This document shows positions 1 to 64,000 of a DNA stretch of 64,000 nt, piece after piece (the first letter of the stretch is position 1; each line of letters starts with the position of its first letter). Source of the DNA: Diplonema papillatum. Taxonomy: Eukaryota > Euglenozoa > Diplonemea > Diplonemida > Diplonemidae. Under the pieces are notes generated by a model. That model saw only the letters and a program-made list of their open reading frames with translations. It searched no databases and was not told the origin of the DNA. The DNA lies in NCBI GenBank assembly GCA_030068145.1, contig JAPJBO010000168.1:124001-188000 (forward strand), read 5' to 3'. Both the position numbers and the translations under genes were made by a program.

Positions 1-271
1 CGTTGCGTTTTTTGTTTTTGAGCACGGCTTGAGGCACAGGAAGACAGTCTTGCTCGCGAGCAACCCTGCTGCCTTGTTCAAAAGACCGTTGGTTGCGGAT
101 CCCAGAGAGAGAAAAGTGGGATCAGCCTGCCAGCCGTCCCGTCTTCAGCAGATATGCAGATATCCTGGGACCGTTGCCGGCAGGCCCTATCTGCGTCTTG
201 CTGTTTCCGGTGTGCAATCACCTGGAATTGAGGCTGAACCGTAGTTCGAGTGGAATCACGAAAGGGAGACA

Positions 272-1244
272 TCAGCGCGCCTTGCCCCTGCAGGCCTGCT
301 CGTGGCGGTCGATGGCTGCCGGGGGGAACTGCCCCTCGCACTGCGAGCACGTGACACGGGTCTTCGGCCCCGCGCACGTCTGCTCGTGCTTGTCCAAGGC
401 GGCCAGCGGCAGCCGCGCCCCGCAGCGCGAGCACTCCGCCTGGTCGCGCGGGCCCTTGCCTCCGGTCCTCGCGCGCTCGTGGGCGAGCAGCGGCGCCTCC
501 TGCAGCACGGGGCGCGGGTACGTGATCATGAACTGCGTCCACCGCTGCTCCTCCTCGAGCTGCCGCTTGGCATGCGCCATCCGCTCCCTCTCAGCTTCGG
601 CCGCCGCCTGCTCCGGCGTCTGCTCCTCGGCAAACAGCTTCTCCGCAGGCCGCACGACGCCGCACGATTGACGGTGCACTTGGAACGCCTTTTTCCCGAA
701 GGCCCGGCGGCAGACGGAGCACTCCAGCTTCCCGTCCCCAGTCGAATACCCCTCCGCGAGCTCCGGGACAGACGGGAACAAGTCTGGCGAGCAACCCCGG
801 GGACCCAGCGGCGGCGCATTGTCCTTCGCTTGGGGACCGGACACTGAGGGTGTGCCTTGGGCATCCGGCCGAGGTGACGGGTGACTGGTGGACGGCGTGG
901 GGGCCAGGGTGGGTTCGTTGGGCGGCTGGGTGTGGTGGAAACGGTGCGCTCTGCGTTCGGGTGGGCAGGGCTCGGGCTGCGGGGGGGTGCGGCGGTGCCA
1001 AGCATTCCGGGTCGGTGCTTCCGGCTGCGTGTCGCGGGTCTGCTGCTGCTGGCGGGTGGCTTGGGGTTCGGGGTGGCGGTGCTGTGCAGCCTTCCGAGAA
1101 CCGGTGTCCTGGGGTGCAGGGTGGTGGTGCTGCGCGTTCCTAGCCAAGGCTTCCTGCTGTTGATCATGGATCTGCTGCTGCACAGCGTTGCGAGAAAGAG
1201 CTTCCTGCTGCTGCTGCTGCTGGCGGGTGAGATTGGGCTCGGGG

Positions 1245-1275
<31 letters not shown>

Positions 1276-4233
1276 GGTGCAGCGCGTTCCTGGCCAAAGC
1301 TTCCTGTTGCTCGTGGATCTGCTGCTGCTGGCGGGCGAGTTGGCTCTCGAAGCGGTGGCGGAGCCCGTCCTTCTCGGCGGTTTGCTGGGCGATCACCTGG
1401 CTGAGCTGCTGCAGCTGCTCCTTGAGGGCCTGTTGCTCCAGCCGGAGCGTGCCGTCGTCCCTCGTCGGCGGCGCGGCGGGCCGCGCCTCGCCGTCGCGCG
1501 CGCTCGATCGCGCCAGCCTGTGCTCCCTCTCTATCTCCTTCTCCTTCCGCAAAGCCTCGATTTCCTTCGCTAGTCGGTGCACGTCATCGTACTGCGACGG
1601 TCCAGGCTGCGGGTGGTGGGAAAGACTTAGCTTAAGGTGTAATGCACTCAAACCAATATCCCACTCAAACCAATGTGTGCCCTTAGATCCCACTCAAACC
1701 AATGTGTGCCCTTATATCCCACTCAAACCAATGTGTGCCCTTAGATCCCACTTCAACAAACTTTGGGCCCTAATATCCCAATCTTTAGTCACTTTGCTTT
1801 GCAAATGCAATGAGCTTGGCCGAACCTGCTGTTCCAAACTCCTGGTGAAGCACCCGCCTTGGTAGGCAGTTGCCACCTGGGTCATAGTTCTGAGTCTGAG
1901 ACTCGCTCACTGCTGCCCTTTTTAGTGTGAAGGTTTAAAGTGGGCAACATCTTCAGCGAAGTAACTCACTTGTGGGCGGGAACCTTCGAGGAATTTGGAG
2001 CATTGCAGGTTCACAAGTTTCATCCGTCATTCGGCTCTAAACTTCCGTTCTCATCTTGCGGTGTTGCTGCCTGGGGGATCGGCCTTGTGTCATCACACAG
2101 GCGGCACTATTCGAGGATGTGGGAAGCCCTTTCCGTGCATGTGCACACGAGTGCGATTGCCGAGCACGTTCGAAATGATGGAAAGGTGGATACCTGCGGT
2201 GGAGAGAACGCCGGGGGGTAGTAGTACGGGTGCGGGGGCATGTACGGCGGTATCATGGGGAATGCGTGCGGCATCACAGGGTAGGGCTGCTGCTGGTGCT
2301 GCTGGTGGTGGTGCTGCTGATGGTGGTGCTGCTGCTGCAGGGCTCGCGCGGCTGAAATGCCGCCGCCCACGAAGGCTGGAGGGGCGGCGTGATACGGGCC
2401 GGCGTAGCCCCACGGCGGGCACGCGTGCTGAGGCTGGACGGAGCCGTGGCGCATGTTCGGCGCGTGCACAGCGGACGGGGTCATCTGCCTTTGGTTCATG
2501 AACATCGTGTACCCCTCCATGACAACGTCCATCGGATGCGGGATACCCGGCTGCCTCACCGAGGCCTGTTGATAGCACTCCTGGATGTGCACGCCGAGCA
2601 TCGTCTTGTCCCCGAAGATCACTCCACAAATATAGCACGCATTCGGTGCGCTTCCTGCTGCCGCCTGCACAGGCGGAGCCTCCTGTCCTCGCAATGCAAC
2701 CGAAGGCGCCGAGGCTTGCCGGTAGCATCCCTGCACGTGCGCGTCGAGGGTCGTCTTGTCCCCGAAGATCACTCCACAAATATAGCACGCATTCGAGGCG
2801 CTTCCGGTTGCTGCCTGCGCAGACGGAGCCCCCTGTTCTGGCAAAGCAACCGAAGGCGCCGAGGCTTGCTGGTAGCATCCCTGCACGTGCGCGTCGAGTG
2901 CCGCCTTGTCCCCGAAAACAACTCCACAAAGGTGGCACGCATGCGAGGCGCCTCCTGCTGCTGCCTGCACGGGCGGAGCCACCTGTCCTTGCAATGCAAC
3001 CGAAGGCGTTGAGGCTTGCTGGTAGCACACCTGCACGTGCACGTCGAGCGTCGCCTTGTCCCCGAAAACCACTCCACAGATATAGCACGCATGCGAGGCG
3101 CTGCCTACTGCTGCCTGCACGGGCGGAGCCTCTTGTCCCGCAACCGAAAGCGCCGAGGCTTGCTGGTAGCACACCTGCAGGTGCGCATCCAGCGCCGCCT
3201 TGTCTCCGAAGGCCGCGCCGCAGTTGCAGCAAGCGCCGAAGGTCTGCACGTACAGGACCTGGCGCTGCCCGGGGCCCCGCGTGGCGACGGAGCACTCCCG
3301 AATGTGCACGCTGAGCGCCGCTTTGTCGCCGAAGGCCACGCCGCACTTGTAGCACGCATTGAGCGCGGGGCCTGGTTGCGCTTGCTCAGGCGGAACTTGC
3401 CGTTGATCCTGCCCAGGCGATGGAGCCGAAGACCCGTTCGGTGTGGCTTTCTGACAGCACTTCTGCATGTGCTTGCCGAGCGATGCCTTGTCGTTGAAGA
3501 CCACTCCGCACCCATGGCAAGCATTCGTGGCGGGCCCTGCGGCCGCTACAGCAGGAACTTGGAGTTGATCTTGTCCAGGCGATGGAACGAAAGACCCGTT
3601 CGGCGTGACTTTCTGACAGCACTTCTGCATGTGCTTGCCGAGCGATGCTTTGTCGTTGAAGACCACTCCGCACCCATGGCAAGCATTCGTGGCGGGCCCT
3701 GCGGCCGCTACAGCAGGAACTTGGAGTTGATCTTGTCCAGGCGATGGAACGAAAGACCCGTTCGGCGTGACTTTCTGACAGCACTTCTGCATGTGCTTGC
3801 CGAGCGATGCTTTGTCGTTGAAGGCCACTCCGCACCCATGGCAAGCATTCGCGGCGGGCCCTGCGGCCGCTACAGCAGGAACTTGGGGTTGATCCTGTCC
3901 AGGCGATGGAACAGAAGATCCGTTCGGTGTGGCTTTCTGACAGCACTTCTGCATGTGCTTGCCGAGCGATGCTTTGTCGCTGAAGGCCACTCTGCACCCA
4001 CGGCAAGCATTCGCGGCGGGCCCCGCGGCCGCCGCGGGAGGGTCTTGCGGGTGACCTTGTCCGCCCGCCGCAGAGACTGCCGTAGGGGGTGCGTCCTGTG
4101 CCGCAGGCCGGCGATCCTTCCGCTTCTTCGCCGCCGGTTTCGGACCCGCCGCGCCGCCCGGGGCTACCGATTCGGGTTCAGGACCGGCGCAGGCGCACGG
4201 CTTCTTGTCACCGCACTTCCCGCAGAATGCCAT
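272..4233 (-). CDS. Two-exon multi-zinc-finger, coiled-coil protein
   Basis: Exon 1 is 4233-2194 and exon 2 is 1606-272; the inferred product is about 1124 aa. The ATG at 4233 begins MAFCGKCGDKKPCACAG, itself a Cys cluster. Exon 1 then carries about eleven C-x2-C-x(12)-H-x(3-4)-C finger-like repeats (type ACHGCGVAFNDKASLGKH), several nearly identical, followed by a His/Gln-rich, Pro/Tyr-rich tail. The exon ends CCGCAG with donor GTATCC. Exon 2 follows a pyrimidine-rich CCACCCGCAG acceptor; both boundaries are phase 0. Exon 2 encodes a charged coiled coil, Gln and His runs, then three C2HC fingers (ECSVCRRAFGKKAFQVHRQ, ECSRCGARLPLAALDKHEQ, TCSQCEGQFPPAAIDRHEQ). The C2HC fingers resemble the ZC2HC1 type seen in many ciliary and cytoskeletal proteins. 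Fingers of this spacing may bind RNA, protein or DNA; function is not determinable. Two separate genes cannot be excluded, but the matching phase and splice signals favour one. Confidence 0.72.
1641..1780. repeat. 29-bp tandem repeat inside the intron
   Basis: Four to five copies of a 29-bp unit containing ACTCAAACCAATGTGTGCCC lie in the 587-bp intron (2193-1607) of the zinc-finger gene. The first copies are almost identical and the last ones are decayed. Reading through the repeat gives a spurious ATG extension of exon 2. Confidence 0.85.
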
Positions 4234-4454
4234 CTTCTCCCTTCTCGCAGCACCATCATCGGACGTATTTCCCGTTTTTTCTTCACTTTTCTTTGACCAG
4301 CCGCTTTCGTGCAAAAGAGGGGTTCCTAGGTGAAAAAGGGTTCTGAAGGCTTCCCTGGCTCTACCACCGGCCAGGCGGTTCTGACGCCGGCTTGTCGCAG
4401 CTCCTCCTTGGCTTCCCGAGAGCCCTGTGTCTCGTATACCCTCCACTGTGCATC

Positions 4455-4590
4455 GGAGCGATGCAGGTTATTGCCACAGATTATTTGCGTTCTATTCCAA
4501 CCTGTGTATCCATCTGACACTACAGGGTAGCAGGTTACCGCCGCAGATTCTTTGCACTCGAAACCAAACTTTGTATCCATCTGAGGGGTC
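4455..4590. repeat. Dispersed repeat with 'GCCACAGATT' core, two copies
   Basis: Two adjacent diverged copies of a sequence with core TTATTGCCACAGATT followed by TTTGC and an ACTTTGTATCC-like end. Related copies occur near 22990-23036 and 62262-62300. No coding potential is visible, and the family and its ends are undefined. Confidence 0.55.
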
Positions 4591-4787
4591 TTGCACCTAC
4601 AGGGTAGCGGGTCAACATTGCGTTCGCTGGTGTAGTGGCTCTCGCACCGGTTTTACGGTGTCCCGTACCGCTTCGTCTACCGAACGAGAATACGTCCCGC
4701 GCACATCTTGCTGCGAAGGTTGCAGGGGCAGGTCAAAGAAGAGCCGCTCGAATGTCCGCTTGATATGACTGGGGTAAACAGTGGCAC

Positions 4788-4967
4788 TGAGCCGGTCCAT
4801 CCCCTCTTGATAGACCGTGATAGACCGAAGAATACAGTACCGGGCAATTCGATGCAGCTCTAAGGACTAGAGATGGGCCTGATACACCGCAGTGGACTGT
4901 GATTCACTGTGATAAACAGCGGCAGGCACTTCGATGCAGTTTCAAGAGATAGAGACGGACCGGCTCA
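4788..4967. mobile_element. 180-bp inverted-repeat element (TGAGCCGGTCC family)
   Basis: The element is bounded by perfect 11-bp inverted repeats TGAGCCGGTCC / GGACCGGCTCA. The inside is non-coding and contains repeated TGATAGACCGTG and TCGATGCAG motifs. Related copies are at 42379-42558 and 31338-31906 (the latter carrying a nested insertion). The 56-bp satellite at 9.0-10.0 kb is made from its internal sequence. It looks like a non-autonomous DNA element (MITE-like); no clear target-site duplication was identified. Confidence 0.7.
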
Positions 4968-5716
4968 AGTGCCACCCTGAACGTCTTCCCTCAAGCAGCA
5001 AAGTAGTGGATGAGGAAGACCGCAAGGACCTTGCGCGCCTGGTTAATGACACCGGTACGGACAGCCGAGCGGAAGGGGGCAAAAAAAGTGCGAAAGGTGT
5101 CGCTGCGTACGAGAGACCTGAACAGAAATGTTGGCAGAAGACAAATGGAGAAAAAAGGCTGCAAACGAATTCCTGCAGCCGGCATTGCCTCGTGAGCACG
5201 TTGCGGGGAGTGTGCTTCTGAGGCCTACTTGTCTTGTTCGAGCCTCTTCGATACCCCGCTGCCTTCCTGTGGCGTGCAGCAATACTGCATACCTCTAAGG
5301 ATGGTGGTTGCATACCACGTCACCCTACAAGGGGCCGGTAGGTGCTACGGGAACGGATGGTTTACATACAACAACGTACGTACTTGCTACAACGTATAGT
5401 ATGTGCCACCAGCAGCACTCACACACGCACACACATCGTAAGATGGTTTCGTTTCTTCCAACCCTCAATCAGGAATCGTGCTTTGGACTCCGAGTATATA
5501 CAACGTCCGAGGTCTGAATAAACCTCGAGCGCTCTTTCGTTGTTCAGCCTCCAGACATGTCCCGACTCGGCAGAAGAAGCTGTATGGTGCGTTGCCCAAG
5601 AGGACGATGCACGCCTACGAGTGGGTCAGCCGATGCTGTGCCTCAGGCGTTCAGCGCGATTAGTAGGCGCGCGAGCACCGTGAACTGGAAGCCGGCAAAG
5701 CGGAGCCTGCAGACTT
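4968..5716. other. Intergenic, nothing recognised
   Basis: No convincing gene. Short open frames on both strands have no domain signal. A small CA-rich tract lies at about 5418-5440. The stretch probably includes the 3' flank of the rhodanese-like gene. Confidence 0.5.
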
Positions 5717-6100
5717 TCAGGCAGGTCCAGATCTGCGCGCCCGCTCCCGCCGGTAGCGTTCGAGCTCTTCTTTCCGCCTCGCTTCCAGCCGCGTCCGCTC
5801 CTGCTGCGCCTCTGTTTTCAGCGACGCGATCTTGCTCTCCCGCACCTCGACCCACTCAGGGTAATCCATCTGCCTGAAGTCGACGAACCCCGCTTTGTAG
5901 ACCTGCACGTTCTCGTACCCGAAACGCTCCGTCAGCAGCCGCGCCGCGAGCACCGGGCGGATGTCATTCTCGTCCTTTCCGTACACGATGATAGTGTCCG
6001 TCTTCCGCGGCTTCGGGAAGACGTACTTCTGGTACCACTTCTGCAGGTTCAGGTTTTGCAACGCGTCGTCCAGTTCGTCGAAGGGGACGACGTACACCTG
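5717..6100 (-). CDS. Rhodanese-like protein, 3' exon; catalytic Cys absent
   Basis: The open frame encodes VYVVPFDELDDALQNL, then IIVYGKDENDIRPVLAARLL, then GYENVQVYKAGFVDF, which matches the second half of a rhodanese fold (VP-x-DEL strand, active-site loop, GY-x-NV strand and final GGF/W segment). It ends in a Lys/Arg/Glu-rich helix of about 40 residues. The active-site loop normally reads YC-x-SG-x-R; here the Cys position is Gly (VYGKDENDIR), so sulfurtransferase activity is unlikely. The frame is preceded by CTCTGATGCAG, a good 3' splice site, so the apparent start Met at 6103 is probably intronic. The first half of the domain should be on an upstream exon, which I could not locate between 6104 and 7064. 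Unlike the neighbouring loci, no duplicated end was seen. Confidence 0.6.
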   Translation of the reverse strand, partial: QVYVVPFDELDDALQNLNLQKWYQKYVFPKPRKTDTIIVYGKDENDIRPVLAARLLTERFGYENVQVYKAGFVDFRQMDYPEWVEVRESKIASLKTEAQQERTRLEARRKEELERYRRERARRSGPA

Positions 6101-6103
6101 CAT

Positions 6104-7064
6104 CAGAGGCGTTGTAGTTTTTAGAGCTATAGTTCGCTTGAGAATCCGAAGCTAATACGTACTGGGTGGTTCTGGGGGGGCAATGCATGGGTTCTTTCGG
6201 GTACACTTTATTTGCTCGCTTTGGCGAGTCAGGTTCGAAACAATTTGTGACCGACACCAAGTTCTCGCCAGGATAGTGTTTTGGGCTCCCCACGTCTTTC
6301 AAGTTGAGCATTGAGTTCTTTAAGGTGCAAGTGCCATCAAGGCAGGCGAGCACTGTTCACGGGCTAGTGTTACTTTATGACGTCGTCCGTCGGGAGAGTC
6401 AACGATGATGAGGATGTGGTCAAACTAGCCATTTCCAAGTCAAGTTCAATTCCCGCTCGCTTTCGCGGTGCGGACTTTCCGGGCCGGTTTGGCTGTTTCC
6501 GGGTCGACGATGGGGAAGAAGTTAGGCATTCCATTTCGTGATCGAGCGTAGAGTTGTTCACGGCCTGCCGCGATCGCTTCGATCTTCGTGGCTTCCCTGT
6601 CGGGGAGTTGAGCAGGAGTTGCCCTGTAAACCGTACCGGTCCATTGTCCGCACCATGGCTCTAAGTAGAGGTTGTGTTATGTGTAGAATAGCTCAGAGAG
6701 GTTTGCGGATAGAACAAACGTTGCGCTTTTTAGTGCAACGTTTTTCACCCAGAATGAACCTACAGTCCCCTGGGGGAACATCTTAGTTTAGTGTTTTGGG
6801 CAAAGTGCAACAGACACCACGTCTCTGATCAAGTGTCGGTTGCTACATGGTAGAATGCTAAAAGAGGGAGGGTAAGATTCCCGCCTCTTATGTTCGTTTG
6901 ATTGTCAAGTGACGCTTTCTACATGGGACACGGGGTATGCGACCTATGCCGTATTCGGAGGCTGAATGGGGACCCGATCCATCCGGGAACTCCATTTATC
7001 TGGAATGCACCGGTGATTTGCGCGGCACACGTGTGCTAACCACAATCTGTACAGACATGTGGTT
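6104..7064. other. Probable intron/5' region of rhodanese-like gene, with repeats
   Basis: No recognisable exon. It contains a fragment with GAGCATTGAGTTCTTT (6303-6325, shared with 12565, 16535 and 18865) and a piece at 6728-6800 whose TTTTTAGTGCAACGTTTTT and AACATCTTAG motifs recur at 7277-7330. A GTTCGCTTGAGAATCCG motif at 6127-6145 recurs at 7233, 10634 and 10877. Confidence 0.4.
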
Positions 7065-8429
7065 CTAGCTGCTGCTGGTGAACACCACCGGCATGTCGCC
7101 CGGGGAGGTGCTGGCCGTCCACTCGCTGCAGGGCGCGGCGGCCCAGACGAAGCCGTGGCTGTTCACCGCGAACACCGCCGACGGGCAGGCCGGGTAGCTG
7201 TACTGGAGCGTCACCTTCCGGACCGATTTGAAGTTCGCCTGAGAATCCGGGATTTTCGAGTCTCCGGGTGACGGGTTTTAGTGCAACGTTTTTTAACCCA
7301 GATGATCCTTCCATCCCTGGAGGAACATCTTACACGGTGGAGTCCAGCCTCAGAACCTGGAGTTAATAAGCGGGTGTTACACCCGCTTTTCGGGGTGTGG
7401 ATTTACATGCGGTTTGGTTGTGGCGCTCGGGCACACCCTCTTTCACTCCAGCTTCTGAGGCTGGACCTCACCGTGTAGTCTAGTGTCCTGCGTTTGGGCA
7501 AATCAATTTGCTTTCCGGCGGTGAATTGCCTGGACATCCTCCTTCCTTCCATTTCCAGGGTGGGTGGGTGGGAAAATCGAAGGAAGGTGCTTGGTAGATC
7601 TCGCTCCTGCCGGCGCTTGCGCGAAATTAGCTGAAATAAACGCCCATTAAGTTCTTCCTTCGGTGCGGTTGCCTTCTGAGCCGTCGTCGCTGCTCCGACG
7701 TCCAAATTTAACTCCATACCTCACTGTGTAGGCTAATGTCTTGGGGCGGTGTGTACAAATGGCAGGGACAATGAGTACTTTTGGGAAAATCAATTTGCTT
7801 TCGAGTGAGGAGCCGGCGGTGAATTTTGTGCCTGGACATATATCCTCCTTCCTTCCACTTCCTGGGTGGGTGGTTGGTGGGGAAATCGAAGGAAGGTGCC
7901 TGGTAGATCTTGCTCCTGCCGGCGCTTGCGCGAAATTAGCTGAATTAAACGCCCGTTAAGCTCTTCCCTCGGTGCGGTTGCCTTCTGAGCCGTCGTCGCT
8001 GCTCCGACGTCCGAATTTAACTCCATACCTCACCGTGTAGGCTAGTGTCTTGGGGCGGTGTGTACAAATGGCAGGGACAATAATTACTTTGGGCAATATC
8101 GATTTGCTTTCGAGTGAGGAGCCGGCGGTGAATTTTGTTTGGGTCCACCATACCTGGTCCACGTCTACGTCAAGGCGAGCTGTGGCCACGACCTCTTGCC
8201 GCGACCGAACATCGAGCATGACCAGCGACTCGAGTAGCTTCTGCTGCAGCGTCCGATTCTCGAACAGCCGGAACACTTCCGCCTTGTCCACCTCGGCGAC
8301 GGGTCCCGCCAGCCGCCCGTGCTTCCTCGTCCACTCCTCCTCCAGCGCTGGCGTCCACTCGAAGTCGACCAGCCCCGGCGTCGAGCGCCGAAGCTGCCGA
8401 AAGAGGCACTTCGACAGGCGCGCCGTCAT
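7065..8429 (-). CDS. Two-exon small protein, possibly mitochondrial; unknown function
   Basis: Exon 1 is 8429-8154 (92 codons) from an ATG starting MTARLSKCLFRQLRRS, a basic amphipathic N-terminus that could be a mitochondrial targeting sequence. It continues with the charged helical stretch EWTPALEEEWTRKHGRLAGP and ends LDVDVDQ followed by donor GTATGG. Exon 2 is 7238-7065 (57 codons plus TAG) after the acceptor ATTCTCAG; it encodes VRKVTLQYSYPACPSAVFAV and ends DMPVVFTSSS. Both boundaries are phase 0, giving about 149 aa. The first bases of exon 2 lie within a dispersed motif (see the finding at 7225-7275), so the exact acceptor is uncertain. The 915-bp intron holds a 143-bp inverted-repeat element and a tandem duplication with SSU rRNA remnants. 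No family recognised. Confidence 0.6.
7333..7475. mobile_element. 143-bp inverted-repeat element with TA target duplication
   Basis: The ends are CACGGTGGAGTCCAGCCTC and the near-complement GGCTGGACCTCACCGTG, about 30 bp each with few mismatches, flanked by TA on both sides (7331-7332 and 7476-7477). Elements that duplicate TA are typical of the Tc1/mariner superfamily and its MITEs. It has no coding capacity and lies in the intron of the 7065-8429 gene. A sister copy is at 63541-63768 and a more distant one at 31408-31865. Confidence 0.75.
7478..8150 (-). repeat. Intronic tandem duplication (two full copies and one partial)
   Basis: A unit of about 250-310 bp is repeated at roughly 7486-7735 and 7736-8040, with a partial copy to 8150, all inside the intron. 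Each full copy has a minus-strand frame starting MELN(L/S)DVGAATTAQKATAP; the copies differ at both synonymous and replacement sites, so coding is doubtful. Each unit begins with CTACACGGTGAGG, the same terminus as the TA-flanked elements. Two copies start with a short piece of SSU rRNA. Confidence 0.7.
7744..7770 (-). rRNA. Short SSU rRNA 3'-domain remnant (non-functional)
   Basis: GGGCGGTGTGTACAAATGG and the following CAGGGAC are the complement of the universal SSU rRNA segment just before the 3' end. The same piece recurs at 8054-8078 in the next tandem unit, where similarity also stops after about 26 bases. The T in ACAAATGG is shared with the longer shard at 13399-13545, suggesting all derive from the host SSU gene. 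Confidence 0.6.
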
Positions 8430-8932
8430 CGCAACTTTTTTCTTTGGGGGTCTCTTTCTTTTTCCTCCGGGGAAGGAAGGCTTGACAATCTATGCCGCCT
8501 TCTGGGGAGCACCTAAGGGTCAAACTCAATGAGAGAGAGAGAGAACACATCAAAACAAGTCAAAGGGTGCGGGCCACCAAAAAGAATGAGAAAGGTGAGA
8601 CTGACATTCTTTGATCCTGCTGGGTTTGGTCTATTAGTAACGCCGGAGTGACTGTCTACTTGCAACCCCGGCTCATCCCAAATTCTTCTGGGGTTGGTTC
8701 GGATAGGTGCTCACCCTGCCATGCGCATTGCTCCAATTCCCACAGTAAACCATAGGTGGGCCCCCAGCCAGGCTGGATTCGGGGTGGCTCCCTGGGAGGG
8801 ACGGAGACGGGGGTTAGTCACGCCTCAGCGGTCAGGGCATCTCCCCGCCCACATGTCTGGGTTCTCGTGGTCACCGCTACCGCGCTGCCAATTTTGAGAG
8901 AGAGAAAGCGACGAGTTAAGAGTGCGGGGTAA
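8430..8932. other. Intergenic, 5' flank of the 8429 gene
   Basis: The first 100 bases upstream of the ATG are purine-rich on the minus strand (possible 5' UTR). A (GA)n tract lies at about 8528-8544. 8600-8820 is a GC-balanced stretch with self-complementary segments that looks RNA-like, but I could not match it to any rRNA, snRNA or SRP RNA. Confidence 0.35.
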
Positions 8933-10150
8933 GCCGGTCCATCCGCTCCTGATAGACCGCCGTGGCAAACCGAAGAACACAGCTCCAGGCAATTCGATGC
9001 ACGCTTCAGGGGATAGGGATGTGGACCTGATAGACCGTGGCAAACCGAAGAATACAGCAGCTTCAGGGATAGGGATGTGGACCTGATAGACCGTGGCAAA
9101 CCGAAGAATACAGCAGCTTCAGGGATAGGGACGTGGACCTGATAGACCGTGGCAAACCGAAGAATACAGCAGCTTCAGGGATAGGGATGTGGACCTGATA
9201 GACCGTGGCAAACCGAAGAATACAGCAGCTTCAGGGATAGGGACGTGGACCTGATAGACCGTGGCAAACCGAAGAATACAGCAGCTTCAGGGATAGGGAT
9301 GTGGACCTGATAGACCGTGGCAAACCGAAGAATACAGCAGCTTCAGGGATAGGGACGTGGACCTGATAGACCGTGGCAAACCGAAGAATACAGCAGCTTC
9401 AGGGATAGGGATGTGGACCTGATAGACCGTGGCAAACCGAAGAATACAGCAGCTTCAGGGATAGGGATGTGGACCTGATAGACCGTGGCAAACCGAAGAA
9501 TACAGCAGCTTCAGGGATAGGGATGTGGACCTGATAGACCGTGGCAAACCGAAGAATACAGCAGCTTCAGGGATAGGGACGTGGACCTGATAGACCGTGG
9601 CAAACCGAAGAATACAGCAGCTTCAGGGATAGGGATGTGGACCTGATAGACCGTGGCAAACCGAAGAATACAGCAGCTTCAGGGATAGGGATGTGGACCT
9701 GATAGACCGTGGCAAACCGAAGAATACAGCAGCTTCAGGGATAGGGATGTGGACCTGATAGACCGTGGCAAACCGAAGAATACAGCAGCTTCAGGGATAG
9801 GGATGTGGACCTGATAGACCGTGGCAAACCGAAGAATACAGCAGCTTCAGGGATAGGGATGTGGACCTGATAGACCGTGGCAAACCGAAGAATACAGCAG
9901 CTTCAGGGATAGGGACGTGGACCTGATAGACCGTGGCAAACCGAAGAATACAGCAGCTTCAGGGATAGGGATGTGAACCTGATAGACCGTGGCAAACCGA
10001 AGAATACAGCTCCAGGCAATTCGATGCACACTTCAGGGGATAGGGACGTGGACCTGATAGACCGTGGCAAACCGAAGACTACAGCTCCAGGCAATACGAT
10101 GCACGCTTCAGGGGATAGGGATGTGGACCTGATAACTGCTATAAACAGCA
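8933..10150. repeat. 56-bp satellite derived from a TIR element
   Basis: About 17 copies of a 56-bp unit (CTTCAGGGATAGGGATGTGG ... GATAGACCGTGG ... AATACAGCAG) differ mainly at one alternating base (GATGTGG/GACGTGG). The array is flanked by longer units containing GGCAATTCGATGCACGCTT, and starts with AAGCCGGTCCATCC, the left end of the TGAGCCGGTCC element family. The array therefore arose by amplifying an internal segment of that element. Open frames across it are repeat translation. Confidence 0.9.
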
Positions 10151-10267
10151 CGCTTTCACGTGCCACCAACTGTACCTTTGATGAAATAGCTGTTCTACCC
10201 ATACACCCCAGGCGTTGTTGCCCGTAGCAGCCGTCCGGTCGTTGCTTGTTGCGGCTTTCTTCTTCGT

Positions 10268-10516
10268 GCACGCCACCGTGTGTTACTCAGGACTATTGGT
10301 TCCGAGCAATCGGTTCCGAGCAATCGGTTCCCCCTACACGACAAGACGCACAAGGATTGCTCGGAACCGATTGTTCGGAACCTATTGCTCGGAACCGATT
10401 GCTCCTCGCACGTCCGTTCCAACACGTGTTCGGTAGTTACAGCACTTGGGATCCTTCTGTTCTTCGTCTGGCGGCTTCGTCGAGCATTTCCTTCCAAGCT
10501 GGCGCTTCTGTAGAAG
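10268..10516. mobile_element. Partial copy of the 16.8/49.5 kb TIR element
   Basis: Similar to 49620-49826 (ACACGTGTTCGGTAGTTAC, CACTTGGGATCC, GTCGAGCATTTCC, AAGCTGGCGCTT) but with a GATTGCTCGGAACCG-type inverted repeat replacing the centre (10303-10408). Only the right-hand terminus is convincing. Confidence 0.6.
10303..10408. repeat. Inverted repeat of 'GGTTCCGAGCAATC' units
   Basis: Two head-to-tail copies of GGTTCCGAGCAATC on the left face three complementary copies of GATTGCTCGGAACC (one diverged) on the right, separated by about 30 bases. Transcripts would form a long hairpin. Confidence 0.75.
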
Positions 10517-11162
10517 AAAAAAGAAGGTCGGGCGCAGGATGTCATCTGGGCGAGGCTAGGAAAGGCGAAGAAGGTGCGAAGCGAGGGTGTGAGGGAACTA
10601 GAGGGAATTATACCGATTGTCGAATATTCGATCTAAGTTCGCTTGAGATCCCGGATGTCCATGTTGGGTCCACGTTGGGTCCTTTTCGGGTCCGCATTGG
10701 GTCCACATGGGTCCATAGTGGGTCCATGGTGGGCCCATTGCGGGTCCATAGTGGGTCCAAAACGGGGCTGCTGTGGTGTGTGTACTATTATTGGCTAGCC
10801 AAGTTCGGGACTGATTTTCGACTCTTTGTAGTTGTTTTGTATGCGGTAGACGATCTTTCGTTTTTTTAGAGTTAAAGTTCGTTGAGATTCCGGGATTTTC
10901 GGTCTCCGGGTGACCTTTGCTAAATGGGTTCTAGCAAGCAAGGATCTGGATGCGGGTTGTTTCTTTGGTAGGCACTGTCATTATGAGTAAGGGTTAGCCA
11001 TGTTTCCGACTGTTTGTGGCCGGCACCGAGTACATTACACGAGGAGGTGTTTTTCGAAATAAGACGATGCCATAAAGGGGGAGGCGGTTCGGGCAGAAAG
11101 ATTCTGACGAAGCGGCAGCAAACGGTTCATGCTTACCGGAACATGTTCTGCAACATTCTTCT
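10517..11162. other. Intergenic with short direct repeats
   Basis: No gene. 10664-10760 is a degenerate array of GGGTCC-containing 10-20-bp repeats. 10877-10915 is a copy of the GTTCG...GAGATTCCGGGATTTTCG motif shared with the splice-acceptor region at 7238. Confidence 0.5.
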
Positions 11163-11300
11163 TTTGTACAAGCACCTGCTTTGTAGGAAATGCTTGAGGA
11201 GACTGCCCGTCGCGATAGATCAAAGGAGGTAAATGTGGTGTAGCCCACACGAAACACAGGTAAATCTGGGTTTAGTGGCGGGCGTAAGCGTTCAACAAAG
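11163..11300 (+). mobile_element. AAGCACCTGCTT-type TIR element, truncated
   Basis: Begins with the family terminus AAGCACCTGCTTTGTAGG then AAATGCTTGAGGAG, and runs through the conserved core (TAGCCCACACGAAACACAGG, GGCGGGCGTAAGCGTTCAAC). The distal terminus CTCGAGTATTTCC is missing. Confidence 0.75.
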
Positions 11301-11929
11301 TGTTTCAGAAGATCGTCTCAATTCTCTACGACCGAATTGTGCCAATTGGGGTATTCCATAATTGTTGGACCGGGAAACCCCTGGGACACCCCCAAAAGTG
11401 GTCTTGGGTGTCCCAGCTTTTACCCGGTTCGGCATAATACTATTTTCTTTCCGGGGTTTTGCGTACTTTGCAGAATATCGCTAGTGCTTGCCTGCGCCTT
11501 GGGCCCCTGGGTGCCGCTGTCATAGGAAAGGCTGCGGGACGCACTACTGGTGCAGTCACTGTGGACTACCTGGGTGTCCCAGGTTTCCCGGTCTGACATT
11601 TTACCCGTTCCAGCTGTAGCCCAGTTCAACAGTATTCCGGTAAGTTGGAACAGACAAAGAGTTTGGTCCGGTTTCATCTTGATTACCTTCACGCTAGAAA
11701 GATGGTAGTCTCCCTGGAGGAGAGGTGAAAGGGAAAAAAGAAATGCGTAGGTTTGTGAAAGAAGCGCGTAGGCTTGATTTTCTATTGTGTTTCCGACGAA
11801 CCCGTGGGTCGTACAGATTGGCGTCTTTCGACCTGTTGTTTGTTTAGTGAGGTTCAGCTACGGGCTGCTCTAGTTTGTACGTCTCACCCCTGACCCCAAG
11901 CTACCCGCTGTTTGTCAGCTTTACAAAGT
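11301..11929. other. Intergenic, nothing recognised beyond motifs
   Basis: Contains a CTGGGACACC/GGTGTCCCAG inverted pair (11381-11590) and, at 11819-11866, an isolated copy of the TCTTTCGACC...TTGTTTGTTT motif that precedes two genes in this window. Confidence 0.4.
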
Positions 11930-12115
11930 ATCGTTCCCACCAACCGTGGTGTCGGTCGCAGGAGTCTTTTTCGGCTAGCCAAAGACAATAAAAGAGTGAA
12001 AGAGTACGACACTACAGCAGTGAGTATAGAAGAGAACGAGTGTAAAAGAATGGAGGTAGCACAAACTACCAGACCAGCGGAGGGCCACCGCAAAAAAGAT
12101 TTCTTGCCTTTTCCT
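11930..12115 (-). repeat. Dispersed repeat with GGCTAGCCAAA, inverted relative to 12340
   Basis: A copy, in opposite orientation, of the sequence at 12340-12545 and 42142-42365. Shared blocks are TTTTACTCTCTTTGGCTAGC, GGTGGCCTCCGCTGGTCTGG and GGAAAAG-rich ends. Non-coding; class unknown. Confidence 0.65.
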
Positions 12116-12339
12116 TCTCCCACCAATAACAACGTTCACCCTCCTCCACGTTGCCGCTGACGCTCCTGTCTGCCGCCCGCAGTGACCACGCGCGGTTTCG
12201 TTGCTCACCGCGGTCTCGTTGGACTGAGGGTCCCTGCGCCACCTCTTCTTCTTCCGCTGGGGGGCTGTGAAAGCCCAGCGGCGGGGCAACTATGTGCAGT
12301 TCTTTTTCAGGAGATAGGGGCCGTTGTTATTGGTGCTGG

Positions 12340-12545
12340 TTTTGAGGGATGAGGAAAAGGATAAAAAATCTCTTTGCGGTGGCCTCCGCTGGTCTGGCAG
12401 TCCGTGCTACCTCCATTCTTTCACACTCGTTCTCTTCCCTACTCACTACGTACTCTTTCACTCTTTTACTCTCTTTGGCTAGCCAAAACAGACTCCTGCG
12501 ACCGACACCACGAACACATTCGCAATGAATGTGGCCCTGGGCCGC
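12340..12545 (+). repeat. Dispersed repeat with GGCTAGCCAAA, forward copy
   Basis: Near-identical over about 200 bp to 42142-42365, including the end CACATTCGCAATGAATGTGG, a short palindrome that may mark one terminus. Together with 11930-12115 it forms a loose inverted pair. Confidence 0.7.
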
Positions 12546-12939
12546 CCCACGTGCATACATGTTGAGCATTGAGTTCTTTTGTGCACTAAGTTGAGCAGGG
12601 GTTGCCATGGAGATAGGCGGGCGAGATGGGACGTTTTGGATTTTGAAGCCCGCTTCGTCGTGACGCCGGTCGGGATAATAGACGCCCCGGAATGGACTCC
12701 TTTTGCATTCCTGAAAACGGGATGCACGCGCCCGGCAGATTCACGTCAAGCAGACTTAGAACGCCGACGAGACGCGAAAACGTAAGTTCTGAATTTGCAA
12801 CATTTTTTTCTCGCGAGGATACGGCTGGCAAACCCTCGGCACTGTGGGCGCTAAAAAACGAGAGGGCTTTCCCGGGTGCTCAAGGGGGGATCCTGGAGGA
12901 AATGCGCAGGCAGGGCGCTGCCTCCCTCATGCATGCCTG

Positions 12940-13250
12940 ATGATCAACTTCGACCAAAAAATGGTGATAGGAAAATGGCAAATATGGCAGGCCGTGCGAT
13001 GCAGTTTCCTGGAGGTAAGGGGTGGGCCGGCTTCAGCGTTCGAGAAAAGGGGGGTGCTTTTATATTTCGGGGATGAGGTTTACGCCGGAATTTTTCCGAC
13101 TCCCACTATCGTGAACCAGCACGCGATTCGAGAGGTCTTTCTACCTCACGAAGAATCGCGCGGGTCGCTCTACGATGCTATGAAGGCTGCAAAAAGACGT
13201 ATGCGCAGCGTGTTTTTGGCGGTAGATCCGTGTTCCAAAGCTGGACAACG
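12940..13250 (+). CDS. Possible exon or decayed coding fragment
   Basis: A plus-strand frame encoding FGDEVYAGIFPTPTIVNQHA and SLYDAMKAAKRRMRSVFLAV has protein-like composition, but no family match. It runs directly into the TIR element at 13256, so the 3' end is lost or spliced away. A GGAGGTAAGG sequence at 13010-13020 could be a donor. It may be chance. Confidence 0.25.
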
Positions 13251-13255
13251 GTGTG

Positions 13256-13680
13256 AAACACTCGAGGGACTGCCTTGTACTCATTTCGACGAAACAACTA
13301 CAACGTGGGTCTTTTTTGTTGAACGCTTACGCCCGCCACTAAACCCAGATTTACCTGTGTTTCGTGTGGGCTACAGCACACTTACCTCCTTTGAGATTCG
13401 GGCGGTGTGTACAAATGGCAGGGACGTAATCAGTGCAAACTGATGACTTGCGCCTACTAGGCATTCCTCATTCAAGGAGAATAATTGCAATCATCGATCA
13501 TCATCACAACGCAAGTTCAAAAGCTTTCCCATCCTCTTCAAGGAATATTGTTGCGATAGTGGGGAGGCATCGGCATGCCGATGAGTACCACACTATGTCT
13601 GCCGGATGGGTCACTCTTTGAGATTTTGCAACTGCGGCAGTCTCCTCAAGTATTCCTACAAAGCAGGTGCTTATACAACA
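13256..13680 (-). mobile_element. AAGCACCTGCTT-type TIR element split by an rDNA insertion
   Basis: Reverse-orientation copy: CTCGAGGGACTGCC at the left and CTCAAGTATTCCTACAAAGC at the right are its termini. The core is interrupted at 13399-13615 by 217 bp that other family members lack. The insertion is flanked by the direct repeat CTTTGAGATT (13389-13398 and 13616-13625), a 10-bp target-site duplication. Confidence 0.8.
13399..13545 (-). rRNA. SSU rRNA 3'-domain fragment inserted in a TIR element
   Basis: Read on the plus strand this is the complement of SSU rRNA: GGGCGGTGTGTACAAATGG, GGACGTAATCAGTGC, TGATGACTTGCGCCTACTAG, GGCATTCCTCATTCAAGG, AATAATTGCAATC. These are conserved helices 41-44 in the expected order. 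Similarity fades after about 13545; the rest of the insert (to 13615) includes GGAATATTGTTGCGATAGTG, also present at 19718. Not a functional rRNA. Confidence 0.88.
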
Positions 13681-14607
13681 AAATAAGCGGGAAAACGGTT
13701 ACGCACGAACAACAACGAAGCGCCTGTATTTTTGCTTTGCTTTACTCTGACGAATGATGCGAGGCATTGTTGACAGGAGAAAAAAACGCAGCAACAAGAC
13801 GTGCAGTGCGCCTGCACAGGACCGACCTCGCGAGATAATCTTCGCGTTTCACAATGGTGGCGGATTTCCACGTGCACGCGCGTTGATTGCTTGAGAGCAC
13901 ATGCGGCAGAGGCGCCGGCAGCAGGGCGGAGGGTGTTGTGCATTCGACGGGTCGGGTGGGAGGACTGTGAGACTCTTCTGCACCCGCTCCGGATTGCGGG
14001 AGTGGTTTTACGGTCGTTTGTGCGGTCGGCCTCACTTCTCAATGAGGGAGTGGGACCCCCCTCGATGAGGGAGTGGCACTCCCTCAATAAGGGAGCGGGA
14101 CCCCCCTCAATGCGGGAGTGGCCACTCCCGCACGTTTTCACTCCCGCGTTGACTTAGTATGTGGCTGCTGAAGTCCGGGGTGTGTGTGGCTCCTAATTTT
14201 CACATTTTCACACTGGATTTCATACTGGCGCGACACACTGGAAGTGCGGGTGACAGTGGATTGCATACAGAAGACGTGGCACATTGCGTTTGTGGGTGTG
14301 GCACACTATCATCCGCTGCTAGAACACACGTACGGCACACACGCCGTACTCACAGTCGTTCGTTTGTTGCATGGGTGAACGACAGAACTTCTGTCAGAAG
14401 GAGGAGAAAAAGTTTGGGTTGCCTGACGGAATGCCAGCAGCGTTTTTTTTTTTTTTTTGTGTTTCCGACGATCCGAATGGACGTTCAGATTGGTGTCTTT
14501 CGACCTTTTGAATGCTTGTGAAGTTCAGCTTAGTGCGTGCTTGTGGTGATCGGTGGGGTTCCCAAAAGAAAATGTTTCGTTCGTTTTTTTTTTTTTTTTT
14601 TTTTTTT
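13681..14607. other. Intergenic with palindromic GGGAGTG repeats
   Basis: 14040-14155 has five variants of a GGGAGTG(G/GG)ACCCCCCTC repeat that form hairpins (for example GCGGGAGTGGCCACTCCCGC). Poly-T runs lie at 14443-14457 and 14586-14609. 14488-14531 is another isolated TCTTTCGACC-type motif. Confidence 0.5.
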
Positions 14608-14789
14608 TGTACAAGCACTTGCTTTGTAGGAAATGCTTGAGGAGGCTGCCTGCTGCAAAAAATCAAAGGAGGTAAATGTGCTGTAGCCCACACGAAACAC
14701 AGGTGAATCTGGGTTCATTGGCGGGCGTAAGCGTTCAACAAAAATCCTTCGAAGTAAGCACAAGGCAGCCCCTCGAGTATTTCCAGGGT
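14608..14789 (+). mobile_element. AAGCACCTGCTT-type TIR element, near full length
   Basis: One of the most complete copies: left end AAGCACTTGCTTTGTAGG + AAATGCTTGAGGAGGCTGCC, core TAGCCCACACGAAACACAGG, right end CTCGAGTATTTCC. The two ends are inverted repeats of about 21 bp (GGAAATACTTGAGGAGGCT versus the complement of the right end). About 180 bp and non-coding. Confidence 0.8.
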
Positions 14790-14827
14790 GAACTGTTGTT
14801 CTTGAGTGTAAGTTTTTTTTTTGTCGC

Positions 14828-15075
14828 AAGAGGTACCAGGGAAAGCCTGCAAGCTTCACGTGTTCGGCGGTACTGCAGAGCCAAGGGCCTACGGGTCAAG
14901 TGGCTACCGATTCCCCAAACTAAAGCATCAAGGCTTAGCGCACCTTGGGGCTTGGCGCTGAACACAAGCTCGTCGAGACGGTCAGTCGCAGGGCAGAGCA
15001 GACGGGGTTGTGGCACTGTGCTGCCTCCGACTCAAGGTGGTTGACCGTCACGTTCCTGGACCAGGAGCGGCCGCT
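14828..15075 (+). repeat. Dispersed 250-bp repeat (GTTCGGCGGTACTGCAGAGC family)
   Basis: Highly similar to 48876-49140 over its whole length (GTTCGGCGGTACTGCAGAGC, AAGCTCGTCGAGACGGTCAG, GGTTGACCGTCACGTTCC). A partial third copy is at about 56870-56945. No tRNA-like promoter boxes were convincing; type unknown. Confidence 0.7.
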
Positions 15076-16751
15076 CTCTTCTTTCTTTCTGCTGTCGCAA
15101 GAGAAACGAGCAGGGTATTAGTTCAGAGGTTCCCAGGGGTTAGCAGATATTGACCGTTTGTGGGGGGCCGGTTTGGTCAGTGCTTCGTTTCGGTGGCTCG
15201 GAGCTGACACACCTCCGCAACTTTGTCCAAAAGTAATCGCGCCTTGTATCACATGGGTCTGCCCTCCAGCACCCAGAAGGCTGGGATCAACCCCTCGCAT
15301 CAAGACCTGTGCTCTATGAACGGTGGTAATGGTGCCTTGCAAGTGATCTCTTCATCGGGATGAAAGCGCTTACGCGTACACCATACTCGTACGGGTCGAC
15401 CACCGATGTTACTGTAAACAAACCAGCGTGCCCAAAGCAGGCGTTCGCCGTGAATGATAAAGCATGGAATAACAAGCCTGGCGCACGTGTAAACACCACC
15501 CCCCCCACGTATCTATCCTGGAAACGCTGTGTTTTGCGTTTTTCCGACAATTTTTTTTTGTGTTTCCGACGATCCCGTGGCCGTGGGACGTACAGATTGG
15601 TGTCTTTCAACCTTTTGTTTGTTTTGTGAGGTTCAGCTACATGTGATCGGTGGGGGATAAGAAGCTTACCGGATCGGGCGTTTTTATTTTTCCCCCGGTC
15701 AACCCAGGGCTTACGCTCCGTTTTCGGTCTCAGAGAAAATACGTGTGGTCCACATGTGGGCGCTTAAGGTTCGAGGGGGATAAAACCTTCCCCTTATGTG
15801 CGACTGCAAAAAGAAATAGCGTCGCAAGGTAGCTACTGGACTTGGCGACACCTGGCTGTGCGGCCTTGACCACTGGTGGGCCTAGACTCTCCTGCATGTG
15901 GACCAATAAATCAAAATCCACATGTGGTACCTACGGATCCACACGTGGGGGAACAAAATCCAAAAAGAATTAACGTGTGGAAATCCACACGTTCCACACG
16001 TGGAGCGTAAGCCCTGGGTCAACCCCCGGTTTGCAGATTTAGACCGTTGGTCTAAATCTGCAACGTAAACTAATCCCCTGAAAAAACAGCCCAGCGCACG
16101 GAAGGAAAAAAAACAGTCTGGCATCGGGTTCCTTTGCACACGAGCGCGCCGAAGGAGGAAGATGGCAAGACTTTGGCTGCTGCTTTGATGCTGACGGGCA
16201 TCCTAAAACAGGCTGTGAACGGGTGCGCAGCCTGCGGTGGCTGCTGAACAGTGCGTCGAGGGCACCGTGTTGTTCCAGCGCTGTTTCTGATTATTACGGA
16301 CAAGGCTTGGTATCCTGTAAAGCAGTGAACAGCTTATTGTAAAACATGGTTGTGTCGATGCACAGTATCAATACTGCCAACCCATGGCGGCGGTCAGATA
16401 TCGATCAGTTGAAAAAAAAAATGCGTAGTTTTGTTTCATTCTTTTACTTGTTAGTTGTCGACAACTTTTTTTGTATTGAAGTGTCATTCAGATGTAAATC
16501 CAAAGCCGCCCACGTCAAATTTTGTTAAGCATTGTCATTGAGTTCTTTTCAGTACATGAACCACATGGATTAGCATGCACTTGTTAAGCAGCGGCTGCCA
16601 AAACTTGCCGTGACACCTATGATCAAAGTAAAGGAGGAAAGGAGAAAATGTTTTTAAAAAAGAAAAGGGGCAGGTTGTAATTTTCGACCCTCGTAGCTCG
16701 CGCTGGGTCAGGCGCGCCAGCTAGATGCTGGGCGAAAGCTTTTTTTTTCAT
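15076..16751. other. Intergenic; E-box-like palindromes and repeat pieces
   Basis: 15596-15641 carries another TCTTTCAACC...TTGTTTGTTTT motif. 15890-16010 has several CCACATGTGG / CCACACGTGG palindromes spaced 25-40 bp apart. 16521-16595 is a fragment shared with 18860-18925 (TACATGAACCACATGGATTA). No gene is supported. Confidence 0.45.
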
Positions 16752-17030
16752 AAGCGCCAGCTTGAAAGGAAATGCTCAACGATGCTGCCCGACAAAGAAC
16801 AGAAGGGATCCAAAGTGCTGAACGGACGTGAGGTCATGCGGGTCTTCCCCTACACGACAAATCACACAAACACAACAGGTCAAAAGTCCTGAGTGAGAAA
16901 ACAACACACGTTGGTGTAAGCGAAGAACAAATCAGATTGTGTTTGTATTGTATTTGCCCCTTACCTCTATATTTCCCCCCTTCCATTCGGAGTCGAAGCA
17001 GCTACGTCGAGTATTTTTGGAGGTGCTTGC
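16752..17030 (+). mobile_element. AAGCGCCAGCTT-type TIR element
   Basis: Left terminus AAGCGCCAGCTTGAAAGG + AAATGCTCAACGATGCTGCC, right terminus GCAGCTACGTCGAGTATTT. The termini are similar in sequence to the AAGCACCTGCTT family, so the two families probably share a transposase type. The inside (GATTGTGTTTGTATTGTATT and flanks) matches 49532-49826 in reverse. Confidence 0.72.
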
Positions 17031-18512
17031 ACGGACAAGAACGAAGTAACGGTCGCGGACACTCCGCTTCGACTCCTCGTCCTGGAAATGGAGTAGCAGG
17101 GGCGAAGACCAGCCAGTCAGAAGCTGACCTCACAGCCTCGGCGCAGCTACACTAAACCCGTCGAAAGCGATAAGCAATAGATGGAGAAGTGATGCGGGTG
17201 TGGAGACAGTCGCTGGACCCTAGATATCCCATGGTGAGTCCGTGGCGACTGAGAGAATTCCCGCAGTATAAGTGCCCGAGTTGGCGACTGTCAGAGACAT
17301 GTCCAGAAGACGGTAACAAGCTGAGTTGCCAGGACTGCGACGAGACGGAACTTATTGACTTAAAATTAGACCGAATCCGACGCTGAGCCTGCGGCCACTA
17401 ACGTGCCTCTGTCTTAACATGTTGTGACGTATGCAGACAAGATGATCCTTCGGAAAGAGCTCGCAGCCTCAAAGCCAGGACCACCCGTGCTACTAGAGCA
17501 CAGGCAAATCCGTCACGGGGAGAAGGCCCCTACAACACGGAGGGGTAAAATCTTAGTTTAATGTTTAGGCAGAGCACTGCCTCTCATGCATGGTTGATGC
17601 TAGCATCAAGTCTTCTTCGAGGAAGATGTCGTCTAGGAAAGGGATGCAAAATAGAAAATAGAAACTTGTAAAGAGGGGTGTGTACGGCTCCCAAAGTGGG
17701 GAATGAAACCTTGAGGGACGAGCCCCCTGTGTTTTTTTCACCGCGGTGTTGTGTGCACCTCGTTCTTCGTCTCGTGTTTCGCTCTTAAACGCAGACCAAT
17801 CCAAAGTCAGAGCTCATCAGTGGGTCCTTTGGATGGGGATGGGGAAACACCCTCCGTTTTCCGCTTTCCGTTTTGTTGGCTTCGTTCGCCGGTCTTCCTT
17901 TCCTGTCCGCCTGCATTGACACCTCCAGTAGTAGCAGTAGTCGTAGTTTCAGCTTAGTGTGAGTAGGAGTAGTATGTGTCGTGGCCGAAGCAGGCGCAGG
18001 GGGCAGGTCTTGCTTTACTTTTCTCTTCTTCATGGAGACCCGCCCCCGGCATCCCGACTGTCCAATCACTGTCAAGAAAGTGTGCGCCTATTGTGATGAG
18101 GTGGTTGACCAGGCCCCCACGAAGCCTTATACACGCGACCTAATAAGCAGGTGCGGTCAACAGTGTCGCCACGTGAAGGCCCCTCCATGGCACCTTCAAA
18201 CAATCAACAAACTACTCACCTTATCTCCTCCCCTTTCCCCCTGTTGTGGTGGGCTGGGTTCACGGATAGGCGAGCCCAAAGCGCGTCTTCTTCTTTTGCT
18301 GTGCTCGGTGTCATTTGTTCTCGTGCGCAGGCTGACGGCTCCGTCTGGCAATACCATGTTCTGACCATCTAACAGAGCTCGAAAAGTATGTTTGTTCGGC
18401 TGGACAACGTGGTTGACGTCCAAACAGTCGGAAGCCTGGCCTAGAAGATGAAGATGTACTCCCCCGTCCCGAATAGAATTCCCCCCCGTGTCCACGGAGG
18501 GACTAATACTGC
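17031..18512. other. Intergenic; one doubtful 65-aa frame
   Basis: A plus-strand frame at 17189-17386 ends CPSWRLSETCPEDGNKLSC...DCDETELIDLKLDRIRR, Cys-rich and possibly a remnant, but unmatched. 17580-17632 contains the dispersed GCATCAAGTCTTCTTCGA palindromic motif (also 26155, 38720 and 63808). 17690-17880 resembles 27230-27370 (TCAGTGGGTCCTT). Confidence 0.35.
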
Positions 18513-18757
18513 GTGTTTTGCGCACGGTGTTTTGAGTTGCGACCGAGGGACGGTCGGTTTGTGTGCCTTGCGATTGAAGTTGTTTGGAGGATTCACTACG
18601 AGTGGGGGACCACCCGACTTTTCTGCACTCGGGTTGCATCTCCAACTCTTACCACTCATCGGTTTCAGGGACTTTTAACGCTCTTTTCAAAGTTCCTTGC
18701 ATCTTTCCATCACGGTACGTGTTCGCTATCGGCCTCCGGGAGATATTTAGCCTTAGC
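18513..18757 (-). rRNA. LSU rRNA 5'-domain fragment (non-functional)
   Basis: The plus strand is antisense to LSU rRNA: CTTTTCAAAGTTCCTTGCAT, CTTTCCATCACGGTACG, GTTCGCTATCGG and ATATTTAGCCTTAG correspond to the conserved D1-D2 region around GAACAAGTAC. Clear similarity is 18661-18757; 18513-18660 is probably the variable domain that follows. It overlaps the same LSU region as the sense shard at 34880-35000. Confidence 0.85.
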
Positions 18758-19258
18758 ACTGACACAGAGGGGAGGCCAAAGCCGAAGAAAGTTGAAGTAT
18801 GGCTAAAGATAAAGTGGTGTCACCTGAGGGGGTAATCTCAGGGCCGCCCACGTGATAAGCTGTTAAACATTGAGTTCTTTTAAGTACATGAACCACATGG
18901 ATTAGCATGCACTGATTAAGCAGTGTGAACTTGAAATGCAGGTACCACTAGGGGTAAGCTTGCATTTCATCATCGTTTTTTTTTTTTTAGGCTGCCGTAC
19001 TTACCCCGCTTACTTATCCCGTGACACCTTTATATGTACGTTATAGAAAGAGTAGCGTTGGCACTCTTACAGGTTCGTTCCCTCGTAGCTCGCCGGGAAC
19101 GGGCACTCCAGTGAAACTGGGTATGTTACCGTTTCAGGTTTGGCTTTTGGGAGCATTGCCTCATGTGAATTCTGAGACCTATTTCTCAAAGATCCAGCGT
19201 CGCAACTTTTCAGACTGTTTTTTCTCGACTGTTTCTTGTAGTACGCGGTCGGGTTCTT
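18758..19258. other. Intergenic, repeat fragments only
   Basis: Holds a fragment shared with 16521-16595 and a poly-T run at 18977-18989. No gene recognised. Confidence 0.4.
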
Positions 19259-19400
19259 TTTTGTATAAGCACCTGCTTTGTAGGAAATACTTGAGGAGGC
19301 TGCCAGCTGCAAAAGATCAAAGGAGGTAAATGTGCTGTAGCCACACGAAACACAGGTGAATCTGGGTTCAGTGGCGGGCGTAAGCGTTCAACAAAAATGC
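19259..19400 (+). mobile_element. AAGCACCTGCTT-type TIR element, 3' truncated
   Basis: Left end AAGCACCTGCTTTGTAGG and core ACACGAAACACAGGTGAATC through GGCGGGCGTAAGCGTTCAAC are intact. The right terminus is absent. Confidence 0.75.
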
Positions 19401-19599
19401 CGAAACAACTCGACAGGTCGGGCGCGGTGAGCTGGGTGAAGAGAGTGGTCGGGACTGATGTCCCGTCCCTTCTTTCGTTCACCGCCAGCAACCGCCGACT
19501 AGATTTGACCTGTACGCGTTCAGGTTAAACCGCTGGCAACGTTCCTTTTTAACTGCAACAAGTATACTCTCCAAGGAGATAGTTACTGATTATCGCAAA

Positions 19600-19912
19600 A
19601 AATATTCGAGGGGCTGCCTTGTGCTCATTTCGAAGGAGTTTTGTTGAACTCTTACGCTCGTTACTAAACCCAGATTAACCTGTGTTTCGTGTGTACATTT
19701 ACCTCCTTTCAGATTGGAATATTGTTGCGATAGTGGGGAGCCATCTATGCCTGCCTTACGCTACGTGTAGCGCGGTGCAACCCGCGACGGCTGCAACTGC
19801 TGCTGGTAGCTTGCGACAAGCTCGTAGTCAGATCCGGAATCGGAGGTCCTGGTTCTCTCGCAACTGGCAGTCTCCTCAGGTACTTCCTACAAAGCGGGTG
19901 TTGATACAAAAA
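19600..19912 (-). mobile_element. AAGCACCTGCTT-type TIR element with internal insert
   Basis: Reverse copy with ATTCGAGGGGCTGCC at the left and TCCTACAAAGCGGGTG at the right. The core is interrupted at about 19708-19855 by sequence starting GGAATATTGTTGCGATAGTG, which also occurs in the insert of the 13.3 kb copy. Together with the 19259 copy this makes an inverted pair 200 bp apart. Confidence 0.7.
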
Positions 19913-19926
19913 TAAAACGCTTCGGT

Positions 19927-20781
19927 TCAGACCGCTGCGGGCGGGAGCCATTCCGCAGCGACGATCTCCCCGAGCAGCGTCAGCTCGGGCGCGGCGCCTT
20001 TGCAGTCCGGCTTCTGGTTGTACTCGTGGGCGCGCCTCTTTCGGGGGTGGATGTGGATGCGGCGGCAGAACCCGAGCTCCTGCACGGGGCAGTGCCCGGC
20101 GAGGAAGTCGGTGCAGCGGAACGCGTGCGACGCGCTCGCGTGCAGCCGCCACGTTTCGCCGCACACCCGGCACTTGAGGACGGTGAACGTGTGCTTCGCG
20201 CGCATCGAGTCCCACGAGTTGTGGCCACACGGGGGCTGCGGGACGTCGACGTCCGAGGCCGGCAGGCATGACCGGAGCCGGATGATCGATTCTTCCATGT
20301 CGAGCTCGGGGTACTGGGGGGCCATGTTCAGGTAGTGCACCTTGCCGTTGCGAAGGGACATGAAAAACTGCCTGTACCTGGTCCGGATAGCCGGCGGGCA
20401 GCTGAGGGTTTGGTCCCACAGGATTTGGAACGTCTCCCGCGAGAGCATGTGGACCTCTTGTCGGATGTCCCAGGACGGGCTCTGGGACCCGGGGTTGAAG
20501 ACCTCGAGCATGGTGTTGTACCACCGCAGAAACGCCTCGATGCCCACGCTAGCGCCGTCCTCCGAAGGGTCGCCGATCTTCCCCGATATCACCCACTGCA
20601 CCCGGTCCGACAAGTGCCGGTGCGCCCAGTCGACCAGATCGCCGCTCTCCATGCACTCGTACATCTCCGTGAAGACGTTCTCCGCGTCGCGCATGAGCTG
20701 CTCGTCGGACTCGTCCGGCAGCTGCACGAGGCCACCGTTGGTCGCCTCGACCTGATCTTCGTTGTTTACGATGACTCCCAT
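19927..20781 (-). CDS. NTF2-like domain protein with C-terminal zinc-binding motifs
   Basis: 284 aa from the first in-frame ATG (20781, MGVIVNNEDQ); the frame opens further upstream only with non-ATG codons. Residues about 20-160 look like an NTF2/SnoaL-type alpha+beta fold: long N-terminal helix (ENVFTEMYECMESGDLVDWA), DRVQWVISGK, then strands ending RNGKVHYLNMAPQYPELD. The C-terminal part has CGHNSWDSMRAKHTFTVLKC-RVCGETWR, a zinc-ribbon-like motif, then C-x7-C-x7-C-x3-H (CTDFLAGHCPVQELGFCRRIHIH), close to a CCCH finger, and a basic RKRR. CCCH proteins usually bind mRNA, so a post-transcriptional role is plausible but inferred. A (CAA)n tract on the sense strand lies about 100 bp upstream. 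Confidence 0.75.
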   Translation of the reverse strand: MGVIVNNEDQVEATNGGLVQLPDESDEQLMRDAENVFTEMYECMESGDLVDWAHRHLSDRVQWVISGKIGDPSEDGASVGIEAFLRWYNTMLEVFNPGSQSPSWDIRQEVHMLSRETFQILWDQTLSCPPAIRTRYRQFFMSLRNGKVHYLNMAPQYPELDMEESIIRLRSCLPASDVDVPQPPCGHNSWDSMRAKHTFTVLKCRVCGETWRLHASASHAFRCTDFLAGHCPVQELGFCRRIHIHPRKRRAHEYNQKPDCKGAAPELTLLGEIVAAEWLPPAAV

Positions 20782-20889
20782 TTCACCGCCCCTCTTCTCG
20801 GTCGGTCGAAGCTTCCCTCTTTTACGTGTTGCCGACAATCAGAGGTGGGCTTCGACTGTTCTCGATTGATTGATGATTTTGTTGGGGTT

Positions 20890-21539
<650 letters not shown>

Positions 21540-22760
21540 GAGCCGTGTTTGGTTAACTCCTTGCTAACACGAGACGGCCAGCGTTGCTCGCTGGGACTCG
21601 CCAACGGACTGAGTTTCCCGCTAGTTTCGATAGAGTGACTTGCTAACATAGCGTTGCTCGCTGGGACTCGTCAACGGCGCTGACACGAGACGGCCAGCGT
21701 TGCTCGCTGGGACTCGTCAACGGACTGAGTTTCCCGCTAGTTTCGATAGAGTGACTTGCTAACATAGCGTTGCTCGCTGGGACTCGTCAACGGCGCTGAC
21801 ACGAGACGGCCAGCGTTGCTCGCTGGGACTCGTCAACGGACTGAGTTTCCCGCTAGTTTCGATAGAGTGACTTGCTAACATAGCGTTGCTCGCTGGGACT
21901 CGTCAACGGACTGAGTTTCCCGCTAGTTTCGATAGAGTGACTTGCTAACATAGCGTTGCTCGCTGGGACTCGTCAACGGCGCTGACACGAGACGGCCAGC
22001 GTTGCTCGCTGGGACTCGTCAACGGACTGAGTTTCCCGCTAGTTTCGATAGAGTGACTTGCTAACATAGCGTTGCTCGCTGGGACTCGTCAACGGACTGA
22101 GTTTCCCGCTAGTTTCGATAGAGTGACTTGCTAACATAGCGTTGCTCGCTGGGACTCGTCAACGGACTGAGTTTCCCGCTAGTTTCGATAGAGTGACTTG
22201 CTAACATAGCGTTGCTCGCTGGGACTCGTCAACGGCGCTGACACGAGACGGCCAGCGTTGCTCGCTGGGACTCGTCAACGGACTGAGTTTCCCGCTAGTT
22301 TCGATAGAGTGACTTGCTAACATAGCGTTGCTCGCTGGGACTCGTCAACGGCGCTGACACGAGACGGCCAGCGTTGCTCGCTGGGACTCGTCAACAGACT
22401 GAGTTTCCCGCTAGTTTTGATAGAGTGACTGGCTAACATGAGACGGCCAGCGTTGCTCGCTGGGACTCGTCAACGGACTGAGTTTCCCGCTAGTTTCGAT
22501 AGAGTGACTTGCTAACATAGCGTTGCTCGCTGGGACTCGCCAACGGACTGAGTTTCCCGCTAGTTTCGATAGAGTGACTTGCTAACATAGCGTTGCTCGC
22601 TGGGACTCGTCAACGGCGCTGACACGAGACGGCCAGCGTTGCTCGCTGGGACTCGTCAACAGACTGAGTTTCCCGCTAGTTTTGATAGAGTGACTGGCTA
22701 ACATGAGACGGCCAGCGTTGCTCGCTAGGACTCGTCAATGGACTGAGCTTCCCGCTAGCT
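21540..22760. repeat. Compound satellite of 70-bp and 46-bp units
   Basis: Two unit types share GCGTTGCTCGCTGGGACTCG. The 70-bp unit contains ACTGAGTTTCCCGCTAGTTT and GATAGAGTGACTTGCTAACA; the 46-bp unit contains GCGCTGACACGAGACGGCC. They alternate irregularly (70, 70+46, 70+70+70+46), a sign of unequal exchange. Confidence 0.9.
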
Positions 22761-23393
22761 TCGGTACAGCGACAAGGGAGAGAAGAACGGATCACAGCAC
22801 GGAACGCAGCACAGTTCGAGCACACCTTCGGTGCAGCCAAGTGCGCAGTGCCCACCCGCTGCGGGGAGAAAAAGGCGAGAGAATGAGGCAAGGAAAGGGG
22901 GGAAGAGGGGAGAGAAGGGGGGGGATTGCAAGAACCCTCCCACCCCCTTGTTTGCGTGCTAACCCGGTGCTATGACCCACGTGACGAATGCAGGCCATCG
23001 CCACAGATATTCTTGCGTTATAACCTCAAAACTATGGTGTATCCCAGTACGCGGCGGTCTATCAGGAGCTTAAACATGGCCTGGGGCTCAGGACCGAATA
23101 TGACCAATACAGTTTCCGAGCGTAAGCGCTACGGGCAGGTTGCGGAGCGGGTCCCTCTTCAAGAGGTTGCAAAATGACGAACCCCACTGTGAAAGGCAGG
23201 CATCGGCCGTTAGACACTGGCGCGGGTTTGGTCGCTGCCCGTTCAGCATCCGATGTTTCCTTCTCTTGCCCAGCGGCGTGCGCGTAGTGTGCGGCGCGTC
23301 AACTTTCAAGACAAGAGCTGTGTGCCAAAGAGACCAGATACGGCTGTGCTACGCTTGCTCTTGCCGGACGCTAACGCCCGGCAACGTACAAGG
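22761..23393. other. Intergenic, nothing firm
   Basis: A GGGG/GAGAGG-rich purine stretch at 22860-22925. A GCCACAGATATTC dispersed-repeat copy at 23000-23036. 23040-23390 is unique-looking and directly abuts the SSU fragment; it has no rRNA similarity I can recognise. Confidence 0.35.
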
Positions 23394-23640
23394 CACGAAG
23401 CAAAAGTCGTAACAAGGTTGCTGTAGGTGAACCCGCAGCAGGATCATTAACAAAGATTTCAATTCTGAATGGACTGAGGAAACGACTTTCAAACAGATTG
23501 GAAACCGAGGATTCAAACATGGTCATGAAGGAAATCAGAATTGCTCGGAAAGGAAAAACAACTGTTCCCCTCGGCTCAACTGAGGGTGACATCAATTGCA
23601 CTTATCGGTGGATGTCTTGGCTCTGGGAACGATGAAGCGT
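23394..23640 (+). rRNA. SSU 3' end - ITS1 - 5.8S 5' end fragment
   Basis: AAGTCGTAACAAGGTTGCTG, TAGGTGAACCCGCAGC and GGATCATTA (end at 23449) are the universal SSU rRNA 3' terminus. About 145 bp of ITS1-like sequence follows, then TATCGGTGGATGTCTTGGCT and GAACGATGAAG, the conserved 5' part of 5.8S rRNA (about 23595-23637). Both genes are truncated (SSU begins only about 55 bases before its end), so this is an rDNA shard. It may preserve the true ITS1 length and order of the species. Confidence 0.92.
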
Positions 23641-23794
23641 CCGTTTTTGGGTATCCCCAGCTAGCAGGGAATGGAACGAGCAGGGTGCGCAACACCAAAA
23701 CGCGTATGAATGCAGCGCAAAAGAACCCGCGGGAAGAGAATAGAAGATGCAGGCACGATGCGTCACGCCATGAGCAAGAGGTGAACTGCGGTCA

Positions 23795-24010
23795 GGATGA
23801 AACTGGTCCCCGGAACGTCACTGTACACCTTGTCTGGGAATGTAAATGTACACTTGTCTGGGAACGTCAATGTACATTTGTCTGGGAATGTCAATGTACA
23901 CTTGTCTGGGAACGTCAATGTCACGTTGTCTGGAACGATAAGGTACACCTTGTCTGGGAGCGTCAATGTACACCGTGTCCGACAAGGTGTACTACAAGGG
24001 ACAAGGTACA
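23795..24010. repeat. About 30-bp tandem repeat with TGTACA cores
   Basis: Seven or so variants of TTGTCTGGGAAYGTCAATGT followed by ACAC. Both strands are open, giving VHLSGNVN or TFPDKCTL repeats. Translation on either strand is probably incidental. Confidence 0.8.
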
Positions 24011-24519
24011 CCCGCCATATAAATCACGTGCGCCGCACGTCATCGCTGGGTCTCACCGCGGGAGCGCCTCCTCTTGTGTCAGCCTCGTCGATCATCCCTT
24101 TGCTGCCGAAAACATGTTTCCGAAGGCGGTGCTTCAACTTTCCCCACGGAGAAAGACTGCTGTGCCAAGCATCGAACCTTTTCTTGTTTTCAGCTGCCCA
24201 CGCAAGGTCCTGTGTTTGAGTTTTGCGTGCGCACGAGGCATCGGAAGGTAAAGGGGGCCGCGCATAAGATGGATGAAAAACTCGGGTTTTGGCGGTATCC
24301 ATCTTAAGGGGGTTTGGCTATCCATCTTATGCACGGGGGGGGTAGGTACATAGACCAGCAACGAGGCGGAAACCCGTGTCTAGTTTCAAGCATTTTGAAC
24401 GCGGATCCATCGCACGTGTACCATTCTAGTTAAAGGGGGGGGACGGACCCAAGGAAGATAAAATACACTGACTCAGCCTGAATAATAAGCATTTATTCGG
24501 CAAGATAATTTCCGTTTAT
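24011..24519. other. Intergenic, nothing recognised
   Basis: No gene, repeat or RNA I can name. A short inverted pair ATAAGATGGAT / ATCCATCTTA lies at 24265-24330. Confidence 0.35.
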
Positions 24520-25200
24520 TTTGCCGAGGTGTCGGTTTTAGTCCCGAGGGAGGCCCGAGGGGGGATTTGCAACCCCGAGCCACGAGCGGAACTTGTGCGC
24601 GTAACCGCATCCCCCGCTAGGGAGCCCTCCTTGCGCGGAGGTAAGATGCCGTACGCAACGCTAGACGCTCTCCTCTGCGAGGAGCCCTCCGAGCGCGGAG
24701 GGAAGAATGCCGCACGCAACGCCAGACGCTCTCCTCTACGAGGAGCCCTCAGACGCGGAGGGAGGAAAAACACCAGTTCGCATGCCCGCCTCTCCCGCTG
24801 GGGAGCCTCCTTGCGCGGAGGGAAGATGCCGTACGCAACGCCAGACGCTCTCCTCTGCGAGGAGCCCTCACACGGAGGGTGGAAACCCCGTACGCATGCC
24901 CGCCTCCCCCGCTGGGGAGCCCTCATTACGCGGAGGGAAGATGCCGTACGCTACGCTAAAACGCTTTCCTCTGCGAGGAGCCCTCCGAGCGCGGAGGGAA
25001 GAATGCCGCACGCAACGCCAGACGCTCTCCTCTACGAGGAGCCCTCAGACGCGGAGGGAGGAAAACCCCCAGTTCGCATGCCCGCCTCCCCCGCAGGGGA
25101 GCCCTCCTAGCGCGGAGGAAATGCCGTACGCTACGCTAAAACGCTCTCCTCTGCTGGGAGCCCTCAAAGACGCGGAGGGAATAATAGGCCCGCTTACCCC
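24520..25200. repeat. Hairpin-rich 60-70-bp tandem repeat
   Basis: About ten variants of a unit with GGAGCCCTC, GCGCGGAGGGAAGATGCCGT, ACGCAACGC(C)AGACGCTCT and CCTCTGCGAGGAG. CTCCTCTGCGAGGAG and CCTCC(N)GCGCGGAGG are strong stems. A 193-aa plus-strand frame and a 136-aa minus-strand frame run through it; repeat-length variation breaks any fixed protein periodicity, so coding is unlikely. It abuts the LSU rRNA shard. Confidence 0.8.
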
Positions 25201-25233
25201 GCTGGGAGTCGGGAAAGAAGACCGTACGCAATG

Positions 25234-25400
25234 CTGGCGCAAGAAACCAGCCAAGCGTTCATAGCGACGTTGCTTTTTGATCCTTTGATGTCGGCTCTTC
25301 CTAACCTAGACAAGCAGAATTGTCTTAGGGTTGAATTGTTCACCCCACTAGCAGGGAACGTGCGCTGGGTTTAGACCGTCGTGACACAGGTTACTGATGG
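25234..25400 (+). rRNA. LSU rRNA 3'-domain fragment
   Basis: CCAGCCAAGCGTTCATAGCG, ACGTTGCTTTTTGATCCTTT, GATGTCGGCTCTTCCTA, AAGCAGAATTG, AATTGTTCACCCCACTAG and GCTGGGTTTAGACCGTCGTG reproduce the conserved LSU segment just 5' of the sarcin-ricin loop, in order. It stops at about 25400 before the loop itself. Both ends are abrupt, so it is a shard. Confidence 0.93.
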
Positions 25401-26231
25401 AGAGAGAGCCACAGAACAGGTGACTCGCATCACGGCCTCTAACGACCACGTGTCATACAACAGAAACAAGGCGACCTTTTTTTCTGCGAATGTGTCGCGA
25501 GTAAAACGTTGAACCGCAGACCTGACTTTTGATGGAGTCGTGTGCCTGGCGGTAGGCAGCGGCCTTCGATTCGCTGGCGCTACTGCCCGGGATGTCGAGC
25601 TTCGCTTCGCCTGGGGCCTCCACGGCGTTTCCCTTGTACTCGTACCTCGTACCGCCAAACCTTTTAGGAGTCCACGGGTTGGAGTGCTGTGAAGAATTGG
25701 TGCCAAGATTCGATTGCACACGGGTTAGTTCTCGTCGGAATAGGACCAATCTTCTAAGATTTTCGATCGTACGACCAAGAAAGACACAGGCGCTTCGTTT
25801 TGTTTGTGCGTGCCGGTTGATCGTTTTCCCACTTGAGTTTTACCCTGTGTATTCAGGTAAGGAATTCTGATCAACCACCAAAACACGCTGCCTACGTCTT
25901 TTTAGCCTGCACAATACATTGAGGGGCAACCCACAAGATTGTTAGTACTAAAAAAAAAAGGCGCATACCAAAAGCAGACACGAACGTCTCATTGCGCCGC
26001 GAAATGACGACAGCGCGGGCCTTCGCCCAGTCGAACTGGCGGCAAACGAACAACACACACCCCTCTGACTTGTTTCTCTGTAGCCTGGGCACATGGGTTT
26101 TGGCGGGTTGCGGGGGACATCTTATTTTAGACAGGACGCTGCCTCTTGTGCATAATTGATGCTAGCAACGAGTCTTCTTCGAAGAAGATACCCAATAGAA
26201 AAAGCAACCCGAAAGAGGGAAAAGGGAGCAT
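25401..26231. other. Intergenic, nothing recognised
   Basis: Frames on both strands (for example 25371-25721) have no domain signal. 26140-26180 is the dispersed GATGCTAGCAACGAGTCTTC motif family. Confidence 0.4.
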
Positions 26232-26700
26232 AAACGGTGAACTCCAGCAACTCTTGCTCGAGCTGAAGTCCGGCCTCAAGTGCGGGTGTGACCACACCCG
26301 GAAATAGGGAGTGCACACCCGGAAATAGGGAGTGCACACCCGGAAATAGGGAGGGCACACCCGGAAATAGGGAGTGCACACCCGGAAATAGGGAGTGCAC
26401 ACCCGGAAATAGGGAGTGCACACCCGGAAATAGGGAGTGCACACCCGGAAATAGGGAGTGCACACTCGGAAATAGGGAGTGCACACCCGGGAATAGGGAG
26501 TGCACACCCGGAAATAGGGTGTGCACACCCGGAAATAGGGAGTGCACACCAGGAAATAGGGAGAGCACACTCGGAAATAGGGAGTGCACACCCGGAAATA
26601 GGGAGTGCACACCCGGAAATAGGGAGTGCACACCCGGAAATAGGGAGTGCACACCCGGAAATAGGGAGTGCACACCCAGAATTAGGGTGCGCACACCCTA
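26232..26700. repeat. 21-bp minisatellite within a TA-type element terminus
   Basis: After an ACGGTGAACTCCAGCAACTC terminus (same family as 31408-31865), about 19 copies of the 21-bp unit CACACCCGGAAATAGGGAGT(G) follow, with a few variants. All frames are open (VHSLFPG, TPGNREC, CTPYFRV repeats), the signature of a minisatellite with unit length divisible by 3, not of a gene. Confidence 0.9.
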
Positions 26701-27200
26701 TTTCACACCCTATCCAAGGTGTTCTGGGGTTTACAAGGTGTGCTGGGGGTCATACAAGGTGTTCTGGGTGTTTTTTCCAAAGCATTCTGGGGGCCGTACA
26801 AGGTGTTGTGGAGTTTTCCAAGGCATTCCGGGTGTTTTTCGGTGTTCTGCGGGTCTTACAAGGTTCTGGGAGTTTTCCAAAGCATTCTGGGGGTTTTGGA
26901 GGTGTTCTGGGGGTGATACAAGGTGTTCTGGGAGTTTTCCTGGGGGTTGCCAAGTGTCTCTAAGGTGTTCTGGGGGTCTTACAAGGTGTTCTGGAAGCAT
27001 TCCGGGTGTTTTTCGAGGTGTTCTGGGGGTCTTACAAGGTGTTCTGGGAGTTTTCCTGGGGGTTGCCAAGTGTCTCTAAGGTGTTCTGGGGGTCTTACAT
27101 GTTCTAGGAGGTTTCCAAGGCATTCTGGGTGTTGTTCGAGGTGTTCTGGGGTTCTGGGGTTCTTCGACGGTGTGCTGGGGTCTTTTGGCAGTATTTCGGG
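26701..27200. repeat. Degenerate GGTGTTCTGGGGGTCTTACA repeats
   Basis: About a dozen loosely repeated modules (GGTGTTCTGGG, TTTTCCAAAGCATTCTGGG, CTTACAAGGTGTTC) of 25-45 bp. Overlapping open frames on both strands arise from the low-complexity composition. Confidence 0.75.
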
Positions 27201-27879
27201 TTTCCTGTCATTTTGTTGTTTTCCCACCCATCTTGCATAGGGTACGAAGCCTTGAGGGCCTGGGCCCTGTTTTTCTTCACCGCGGTGGTGTGCGCACCTT
27301 CGTCTCGAGGTTTGTACTCCAAAGTTGAAGGTCATCAGTGGGTCCTTCGGACGGGGACTTCGAGAAAGGGGGGGTTCGACCTTTATGGAGTGGGGCAACC
27401 CCTCTTTGCTTGTGCGCACTTCCTCACAAAGCCACGGCCTCAGCGAGCCTGAGTATCTGCATACAGGACGGTGGTAGTGTTTTTAAACAACCAGCCGCGT
27501 GGCAAATAACTGTTATCAACGATGCGTGCCGTTGACACAGAAAAGGGTGGGCTCTCGAGCAAGAGCAAGGGAAGGGTAATGATCTTGAGGGCTGTGTGGC
27601 GCACGCCTTGAAGAGTTGCCCATATTGAATGCCGCTCTTGCAAAAGCGTCCGGGCGCACGAAAGGGTCGCTTGCAACCAGGAGGCTAGAATTCGTTTGCG
27701 CATGGGAAAAGGAACAGGATTGCTGGATGCAATGTTGTCCCTGGGTCATGAGCCTGAGCGGACGTATTTGCACACGGGCTTCACCTGGTTCACCTGAAAC
27801 TTTTTCTCTTGGTGTAGGTACGCTGTTGCCAAGACATTAGTCAGTCGCTCGACTTGCCCTCTCGCCTCTAGTAGCGGTC
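27201..27879. other. Intergenic, nothing recognised
   Basis: Partly similar to 17690-17880 (CACCGCGGTG, TCAGTGGGTCCTT). No gene supported. Confidence 0.4.
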
Positions 27880-27960
27880 CTTTGCCAGAGTGAGCCGATG
27901 CCTCTCATCTCACCTTTAAAACACGGCTGAGTCGCGCATGCTCTTGACAGACGCTAGCGT
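27880..27960. repeat. Single monomer of the 52.5-56.9 kb satellite
   Basis: GATGCCTCTCATCTCACCTT, TAAAACACGGCTGAGTC and GCATGCTCTTGACAG match the satellite unit about 25 kb away but occur once here, within otherwise unique sequence. Confidence 0.75.
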
Positions 27961-28364
27961 CCGACAATTCGCACGCGCGTCGCAGTCGTTGGTAGGTGTT
28001 GACAAGGGGTTTCATCGGACACTCGGATGAGCTTCGTTACTTCACCGCCGCAGGCTCCCCCCTGCCCTGGGAGGTCTGCTTGGCTGCCTTCGGGTTGCGT
28101 TTCCGCGTTGGTGGTGGCTCGCCTCTAGTGGCGGTGGTGGAGATACAACGCGTGTCGCTCGAAAACATATGCGAGGCCAGTTGGGGAATTTGTATTCGTT
28201 CACGAGTTCGTGGGGTCTGCTGCCTCTCGCAACGAAAGTCCGTAAAGCTACTGCGGTTGCTCGCCTTGCCGCTGGCAAGCTGGTAGAACGGTTGACGGTG
28301 CGTATGAAGATGCAGCGTTAGTCGGATCCGGTTTCGCCTCAAACTAACGCCGAACCAAAATGGC

Positions 28365-28655
28365 CTGCCGAGTTGTTCGGACTCGTATATACAGTTGTTC
28401 ATCTTCGAGTTATCCTCCCATTCCGTATCTTCGGCTTGGGGAAGTACTGACCGTTGGACTGCAACAACCCCCGAACAAGAACGGCTTAGCTGTTCGGATC
28501 GAGGCTCGCTTCCTCTCTTGGCATGGGGACAATGTTGAACGAGGCGGCCAACTTCTCTCTTCATCCCGGTGTTATCTTCCCATTCCATACCCACGGTTTG
28601 AGACAGTACTGACCGTTTGGTTGCAGCAAGCCCCGAACGAAAATGACTTAGCTGT
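28365..28655 (-). repeat. Two extra copies of the 3' end of the PDRG1-like gene
   Basis: Blocks of the parent's last codons (CATGGGGACAATGTTGAACG, TCATCTCGGAGTTGTCCTCC) and its 3' flank (TTAGCTGTTCGGATCGAGGC, CAGTACTGACCGTT) recur as diverged units at about 28365-28492 and 28493-28654. They can be read in frame for short stretches but lack the domain. Confidence 0.7.
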
Positions 28656-29037
28656 TCGGATCGAAGCTTGCTTCCTCTCTTGACATGGGGACAATGTTGA
28701 ACGAGGCAGCCCACTTCTTCATCTCGGAGTTGTCCTCCAACTCCGCAAGGCGCGCCATCTTCTGCTTCGTCTCCGCGGTGTTCTCGTCGAGCAGGCGCGA
28801 CATCCGGTCCTGCTCGGCCTTCAGCCCTTCCAAGACATCTGGGTTCTTCGTGGCCACGAAGATGCCGACGTCGGTCAGCATGAACGTCTTGCCGGCGCCC
28901 TTCCGCCGCACGTCGTTGTGGGCCCGGCGCGCGTTCTGCCGCGCCTTGTCGAGCTCCACACGGTGGGCTTCCAGCGCCAATATGTCTTCGCCCAGCGTCT
29001 CAACCTCGCCCGCGATCTGCCACCCTTGCTCGTTCAT
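28648..29037 (-). CDS. Prefoldin-beta / PDRG1-like coiled-coil protein
   Basis: 129 aa from ATG at 29037. Two long helices (residues about 10-45, ILALEAHRVELDKARQNARR; and about 72-105, EGLKAEQDRMSRLLDENTAE) flank a short beta segment KTFMLTDVGIFVAT. This helix-hairpin-helix layout is that of beta-type prefoldins and PDRG1, which work with prefoldin/R2TP chaperone complexes in the cytoplasm. The last 25 residues (after LAELEDN) extend beyond the family and lie in a sequence repeated downstream, so the native C-terminus may differ. About 55 bp upstream is the AGGTCGAAAAGCCACC motif followed by a CCACCGATCCGTACGGTGG hairpin. A broken copy of the 5' end is at 29459-29656. Confidence 0.62.
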   Translation of the reverse strand: MNEQGWQIAGEVETLGEDILALEAHRVELDKARQNARRAHNDVRRKGAGKTFMLTDVGIFVATKNPDVLEGLKAEQDRMSRLLDENTAETKQKMARLAELEDNSEMKKWAASFNIVPMSREEASFDPNS

Positions 29038-29040
29038 TTT

Positions 29041-29105
29041 GTTTTCGAGTTTCCACCGTACGGATCGGTGGCTTTTCGACCTATTTGTTTGTTAGTCAAG
29101 CTTCG
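29041..29105 (-). promoter_or_regulatory. Candidate 5'-leader/promoter element
   Basis: On the minus strand: AACAAACAAATAGGTCGAAA, then the palindrome CCACCGATCCGTACGGTGG, ending 13-15 bp before the ATG at 29037. A related element precedes the ATG at 40367, and isolated copies lie at 11819, 14488, 15596, 29681 and 49289. Whether it is a core promoter, a 5' UTR structure or a repeat is not resolvable here. Confidence 0.4.
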
Positions 29106-29458
29106 TGTGCGTGCCATGTGGTGGGATGAAAGGTTTGTAGAGGGCAAGTTACTTAGAGAGCCGGGGGTTTATACTCATATTTAATGCGCTGTTCTACCAA
29201 ACGGACCTCCGCTACGTTCCGTGGCCGGACCGCTGACGCTACGGGATCCTCGGTTGTGCTCCTTAGCTGGATTGCTAGCTCGATGGGATGAGCTGGCCGG
29301 CGTGTGGGCACGGGCGAATGTGGCCGCCATATGGCGGCTGCGGTTGCGGGCCGGGCCGGCGCGACCGCGAGCAGACAGGCTGCGTGCGCGACCACCGTTA
29401 GCTGGCTTGCGCTGCCGTGGGCCCGATCGCGCCATTCACGCGGTACCATGGGATTGTC
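29106..29458. other. GC-rich spacer between gene and its broken copy
   Basis: Spacer between the PDRG1-like gene and its 5' copy. 29200-29455 is unusually GC-rich with several GGCC-containing palindromes. Frames on both strands are unmatched. Confidence 0.4.
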
Positions 29459-29656
29459 CCAAGACATCTGGGTTCTTCGTGGCCACGAAGATGCCGACGT
29501 CGGTCAGCATGAACGTCTTGCCGGCGCCCTTCCGCCGCACGTCGTTGTGGGCCCGGCGCGCGTTCTGCCGCGCCTTGTCGAGCAGCTCCACACGGTGGGC
29601 ATGTCTTCGCCCAGCGTCTCAACCTCGCCCGCGATCTGCCACCCTTGCTCGTTCAT
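29459..29656 (-). pseudogene. 5' partial copy of the PDRG1-like gene
   Basis: Starts with the same ATG context (AACAAAATGAACGAGC at 29656) and matches codons 1 to about 68 of the parent, but has a 3-base insertion and a 13-base deletion near codon 22 that together break the frame. Similarity ends abruptly at 29459 (CCAAGACATC). A 30-bp remnant of the same region reappears at 29838-29866. Confidence 0.85.
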
Positions 29657-29879
29657 TTTGTTTCCGCGTTTCTACCGTACGGATCGGTGGCTTTTCGACC
29701 TGTTTGTTTGTTAGTCAAAGTGAAGTCAAGCTTCGTGTGCGTGCCATGTGGTGGTGGAATTGGGATGGAAAAGTTTTAAATGTGTCGGGCTTGATCATCG
29801 AGCCAGGATGCTGGGCATTCTGGTTGTGATTTCCCTTCCAAGACATGCCATCTGGGTTCTTCGTGCCGCCGTCAACTAG

Positions 29880-30180
29880 AATATCCAGGTGTGATGGCAG
29901 CCTTCGCCCAGCGCTGAGGCTTCCAGGATGTTGATGTGCCTTCCTTCCGGACTCTTCCGGGTTACACCAATCTCCCAGCGCTGAGGCCTCGAGGATGTTG
30001 ATGTGCCTTCCTTCCGGACTCTTCCGGGTTACACCGATCTCCCAGTGCTGAGGCCTCGAGGATGTTGATGTGCCTTCCTTCCGGACTCTTCCGGGTTACA
30101 CCAATCTCCCAGCGCTGAGGCCTCGAGGATGTTGATGTGCCTTCGTTTCGGACTCTTCCGGGTTACACCTATCTCCCATA
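29880..30180. repeat. 67-bp tandem repeat, about four copies
   Basis: Unit contains AGCGCTGAGGCCTCGAGGAT, GTTGATGTGCCTTCCTTCCG and GGGTTACACC. It is an amplified piece of the adjacent RNase H-like frame (the HINILEASAL segment). As 67 is not a multiple of 3, each copy shifts frame. Confidence 0.85.
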
Positions 30181-30334
30181 ATCGATTCAACTCTGGTATC
30201 GGCCTGTCCACTACCACGCCCCAAGCAGACAACGACGCATCCACGAATACGTTGTGAATGATGCTGCTGTTGGATTGCCTACCGACAGGCCTGATGATCC
30301 GCGCTGAACAAAATGCTGCGCTCCACTTCGCCAA
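30029..30334 (-). pseudogene. Retroelement RNase H remnant
   Basis: The frame encodes IHNVFVDASLSAWGVVVD, then LWEIGVTRKS, then RRHINILEASAL. This is the RNase H signature (first Asp in V-DAS-x-x-x-WG-V; HIN-x-LE-x-x-AL with the catalytic Glu) of reverse-transcriptase retroelements, closest in style to DIRS/Ty3-type polyproteins. Nothing upstream gives a reverse transcriptase and the frame then runs into 67-bp tandem repeats, so it is a fossil. Plus-strand sequences nearby show no LTRs I can define. Confidence 0.65.
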
Positions 30335-30658
30335 CTCTCAAGCTGCGCGGCTTGATCCTTGACGAGCATACTGTTTTGCAAAGCAGGCGCTTATTCACGG
30401 GTCTGTGAACAAGAGCCCAGCGGAAAGACAACGGAGCAAATATGAGCTTCAGAGTTCTAGCCCTCTCTAAACGCTTTCCAACCCAGCCTGTACCATTGTT
30501 GACGTCTGTGTCATGTATACATGACACCAACAATGGGTCTGGCTACGACGCGAGCACTAACCCGCCTTCGAAGAAAAGGGAGAGAGCGAGCCGGATGAGA
30601 CAAAAAGACGTCGGGAAAGAAACCGCGAGGGACCGGGGCTCCCCGAGTTTTCTTTGGG

Positions 30659-30696
30659 TGGGGGGGGGGGGGGGGGGGGGGTGGGGGGGGGGGGGG
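30659..30696. repeat. Poly-G tract
   Basis: About 38 bases almost entirely G with one T. A similar run is at 34312-34338. Such tracts can form quadruplexes. Confidence 0.9.
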
Positions 30697-31337
30697 CAGG
30701 GCATTTGTTAACATCCTGCATCCCGGAAGAGAATCTTAGTTTGATGGCTACGCAGAACACGTGCCTCCTCCCCCTGGCACCTGAGTTCAGGACCCGGGGA
30801 GAATTTTTAGTTTAGTGTTCTGGCCCTGAGCGCAAACTCTGAACACGATTTGACATTCCAACGCGGGCTGCGATTTGTAGGATGCCAGAACTACGCGAAC
30901 GCTGCGCACTGGAAATGTCATGTGCCGGACAGGCCCTGCAGTGTAGTCAGGGTGTGCATTGGTCCGAAGCAGCGTCAGGACGAATTTCAACGTTTTGCCG
31001 GCGCGAAACATCGGAACACCGGTGCAGTGACAAAAGAAAGCTGGGGCTGGAATAAGAGCAAGGGAGCATACACGGATGCTGAAGTAGTCTGGTCGGTACA
31101 AAAAAGGCGGTTCAGAAAACGGGGAACTCAGCCCCAGTTGCCGCGAGGTAAAGAGGGTGTGCCCGAGAAGCTGGCGGGACACTCGAGCTTCACCTCCAGC
31201 TTCCTGAGGTTGGGCTTCACCGTGTCGGGTCGTCTTGTCACGACACCCCCCGCGAACCAAACACGCGGCCACGCCACAGATTGCGATCACTCGAACGGCG
31301 GTGGAGCCATGAGACTTCTTCCAGGTGACACCAATGT
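30697..31337. other. Intergenic with degraded TIR-element pieces
   Basis: ATCTTAGTTTGATGG at 30734 and ATTTTTAGTTTAGTGTTCTGG at 30804 are ends of a dispersed family. 31165-31230 is a degraded relative of the TA-type element (AGCTTCCTGAGG, CTTCACCGTG). No gene. Confidence 0.4.
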
Positions 31338-31906
31338 TGAGCCGGTCCACCCCTGCCGACAGACTGCTGATAGAATGCTGGTAGACTGTGATAGACTGCA
31401 GCAGGTACACGGTGAACTCCAGCAACTTTTGCTCGAGCTAAAGTCCGGCCTCAAGTGCGGGTGCGACCACATCCGGAAATAGGGTGTGCACACTCTATTG
31501 CACGGTGAACTCCAGCAACTTTTGCTCGAGCTGAAGTTCGGCCTCAAGTGCGGGTGCGACCACATCCGGAAATAGGGTGTGCACACTCTATTGCACGGTG
31601 AACTCCAGCAACTTTTGCTCGAGCTAAAGTCCGGCCTCAAGTGCGGGTGTGACCACACCCAGAAATAGGGTGTGCACACTCTGTTGCAGGGTGAACTCCA
31701 GCAACTTTTGCTCGAGCTAAAGTCCGGCCTCAAGTGCGGGTGTGACCACACCCGGAAATAGGGTGTGCACACCCTATTTCACACGGTGTGGCACACCCTA
31801 TGCAGCACACCGCTTTTGGAGAGTCTGGTTTCACTCGAGCTAATGTAGCTGGAGTGTTCACCGTGTAGTTCAATGCAGTTCCAGAGGGTCAGGGCTAGAC
31901 CGGCTC
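31338..31906. mobile_element. TGAGCCGGTCC element with a nested TA-type insertion
   Basis: The outer element has TGAGCCGGTCC at 31338-31348 and AGACCGGCTC at 31897-31906. At 31406 its sequence is interrupted by a second element (31408-31865) flanked by TA on each side. Confidence 0.7.
31408..31865. mobile_element. TA-flanked element with four internal tandem units
   Basis: Termini CACGGTGAACTCCAGC and GCTGGAGTGTTCACCGTG are inverted; TA duplication at 31406-31407 and 31866-31867. The interior is four tandem units of about 90 bp (AGCAACTTTTGCTCGAGCT, GTCCGGCCTCAAGTGCGGGT, ACCACA(T/C)CCGGAAATAGGG). The last unit resembles the 21-bp minisatellite unit of 26.3 kb. Confidence 0.75.
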
Positions 31907-32205
31907 CAATGGATACAAGGTGCGCTCGCCACAACGGAATGGCAAGTAAGGTGAGGTGTGAGACGGGTGTGAAAGAAATCCAAGCGGACTTCGACGTTCT
32001 CAAGCCTCCCATCAATCTTTTGGCTCCTTTTTTCTGGTCTCACGACCCTCGCCCGCCATCGGAATCGCAATGCCTGCGGAGACCGGCTGAATCACGGTTA
32101 TAGGTTCGGATAGGGTCGCTTCGCTGATTTGGAGAAGACCAATGTGCTGGTACAAAAATAAATTCAAAAATAAACGTCATTCTGTCGGAGGCTGAACGCA
32201 GCCAT
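31907..32205. other. Intergenic, nothing recognised
   Basis: Unique-looking, with no gene or repeat recognised. Confidence 0.4.
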
Positions 32206-32491
32206 ATAAGAGTGGGAGAACAGATCTTTCCGTACCAAGACTAGCCGGAAGCTCGGCTTCTTCCTTGCTAGTCAGACAGCGCACTACACGCAACATACCA
32301 ACGAACGGGTGAGTTTCGCTGATGTGCTCAAACCAATACGAAAAACCCCCACCACAACTGTTTCGAAAGTATCGTTTCCCAAAGCATATGACTTCGTAAA
32401 GGAAAAGAAACGCGCAGGCATGGATGTCCTCCTGCTTACCGTCGAAAAGGAGGGAGAGAGAAGAAGGGCTTTTGACTCCCTACGCGGTTGA
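32206..32491 (+). CDS. Unrecognised ORF downstream of a TATA-like sequence
   Basis: An open plus-strand frame encodes VSFADVLKPIRKTPTTTVSK and FPKAYDFVKEKKRAGMDVLL before a stop at 32491. It has protein-like composition but no good ATG until the Met near the C-terminal third, and no family match. CATATAAGAG just upstream (32204-32213) is TATA-like, and CGGGTGAGT at 32307 could be a splice donor. It could be a decayed element. Confidence 0.25.
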
Positions 32492-32910
32492 AGGCCCCCC
32501 CTTAGGTATAGCGGGAATGGCTGGGCCAGTCCCGACTGTCTTTTATGCTGTCGTGTGGGATCCTTGGATCTTAAGAAGAGCAGGGTATATGACGAGCTGC
32601 GAAGCAGACGTTCTCTCTCTCTCGCGCGAAACACCCGTTGCCCTCTTGCCCTCGCTAGCCCCCAGGAATCGGCGAACACACAAAAATCATCGACAACTCA
32701 ATTGGGTTCTGCCGCGACGCGGGGACGGAGGAGACCTATGCGAATCGGGGCGGGAGAGAAATCATCTGGCAACACGAACAAAATACTCGACGTTTGTTCT
32801 TCGCTTACGATGAAATCGTAAGAACCCGAGGATTCGCAGAAGGGACAGGTTCGTCAGGCGGCCGTTTAGGCATATCCGCCTCGGGTGGGGAAGTGGGCCT
32901 GGCTCTGTGA
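32492..32910. other. Intergenic, nothing recognised
   Basis: Between the doubtful ORF and the membrane-protein copy. No gene, RNA or repeat seen. Confidence 0.4.
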
Positions 32911-33198
32911 AGACTTTCAAGCGGCCGGAATCCCGACGCTCGTAGAAAGGTACTTGGCGAGGTTCACGAACCCGAAGCTGCGGAGAGCCAGGGCGTAGAA
33001 GTGCAGCAGGGAGAACAGCAGGCCCGCGTACGCAGCAGGGGCCAGAGCGGCGGACGCGCACGGGTTGAGGTCCCTGGCCTTTGGAAACGCGTCCGTGGCT
33101 ATGAGCCCGAAGCCCAGAAGCCCCAGGATCAAAGCGGGCGCTTCAAACGCGACGCGGTTGCCCTGCTCGGCGATCATCTTTCTAGGTATTGAACCCAT
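32911..33198 (-). pseudogene. Partial copy of the membrane-protein gene (3' half)
   Basis: Matches the parent (33515-34180) from about residue 110 to the stop, with GPALILG changed to APALILG and similar substitutions. It lacks a 75-bp in-frame block (the parent's FIETPTGLPQDLPCRPYAYT and five further residues). The frame remains open from an ATG at 33198, giving 93 aa, so expression of a short protein is formally possible, but it has lost the first three membrane segments. Confidence 0.8.
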
Positions 33199-33514
33199 GG
33201 TAAGATGGGTGCATCAGATTGAACTACCGTCAAACCCCGAGGGGTCCGCAGAAGGGACAGCGGCGAGTCTGGTTTGCCACGCAGCCGTTCGTGACTCGTC
33301 GCACACGAGAGCGGGTGAGAGGAAGTGGGCCTGGAATCCTTTTGTGTCTAACAAATGCAATTTGTCAAGAACAAAAACAGATCGATGGCAGCGTACTATC
33401 CTCACTCCCGTTAGATGAACAAAACAGATTTGAAGGAAGTGCGCACAAACAAAAGGGACGTAAGTGAAAATGCCCGCCGTTCATCGTGACGACATTGATC
33501 TTTCTGCAAGACTT

Positions 33515-34180
33515 TCAAGCGGCCGGAATCCCGACGCTCGTAGAAAGGTACTTGGCGAGGTTCACGAACCCGAAGCTGCGGAGAGCCAGGGCGCCGGTGG
33601 CGACGGCCGTGTACGCGTACGGCCTGCAAGGCAGGTCCTGCGGAAGCCCGGTCGGAGTCTCGATGAAGTAGAAGTGCAGCAGGGAGAACAGCAGGCCCGC
33701 GTACGCAGCGGGAGCCAGGGCGGCGGGCGCGCACGGGTTGAGGTCCCTGGCCTTTGGAAACGCGTCCGTGGCCATGAGCCCGAAGCCCAGGAGCCCCAGG
33801 ATCAAAGCGGGTACTTCAAACGCGACGCGTTTGCCCTGCCCGGCGAGCATCTTTCTGGGATTGAACCCGTAATACAGGTAAGAACTCTTGACCGCGTGCG
33901 TTGCGCCGATCATCATCGCGATCTTCAAAAGATCGCCCTGGCAGCCCTCGCTGAGCTTCGAAGGGAACAGCGCGAGCCCTGCCAGCGTCAGCGAGCCGAG
34001 GCCGGTGACCTTGTTGATCTGCTTCATCGAGTAGTCGAAGTCTCGGAACGAGAAGATCTTCGTCAGCAGCGAGAAGTTGAGCGACTTCGTGCTCTTGTCG
34101 TACGCGGAGTAGAAGACCAGGTACGACGCGAGGCACCCGCCGCTGACCGCCAGCGCCTTCTCCGTGGCTTGCGAGGGCAT
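33515..34180 (-). CDS. Predicted multi-pass membrane protein, unknown function
   Basis: 221 aa from ATG at 34180 (MPSQATEKALAVSGG); the upstream extension of the frame (MESPVF...) lacks a repeated start context and is probably UTR. Hydrophobic segments near residues 8-28 (ALAVSGGCLASYLVFYSAY), 58-76 (VTGLGSLTLAGLALFP), 85-105, 124-142 (VPALILGLLGFGLMATDAF), 150-170 (ALAPAAYAGLLFSLLHFYF) and 188-207 suggest five or six transmembrane helices. No cleavable signal peptide and no recognised family; mitochondrial or endomembrane location is possible. A shortened copy of the 3' half lies downstream. Confidence 0.7.
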   Translation of the reverse strand: MPSQATEKALAVSGGCLASYLVFYSAYDKSTKSLNFSLLTKIFSFRDFDYSMKQINKVTGLGSLTLAGLALFPSKLSEGCQGDLLKIAMMIGATHAVKSSYLYYGFNPRKMLAGQGKRVAFEVPALILGLLGFGLMATDAFPKARDLNPCAPAALAPAAYAGLLFSLLHFYFIETPTGLPQDLPCRPYAYTAVATGALALRSFGFVNLAKYLSTSVGIPAA

Positions 34181-34311
34181 CTTCTTTTCGTAAGTTCTTC
34201 TTGGAAGGTGTGAGAATCCTGCAGCGGGTAGCTCGAACACAGTGAACACAAAGACGGGCGACTCCAATAGTCCGATGACAGAAGCATCGTGAAAGACCTG
34301 CCTTCGCTACT

Positions 34312-34338
34312 GGGGGGGGGGGGGGGGGGGGGGGAGGG
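34312..34338. repeat. Poly-G tract
   Basis: About 27 bases, all G except one A, 130 bp upstream of the membrane-protein start codon. Confidence 0.9.
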
Positions 34339-34879
34339 GCCAAATACAATAGGCATAATATTGTACTTGGAGGGGAAGGATAGAGAAAACCGGGTTTTCA
34401 AACAGTCTGGATGCTGATAGTCTGGGTGCAGGTACACCTGCAGGACAACATTTGGAGGAAATTTGGCTATTTTCTTCGCGGAATGGAAAGAGCTATCCCC
34501 GGCATGTATCGGTACGTTATATATTATCGACACACGATGTAGCCAAAAATCTGGCCCCCGGATGGCAGTGGAAGAATGCAGTGTTTGCCGCAGCAGCCCG
34601 CACTGTTCCCGGCTGATAGCTTCACCATTTCTCGAAGGTGCGGAGAACCGCGTTGGCGCAAACGTTTGCCACGCTCCCTGATCAGCAGCTGTTGCAAGCG
34701 AAATAATATGCGTCGAACAACCCCGTCACAGGCACCTGATTGAGCGGATATCGCGAGAAACACAAACAACAGCACAGAAGTCTCCCTTTGGGGCCCCAGA
34801 AGCATCGCGAAAAGACCTGCCTTCGCTAGTCAATGGCCACCAGTTTGGGAATGCTGAGCTAATCGGTGGGTATCCCTCT
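34339..34879. other. Intergenic, 5' flank of membrane-protein gene
   Basis: No gene recognised. TATATTATCGACACACGATG at 34517-34536 is AT-rich and might be promoter sequence, without further support. Confidence 0.35.
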
Positions 34880-35000
34880 GCTGAGGCTAAATATCTCCCG
34901 GAGGCCGATAGCGAACAAGTACAGGGATGGAAAGATGCAAAGAACTTTGAAAAGAGGGTTAAAAGTCCCTGAAACCGGTGAATGGTAAGAGTTGGAGATG
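34880..35000 (+). rRNA. LSU rRNA 5'-domain fragment, sense
   Basis: GCTAAATATCTCCCGGAGGC, CGATAGCGAACAAGTACAGG, ATGGAAAGATGCAAAGAACT and TTGAAAAGAGGGTTAAAAG are the conserved LSU D1/D2 core. Same region as the antisense shard at 18661-18757 and nearly identical to it, but the ends differ: the similarity between the two runs on for about 20 bases after GAAACCG and then stops. Confidence 0.88.
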
Positions 35001-35203
35001 CGGTCAAATCTTAATCATTGCTCCTTCACTGGGGTTTATGGGTGAGACGTCTGTACTGGGGAAGACGGCAAGTCGTAGTGCGGGTCCTCGAGGCACTGCT
35101 GCATCTGCGTGCCCCGCAGCGAAGGCACCGTGTAATGTGCGGCGAGATCCGAAGCGGGCGAAAAATCCCGTCTTTTTTAAGTTGACGCCGAAAAAAGAAT
35201 CGC
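35001..35203. other. Intergenic, nothing recognised
   Basis: Unclassified sequence between the LSU fragment and the TIR element. Confidence 0.35.
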
Positions 35204-35426
35204 CCAAAAATACTCGAGGGACTGCCTTGTGCTCATTTCGAAGGAGGCTAGAGGAAGAGAAACCAATACAACTACAAAATGGGTCTTTTTTGTTGAACGC
35301 TTCGCCCGCCACTAAACCCAGATTCACCTGTGTTTCGTGTGGGCTACAGCACATTTACCTCCTTTGATATTTTGCAGCTGGCAGCCTCCTCAAGTATTTC
35401 CTACAAAGCAGGTGCCTAAACAAAAA
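35204..35426 (-). mobile_element. AAGCACCTGCTT-type TIR element, near full length
   Basis: Reverse copy from ATACTCGAGGGACTGCC to GTATTTCCTACAAAGCAGGT, with complete core (CAATACAACTACAAAATGGG, GAACGCTTCGCCCGCCACT, ACCTGTGTTTCGTGTGGGCT). About 220 bp; the best single reference copy for the family. Confidence 0.82.
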
Positions 35427-36199
35427 AAAAATGCAAACGGCAAGCATATCTGCAACAGGCGCGTTGCGCGTGGTTGGATGCACATTATGATGCCACCAGC
35501 TTGCTCTCTTTACGATCAGTACACTTCTCAGACACAGTCTGCCTACTCGGCTTCCCAAGGGACGCTGAGGTTGCCGCCTTGCGACTTTTTGCTCGTGGGC
35601 CACTGATACGACCGGCTTTTCGCCTTGTCGCTTGTACCCACACGTGCGGACAAACTTTGCAGCTCTGTTAATATTCCCAGCGGCTTCGATGCATCTTCAT
35701 TTGAAAGAACAAGCGAACAAATGAGCAGTAATAAAGGACTTAGTACTCGAACGATGAAATGGCGGGAGGCGTGCAAGCCGTCCACCCCTGGAAAGGGGCG
35801 GAGGCAAAGCGCGTTCTTAATTAGAGAGAGAGACGGGTGAGAGTGCATGTGCTGCTGAGCTCTCGGTGTTCGCTCAATCGGAACATTAATAGCAAATGAG
35901 CAAGGGAAAAATACCACCGTACACGCGGCGGAACCGGCTGATTCTACGAGGTGGACATGAGTGTAGTCATGGCCAGAGGTTGGCCATCCTTGGGCTTCAA
36001 TAACACTGAGCTATTTTGAGGACATGGGAGCCTTGGACTCGTATGCACTTTCATGAGTGCAAAAGAGCCATCTTGCCGTAGAGCTTCCGGTCTCCTCGCT
36101 TCTCTTCGTAATGTTACAGCATCTCGCGGCTCGCGGCTCGCTACGGAGGGTGACGGCGCCGGAGTAGGCGCCGTCGACCCACCGTAGCAGTAGTTAAAG
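35427..36199. other. Intergenic, nothing recognised
   Basis: No gene. A short GGCGCCG palindrome pair lies at 36150-36175. Confidence 0.4.
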
Positions 36200-36863
36200 A
36201 ACGGGCGCCCTTGAATTGGATGGTGGTGCTACCTTTTGCCTGCCTGGCGAAGTCGCTGTCCGGAGGAATGGGCCAGCTGCCTGCAATAAAACACCTGATG
36301 CCACGAAAGCCCCCCTCTTTGAAGACGTAATCACATCTCGTGCGTATTCGAAGACGATGATGCGATTATCGGTGGTGGGGGGCAGCAAGAGTCAAGGGCA
36401 CCCCTCTGAGTATCCCAAGTACGCAGCAACGACGGCACAGGATGCGCTTGGGCTTCAGTCAGCACCTTGGGGACAAATATATCTGATGCTAAGTACTTGA
36501 GCTTCGCCATAACAAATTGGTGATGTGTTGCCTTCGAGCACGAAAACCCCCACGTGATCACCTCGCGTGCTATTCGAAGATGGTGATGCGAGCACGAAAA
36601 CCCCCACGCGATCACCTCGCGTGCTATTCGAAGATGGTGATGCGATTGTCGGTGGCGGGGTGGAAGCAAGAGTCAGGACGCCCCTCTGAGTATCTCAAGT
36701 ACGATTTGAAGCAACGACGGCACAAGGATGCGCTTGGGCTTCAGTCAGCACCTTGGGGACAAATATATCTGGTGCTAAGCACGCTTGCGGCACTTGAGCT
36801 TCGCCATAATAAATTGGTGATGAGCACGAAAACCCCGCTTCGAAGACGTGAACACCTCGCGCG
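36200..36863 (-). repeat. Two extra copies of the 3' end of the nucleotidase-like gene
   Basis: Units at about 36290-36590 and 36590-36863 repeat the parent's last codons (VPKVLTEAQA on the minus strand; GTCAGCACCTTGGGGAC on the plus) plus downstream sequence (CGAAGATGGTGATGCGATTG, GGTGATGAGCACGAAAAC). The 3' half of each unit is common to parent and copies, the 5' breakpoint lies inside the coding region at VPKV. None has the rest of the domain. Confidence 0.8.
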
Positions 36864-40367
<3,504 letters not shown>

Positions 40368-40379
40368 TGTTTTCTTGTG

Positions 40380-40448
40380 TTCCCGTCGATCCCGAGGGAC
40401 GACGGGATGGAGCTGGGTGGTTTACGACCTTTGTTTGTTTGACAATCA
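40380..40448 (-). promoter_or_regulatory. Candidate 5'-leader element upstream of the nucleotidase-like gene
   Basis: On the minus strand: CAAACAAACAAAGGTCGTAA then CCACC, followed by the stem CCCGTCG...CGACGGG and an A-rich run before ATG 40367. It matches in order, spacing and partly in sequence the element before the PDRG1-like gene. Confidence 0.4.
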
Positions 40449-40660
40449 AAATGATTTTGATGATGACGCGGTTCAGTTCAAATTTGCGGAGTTGCGAGAA
40501 ATATACCGCGACAGATATCTGCTCGTTCTCTGGTGCAGGGTGATCAATGCTGCAGCGGAGACAAGACTTGACCTGGGAATGACCAGTTTGACCTCATCTT
40601 AACCATCGTTGACTCTCCCAACGGGCGGGCAATCATGTGGACAGTGCTCGGTTGCCTTCA
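40449..40660. other. Intergenic, 5' flank of the nucleotidase-like gene
   Basis: Contains the sequence AATGACCAGTTTG (repeated at 40783), which brackets the exon-1 copy. Confidence 0.4.
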
Positions 40661-40760
40661 TGGCCACCTCCGGGTGGCTGATCGTATCGCGCGCCGTCAG
40701 GTGGAAGCCGGAGCTGGGGACCGGCGTGGTTTTGAGGCCGTGAAACGTGGCGACCTCGCT
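40661..40760 (-). pseudogene. 100-bp copy of exon 1 of the nucleotidase-like gene
   Basis: CACCTCCGGGTGGCTGATCG, CGCGCCGTCAGGTGGAAGCC and GTTTTGAGGCCGTGAAACGT duplicate 40024-40124 with few changes. The copy begins and ends inside the Ig-like domain and lies 300 bp upstream of the parent start. AATGACCAGTTTG occurs on both sides (40577 and 40783). Confidence 0.85.
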
Positions 40761-42141
40761 CTCTTGGCGCGGGGTCTGGAAATGACCAGTTTGGCCTCAC
40801 GCCAATCCTTGAGGACACACTGGAACCCGACCCTGATTTATTGGGAAGGTATTAGATTCTCCGGTGAACTTCAACGTGCATTTACATACTCGCGATTTCA
40901 GCAGGCTTGGAAACGGTGAAACATGTCGGGACGGTTTCCGCTATTTCGACAGACAGGTGGGCAATTCGCGCCTGAAACTCTTTTGAGGAGGAAGGAGTAT
41001 AATTATATAGAGGCGTCTACGCGATTCTAAGCACAAAATCTAACACAATTGGACTGGCGGGGGTAACGCGCCGAAACGGCGCTGGAAACCCACGCAGAAA
41101 TGACGAAGACGTGAGCGACTGGGTCGCGGGCAAGGTTTGTCGGACCCAGACATCTCGGCCCGGGTATTATTAGATCACGGGGCTTGACAGAGGAGGCAAA
41201 CAGTGCACACAGCTGACGACCATTGAGCCACTTCACCTACTCCTCCTAAAAGCGGCCTGAACTCGCCTACTACGGCGATTGCACTCGGTAACGCGGCGAA
41301 TACATTCGCTTACTAACCCAACCTACAAAGGGGTGAATTGGCTCAATCATGTCGCAGACGGCACACTTTCGAAGCTGGGGAATGCGCTGATAGCCGAAGC
41401 AAATGGGCGATCGGAATCGAGTGAACAATGATCGCATGCGTGGAACATCGACCGAAGCCGCCACGTATGAAAAGGAAGTGTAAATTGTCCCTTCTTCGTC
41501 TCACCTTGCAGCTACGGCTAAAAACACGGCGAGCGCCCGGCTTTGCGCAACGCGCATCGGGCGGCCTCACCGGACAACCAGCACTTTCGTTCTGCAAGCG
41601 TGCATGGTGGGGGGTTCGTATATTACACAAACCCACCCGTCAGGCCCACCACTCGGGTATCCAGCTCCGGGGGCTGGGTCGCGGGGGGTCGTGTGGTGAC
41701 GGGGGGCACTGCCACGGCGGCGGGGGAGTCGGAGGTTGTCCTGCATCAGGCGACCCTATCTGCGATGGTGAATACGGTTGCCCAACGAACGAGGAAGCAT
41801 CGACGGTAAGCTGTGTTAAGAGTGTGTGTCAAACTGCGTGTGAGAAGAGGGCGTGTTACGCCTTCGCAAAACTTACCTCGAGCGGTACTTTTAAAAGGTC
41901 CAGCTTTGTGGTAACGTTGCTCGTTCTTTGCCCCACTCAACCTCAGAAGCGAGAACGTTCGCGATGCTTGCATCAAATCTTGAACTTCCGATTGGGTCTT
42001 TTCGTGTTAAAAACAAGCCATGTTCGGTGCTCAGAATTAGTTGCTGGTAGCGTACAACACGAGACTTGCCAAAGCAAGTGAGTTCCGCTGCTGCGCGCAG
42101 ACAAGACTGGGGTTGATTCGGGAAACCAAAAGGGATCGTTG
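40761..42141. other. Intergenic, nothing recognised
   Basis: No supported gene. GC content rises at 41640-41760 (GGGGG-rich). Several 60-200-aa frames overlap on opposite strands without domain signal. Confidence 0.4.
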
Positions 42142-42365
42142 TTAATGCTGCTGGTTTTGAGGGATAAGGAAAAGATAAGAAATCTTTTTGCGGTGGCCTC
42201 CGCTGGTCTGGTAGTGTGTGCTACCTCCGTTCTTCTACACTCGTTCTCTTCTCTACTCACTGCTGTACGTACTCTGTCACTCTTTTACTCTCTTTGGCTA
42301 GCCAAAAAAGACTCCTGCGGCCGACACCACGAACACATTCGCAATGAATGTGGCCCTGAGCCCCC
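42142..42365 (+). repeat. Dispersed repeat with GGCTAGCCAAA, third copy
   Basis: Best-preserved copy: GTTTTGAGGGATAAGGAAAA, GGTGGCCTCCGCTGGTCTGG, TTTACTCTCTTTGGCTAGCC and CACATTCGCAATGAATGTGG. Compare 12340-12545 and 11930-12115. Confidence 0.75.
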
Positions 42366-42378
42366 CGCGTGCATACAG

Positions 42379-42558
42379 TGAGCCGGGCCATCCCCTCTTG
42401 ATAGACCGTGATAGACCGAAGAATACAGCACTGGGCAATTCGATGCAGCTCTAGGGACTAGAGATGGACCTGATAGACCGTGGTGGACCGCGATTTACTG
42501 TGATAAACAGCGGCAGGCACTTCGATGCAGTTTCAAGAGATAGGGACGGACCGGCTCG
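42379..42558. mobile_element. TGAGCCGGTCC-family TIR element, followed by a partial tandem copy
   Basis: TGAGCCGGGCC at the left, GGACCGGCTC at the right; about 85-90% like 4788-4967. Its right half plus 75 bp of flank (ACTTGTTGGGCAGGGTTGCC, GTTTGTTGTGTGGCGGAT) is repeated once at 42650-42790. Confidence 0.75.
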
Positions 42559-42802
42559 TACTTGTTGGGCAGGGTTGCCGGGGAAACGAACGGGGAGGGG
42601 TTTGTTGTGTGGCGGATACAAGATGCGAGGGCGTGGACCGTGGTTCACTGTGATAAACAGCGGCAGGCACTTCGATGCAGTTTCAAGAGATAGGGACGGA
42701 CCGGCTCGTACTTGTTGAGCAGGGTTGCCGGGGAAACGAAAGGGGAGGGGTTTGTTGTGTGGCGGATTCGAGAAGCGAGGGTGAAGGAGGGAATGTGCAT
42801 AC

Positions 42803-45800
42803 GGGGCCCGTGAAGTTCCCCGGCGGCAGCGTGACGGACGCCGACGAGGGAGGGGGCAGAGGCTGCGCACGGCGCGCCGCGGCCGGCTGCGGCGCGGGCC
42901 GCGGCGGCGACAAACACGGGGTCTTCCGCGGCTTCGGGGCGGAGACGCTGGGGTGGCTGTCCGCGAGGACGGTGGCCGGCGGCGTCCGCGGAGGCATGGG
43001 CGACAGCTTCAGCGGCGACAACGAGTTTTGATTCCCACCCCGGGCCACGGGCCCTGGCGTCGTTGTGCGCGTCTGGAAGGTCACCGTCTTGTTGCACGGA
43101 GGCTCCGCCTCATACCGACGGGGCAGCGTGTTTAGCTGCACCCCCCCGTTACCATAACCGGTTCCGTAGCTAGGACCGCCGTCCCAGTGGTTCGCCGGCG
43201 TGACGACGTTGAGCTCCCTCCTCGGGGCGTCGCTGCCCTTGCGAACTCCGATCTGCTCGAGCTGGCGGCTCGCGTTCATCTCCTCGTCCTTCGCTTCCTG
43301 CAGCAACCCTTCCAACGCGCCGATTCTCTCGCGGGCCAGCGCCCTCTTTCTCGCCGCGTCTTCGAGCCCGTTTGCACCGCCGGACACCGGCGGTGCACCC
43401 TTCCACGCAGAAAAAGCATGATCCCCTCGATTTGCATCGGACAAATAAGCGTGATCCCCTCGAGTTGCATCGGACAAAAACCCACGATTTCCTCGATTTG
43501 CATCGGACAGATAAGCGTGATCCCCTCGAGTTGCATCGGGCAAGTAAGCGTGATCTCGGTTTGCATCGGACAAAAAGCCACGATTTCCTCGATTTGCATC
43601 GGGCAAGTAAGAGTGATCCCCTCGGTTTGCATCGGACACAAACCCGTGATCCCCTCGGATTGCCTCGGGCGCCGGCGGCCCACCCCTCCACGCCAAAACC
43701 CCGCGGTCGGCGCACGACCGGGCGCCGCCCGCCGGTCGCGCGGTGACCAGCAGCCCGCCGCCGACGTGGTTGGGCAGCGCATCGTCGCCACAGCAGGCGT
43801 CGCGGAGGCGGGCGTCGAGCGCGATCTGCAGCGTGAACGTGTTCGGCTGCACAGCTGGGGGAGAAGCTGGGGGGGCCTGCTTTGCCGGCGGGTGCGGCTG
43901 GTTCCGCTTCGGTGAGAGCACCGCGAAGTCCGCCTCCTTCGGGCGCAGCTGCACCGACGACGGCGGGCGGACGAGCGCAAACGACGCGGGTTGCGACGGC
44001 AACGCGCCGGAAAGCACCGCTCTCGGGTGCTGCCCGTGGTGGTACGAGTGCACGGGCGCCTCCTTGGGGTACGGGGGTGCGGGCTCCGCGCCGCAGACAC
44101 GCGCGGGGCTGAAAGGTTCGCACGGCTTCGCCGTGATGAACGCCGGCGGCTCCGCACGGTCGGACTGCTTCCCACCCTCGCCGCCCCCGTCGACGCCCCG
44201 CCGACTCGGCCGGCTCTGGGTGATGGATATCCCGCTGAGGACGCTCGCCTTCCGGGCCGCAGCCTCGCCCTCCTCCAGCAGGCTGAACCCGCCCGGCGGC
44301 AGCGTGTGCCGCGGGTTCGGCCGGGCTGCCACGTCGCGGCCGATCTCCACGTACCCGGTCGGGTGCCCCTGCTGCACCCTGCCCACCGCCGCCCGCGGGT
44401 CCTTCCCGAGGTATCCCGTCCGATACGGCGGGTCCCCCGGCGCAACCGGCTCCGGTGCGGGCCGCGGGGGGTGCTGCTGCTGCTGCTGCTGCCGGCGGTG
44501 GTGCTGGTACTGCAGGGCGTGGTCGGCCTGGAAGGACGTGGGGTTCTGCGGGGTGTTCTGCGGGATGTCGCCGCTGGTCCTCCTCCTGGGGTGGGACACG
44601 GGCTTCGAGGAGGTGGACGACAGGAAGATAGCGTCGGTGATCTGCTGCCGCTGGAACGCGCCGTCGATGATGGCGGCTGCATCGGCGATATGCGGCCGCT
44701 GGAAAGCCCCGTCTATGATGGCCGTGTTCGTGAAGAGATCGACCTCCTGCCGGGGGCCCGAGGCGCGCGACGACGGAGCGAGCGAAGAGCCGCTGCTCCG
44801 CCGATTCAAACTGTCCGCGTCATCACCCCCCTCCCTGCCATTCGCGGGAGGCCGCGACGTCGGCGGCGGCGGCCGAAACCCGCCAAGCCCCGGCTCCCGC
44901 GGCGCTGGGCTGCTGCCGCCGTCGCTGCTGCGGCTGTTAAGCACCGGCGCGAACCGAGCCGTCTTCCCGCCAACAGGCGTGTCACGGCCAGGCGGCCCGC
45001 TCGGGTGCCAGCCGGAGCTGCTGCGGGGCCTGCCGGGTTGCGACGCGCGTTCACCGGATGGATATTCCGGGGCGCTCGGTTGCCCGTGGTCGGTGGAGTC
45101 GGTGCCCCTGCTGCCCTTCTGCGACGGCGGCCGCTGCGCCTGCTTCGCCGGCGCCGCCGCGGCGGCGCCGTCGAAGAGGGCGGGGGAGACCGGCTCGGAC
45201 GACACCTGCTGGATGAGCGGCGCCATCCGCCCGGCCCCTTCGTCGCTGCCTCTCTGCGAGGCGGCGTGCCCGGGTCGTGAGAACGACGACCGCTGGTCCT
45301 TCGGCAGGTGCAGCGAGTTATCGCTGCTCCTGCGGCTGTCCTGCAAGCCCAGGTTCGCGGCGTGGGCCTGCTCTTGAAGGTCGGTTGTTGTCTGCGGCGC
45401 GGTCAGCGCCTGCCCACTGCCCTGCGGAGCAGCGTCGACCGCCTGCTGCAAAACGGGGCCCTCCGAAGCCGGGTCCATCACCCGCACGGTGGGGCTGCTC
45501 CTGGCGTTGGTTGGCAGCATCCCCAGCGCCTGGCCGCTGCCTTGCTGCGAGAAGGCCATCGGCTGGTTGAACGACTGCTGCAATCCGGGACCCTCCGACG
45601 CGGGATCGACGATCCGCACGGCGGGGCTGCTCCTGGCGTTCGTTGGCGGCATCCCCAGCGCCTGGCTGCTGCCTTGCTGCGAGAAGGCCATCGGCTGGCT
45701 GAACGACTGCTGCAGCAGCGGGCTTTTCTGCGACGCGTCGGTGACCGACCCGATGCGGACGACGCGGCTGTCGGCCGGCGGCTCGTGGAACCCGGGCTGG

Positions 45801-47122
45801 TGGCTGAACGATGCCTGCAGCGGGCTCGGCGACCCTCGGTCGGCGGTCGAAGGCGCTCGGATGCTGCTCTTGCGGTTCTCGGGCTGCAGGTACGCGGCTT
45901 GCGGCGCGGCCAGCGCCTGCCCGGTGCTGCCTTGCCGCGCGAGGTCTACCGCCTGGCTGAAGGCCTGCTGCAGGGCGGGGGAGCCCTGCGCCGCGGGGTC
46001 GGTTGCGGACGGGGCGCGGATGTTGCTCTTGCGGTTGTCTGGCGTGGGCCCGAGGTTCTCGGGCTGGAGGTACGCGCCTTGCGGCGCGCCGGCGCTGCCT
46101 TGCCGCGCCAAGTCGACGGACTGGTTGAAGGACTGCTGCAGTGCGGGGTCGGTTGCAGACGGGGCGCGGATGTTGCTCTTGCGGTTGTCGGCGGCGGGCC
46201 CGCCGGGGTTCGCGGGCTGGCCGAAGGGCTGCTGCTGCTGCTGCTGCTGTTGGACCTGCTGCTGCTGCTGCTTCTGCTGCGGCGGGCCTCCGACCTGCGA
46301 GGGATGGTCGTCCACCACGGGCCCTATGCGCACGCTGCGGTGCTCCGACGCCGGCTGCAGGCCCGCAGCTTGTTGCGGATGCGCCCTACCAGGACCCGCC
46401 CCCGAGAGTGCACTGCCATCTCGCGACAGCGGCGGGCCGGCGCCCGGCCGGGCCAGCCCAGCTTGACCCGACGACGTCGCGGCCAGCGGATCGACCGACG
46501 GCAGCCGCAGGTCATTGTCCGGCGCGGCTTCGGGCTTCGCCCTGGGGGATCCTGGGTTTGCCCTGGGGGACCCTGGCTTCGCGCTGCCTCTTCTAGAGGC
46601 GGGGCCGACGGATTCCGGGTAAGGGAACGCGCCCGGCTTGTACGTGAAGGAGTAGTTGTAGGAGGTGAGATTCGGGGAAAGCTGGCCCAATGGCAGCCGG
46701 GTGCCGCCTGAGTACGTCGAGGAGCCGGCTGTGCCGTCGCTCGTTTTGCGGGCGCCGCCGACCAGAGGGAGCATCTCGCTTTGGCCGTTCGGGTCCTGCG
46801 ACGTCATGCGGCGTACGGCGTCTGCGATGAGGGCTGTCTTCGTCTGCACGGGCTGCCAGCTGTTCTCCCGGCCGAGCCCCCGCCGTTGCGTGTCGTCGAG
46901 CGTCAGGCTCGACCGCAGGCGCGTGGCCACCGGCGCCCACCCGCTCCGGGACGGTGTGATGGTCGCCGTCCGGAGCCTCTGCAGCTCCTGCGGCTGCTCG
47001 GCGCCCGCCCGCGCCGCCTGCCGCTGCTGCGCGTGCTGCAGCGACGCGTTCAAATTGTCCCGCTCGGTCTGTAGCTGATACAAGCTGACATCAAGGTCGA
47101 GGTCACCCTGTGCCGCTGGCAT
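42803..47122 (-). CDS. Very large intrinsically disordered protein
   Basis: At least 1440 aa from ATG at 47122 (MPAAQGDLDLDVSLYQLQTE). Residues 10-45 form a short coiled coil; the rest is Pro/Ser/Gln/Arg-rich and disordered, with a Gln run near residue 290. Internal repeat families are an about 34-aa unit (DNRKSNIRAPSATDPALQQS), AIIDGAFQR(P/Q)(H/Q)I(A/T)DA twice, and a string of RGDHAYLSDANRGNRGFLSD units near residue 1130. No enzyme domain seen. Such proteins are often cytoskeletal or scaffold components, but that is a guess. The frame stays open to 42683, but its last 40 codons lie in a tandem repeat; a GTATGC donor at 42802 in phase 0 suggests the exon ends near 42803 and a 3' exon is missing. 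Two copies of the first 100 codons lie upstream. Confidence 0.7.
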
Positions 47123-47311
47123 CTAAACCTTCCCCCCTACGCCCCCACTCTACACTGCAAGTTTTAGCGTTTCCTGTGGTTTAAAAGTTCGGCGTTTTAG
47201 GATCTCCGGTTGGCCATTGAGGTTGAGAGTCGGGTAGTAAAAGGGATGTAGACGTACTTGCACACTGTAACTGTGGCTAGCCCGGATTTCTTTAGACGGT
47301 ATTTTGCATCT

Positions 47312-47608
47312 CTAACATCCGCGATGAGGGCTGCCTTGGTCTGCACGGGCTGCCAGCTGTTCTCCCGGCTGAGCCTCCGCCGCTGCGTGTGCGTCGAGCG
47401 CCAGGCTCGACCGCAGGCGCGTGGCCACCGCTCCGGACGGTGTGATGGTCGCCGTCCGGAGCCTCTGCAGCTCCTGCGGCTGCTCGGCGCCCGCCCGCGC
47501 CGCCTGCCGCTGCTGCGCGTGCTGCAGCGACGCGTTCAAATTGTCCCGCTCGGTCTGCAGCTGATACAAGCTGACATCAAGGTCGAGGTCACCCTGTGCC
47601 GCTGGCAT
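47312..47608 (-). pseudogene. 5'-end copy 1 of the disordered-protein gene
   Basis: Begins with the identical MPAAQGDLDLDVSLYQLQTE at 47608, including the upstream flank (CTTCCCCCCTACGCCCCCAC on the plus strand). It follows the parent for about 95 codons, loses the frame at a 12-base gap (ATITPSGAVA for ATITPSRSGWAPVA) and a later change, then ends in a spacer that also occurs after copy 2. Repeat period 486 bp. Confidence 0.9.
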
Positions 47609-47818
47609 CTAAACCTTCCCCCCTACGCCCCCACTCTACACTGCAAGTTTTAGCATTTCTTGTGGTTCAAAAGTTCGGCGTTTTAGGGTCTCCGGTTGAC
47701 CACTGACGTTGAGAGTCGGGTAGTAAAAGGGATGTAGACGTACTTGCACACTGTAACTGTGGCTAGCCCGGATTTCTTTAGACTCTTTCGAGTTTTAAGA
47801 AGCCGGTATTTTGCATCT

Positions 47819-48095
47819 CTAGCATCCGCGATGAGGGCTGCCTTGGTCTGCACGGGCTGCCAGCTGTTCTCCCGGCTGAGCCCCCGCCGCTGCGTGTGCG
47901 TGGAGCGGCAGGCTCGACCGCAGGCGCGTGGCCACCGCTCCGGACAGTGTGATGGTCGCCGTCCGGAGCCTTTGCGGCTCCTGCGGCTGCTCGGCGCCTG
48001 CCCGCGCCGCCTGCCGCTGCTGTGCGCGCTGCAACGACGCGTTCGAATTGTCCCGCTCGGTCTGCAGCCGCACATACAAGCTGACATCACGGTCT
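47819..48095 (-). pseudogene. 5'-end copy 2 of the disordered-protein gene
   Basis: Diverged further: the original start ATG and first 12 codons are replaced, but LQTERDNSNASLQRAQQRQA and later blocks persist. Same downstream spacer (TTGCATCTCTAGCATCCGCG on plus). It directly abuts the LSU rRNA shard region at 48177. Confidence 0.85.
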
Positions 48096-48176
48096 TGGTC
48101 TGTGCCAAGCGAGACCCAGGATCGCTAGCGGCCATGCTTTCACACCGAGTATCGAGCACCCTTATGCCTACGCGAT

Positions 48177-48321
48177 ATTTCTGTTCCCGCTGAGTTTGCC
48201 TCAGGACACCTGCGTTAATGTGTAACAGATGTGCCACCCCAGCCAAACTCCCCACCTAACTGGTGTCTCCAAACGAGGATTCGCGAGCCGAAGCCCGTTT
48301 GTCGCTGGAAACGGATAAGTC
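48177..48321 (-). rRNA. LSU rRNA domain IV-V fragment, antisense
   Basis: Plus strand CGCTGAGTTTGCCTCAGG, ACACCTGCGTTAATGTG, TGCCACCCCAGCCAAACTCC and CCACCTAACTGG is the complement of the conserved LSU segment (GGGGAGTTTGGCTGGGGC ... CGCAGGTGTCC). The adjoining CTCCAAACGAGGATTCGCGA ... CGTTTGTCGCTGG also occurs at 57866-57922, which supports both being LSU sequence. Confidence 0.8.
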
Positions 48322-48875
48322 CGAAGACCCTATCCCCACAAGGGAGCAGCTGCCGATTTCGCATCTTTGAATCAGTAAAGCGACAACAAGAGTAGTGGTA
48401 TTTCATTGTAGCGGCCTCCCACCTCTCGTGTCACTGGGGCCCCATGGCTGCGAACATGGAGTCTCAGTGCACTGAACTGCATTCAGGGACGCAAACCCCG
48501 TGTTCCGAGCGGAACAACTGCGTGCGGTTTTATAGTCATTCGCACAAGCTGGAACAAGGTTGCAAGGAAAGGCAGTGAAGCGGGTAACGAAACTACTTGC
48601 CGCGACACCCACTCTGCATGGCAATGCGAGCGGGCGCCGTTTTCCCAACTCTGAGCCGGCCCGGACAACAAACGTTTATTTTCCTGACTGTTTTCACTCT
48701 CCCTTCTGTCCCGGCGACAGTTGCTTGGTGTAGCTTGTTCTTGATCCTTGGAATGTCGTACTCGACTCCAAATCAACAAGGCTCTGTGTGTAAGTCGCGT
48801 TGGTTCACCTCTGGCCTCCTCAAATGAGACGGGTGGCACCGTCCGAGTGCTTTCTTTTTCCCCCCCCGAACGGGT
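48322..48875. other. Intergenic, nothing recognised
   Basis: No gene or repeat recognised. Confidence 0.4.
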
Positions 48876-49140
48876 ACAGGGAAAGCCTGCTACACGGGAG
48901 CCAAGCTTCACGTGTTCGGCGGTACTGCAGAGCCACAAGTCTACGGGTCAAGTGGCTACCAATTTCCCAAACTAAAGCATCAAGGCGTGGCTCACCTTTC
49001 GGCTTGGCGCTCGCGCTGAACACAAGCTCGTCGAGACGGTCAGCCACAGGGCAGAGCGGACGGGGTTGTACCACTGTGCTGCCTCCGACTCAATCTTTGC
49101 AAGCTGTGGTTGACCGTCACGTTCCTGGACCAGGTGCGGC
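48876..49140 (+). repeat. Dispersed 250-bp repeat, second copy
   Basis: Matches 14828-15075 over its length, with a 12-base TCTTTGCAAGCT segment that the other copy lacks. Followed by a TTC/TTTC-rich run at 49141-49178. Confidence 0.75.
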
Positions 49141-49531
49141 CTTTTTCTTTTTTTCTTTTTTTCTTCTTCTTCTTTCTTCCCTCCAGCGAGTGGCAAACTA
49201 GCCTACCCCGAGCGGTGAACTCCTTTCGAGAAGGTTTTCTACCGGTGGAAGCTGATGGGTAGCTTTTGACGATCCCGTGTGATGGTGTACAGATTCGTGT
49301 CTTTCGACCAACTATATTGTTTTACCGTCGATCGCGAAGGATCAATTTGGTACCTTGCGATGTTTGTTTGGCAAGGAAGTTTTCCTTGCCAAATCCTCGC
49401 CACCTTTTCCTCCTTCGTACTTTTTGCCCAGTCTCGCCCGGACATCCTCGCGAAATATCTGCCTCCGTTTCAGGGCGTAGAGGTGCTCAGGTGCACGCAT
49501 CCGGTATAATCCACGAGCCCGTTCATGGATT
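49141..49531. other. Intergenic; isolated leader motif
   Basis: TCTTTCGACCAACTATATTG at 49299 is a diverged copy of the leader motif. No gene. Confidence 0.4.
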
Positions 49532-49826
49532 GGAAATACTCGACGTAGCTGCTTCGACTCCGAATGAAAGGGGGGAAATATAGAGGTAAGGGGCAAATAC
49601 AATACAAACACAATCTGATTTGTTCTTCGCTTACACCACCGTGTGTTGTTTTCTCACTCAGGACTTTGACCTGTTGTGTTTGTGTGATTTGTCGTGTAGG
49701 GGTAGACCCGCATGACCTCACGTCCGTTCAACACGTGGTTCGGTAGTTACAGCACTTGGGATCCCTTCTGTTCTTTGTCGGGCAGCATCGTCGAGCATTT
49801 CCTTTCAAGCTGGCGCTTATGTAAAA
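49532..49826 (-). mobile_element. AAGCGCCAGCTT-type TIR element, full length
   Basis: Left end GGAAATACTCGACGTAGCTG, right end GTCGAGCATTTCCTTTCAAG + CTGGCGCTTA; the two ends are inverted over about 22 bp. The interior matches 16752-17030 in reverse. About 295 bp, non-coding. Confidence 0.78.
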
Positions 49827-49949
49827 ACAAATGTGAAGGTCCCGCTTAGCGGCGCGCCGGAGTTGAACAGCATGACTCCTCATATCATACGACTCGGTCT
49901 CGAGTGTTGGTGGGTGTTGTCCACGCTGCTGAGATCTTCCTTCAAGGCT

Positions 49950-50792
49950 GAGAGTCTACCCCGCATGAAAAGACAAATTGCGTCTGACCGCGGAGTGCAC
50001 AAACGGAGAATCAGTCAATCGGACTACCGACTATCGACGGGAGGCTGCGGAAGGTGGCGGACAGGGTCTGCAACAGGGCAAGCGACACTCCGCTTCTCGA
50101 GCTCGCTGACGTCCCGCTGGCGCTGCGCTGCAGCGGCACCACGAAGAGAAGATGGAAAATGACGACTGCTCGTTTCGGGCGGTGCAACTCCGTCGCGAAA
50201 CCTTCATGGTCGTTCGACCCCGCATGAAAAGACAAATTTCGCTTAACCGCGGAGTGCATAGAACGCAAACGGAGATCCCTGTCAATCGGACTACCGACTA
50301 TCGACTATCGACGGGAGGCTGCGGAAGGTGGCGGACAGGGTCTGCGGCAGGGCAAGCGACACTCCGCTTCTCGAGCTCGCTGACGTCCCGCTGGCGCTGC
50401 CGCGGCCGCGCCAAGTCCCGGTTGCGCATCGCAAAGAAGATGGAAGGCGATTGCTCGTCTGGGCGGCGCAAAACTCCCGTTCTGGGACCTAAATGGTCGT
50501 TCTACCCCGACATGAAACGACCCATTCGTCTAACCGCGGGTGTGCACAGAACGCAAGCAGAGAACACAGCCAATCGGACTACCGACTATCGACGGGAGGC
50601 TGCGGAAGGTGACGGACGGGTTCTGCGGCAGGGCAAGCGACACTCCGCTTCTCGAGCTCGCTGACGTCCCGCTGGCGCTGCCGCAGCCGCGCCAGGCAAG
50701 GCATCGAACGCGATTGCTCGTTTCGTGCCCGACGTGAAAAATACAAATTTCGTCTAACCGCGGAGTGCATAGACCGCAAACGGAGAATCGGG
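49950..50792 (-). repeat. Three extra copies of the 3' end of the 50793-51458 gene
   Basis: Tandem units of about 200-270 bp (about 49960-50165, 50220-50470, 50510-50760) each contain the parent's last coding block (ARLRQRQRDVSELEKRSVAC on the minus strand) and its 3' flank (GGTTAGACGAAATTTGT-like and GGCACGAAACGAGCA-like). Internal lengths vary through small deletions. No unit has the N-terminal 180 residues of the parent. Confidence 0.85.
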
Positions 50793-51458
50793 CTACCGAC
50801 TTTCGACGGGAGGCTGCGGAAGGTGACGGACAGGTTCTGCGGCAGGGCAAGCGACACTCCGCTTCTCGAGCTCGCTGACGTCCCGCTGGCGCTGCCGCAG
50901 CCGCGCCAAGCGGAGCTCCCGGTTGCGTTCTGCCACCCGCCGGCGCTCCGCGAGCGGGCCGGCCGAGTCGGCGCGCGCCCCGCCCCCGACCCCTGCCGCG
51001 ATGATCTTGTCCAGCGCAGCGATCCGGTTGCGGTCCGCCTCCGACGCCGCGAGCATCGACAGCTGCCTGACCTCCAGCGACACCGCGTTCTCGGCCGCCC
51101 ACCGGCAGGGGACACCGTGCGGTTCGAGCCGGGCCAGCTCGAGGCGGGTGGCGTAGTCGCGCGGGTGGAGGAGCAGCCGCAAGCCTTTGAAGCGGCCGCG
51201 CGTGATGCCCGCCTCGACCTTCCACTTCAACGCGTCGAACAGCAGCACCAGCCCCTGCAGCTCCGCCGCGCCGAAGCCGCCGCCGACGATGGCGGTCGCA
51301 TTCGGCCGGTCCCCGGGCTTCGAGCCGCGGCGGGTGTGCCGCCAGCCGCTTTCTTCGACGAACTCCTCGACGCCCGCCCACGCGGCCGCCGCCTTTATCA
51401 GTTTCTGCACCGGCTCGTCGGCAGTACTCGCCAGGAACGCCACCGGCGCGGAGACCAT
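50793..51458 (-). CDS. Unrecognised 221-aa protein
   Basis: Start at ATG 51458 (MVSAPVAFLASTADEPVQ); upstream sequence is a TIR element, so the longer frame is rejected. The N-terminal 100 residues are mixed alpha/beta (AVEEFVEESGW-like helix, NATAIVGGGFGAAELQGLVL, FKGLRLLLHPRDYATRLELA). The C-terminal half is Ala/Arg/Glu-rich and helical (ADRNRIAALDKIIAAG, RRRVAERNRELRLARLRQRQ). GGGFGA looks loop-like but is not a recognised nucleotide-binding motif in this context. The last 30 residues are amplified downstream, so the true C-terminus could differ. Confidence 0.6.
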   Translation of the reverse strand: MVSAPVAFLASTADEPVQKLIKAAAAWAGVEEFVEESGWRHTRRGSKPGDRPNATAIVGGGFGAAELQGLVLLFDALKWKVEAGITRGRFKGLRLLLHPRDYATRLELARLEPHGVPCRWAAENAVSLEVRQLSMLAASEADRNRIAALDKIIAAGVGGGARADSAGPLAERRRVAERNRELRLARLRQRQRDVSELEKRSVACPAAEPVRHLPQPPVESR

Positions 51459-51506
51459 GTGCCGAACACTCGGAGTATATCCGTGGGTGGGTGTTTTCCT
51501 TACTTT

Positions 51507-51858
51507 GTATAAGCACCTGCACCCGTAGGAAATACTTGAGGCTGCCAGCTGCAAAAATACTCGAGGGGCTGCCTTGTGCTTACTTCGAAGAAGGCTAGAG
51601 GGGGAGAAACAATACAACTACAAAATGGGTCTTTTTTGTTGAACGCTTACGCCCGCCACTACACCCAGATTTACCTGTGTTTCGTGTGGGCTACAGCACA
51701 TTTACCTCCTTTGATCTATCGCAACTGGCAGTCTCCTCAAGCATTTCCTACAAAGCAGGTGCTTATACAAAAAAAAAATCAAAGGAAGTAAATGTGCTGT
51801 AGCCCACACGAAACACAGGTGAATCTGGGTTCAGTGGCGGGCGTAAGCGCTCAACAAA
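51507..51858. mobile_element. TIR element with a second copy nested inside it
   Basis: A forward copy starts at 51507 (AAGCACCTGCACCCGTAGG, AAATACTTGAGG) and is broken after CCAGCTGCAAAA. A complete reverse copy follows (ATACTCGAGGGGCTGCC at about 51556 to CAGGTGCTTATAC at about 51770), after which the forward copy resumes (ATCAAAGGAAGTAAATGTGC) to about 51858. Insertion was at an A-rich site. Confidence 0.8.
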
Positions 51859-52063
51859 CGGTTTTGAACTACTGTTAGCCTGAAAGCTCTGCATGTCACA
51901 AGCGCACATATTATGTGCCTGTGCTGCGGAAGACAACCGGCCCCTTCTGGACTAAGATGCTTCAGTGCATGACAAGTTCACACAGCACTCTAATTAATGG
52001 TCATATAACGTGTGGTCCTCCATTTAGTGGTCATCTAATTAGTGCACCTGATTAATTTACTTT

Positions 52064-52254
52064 TTGTAAAAGCACCTGCTTAGTAGGAAATACTTGAGGA
52101 GGCTGCCAGCTGCAAAAATGTGCTGTAGCCCACACGCAACACAGGCGAATCTGGGTTTAGTGGCGGGCGTAAGCGTTCAACAAAAAAGACCCACTTTGTA
52201 GTTGGATTGTTTCTCCCCCTCTGGCCTGAGCACAAGGCAGTCCCTCGAGTATTT
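52064..52254 (+). mobile_element. AAGCACCTGCTT-type TIR element, complete ends
   Basis: AAGCACCTGCTTAGTAGG at the left and CTCGAGTATTTCC at the right, with a 20-base deletion in the left core (after AGCTGCAAAA). Supports an element of about 190-220 bp. Confidence 0.82.
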
Positions 52255-52529
52255 CCCCAGTGTTCGAATTGCTAATAATTAATTTTCCGGCTCGCTACGC
52301 GAGCCGGAAGAAACGGTATAGCCCATCAAGCTCGGACACTCAAGCCAGCTAGTCTCCTCCTTCACCACCATCACAATTCGGATTGAGAGGTCAGTAATTA
52401 GTCGTCGTCCAATTAGTGGGATTCTAATTAGCGGAGCAATGAATTATGTGTTCGCGATTTTTGGGGGAACCACTAATTAGAAATCCACTACTTAGAGTGC
52501 AGTGTGTACACACAGCCGCGGACCCTCGG
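52255..52529. other. Spacer with repeated TAATTAGTGG-type motifs
   Basis: Several ATTAGTGG/CTAATTAG motifs at 51990-52500 flank the TIR element and might be an unrecognised AT-rich repeat. No gene. Confidence 0.4.
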
Positions 52530-55500
52530 CGAGTGGGTGGTATGGCCCTTTGACAGAGTGAGCTGGTGCCTCTCATCTCGCCTTTAAAACACGGCTGAGT
52601 CACGCATGCTCTTGACAGACCCTCGGCGAGTGGGTGGTGTGGTCATTTTAGCCGACGCCTCTCATCTCGCCTTAAAACACGGCTGAGTCACGCATGCTCT
52701 TGACAGACCCTCGGCGAGTGGGTGGTGTGGTCATTTTAGCCGACGCCTCTCATCTCGCCTTAAAACACGGCTGAGTCACGCATGCTCTTGACAGACCCTC
52801 GGCGAGTGGGTGGTGTGGTCATTTCAGCCGACGCCTCTCATCTCGCCTTAAAACACGGCTGAGTCACGCAAGCTCTTGACAGACCCTCGGCGAGTGGGTG
52901 GTGTGGTCATTTTAGCCGATGCCTCTCATCTCGCCTTTAAAACACGGCTGAGTCACGCAAGCTCTTGACAGACTGGGTGGTGTGGTCATTTTAGCCGACG
53001 CCTCTCATCTCGCCTTAAAACACGGCTGAGTCACGCATGCTCTTGACAGACCCTCGGCGAGTGGGTGGTGTGGTCATTTCAGCCGATGCCTCTCATCTCG
53101 CCTTTAAAACACGGCTGAGTCACGCAAGCTCTTGACAGACCCTCGGCGAGTGGGTGGTGTGGTCATTTCAGCCGATGCCTCTCATCTCGCCTTTAAAACA
53201 CGGCTGAGTCACGCATGCTCTTGACAGACCCTCGGCGAGTGGTCATTTCAGCCGATGCCTCTCATCTCGCCTTTAAAACACGGCTGAGTCACGCAAGCTC
53301 TTGACAGACTGGGTGGTGTGGTCATTTTAGCCGATGCCTCTCATCTCGCCTTTAAAACACGGCTGAGTCACGCAAGCTCTTGACAGACCCTCGGCGAGTG
53401 GGTGGTGTGGTCATTTTAGCCGATGCCTCTCATCTCGCCTTTAAAACACGGCTGAGTCACGCATGCTCTTGACAGACCCTCGGCGAGTGGGTGGTGTGGT
53501 CATTTTAGCCGATGCCTCTCATCTCGCCTTTAAAACACGGCTGAGTCACGCAAGCTCTTGACAGACTGGGTGGTGTGGTCATTTTAGCCGATGCCTCTCA
53601 TCTCGCCTTTAAAACACGGCTGAGTCACGCAAGCTCTTGACAGACCCTCGGCGAGTGGGTGGTGTGGTCATTTTAGCCGACGCCTCTCATCTCGCCTTAA
53701 ACCACGGCTGAGTCACGCAAGCTCTTGACAGACTGGGTGGTGTGGTCATTTCAGCCGACGCCTCTCATCTCGCCTTAAAACACGGCTGAGTCACGCAAGC
53801 TCTTGACAGACCCTCGGCGAGTGGGTGGTGTGGTCATTTTAGCCGACGCCTCTCATCTCGCCTTAAACCACGGCTGAGTCACGCAAGCTCTTGACAGACT
53901 GGGTGGTGTGGTCATTTCAGCCGACGCCTCTCATCTCGCCTTAAAACACGGCTGAGTCACGCATGCTCTTGACAGACCCTCGGCGAGTGGGTGGTGTGGT
54001 CATTTTAGCCGATGCCTCTCATCTCGCCTTTAAAACACGGCTGAGTCACGCAAGCTCTTGACAGACCCTCGGCGAGTGGGTGGTGTGGTCATTTTAGCCG
54101 ACGCCTCTCATCTCGCCTTAAACCACGGCTGAGTCACGCAAGCTCTTGACAGACTGGGTGGTGTGGTCATTTCAGCCGACGCCTCTCATCTCGCCTTAAA
54201 ACACGGCTGAGTCACGCATGCTCTTGACAGACCCTCGGCGAGTGGGTGGTGTGGTCATTTCAGCCGATGCCTCTCATCTCGCCTTAAAACACGGCTGAGT
54301 CACGCAAGCTCTTGACAGACTGGGTGGTGTGGTCATTTCAGCCGACGCCTCTCATCTCGCCTTTAAAACACGGCTGAGTCACGCAAGCTCTTGACAGACC
54401 CTCGGCGAGTGGGTGGTGTGGTCATTTTAGCCGATGCCTCTCATCTCGCCTTTAAAACACGGCTGAGTCACGCAAGCTCTTGACAGACTGGGTGGTGTGG
54501 TCATTTTAGCCGATGCCTCTCATCTCGCCTTTAAAACACGGCTGAGTCACGCATGCTCTTGACAGACCCTCGGCGAGTGGGTGGTGTGGTCATTTCAGCC
54601 GATGCCTCTCATCTCGCCTTTAAAACACGGCTGAGTCACGCAAGCTCTTGACAGACCCTCGGCGAGTGGGTGGTGTGGTCATTTCAGCCGATGCCTCTCA
54701 TCTCGCCTTTAAAACACGGCTGAGTCACGCATGCTCTTGACAGACCCTCGGCGAGTGGGTGGTGTGGTCATTTTAGCCGATGCCTCTCATCTCGCCTTTA
54801 AAACACGGCTGAGTCACGCAAGCTCTTGACAGACTGGGTGGTGTGGTCATTTTAGCCGATGCCTCTCATCTCGCCTTTAAAACACGGCTGAGTCACGCAA
54901 GCTCTTGACAGACCCTCGGCGAGTGGGTGGTGTGGTCATTTTAGCCGATGCCTCTCATCTCGCCTTTAAAACACGGCTGAGTCACGCAAGCTCTTGACAG
55001 ACTGGGTGGTGTGGTCATTTTAGCCGATGCCTCTCATCTCGCCTTTAAAACACGGCTGAGTCACGCAAGCTCTTGACAGACCCTCGGCGAGTGGGTGGTG
55101 TGGTCATTTCAGCCGACGCCTCTCATCTCGCCTTAAACCACGGCTGAGTCACGCAAGCTCTTGACAGACTGGGTGGTGTGGTCATTTCAGCCGACGCCTC
55201 TCATCTCGCCTTAAAACACGGCTGAGTCACGCATGCTCTTGACAGACCCTCGGCGAGTGGGTGGTGTGGTCATTTTAGCCGACGCCTCTCATCTCGCCTT
55301 AAACCACGGCTGAGTCACGCAAGCTCTTGACAGACTGGGTGGTGTGGTCATTTCAGCCGACGCCTCTCATCTCGCCTTAAACACGGCTGAGTCACGCATG
55401 CTCTTGACAGACCCTCGGCGAGTGGGTGGTGTGGTCATTTTAGCCGACGCCTCTCATCTCGCCTTAAACCACGGCTGAGTCACGCAAGCTCTTGACAGAC

Positions 55501-56850
55501 TGGGTGGTGTGGTCATTTCAGCCGACGCCTCTCATCTCGCCTTAAAACACGGCTGAGTCACGCAAGCTCTTGACAGACCCTCGGCGAGTGGGTGGTGTGG
55601 TCATTTTAGCCGACGCCTCTCATCTCGCCTTAAACCACGGCTGAGTCACGCAAGCTCTTGACAGACTGGGTGGTGTGGTCATTTTAGCCGACGCCTCTCA
55701 TCTCGCCTTAAAACACGGCTGAGTCACGCAAGCTCTTGACAGACCCTCGGCGAGTGGGTGGTGTGGTCATTTTAGCCGACGCCTCTCATCTCGCCTTAAA
55801 CCACGGCTGAGTCACGCAAGCTCTTGACAGACTGGGTGGTGTGGTCATTTCAGCCGACGCCTCTCATCTCGCCTTAAAACACGGCTGAGTCACGCATGCT
55901 CTTGACAGACCCTCGGCGAGTGGGTGGTGTGGTCATTTTAGCCGATGCCTCTCATCTCGCCTTTAAAACACGGCTGAGTCACGCAAGCTCTTGACAGACT
56001 GGGTGGTGTGGTCATTTTAGCCGATGCCTCTCATCTCGCCTTTAAAACACGGCTGAGTCACGCAAGCTCTTGACAGACCCTCGGCGAGTGGGTGGTGTGG
56101 TCATTTCAGCCGACGCCTCTCATCTCGCCTTAAAACACGGCTGAGTCACGCAAGCTCTTGACAGACCCTCGGCGAGTGGGTGGTGTGGTCATTTTAGCCG
56201 ACGCCTCTCATCTCGCCTTAAACCACGGCTGAGTCACGCAAGCTCTTGACAGACTGGGTGGTGTGGTCATTTTAGCCGATGCCTCTCATCTCGCCTTTAA
56301 AACACGGCTGAGTCACGCAAGCTCTTGACAGACCCTCGGCGAGTGGGTGGTGTGGTCATTTTAGCCGACGCCTCTCATCTCGCCTTAAACCACGGCTGAG
56401 TCACGCAAGCTCTTGACAGACTGGGTGGTGTGGTCATTTCAGCCGACGCCTCTCATCTCGCCTTAAAACACGGCTGAGTCACGCAAGCTCTTGACAGACC
56501 CTCGGCGAGTGGGTGGTGTGGTCATTTTAGCCGACGCCTCTCATCTCGCCTTAAACCACGGCTGAGTCACGCAAGCTCTTGACAGACTGGGTGGTGTGGT
56601 CATTTCAGCCGACGCCTCTCATCTCGCCTTAAAACACGGCTGAGTCACGCATGCTCTTGACAGACCCTCGGCGAGTGGGTGGTGTGGTCATTTTAGCCGA
56701 TGCCTCTCATCTCGCCTTTAAAACACGGCTGAGTCACGCAAGCTCTTGACAGACCCTCGGCGAGTGGGTGGTGTGGTCATTTCAGCCGATGTCTCTCATC
56801 TCGCCTTTAAAACACGGCTGAGTCACGCATGCTCTTGACAGACGAGTGGG
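52530..56850. repeat. Satellite array of alternating 89-bp and 79-bp units
   Basis: About 50 copies of a unit containing GATGCCTCTCATCTCGCCTT, TAAAACACGGCTGAGTCACG and AGCTCTTGACAGAC. Long units add CCTCGGCGAG before TGGGTGGTGTGGTCATTT; short units lack these 10 bases. Long and short units frequently alternate (dimer repeat of about 168 bp), with linked variants (CGACGCC with TTAAACCACG), which is higher-order structure. No gene. Confidence 0.95.
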
Positions 56851-57649
56851 TGGTTTACTGCGTTCCTGCCGGTTGGCCGGTGCTGCCTTCGACTCAAGCT
56901 TTGCAAGCTGAGGTTGACTGCGACGTACCTGGACCCGGTGCGGCCTGATTGGTGGACGGGCAACGAAGCGGGTAATGGAGAGATGACTTTTTTTTTGTGA
57001 TTCCTCGCGCATACACGGTGAGAAAGATGCAAGTGCGTGAAAGCGAACGATGATGGGCCCGTGGCGGGACCCCCCGCGAGAAGAAACAAGAACAAGAAAA
57101 AACGAGCTCGACTGCCTTCCCACCCACAGCTCACGCAGGGCTCGGTGCGTTGCCGACCCGTTACGGTTTGCTGGGTGTGACGGTTTGCCGCCGCACGACC
57201 CGCGCCAGCAGCGTCGTGGAAATTCGTGGGAAGCTTCAGCTCGTTTTTCGAGTCGACTTTTTTTTTTGTCAGTTCTAAAGTACTTTTGGGAATATTGACA
57301 CGAAGTGTGGCTCCTCGCTGGAAGACTTGTGCAGGTGAACTGATGGGGAAAACACTGTGACAACAGCCTCCAGGCGTCCTCCCCATTCACCCCCACCTGC
57401 GGAAAATAAAAAGCACGCTCGCCTAGTGTTGGATTCTCTGTCAAGTTTTACTTCTTCTCCGTTTTATTTTCTCTTCCAGCGAGCACCCGTGGATACGACA
57501 TTCCCGTGTTTGTGCTGGTGTCTGTGTGTACCGCCAGAGGACTTTAACCCGGGCGCCCTCGACTTTTTTCCGGGGTTTTCGGTCCAAATCCTGGTCATGT
57601 CAGGTCGGCACCCTGTCGACACCTCGAGGGGGGAGCGGGACTTCCGAGG
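56851..57649. other. Intergenic; partial 250-bp repeat then unique sequence
   Basis: 56870-56945 matches the dispersed repeat of 14828 and 48876. A 220-aa minus-strand frame (56782-57444) runs from satellite into this region and lacks domain signal. No gene supported. Confidence 0.4.
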
Positions 57650-57704
57650 TTCAAGGGCGGGAATAAAGAGATACGCCACATATCTTTTCATTCCCGCCCT
57701 TGAA
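57650..57704. repeat. 24-bp inverted repeat with 7-base loop
   Basis: TTCAAGGGCGGGAATAAAGA + GATA pairs with TATCTTTTCATTCCCGCCCT + TGAA with two mismatches around CGCCACA. It would form a strong RNA or DNA hairpin. No gene overlaps it. Confidence 0.85.
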
Positions 57705-57829
57705 AGCTGTTTTCGACACACCTATCCCAACTTTCTGGTATATCTAAGAAATGGGCTATTTAACGACCCCTGTGGAGGTCGCTGGTCGGTAAGGCAGTGC
57801 CCGCCTTTGACGCCAGCCAATACCCTGAA

Positions 57830-57925
57830 CGAAACTGCGGGAAGAACCGCAGCCTGGACACACTAGTCCGTTTCCAGCGACAAACGGGCGTCGGTTCGCA
57901 ATTCCTCGTTTGGAGACACCCGCGG
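57830..57925 (+). rRNA. Probable LSU rRNA fragment, sense
   Basis: AGTCCGTTTCCAGCGACAAA, CGGGCGTCGGTTCGCAATTC and CTCGTTTGGAGACACC match 48260-48321 in reverse, where the same sequence is contiguous with recognisable LSU rRNA. I do not recognise this part independently, so the call rests on that linkage. Confidence 0.5.
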
Positions 57926-59747
57926 AGGTGGTACACGATGTTCGGATGTTCGGTGCCGATCCTCGGAGCGGATGATTTGGCCTAACCACTTCCGGACGAA
58001 CTACCACTGTAGTGGTAGTTAACTCACGAAAGTTCGCGGGTGTCACGTTCGCGGGCGAGAGGCCAAATAATGGTCGAAAGTGGTCGCTGTTTGCTGTATC
58101 GGAAAGATCCGACACGAATCTTTGAAATGCGTCCTTCACCCGGGCAGAAATCCTGCTCCGAGCTCCAACGGATACCTGAGATTCGCCATGGAGCCACCCC
58201 TTTTCCCAAATTAACCCTGCCCCCCTCCGTCCTTAAGTGGTTAAACTGTCGTCCCGCTTGCATGTTCAACGGGTGGGTGAAGCCAGTGGTGGCAGAAGAA
58301 CTCCCACAATGAACAACGGGCTCGCGCCCCCCCATTAACGCTGCAGCCTGGGTCAAAACGAGGGTTCGTGAGGGATGAGAAGGGGGGAGCGGACCACCTG
58401 CGGATTCGATTTAGTTCGCGCAAAAATACTGAGTCCCCGCCGGTCCGTCGCCCGGAGGCAATGATATCCGGGGCCTTCATTCAGCCTCAAGGGGAAATGC
58501 TCAATAAGTTCCACAACCACTGTGGCCAGCCGCGGCCCTTTAAACCTCAAGAACACTCAAGAAGTCAGTCAAACAGCCACGACACTATGCAATTCCAGTG
58601 TTTGTTGCGTGCACACTGGCAATGGGTGCTAGCCCTCGTTCCTCGTTTTTTTGCAGCGGAGGCTGCCCCCGGAGAGCTCGAGAAGCCCTATTTTAGAGTG
58701 AATAGCTTTTCACAAAACAAACCAAAATAAAACACCGAAAAAGAAAGAAGAAGAAAAAAGGAAGTGACGAAATACGGAAAAGGGGGACGGCCGAGGGGAA
58801 AACACACTGAAGAAAACGGAAAAGACGATTGGAACAACAGGGGGGGAACGGCGAGGCATGCATGCTTGGACACACCCTGGAATGGAGAATGAGATGGGTG
58901 GACGCTTCATGGAGAGGCACCAGGCCCGCCCTGGCACAGTGAAAAGGAGACACACGAATCTCCCTCGAAATGCCAGGGAGGGGTGGGGTTGACAACCCGT
59001 TCTGATCGTTCCAATGCCCAGTCGGGCCGATGCAGTTTCTGGAGTGTGCTCGATGTGTATGGTTGGAGCGGTTTGCTAGATCCTACGCTTGTGCCCAGCA
59101 GTGCCGGCTGGCCGTGTTGAACAAGTAAAGGGCCCGGCAGTACTGCGACACTGTCAGGCTTTCGCTTTTCAGGTTCGGGGGGTGCTTCTCGTGTCTCGGA
59201 ATATCAAAGGAAAAGAAGACGGGATACGATCCGGAGTTGGGGCTTGCACTGATAAACGAAGCAACGGACGATCAGCATCAACTGACCACGACGGTGACAC
59301 TGTGGTACAGGGGGTTCTGCCTATCTGAGGAGACGGGGCAGTTCCTGTGTTTAGTAATACTTTCGATCGGCTTCGTTTAGCTTGTCATGCGTGCAGCCGT
59401 TGATCCGGAAAACGTTGCATGTAGGACAACAACAACAACGACGACAACGAGAACAGCAAGGAAAAAACTGAAACAAACAACAACCTGAAAAAAAAGGAAA
59501 AACGAAAACCCCCCTCTTCCTGGCAACGCACCCGTTCTCGTTTTCGTGGGGTCACACTGTGGGGGAGGGGGGACGGGGGGGATTGCAAGAACGTGCTTGG
59601 AATGGTTATGTGCTCAACACCCGCATTGGTCCTGTCTGTGCCGTGTTTTGGTCCTTGGAGGCCAAGGACGCAGCAGGCGGGTGGTCACCAGCGCGGAGCT
59701 TGTGTGTCTGCATGACAGGGCGGCGGTGTGAGGTGTGGAGGTGGCGC
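57926..59747. other. Intergenic; no gene recognised in 1.8 kb
   Basis: A short palindrome ACTACCACTGTAGTGGTAGT is at 58000-58020. A/G-rich runs occur at 58725-58790 and 59410-59510. 59090-59330 has RNA-like composition but no match I can name. The region includes the 3' flank of the p18 gene. Confidence 0.4.
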
Positions 59748-60308
59748 TTACGCGGCCTTGATCTCGATGTCGAAGAGGTTCTCGGACTGCTTCAAGAGGG
59801 CCGGGGGGAACTCCTGGCCGTCCGCCTTGGCCTTCGCGGCCAGCTTCTCGATCTCTTCGGCAAGCTTCGGGGACGCGCCCTCGACGCATGCGACCAGGGC
59901 CCTGCCGGCCCTGAACTCATTCTCCTGGATGGCCCCCTGGAGGACCAGGTCCCAGCATTCGATGTCGGTCTTGGTGTTGTTCCTGTGCTCCATCTCTTCG
60001 AGCACGTCCATCATCGCACAGAACTTGCTCTCTCCGGCCTGCTTGCCACCTTCGTACTTCGACGGAGACCTCAAGATCGCCTGCAGCACCGCCTTGTACG
60101 ACGTCAGGTCCGGTGGGCAGTTGGCTCTGTTCATCTCGACGAGGAGCTCACCGGCCTCGTTCCACGTCTTCACCTTCGAGATCTTGTCGTTCCACGGGCC
60201 TACCTCCGACGACTGCTCGTATCCGAACAAGTCCCGTCTCTTGCCGTCCTTGCCCGCGGAGCTGAACCGGACCTGCATCGACAAACGGGAGACCTGTCTT
60301 GTGAACAT
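59748..60308 (-). CDS. Mitochondrial F1-ATPase subunit p18 (euglenozoan)
   Basis: 186 aa from ATG 60308 to TAA. The N-terminus MFTRQVSRLSMQVRFSSAGK is an Arg/Ser-rich mitochondrial presequence. The mature part starts near RRDLFGYE, then WNEAGELLVEMNRANCPPDL and TSYKAVLQAILRSPSK, SKFCAMMDVLEEMEHRN, CWDLVLQGAIQENEFRAG and a Lys/Ala/Glu-rich C-terminal helix. Length, the DLFGYE and APW/GPW-NDKI motifs and PPR-like helical pairs fit p18, a subunit bound to the outside of each alpha subunit in the F1-ATPase of trypanosomes and other euglenozoans. It is the clearest lineage marker in the window. It appears intronless. Two tandem copies of its upstream region plus first 48 codons lie upstream, so the active promoter could be its own or a copy's. 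An unrelated PPR protein is the alternative. Confidence 0.78.
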   Translation of the reverse strand: MFTRQVSRLSMQVRFSSAGKDGKRRDLFGYEQSSEVGPWNDKISKVKTWNEAGELLVEMNRANCPPDLTSYKAVLQAILRSPSKYEGGKQAGESKFCAMMDVLEEMEHRNNTKTDIECWDLVLQGAIQENEFRAGRALVACVEGASPKLAEEIEKLAAKAKADGQEFPPALLKQSENLFDIEIKAA

Positions 60309-60395
60309 CTTGTCTTTTGGGAGCGAAGGGAGGTTGGGTATGTTCTTTTGTTCGTTCCTGGGAAACTTTTTATTGTTTTGAGTTTTTTGCGCTGA

Positions 60396-60616
60396 AAGGT
60401 TTTCTACTCGCCCAAATCATTATGTGAAGTTGGTGCGTCAGTCATGCGAGGGGGTGACGGGTCAAGCCAACGTGTCTTCACCTTCGAGATCTTGTCGTTC
60501 AACGGGCCTACCTCCGACGACTGCTCGTATCCGAACAAGTCCCGTCTCTTGCCGTCCTTGCCCGCGGAGCTGAACCGGACCTGCATCGACAAACGGGAGA
60601 CCTGCCTTGTGAACAT
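60396..60616 (-). pseudogene. 5'-end copy 1 of the p18 gene
   Basis: ATG at 60616; identical presequence and residues through KVKT (codon 48) except W39 to L, then a jump into sequence that is also found upstream of the next copy (ACGTTGGCTTGACCCGTCAC). The frame then continues for 22 unrelated codons. Period to the parent ATG is 308 bp. The copied unit includes about 110 bp of the 5' flank. Confidence 0.92.
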
Positions 60617-60709
60617 CTTGTCTTTTGGGAGCGAAGGGAGGTTGGGTATGTTCTTTTGTTCGTTCCTGGGAAACTTTTATAGTTTTGAGTTTCTTGCGCT
60701 GAAAGGTTT

Positions 60710-60917
60710 TCTGCTCGCCCAAACCATTTGCGTGTGAAGTTGGTGCGTCAGTCATGCGAGGGGGTGACGGGTCAAGCCAACGTCGTCTTCACCTTCGAGA
60801 TCTTGTCGTTCCACGGGCCTACCTCCGACGACTGCTCGTATCCGAGCAAGTCCCGTCTCTTGCCGTCCTTGCCCGCCGGACCTGCATCGACAAACGGGAG
60901 ACCTGTCTTGTGAACAT
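60710..60917 (-). pseudogene. 5'-end copy 2 of the p18 gene
   Basis: ATG at 60917, 301 bp from copy 1. It carries a 10-base deletion after codon 10 that breaks the frame, and ends at the same codon-48 breakpoint. Its 5' flank (GGTTTTCTACTCGCCCAAAC) is preserved. Confidence 0.92.
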
Positions 60918-61319
60918 CTTGTCTTTTGGGAGCGAAGGGAGGTTGGGTATGTTCTTTTGTTCGTTCCTGGGAACTTTTTTATTGTTTTGAGTTTTTTGCG
61001 CTGAAAGGTTTTCTACTCGCCCAAACCATTTGCATGTGAAGTTGGTGCGTCAGTCATGCGAGTGCAAGGGGGCGACGGGTCAAGCCAACGTATGCGATGC
61101 TCGCGGCGGAGCCGTCACCAGTGCTAGTGACAGCACACAACGTCGAGTCCGTAAGAGCTTGTGCCCTTTCAGCTTCTAGCGGTGGTGCATGTTCGGGCAC
61201 ACATGCCAGCCCTGCGCTCGGCCATGCAACGACAAGCTTGGGAAGCCTACAGAAAGGTGTTGCAATTTCACAGCCACTGCAGTGACAAGGCGGGCGTGCT
61301 TGTCACGGCCGCCGTTGTA
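60918..61319. other. Outer flank of the p18 array and lead-in to the 87-bp repeats
   Basis: 60918-61075 is the 5' flank of the outermost p18 copy. 61076-61319 is unmatched; a plus-strand frame (AMQRQAWEAYRKVLQFHSHC) is open but continues into the repeats and is not trusted. Confidence 0.4.
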
Positions 61320-61806
61320 ATCGAGGTAGCTCACGTAAATGTAGCCTCCTCCGTTGTGTGTCAAACAACCTATGGAAGAGTCACAGCCGCCGTTGGAATC
61401 GAGGTAGCTCACGTAGCTCACGTAAATGTAGCCTCCTCCGTCGTGTGTCAAACAACCTATGGAAGAGTCACAGCCGCCGTTGGAATCGAGGTAGCTCACG
61501 TAGCTCACGTAAATGTAGCCTCCTCCGTTGTGTGTCAAACAACCTATGGAAGAGTCACAGCCGCCGTTGGAATCGAGGTAGCTCACGTAGCTCACGTAAA
61601 TGTAGCCTCCTCCGTTGTGTGTCAAACAACCTATGGAAGAGTCACAGCCGCCGTTGGAATCGAGGTAGCTCACGTAGCTCACGTAAATGTAGCCTCCTCC
61701 GTTGTGTGTCAAACAACCTATGGAAGAGTCACAGCCGCCGTTGGAATCGAGGTAGCTCACGTAGCTCACGTAAATGTAGCCTCCTCCGTCGTGTGTCAAA
61801 CAACCT
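61320..61806 (+). repeat. 87-bp tandem array carrying the 5' end of the 61807 gene
   Basis: Five to six copies of an 87-bp unit (CGAGGTAGCTCACGTAGCTC, ACGTAAATGTAGCCTCCTCC, GTGTGTCAAACAACC). Each ends with the first six codons and start context of the downstream gene (CTATGGAAGAGTCACAGCCG), then TTGGAATCGAGGTAG, a stop. It can also be read on the minus strand as a perfect 29-aa repeat (GGGYIYVSYVSYLDSNGGCD); as 87 is a multiple of 3, openness on both strands is expected and not evidence for coding. Confidence 0.85.
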
Positions 61807-62136
61807 ATGGAAGAGTCACAGCCGTCGCCGACGGTCCCGTTAGCCAACGTCTGCATCTCCAGCGAGTCGCATGTTGCAGACGCGCACTTCGCAAGCCCGG
61901 CCGCTCGAAAAGTACGCCACCACAGTAGGCGCGGCTCGTTCCCGGACCCAGAACTTCAAACAGAGCATCGATCGGGTTTGAGTGATCTTTGCACCGCCAT
62001 CAACGCCCCGGCACCAGCGCCAGCGAAGAAGCGGCGATCGGACTCCGCGGCGGAGCCCGTACCGAAAAGACGCAAAGGGTGCCACGACCATCGCCCAGGC
62101 GCCGAGAAGAAGCAGAAATCAACGCGCAACCGATGA
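61807..62136 (+). CDS. Small basic, Ser/Pro-rich protein with nuclear-localisation-like motifs
   Basis: 109 aa from ATG 61807 (MEESQPSPTVPLANVCISSE) to TGA. The C-terminal half has two basic clusters, PAKKRRSDSA and PVPKRRKG, typical of a bipartite nuclear localisation signal, preceded by RRGSFPDPEL. Ser-Pro and Arg-rich composition suggests a disordered nuclear protein. No domain recognised. An overlapping frame (61989-62246) also has a basic tail, so a frameshift or alternative frame near 62100 is possible. The tandem array of its 5' end immediately upstream is the strongest argument for the start. Confidence 0.45.
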   Translation: MEESQPSPTVPLANVCISSESHVADAHFASPAARKVRHHSRRGSFPDPELQTEHRSGLSDLCTAINAPAPAPAKKRRSDSAAEPVPKRRKGCHDHRPGAEKKQKSTRNR

Positions 62137-63540
62137 ACCTCGACGAGCAATCGAAGAAGAAGCGAAGCACCAAACGCGCGCCTGAGCGCGACGATCAAGA
62201 CGAGCTAAAGAGGCGAAAGCATGACACTTCACGTGCGAAGAGATAACCGCGCCGTCGGCGATGCAGATTATCGCCACAGATTCTTTGCATTCTAACCCAA
62301 ACGATTCAAACCGATTCAACTTGATCAACGATAATCAGCAAGCCAATCATCATCGAATCAAGAGTCGAAAGCAGTCTGAGAGATTAGATTTTCAAGCGAC
62401 ACTCAACTGCTGATGGGCATGGGCGAACCCACCCCGCTAGTGTTTGTTGCCAACACATCCCTTGTTGTGACGGCCCTGCTTGACGCGCACACGTGTGTAC
62501 GAGTCGCTGACAGCTGTACTCTGTCAGCGCGTCGATGCGTCTTGTGAACAACCTGATACACGCGGGAGTGATCAAGGGGAGTGATCAAGGGGAGTGATCA
62601 AGGGGAGTGATCAAGGGGTTCTGTGCTATCATTGCCGACGGACGTATTGATTGCCCGGCTGCCAGTACCACTGGTTGGTTTTGTTTGCCCTCTGTACCTC
62701 TTCGTGCACTTCACGACCTGTTCCTCCGTCAGCTTTGGGACTTCCTTCCCACAAAACCCACTGCTCTGTTGTGCTGCCGCCAAAGGCATGGAACTGTATG
62801 CCGGGCGCGAAATATACCGTAGTTCCGGAAATCTCTGTCGGTCTTACTCGCTGAGTCTCTGACCACATCACGGGCCCAATGGCTCAGCGAGCCTAACTAC
62901 TTTGCACCTGCTTCAACACCCGGTCGTCAGGGCCCAAGGGGAGAAGCCCGTGCAGCTACTTCTAAGTTAGTAGAGCGAGCAACCTGCGGACCGAACACAA
63001 TGTGCAGTCACTTTGCGGGTGGTTCGTGCCCACCTCCATCGCGCATATCTCAGCGTGAAAGACGAGTGCGAGAGAAGGAGGGCGAGCTCAAGAAGAAGCA
63101 AATACAAAAACAAACGTAACCGAAGCACGTCAAGGGTGGGCCAGCCGAATCCGGGAAGGGAAAAAAAGAAACAGGGAATGCCTGCGTTTTCTAAAATTTG
63201 TTGTTTTTCCTCATCTAGAAACGGCCGGAACAGAATGTGTAGAAGAAGGATTGTTATCTTGACGAGGGGTGACGGAAGTTCGCCGCCAAGGGAATGAAGG
63301 GCGGACGGCGCCGCTTGGAAAAGCGGCGCCGGCAACGCCTTGCCTTAAGTGCCCTAATCTTCTTAGGAAAGGAGCAGGGAAATGCCACCGTTTTGCACGC
63401 GTATACGGATGTACCGGCGGGTCTATCCGGGTGCGACATGTAGACAGGTTCGTGCTGTAAGAAGCTGGTGTTTGAAAGTGTACGGTCGGTCACCGTTGGG
63501 GTGGGGATGGGATGTGCAGTCTTAGCTTAAATATTGTTTA
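62137..63540. other. Intergenic, repeat pieces only
   Basis: A GCCACAGATTCTTTGC-type dispersed-repeat copy at 62262-62300. A 13-bp tandem repeat at 62564-62619. A CCGCTTGGAAAAGCGGCG hairpin at 63310-63328. Frames at 62600-62870 and 63013-63335 have no domain signal. Confidence 0.4.
62564..62619. repeat. 13-bp tandem repeat GGGAGTGATCAAG
   Basis: Four perfect copies in a row. Confidence 0.95.
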
Positions 63541-63768
63541 CACCGTGGAGTCCTGCCAGAAGCTCTATCGGGTGTGCCCGAGATACATCCTAAAGCGGGT
63601 GTGCGGTTTTTGGAGTGAAAGTTTTTGTGCGTACGTGTGCAAACCCTGTTTTGAGTGATTTCGCACAGCACGATGCCATCCGACACTTTTTGATGCATAC
63701 AAACGAGCTTGTTACCAGAAGAAACGCGGTAGCTTCAGCTCCAGCTTCTGAGGCTGGACTCCACCGTG
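63541..63768. mobile_element. TA-flanked inverted-repeat element, second copy
   Basis: Left CACCGTGGAGTCCTGCCAGA, right CTGAGGCTGGACTCCACCGTG, with TA at 63539-63540 and 63769-63770. The left end is slightly degraded. About 228 bp, non-coding, same family as 7333-7475. Confidence 0.72.
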
Positions 63769-64000
63769 TAAGCAGAACACTGCCTCGCATGCACATCTTG
63801 GGACGCTGGGATCAAGTCTTCCTCGACCAGGAGACTTAGCTTGAATCGAGTTTTTGCAACCACGATGGTGGCGGTTTCAACAAACCCCACTGCGGGTTTG
63901 CGCTTACTTGAAAGGTGCTGGGTGTGCACGTCTCAAAATGGGGGATACTAGCACGGCGAGGGAAATATCACCTTACGCGTGGCGAACTGAGTGGGCTGCT

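Follow-up and report, generated by a model that had tools for sequence, protein, structure and literature searches.

How a piece of SSU rRNA came to lie inside a TIR element is the question raised by a locus in the 64,000-bp stretch of Diplonema papillatum DNA analysed here (the window). The antisense SSU sequence that the preliminary description had recognized in this copy of the element was confirmed: it matches Rfam family RF01960 with 71.3 bits (E 5.8e-17), and blastn aligned 13399-13542 to the genome's own rDNA with 140 identities in 144 bp. The parts of the locus are listed below. L-numbers designate genome loci that were fetched for comparison, L031 being the rDNA reference locus. The outer ends of the host copy were deduced from the sequence common to the copies, and its 3′ tail ...CTTATACAACAAAA stops at about 13683.

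13256..13683, + strand: whole host copy, a long-form TIR element with the rRNA piece in it, from alignment to other copies
13256..13274, + strand: left inverted repeat AAACACTCGAGGGACTGCC; the 5′ end AAATACTCGAGGGACTGCC is common to other copies
13389..13398, + strand: first CTTTGAGATT copy, a pre-existing part of the element
13399..13542, − strand: SSU rRNA fragment, 144 bp, sense 3′ end ...ACACCGCCCG, with 4 substitutions relative to the rDNA of L031
13543..13615, + strand: non-rRNA inner module of the long form, less extended than in L045
13556..13596, + strand: imperfect hairpin within the inner module, from folding against shuffles
13616..13625, + strand: second CTTTGAGATT copy, a pre-existing part of the element
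13636..13655, + strand: right (subterminal) inverted repeat GGCAGTCTCCTCAAGTATTC

The stretch between the two CTTTGAGATT copies had been described as a 217-bp rRNA insert. This holds for the 144 bp of SSU sequence; the remaining 73 bp (13543-13615) are ordinary element sequence, so that the 217 bp have two origins and a single-origin insert is ruled out. The 73 bp gave no significant blastn match to the rDNA unit and match the inner module in long-form copies of the same TIR element (1214 first-look candidate places in the genome, 40 of them scored). The RF01960 match extends to 13598, and this extension was considered as a second SSU piece; it was rejected because it covers the module hairpin, where blastn found no significant rDNA match.

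That a real insertion of an rRNA piece took place is supported by comparison with rRNA-free long-form copies, relative to which the window copy has a net gain of 143-144 bp between CTTTGAGATT and (G)GAATATTG. The insertion made no duplication; one G at most is common to both sides, and nothing else was lost. The 3′ end of the rRNA sense strand (...ACCGCCCG) directly abuts AATCTCAAAG, with no A-rich or simple tail. A 10-nt inverted repeat at 13102/13554 is likely a chance match.

The two exact CTTTGAGATT copies (13389-13398 and 13616-13625) had been interpreted as a 10-bp target duplication caused by the rRNA insertion. The arrangement CTTTGAGATT, GGAATATTGTTGCG, 40-65 bases, CTTTGAGATT occurs at 30 places in the genome (19 + 11, exact pattern; the reversed-pattern control gave 0), and with a spacing of 40-65 bases the rRNA piece cannot fit in any of them. 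The repeat is thus already duplicated at sites free of rRNA, the finding that the preliminary description had named as refuting its reading, and the insertion of the rRNA piece cannot have created the pair as a target duplication. Of these places eight were fetched and inspected; in all eight the arrangement lies within a copy of the element, the left side being different in L072. Short-form copies have one CTTTGAGATT or a variant such as CTTTGATCTA. Judged from these sequences, the second CTTTGAGATT is a property of the long form. The rRNA piece is located between the first repeat and the module, both of which pre-exist in other copies.

The inner module starts with GGAATATTGTTGCG, holds the hairpin and sits at the same place in long-form copies. 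L045 has a longer version, and CCGGATGGGTCACTC is common to L045 and the window copy. Folding of a 77-nt relative of the module gave a z score of −4.97 (0 of 200 shuffles as good), whereas the window copy of the module gave −1.19 (22 of 200). In the 30 rRNA-free places the left end of the module is constant (GGAATATTG). Its joint to the second repeat, after CACACTAT, varies by 0 to about 10 bases among most listed copies, a pattern that, in sequence, looks like independent deletions, excision scars or 5′ truncations. Another long-form copy in the window (19716-19910) has an extended inner module and is without the second CTTTGAGATT. The rDNA spacer at L031 5116-5128 carries CTTTGAGATTTCG, 13 bases identical to the element sequence at the insertion site; this identity is possibly due to chance.

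The 144-bp piece is one of many rDNA scraps in the genome and most likely not a new kind of mobile element. Blast comparison of the window with one rDNA unit (7630 bp, in the order SSU, 5.8S, LSU) gave 14 matches in 64,000 bases, two of which are 26-bp copies in one tandem repeat; the reversed unit gave 0. Matches outside the TIR copy include the following:

15274..15476, + strand: SSU fragment, 98.0% identity
18636..18758, − strand: LSU fragment, 96.7%
23397..23637, + strand: fragment running from the SSU 3′ end through ITS1 into 5.8S, 91.1%
25248..25410, + strand: LSU fragment, 95.2% over 145 bp plus a 19-bp match
34841..35053, + strand: LSU fragment, 96.2%
48107..48424, − strand: LSU fragment in two pieces
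62302..62442, − strand: 5.8S/ITS2 fragment, 95.7%, directly after a repeat end

The repeat beside the last of these ends in ...GATTATCGCCACAGATTCTTTGCATTCTAACC and was seen at window 62218-62442, L010 1389-1800, L038 2763-2850 and L040 2668-2750. In the window the 5.8S/ITS2 piece lies directly 3′ of it; in L010 a 333-bp SSU-derived piece with 100% identity lies within it.

The 37 loci fetched for the element contained 25 rDNA matches in 114,533 bases. Fragments of rDNA account for 2.8% of the sequence in the window and for 3.6% of that in the fetched element loci. No rDNA match was found in three arbitrarily placed 7-kb regions (L076-L078, 21,000 bases) or in two spliced-leader loci (6,046 bases). 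A diplonemid spliced-leader query had 640 genome matches at ≤1 mismatch (340 + 300, control 0). Because the 21,000 arbitrary bases contained no fragment, the density in the window cannot be extended to the whole genome, and a uniform genome-wide density taken from the window alone was rejected as unsafe. The fragments may be concentrated in repeat-rich regions: the window and the surroundings of the elements have about 2 per 10 kb, the 21,000 bases none. In the genome, rDNA 26-mers (≤2 mismatches, controls 0) were found 340 times for SSU, 270 times for LSU, and 166 and 217 times for the spacer, to be compared with the more than 20 rDNA units that PMC10161547 gives for the assembly. By rough inference from these counts, and with an average length near 150 bp, the fragments likely number of the order of ten thousand or more.

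Some of this dispersal has been reported before. The available parts of the genome paper on Diplonema papillatum (PMC10161547) give an assembly of 280,293,864 bp in 6181 contigs with more than 20 rDNA units of ~7.6 kb, more than 1400 NUMTs in P. papillatum, and about 3600 scattered 28S pieces, which are likened to TRIMs and SINEs. In the literature examined, as far as the portions available go, this is the only description of scattered rRNA pieces in a diplonemid.

The flanks of other fragments were inspected for traces of the insertion process. The longest direct repeat spanning the ends of a fragment measured 3 nt in 10 of 37 cases, 4 nt in 12, 5 nt in 11, 6 nt in three and 8 nt in one. Two further fragments, which extend to the end of a locus, were excluded; the 37 include a pair of 26-bp copies from a single tandem repeat and nine fragments from loci that had been chosen for this SSU segment. 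Flanking direct repeats were not in excess: repeats of at least 6 nt occurred in 4/37 fragments versus 211/3000 random pairs.

Empty sites, that is paralogous repeat copies, were sought by searching the flanks of 29 fragments for repeats in the fetched sequence; nine were displayed. The comparison was readable in four. L010 has a clean join within 2 bases, plus two extra T; 12 bases are missing in L022; L004 has extra bases at both sides. In L018 an 8-nt repeat flanks the fragment on both sides and could be a target duplication. For L021, w18636 and w48107 no clear empty site was found among the paralogous copies, and L054 and w61934 had no partner copy in the fetched sequence. The four readable sites are mixed, and in our analysis the mixture resembles end joining with filler.

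We consider end-joining repair capture of an rDNA-derived fragment the best explanation of the locus and, going by the sequence comparisons, assign it a probability of about 0.74. A double-strand break would have occurred in a long-form TIR copy at the joint of the first CTTTGAGATT and the hairpin-bearing inner module, and end joining would have sealed it with a 143-144 bp fragment derived from nuclear rDNA as filler. The filler could have come from genomic DNA or from cDNA of the precursor transcript. In this scheme we infer the break, the end-joining pathway and the fragility of the joint beside the hairpin, which is plausible.

Two features of repair-captured filler were found, namely a unique left junction and the absence of a target duplication made by the insertion. 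The left junction, TTTGAGATT followed by CGGGCGGTGTGTACAAA, has 1 match in the searched genome (271 Mb in 2910 contigs; ≤2 mismatches, control 0), which is the window itself. This rules out a recurring fusion of rRNA and element, and of the two outcomes envisaged in the preliminary description it favours the one in which a unique insert means repair-mediated capture. The module joint is altered elsewhere as well: 11 variants with short filler were found (search range 2-32 nt), eight with 2-3 extra bases, one with a 14-nt addition and two in which part of the element's own 3′ end is joined at GAATATTG.

As to the source, the window fragment at 23397-23637 spans SSU, ITS1 and 5.8S, so mature rRNA cannot be the sole source, and the frequency of spacer 26-mers beside those of SSU and LSU also points beyond mature rRNA. 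These spacer 26-mers lie about 250 nt from coding genes (LSU 3′ end, SSU 5′ end) and may be transcribed. Among sampled fragments with at least 88% identity the spacer accounts for 3/32 fragments and 93/4682 bp, whereas it forms 19% of the unit; this under-representation could mean a transcript source, and faster divergence of the spacer may also explain it. The position of the insertion exactly at the edge of the inner module counts against end joining, since it may reflect a mechanism linked to the edge itself; random breakage would fall there in about 1-2% of cases (an estimate for an element of ~250 bp). The 8-nt repeat at L018 and the uneven spread of the fragments, with none in the 21,000 arbitrary bases, also count against it.

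The unique left junction also bears on the possibility that the piece belongs to an rRNA-derived mobile element, a SINE-like family with constant ends. The published likening of 28S pieces to TRIMs and SINEs speaks for such a family, and so do 3 end coincidences within 1 nt among 61 ends from an unselected sample, against 0.97 expected (p 0.08). The 144-bp piece takes part in two coincidences, one with the 26-bp copy at 7744 and one with L043. However, the unique junction contradicts a family for this copy, and the sampled fragments vary in length and scatter over the rDNA unit, with starts and stops in SSU, ITS, 5.8S, LSU and spacer. Clustering of the 61 ends was not significant (p 0.27, 0.08 and 0.08 for pairs within 0, 1 and 2 nt). 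Apparent clustering in a larger set of 89 ends (p < 0.01) was discarded, as most of it was due to tandem copies in L063 and to loci picked for this SSU segment. Both sets exclude the window's second 26-bp tandem copy and all matches below 88% identity. These results make a family with constant ends, which had been envisaged for the insert, very improbable.

The 26-bp copies belong to a tandem repeat with 309-bp spacing (window 7744-7769 and 8053-8078) that holds the exact SSU piece GGGCGGTGTGTACAAATGGCAGGGAC, one end of which is within 1 nt of an end of the 144-bp piece. A misjoined rDNA read in the assembly can hardly account for the locus either. The assembly alone was examined, and rDNA is a repeat that assemblers confuse; but the piece has 4 substitutions relative to rDNA, the other 39 matches are each at 97% (40 scored of 3634 first-look candidates, element matches included), and none of the scored matches has these 4 changes. 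This argues against a misjoined read, as does the position of both junctions inside a 313-kb contig.

The main rival is a cDNA-based route, in which the enzyme of a retrotransposon copied a pre-rRNA fragment by template jumping or by priming at a break. It would make the rRNA piece abut the exact end of the inner module, and the piece does lie exactly at the module edge. The constant left and variable right ends of the module would suit a 5′-truncated retro-copy on the − strand, which is also the sense of the rRNA, and transcribed regions predominate among the sampled fragments. LINE-1, SLACS, R2 and jockey-like genes are reported for the species in the accessible text of PMC10161547, and 28S/LINE-1 chimeras are described in that of PMC13174262. 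Against this route, the rRNA piece has neither a target duplication of its own nor a tail, the readable empty sites of other fragments have, in three of four cases, a deletion, additional bases or a near-clean joint and no duplication, and the fragment ends of the unselected sample do not cluster significantly. Furthermore, the module occurs at one element site with few exceptions (among loci chosen for the element or the arrangement). We regard this route as unlikely for the present insertion.

Of the retroposition of an rRNA piece that had been suggested, the cDNA-based route is thus what is left as a rival; the hallmarks of retroposed rRNA or SINEs (own target duplication, tail, constant-end family) were not found at this copy. 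A sustained route coupled to reverse transcription, in which pre-rRNA cDNA is joined by template jumping at breaks or element ends, would explain the module-edge position and the prevalence of transcribed regions; as the cause of the genome-wide scatter we find it improbable.

On the reading that we prefer, repair capture, the single insertion is ordinary; it is the dispersal of rDNA fragments that merits study. If the scraps are repair scars, this diplonemid would preserve traces of perhaps ten thousand or more natural repair events whose donor is known, and these would allow the rules of end joining to be studied in a lineage distant from both yeast and mammals. The comparison of rRNA pieces with SINEs and TRIMs, as it appears in the available text of PMC10161547, would then be put in question.

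The fragments resemble the 28S pieces described there in being short pieces of rRNA genes dispersed in the genome. They differ from that account, in the parts available, in that SSU, ITS, 5.8S and spacer pieces were found besides LSU, and in that the sites look more like end-joining capture than like the TRIMs and SINEs of the published comparison. With 28S/LINE-type chimeras the locus shares the joining of an rRNA fragment to mobile-element sequence. In contrast to them, the rRNA piece lacks its own target duplication, and it is hosted by a TIR element that has many rRNA-free copies and no demonstrated retro-element partner.

Closer parallels are found among repair products. According to the portions seen of two yeast studies (PMC10802722, a preprint, and PMC11724301), insertions at double-strand breaks are mostly ~45-300 bp, with mtDNA, Ty cDNA and nuclear sequences, rDNA among them, as donors. 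The present case is similar in its kind of donor (rDNA, mitochondrial DNA and retro-element cDNA in yeast), its size and the proposed end joining; the yeast insertions are known from experiments, whereas the window case is deduced from the sequence of a distantly related protist. In rad27 mutants, by the same partial account of PMC11724301, rDNA supplied very few insertions, so that it is not preferred as a donor under all conditions. Primate NUMTs, as described in the available part of PMC2567098, are likewise filler with little or no loss of target sequence (54% of insertion events without deletion) and without mobile-element hallmarks; their donor is mitochondrial DNA, that of the insertion described here nuclear rDNA or cDNA of it.
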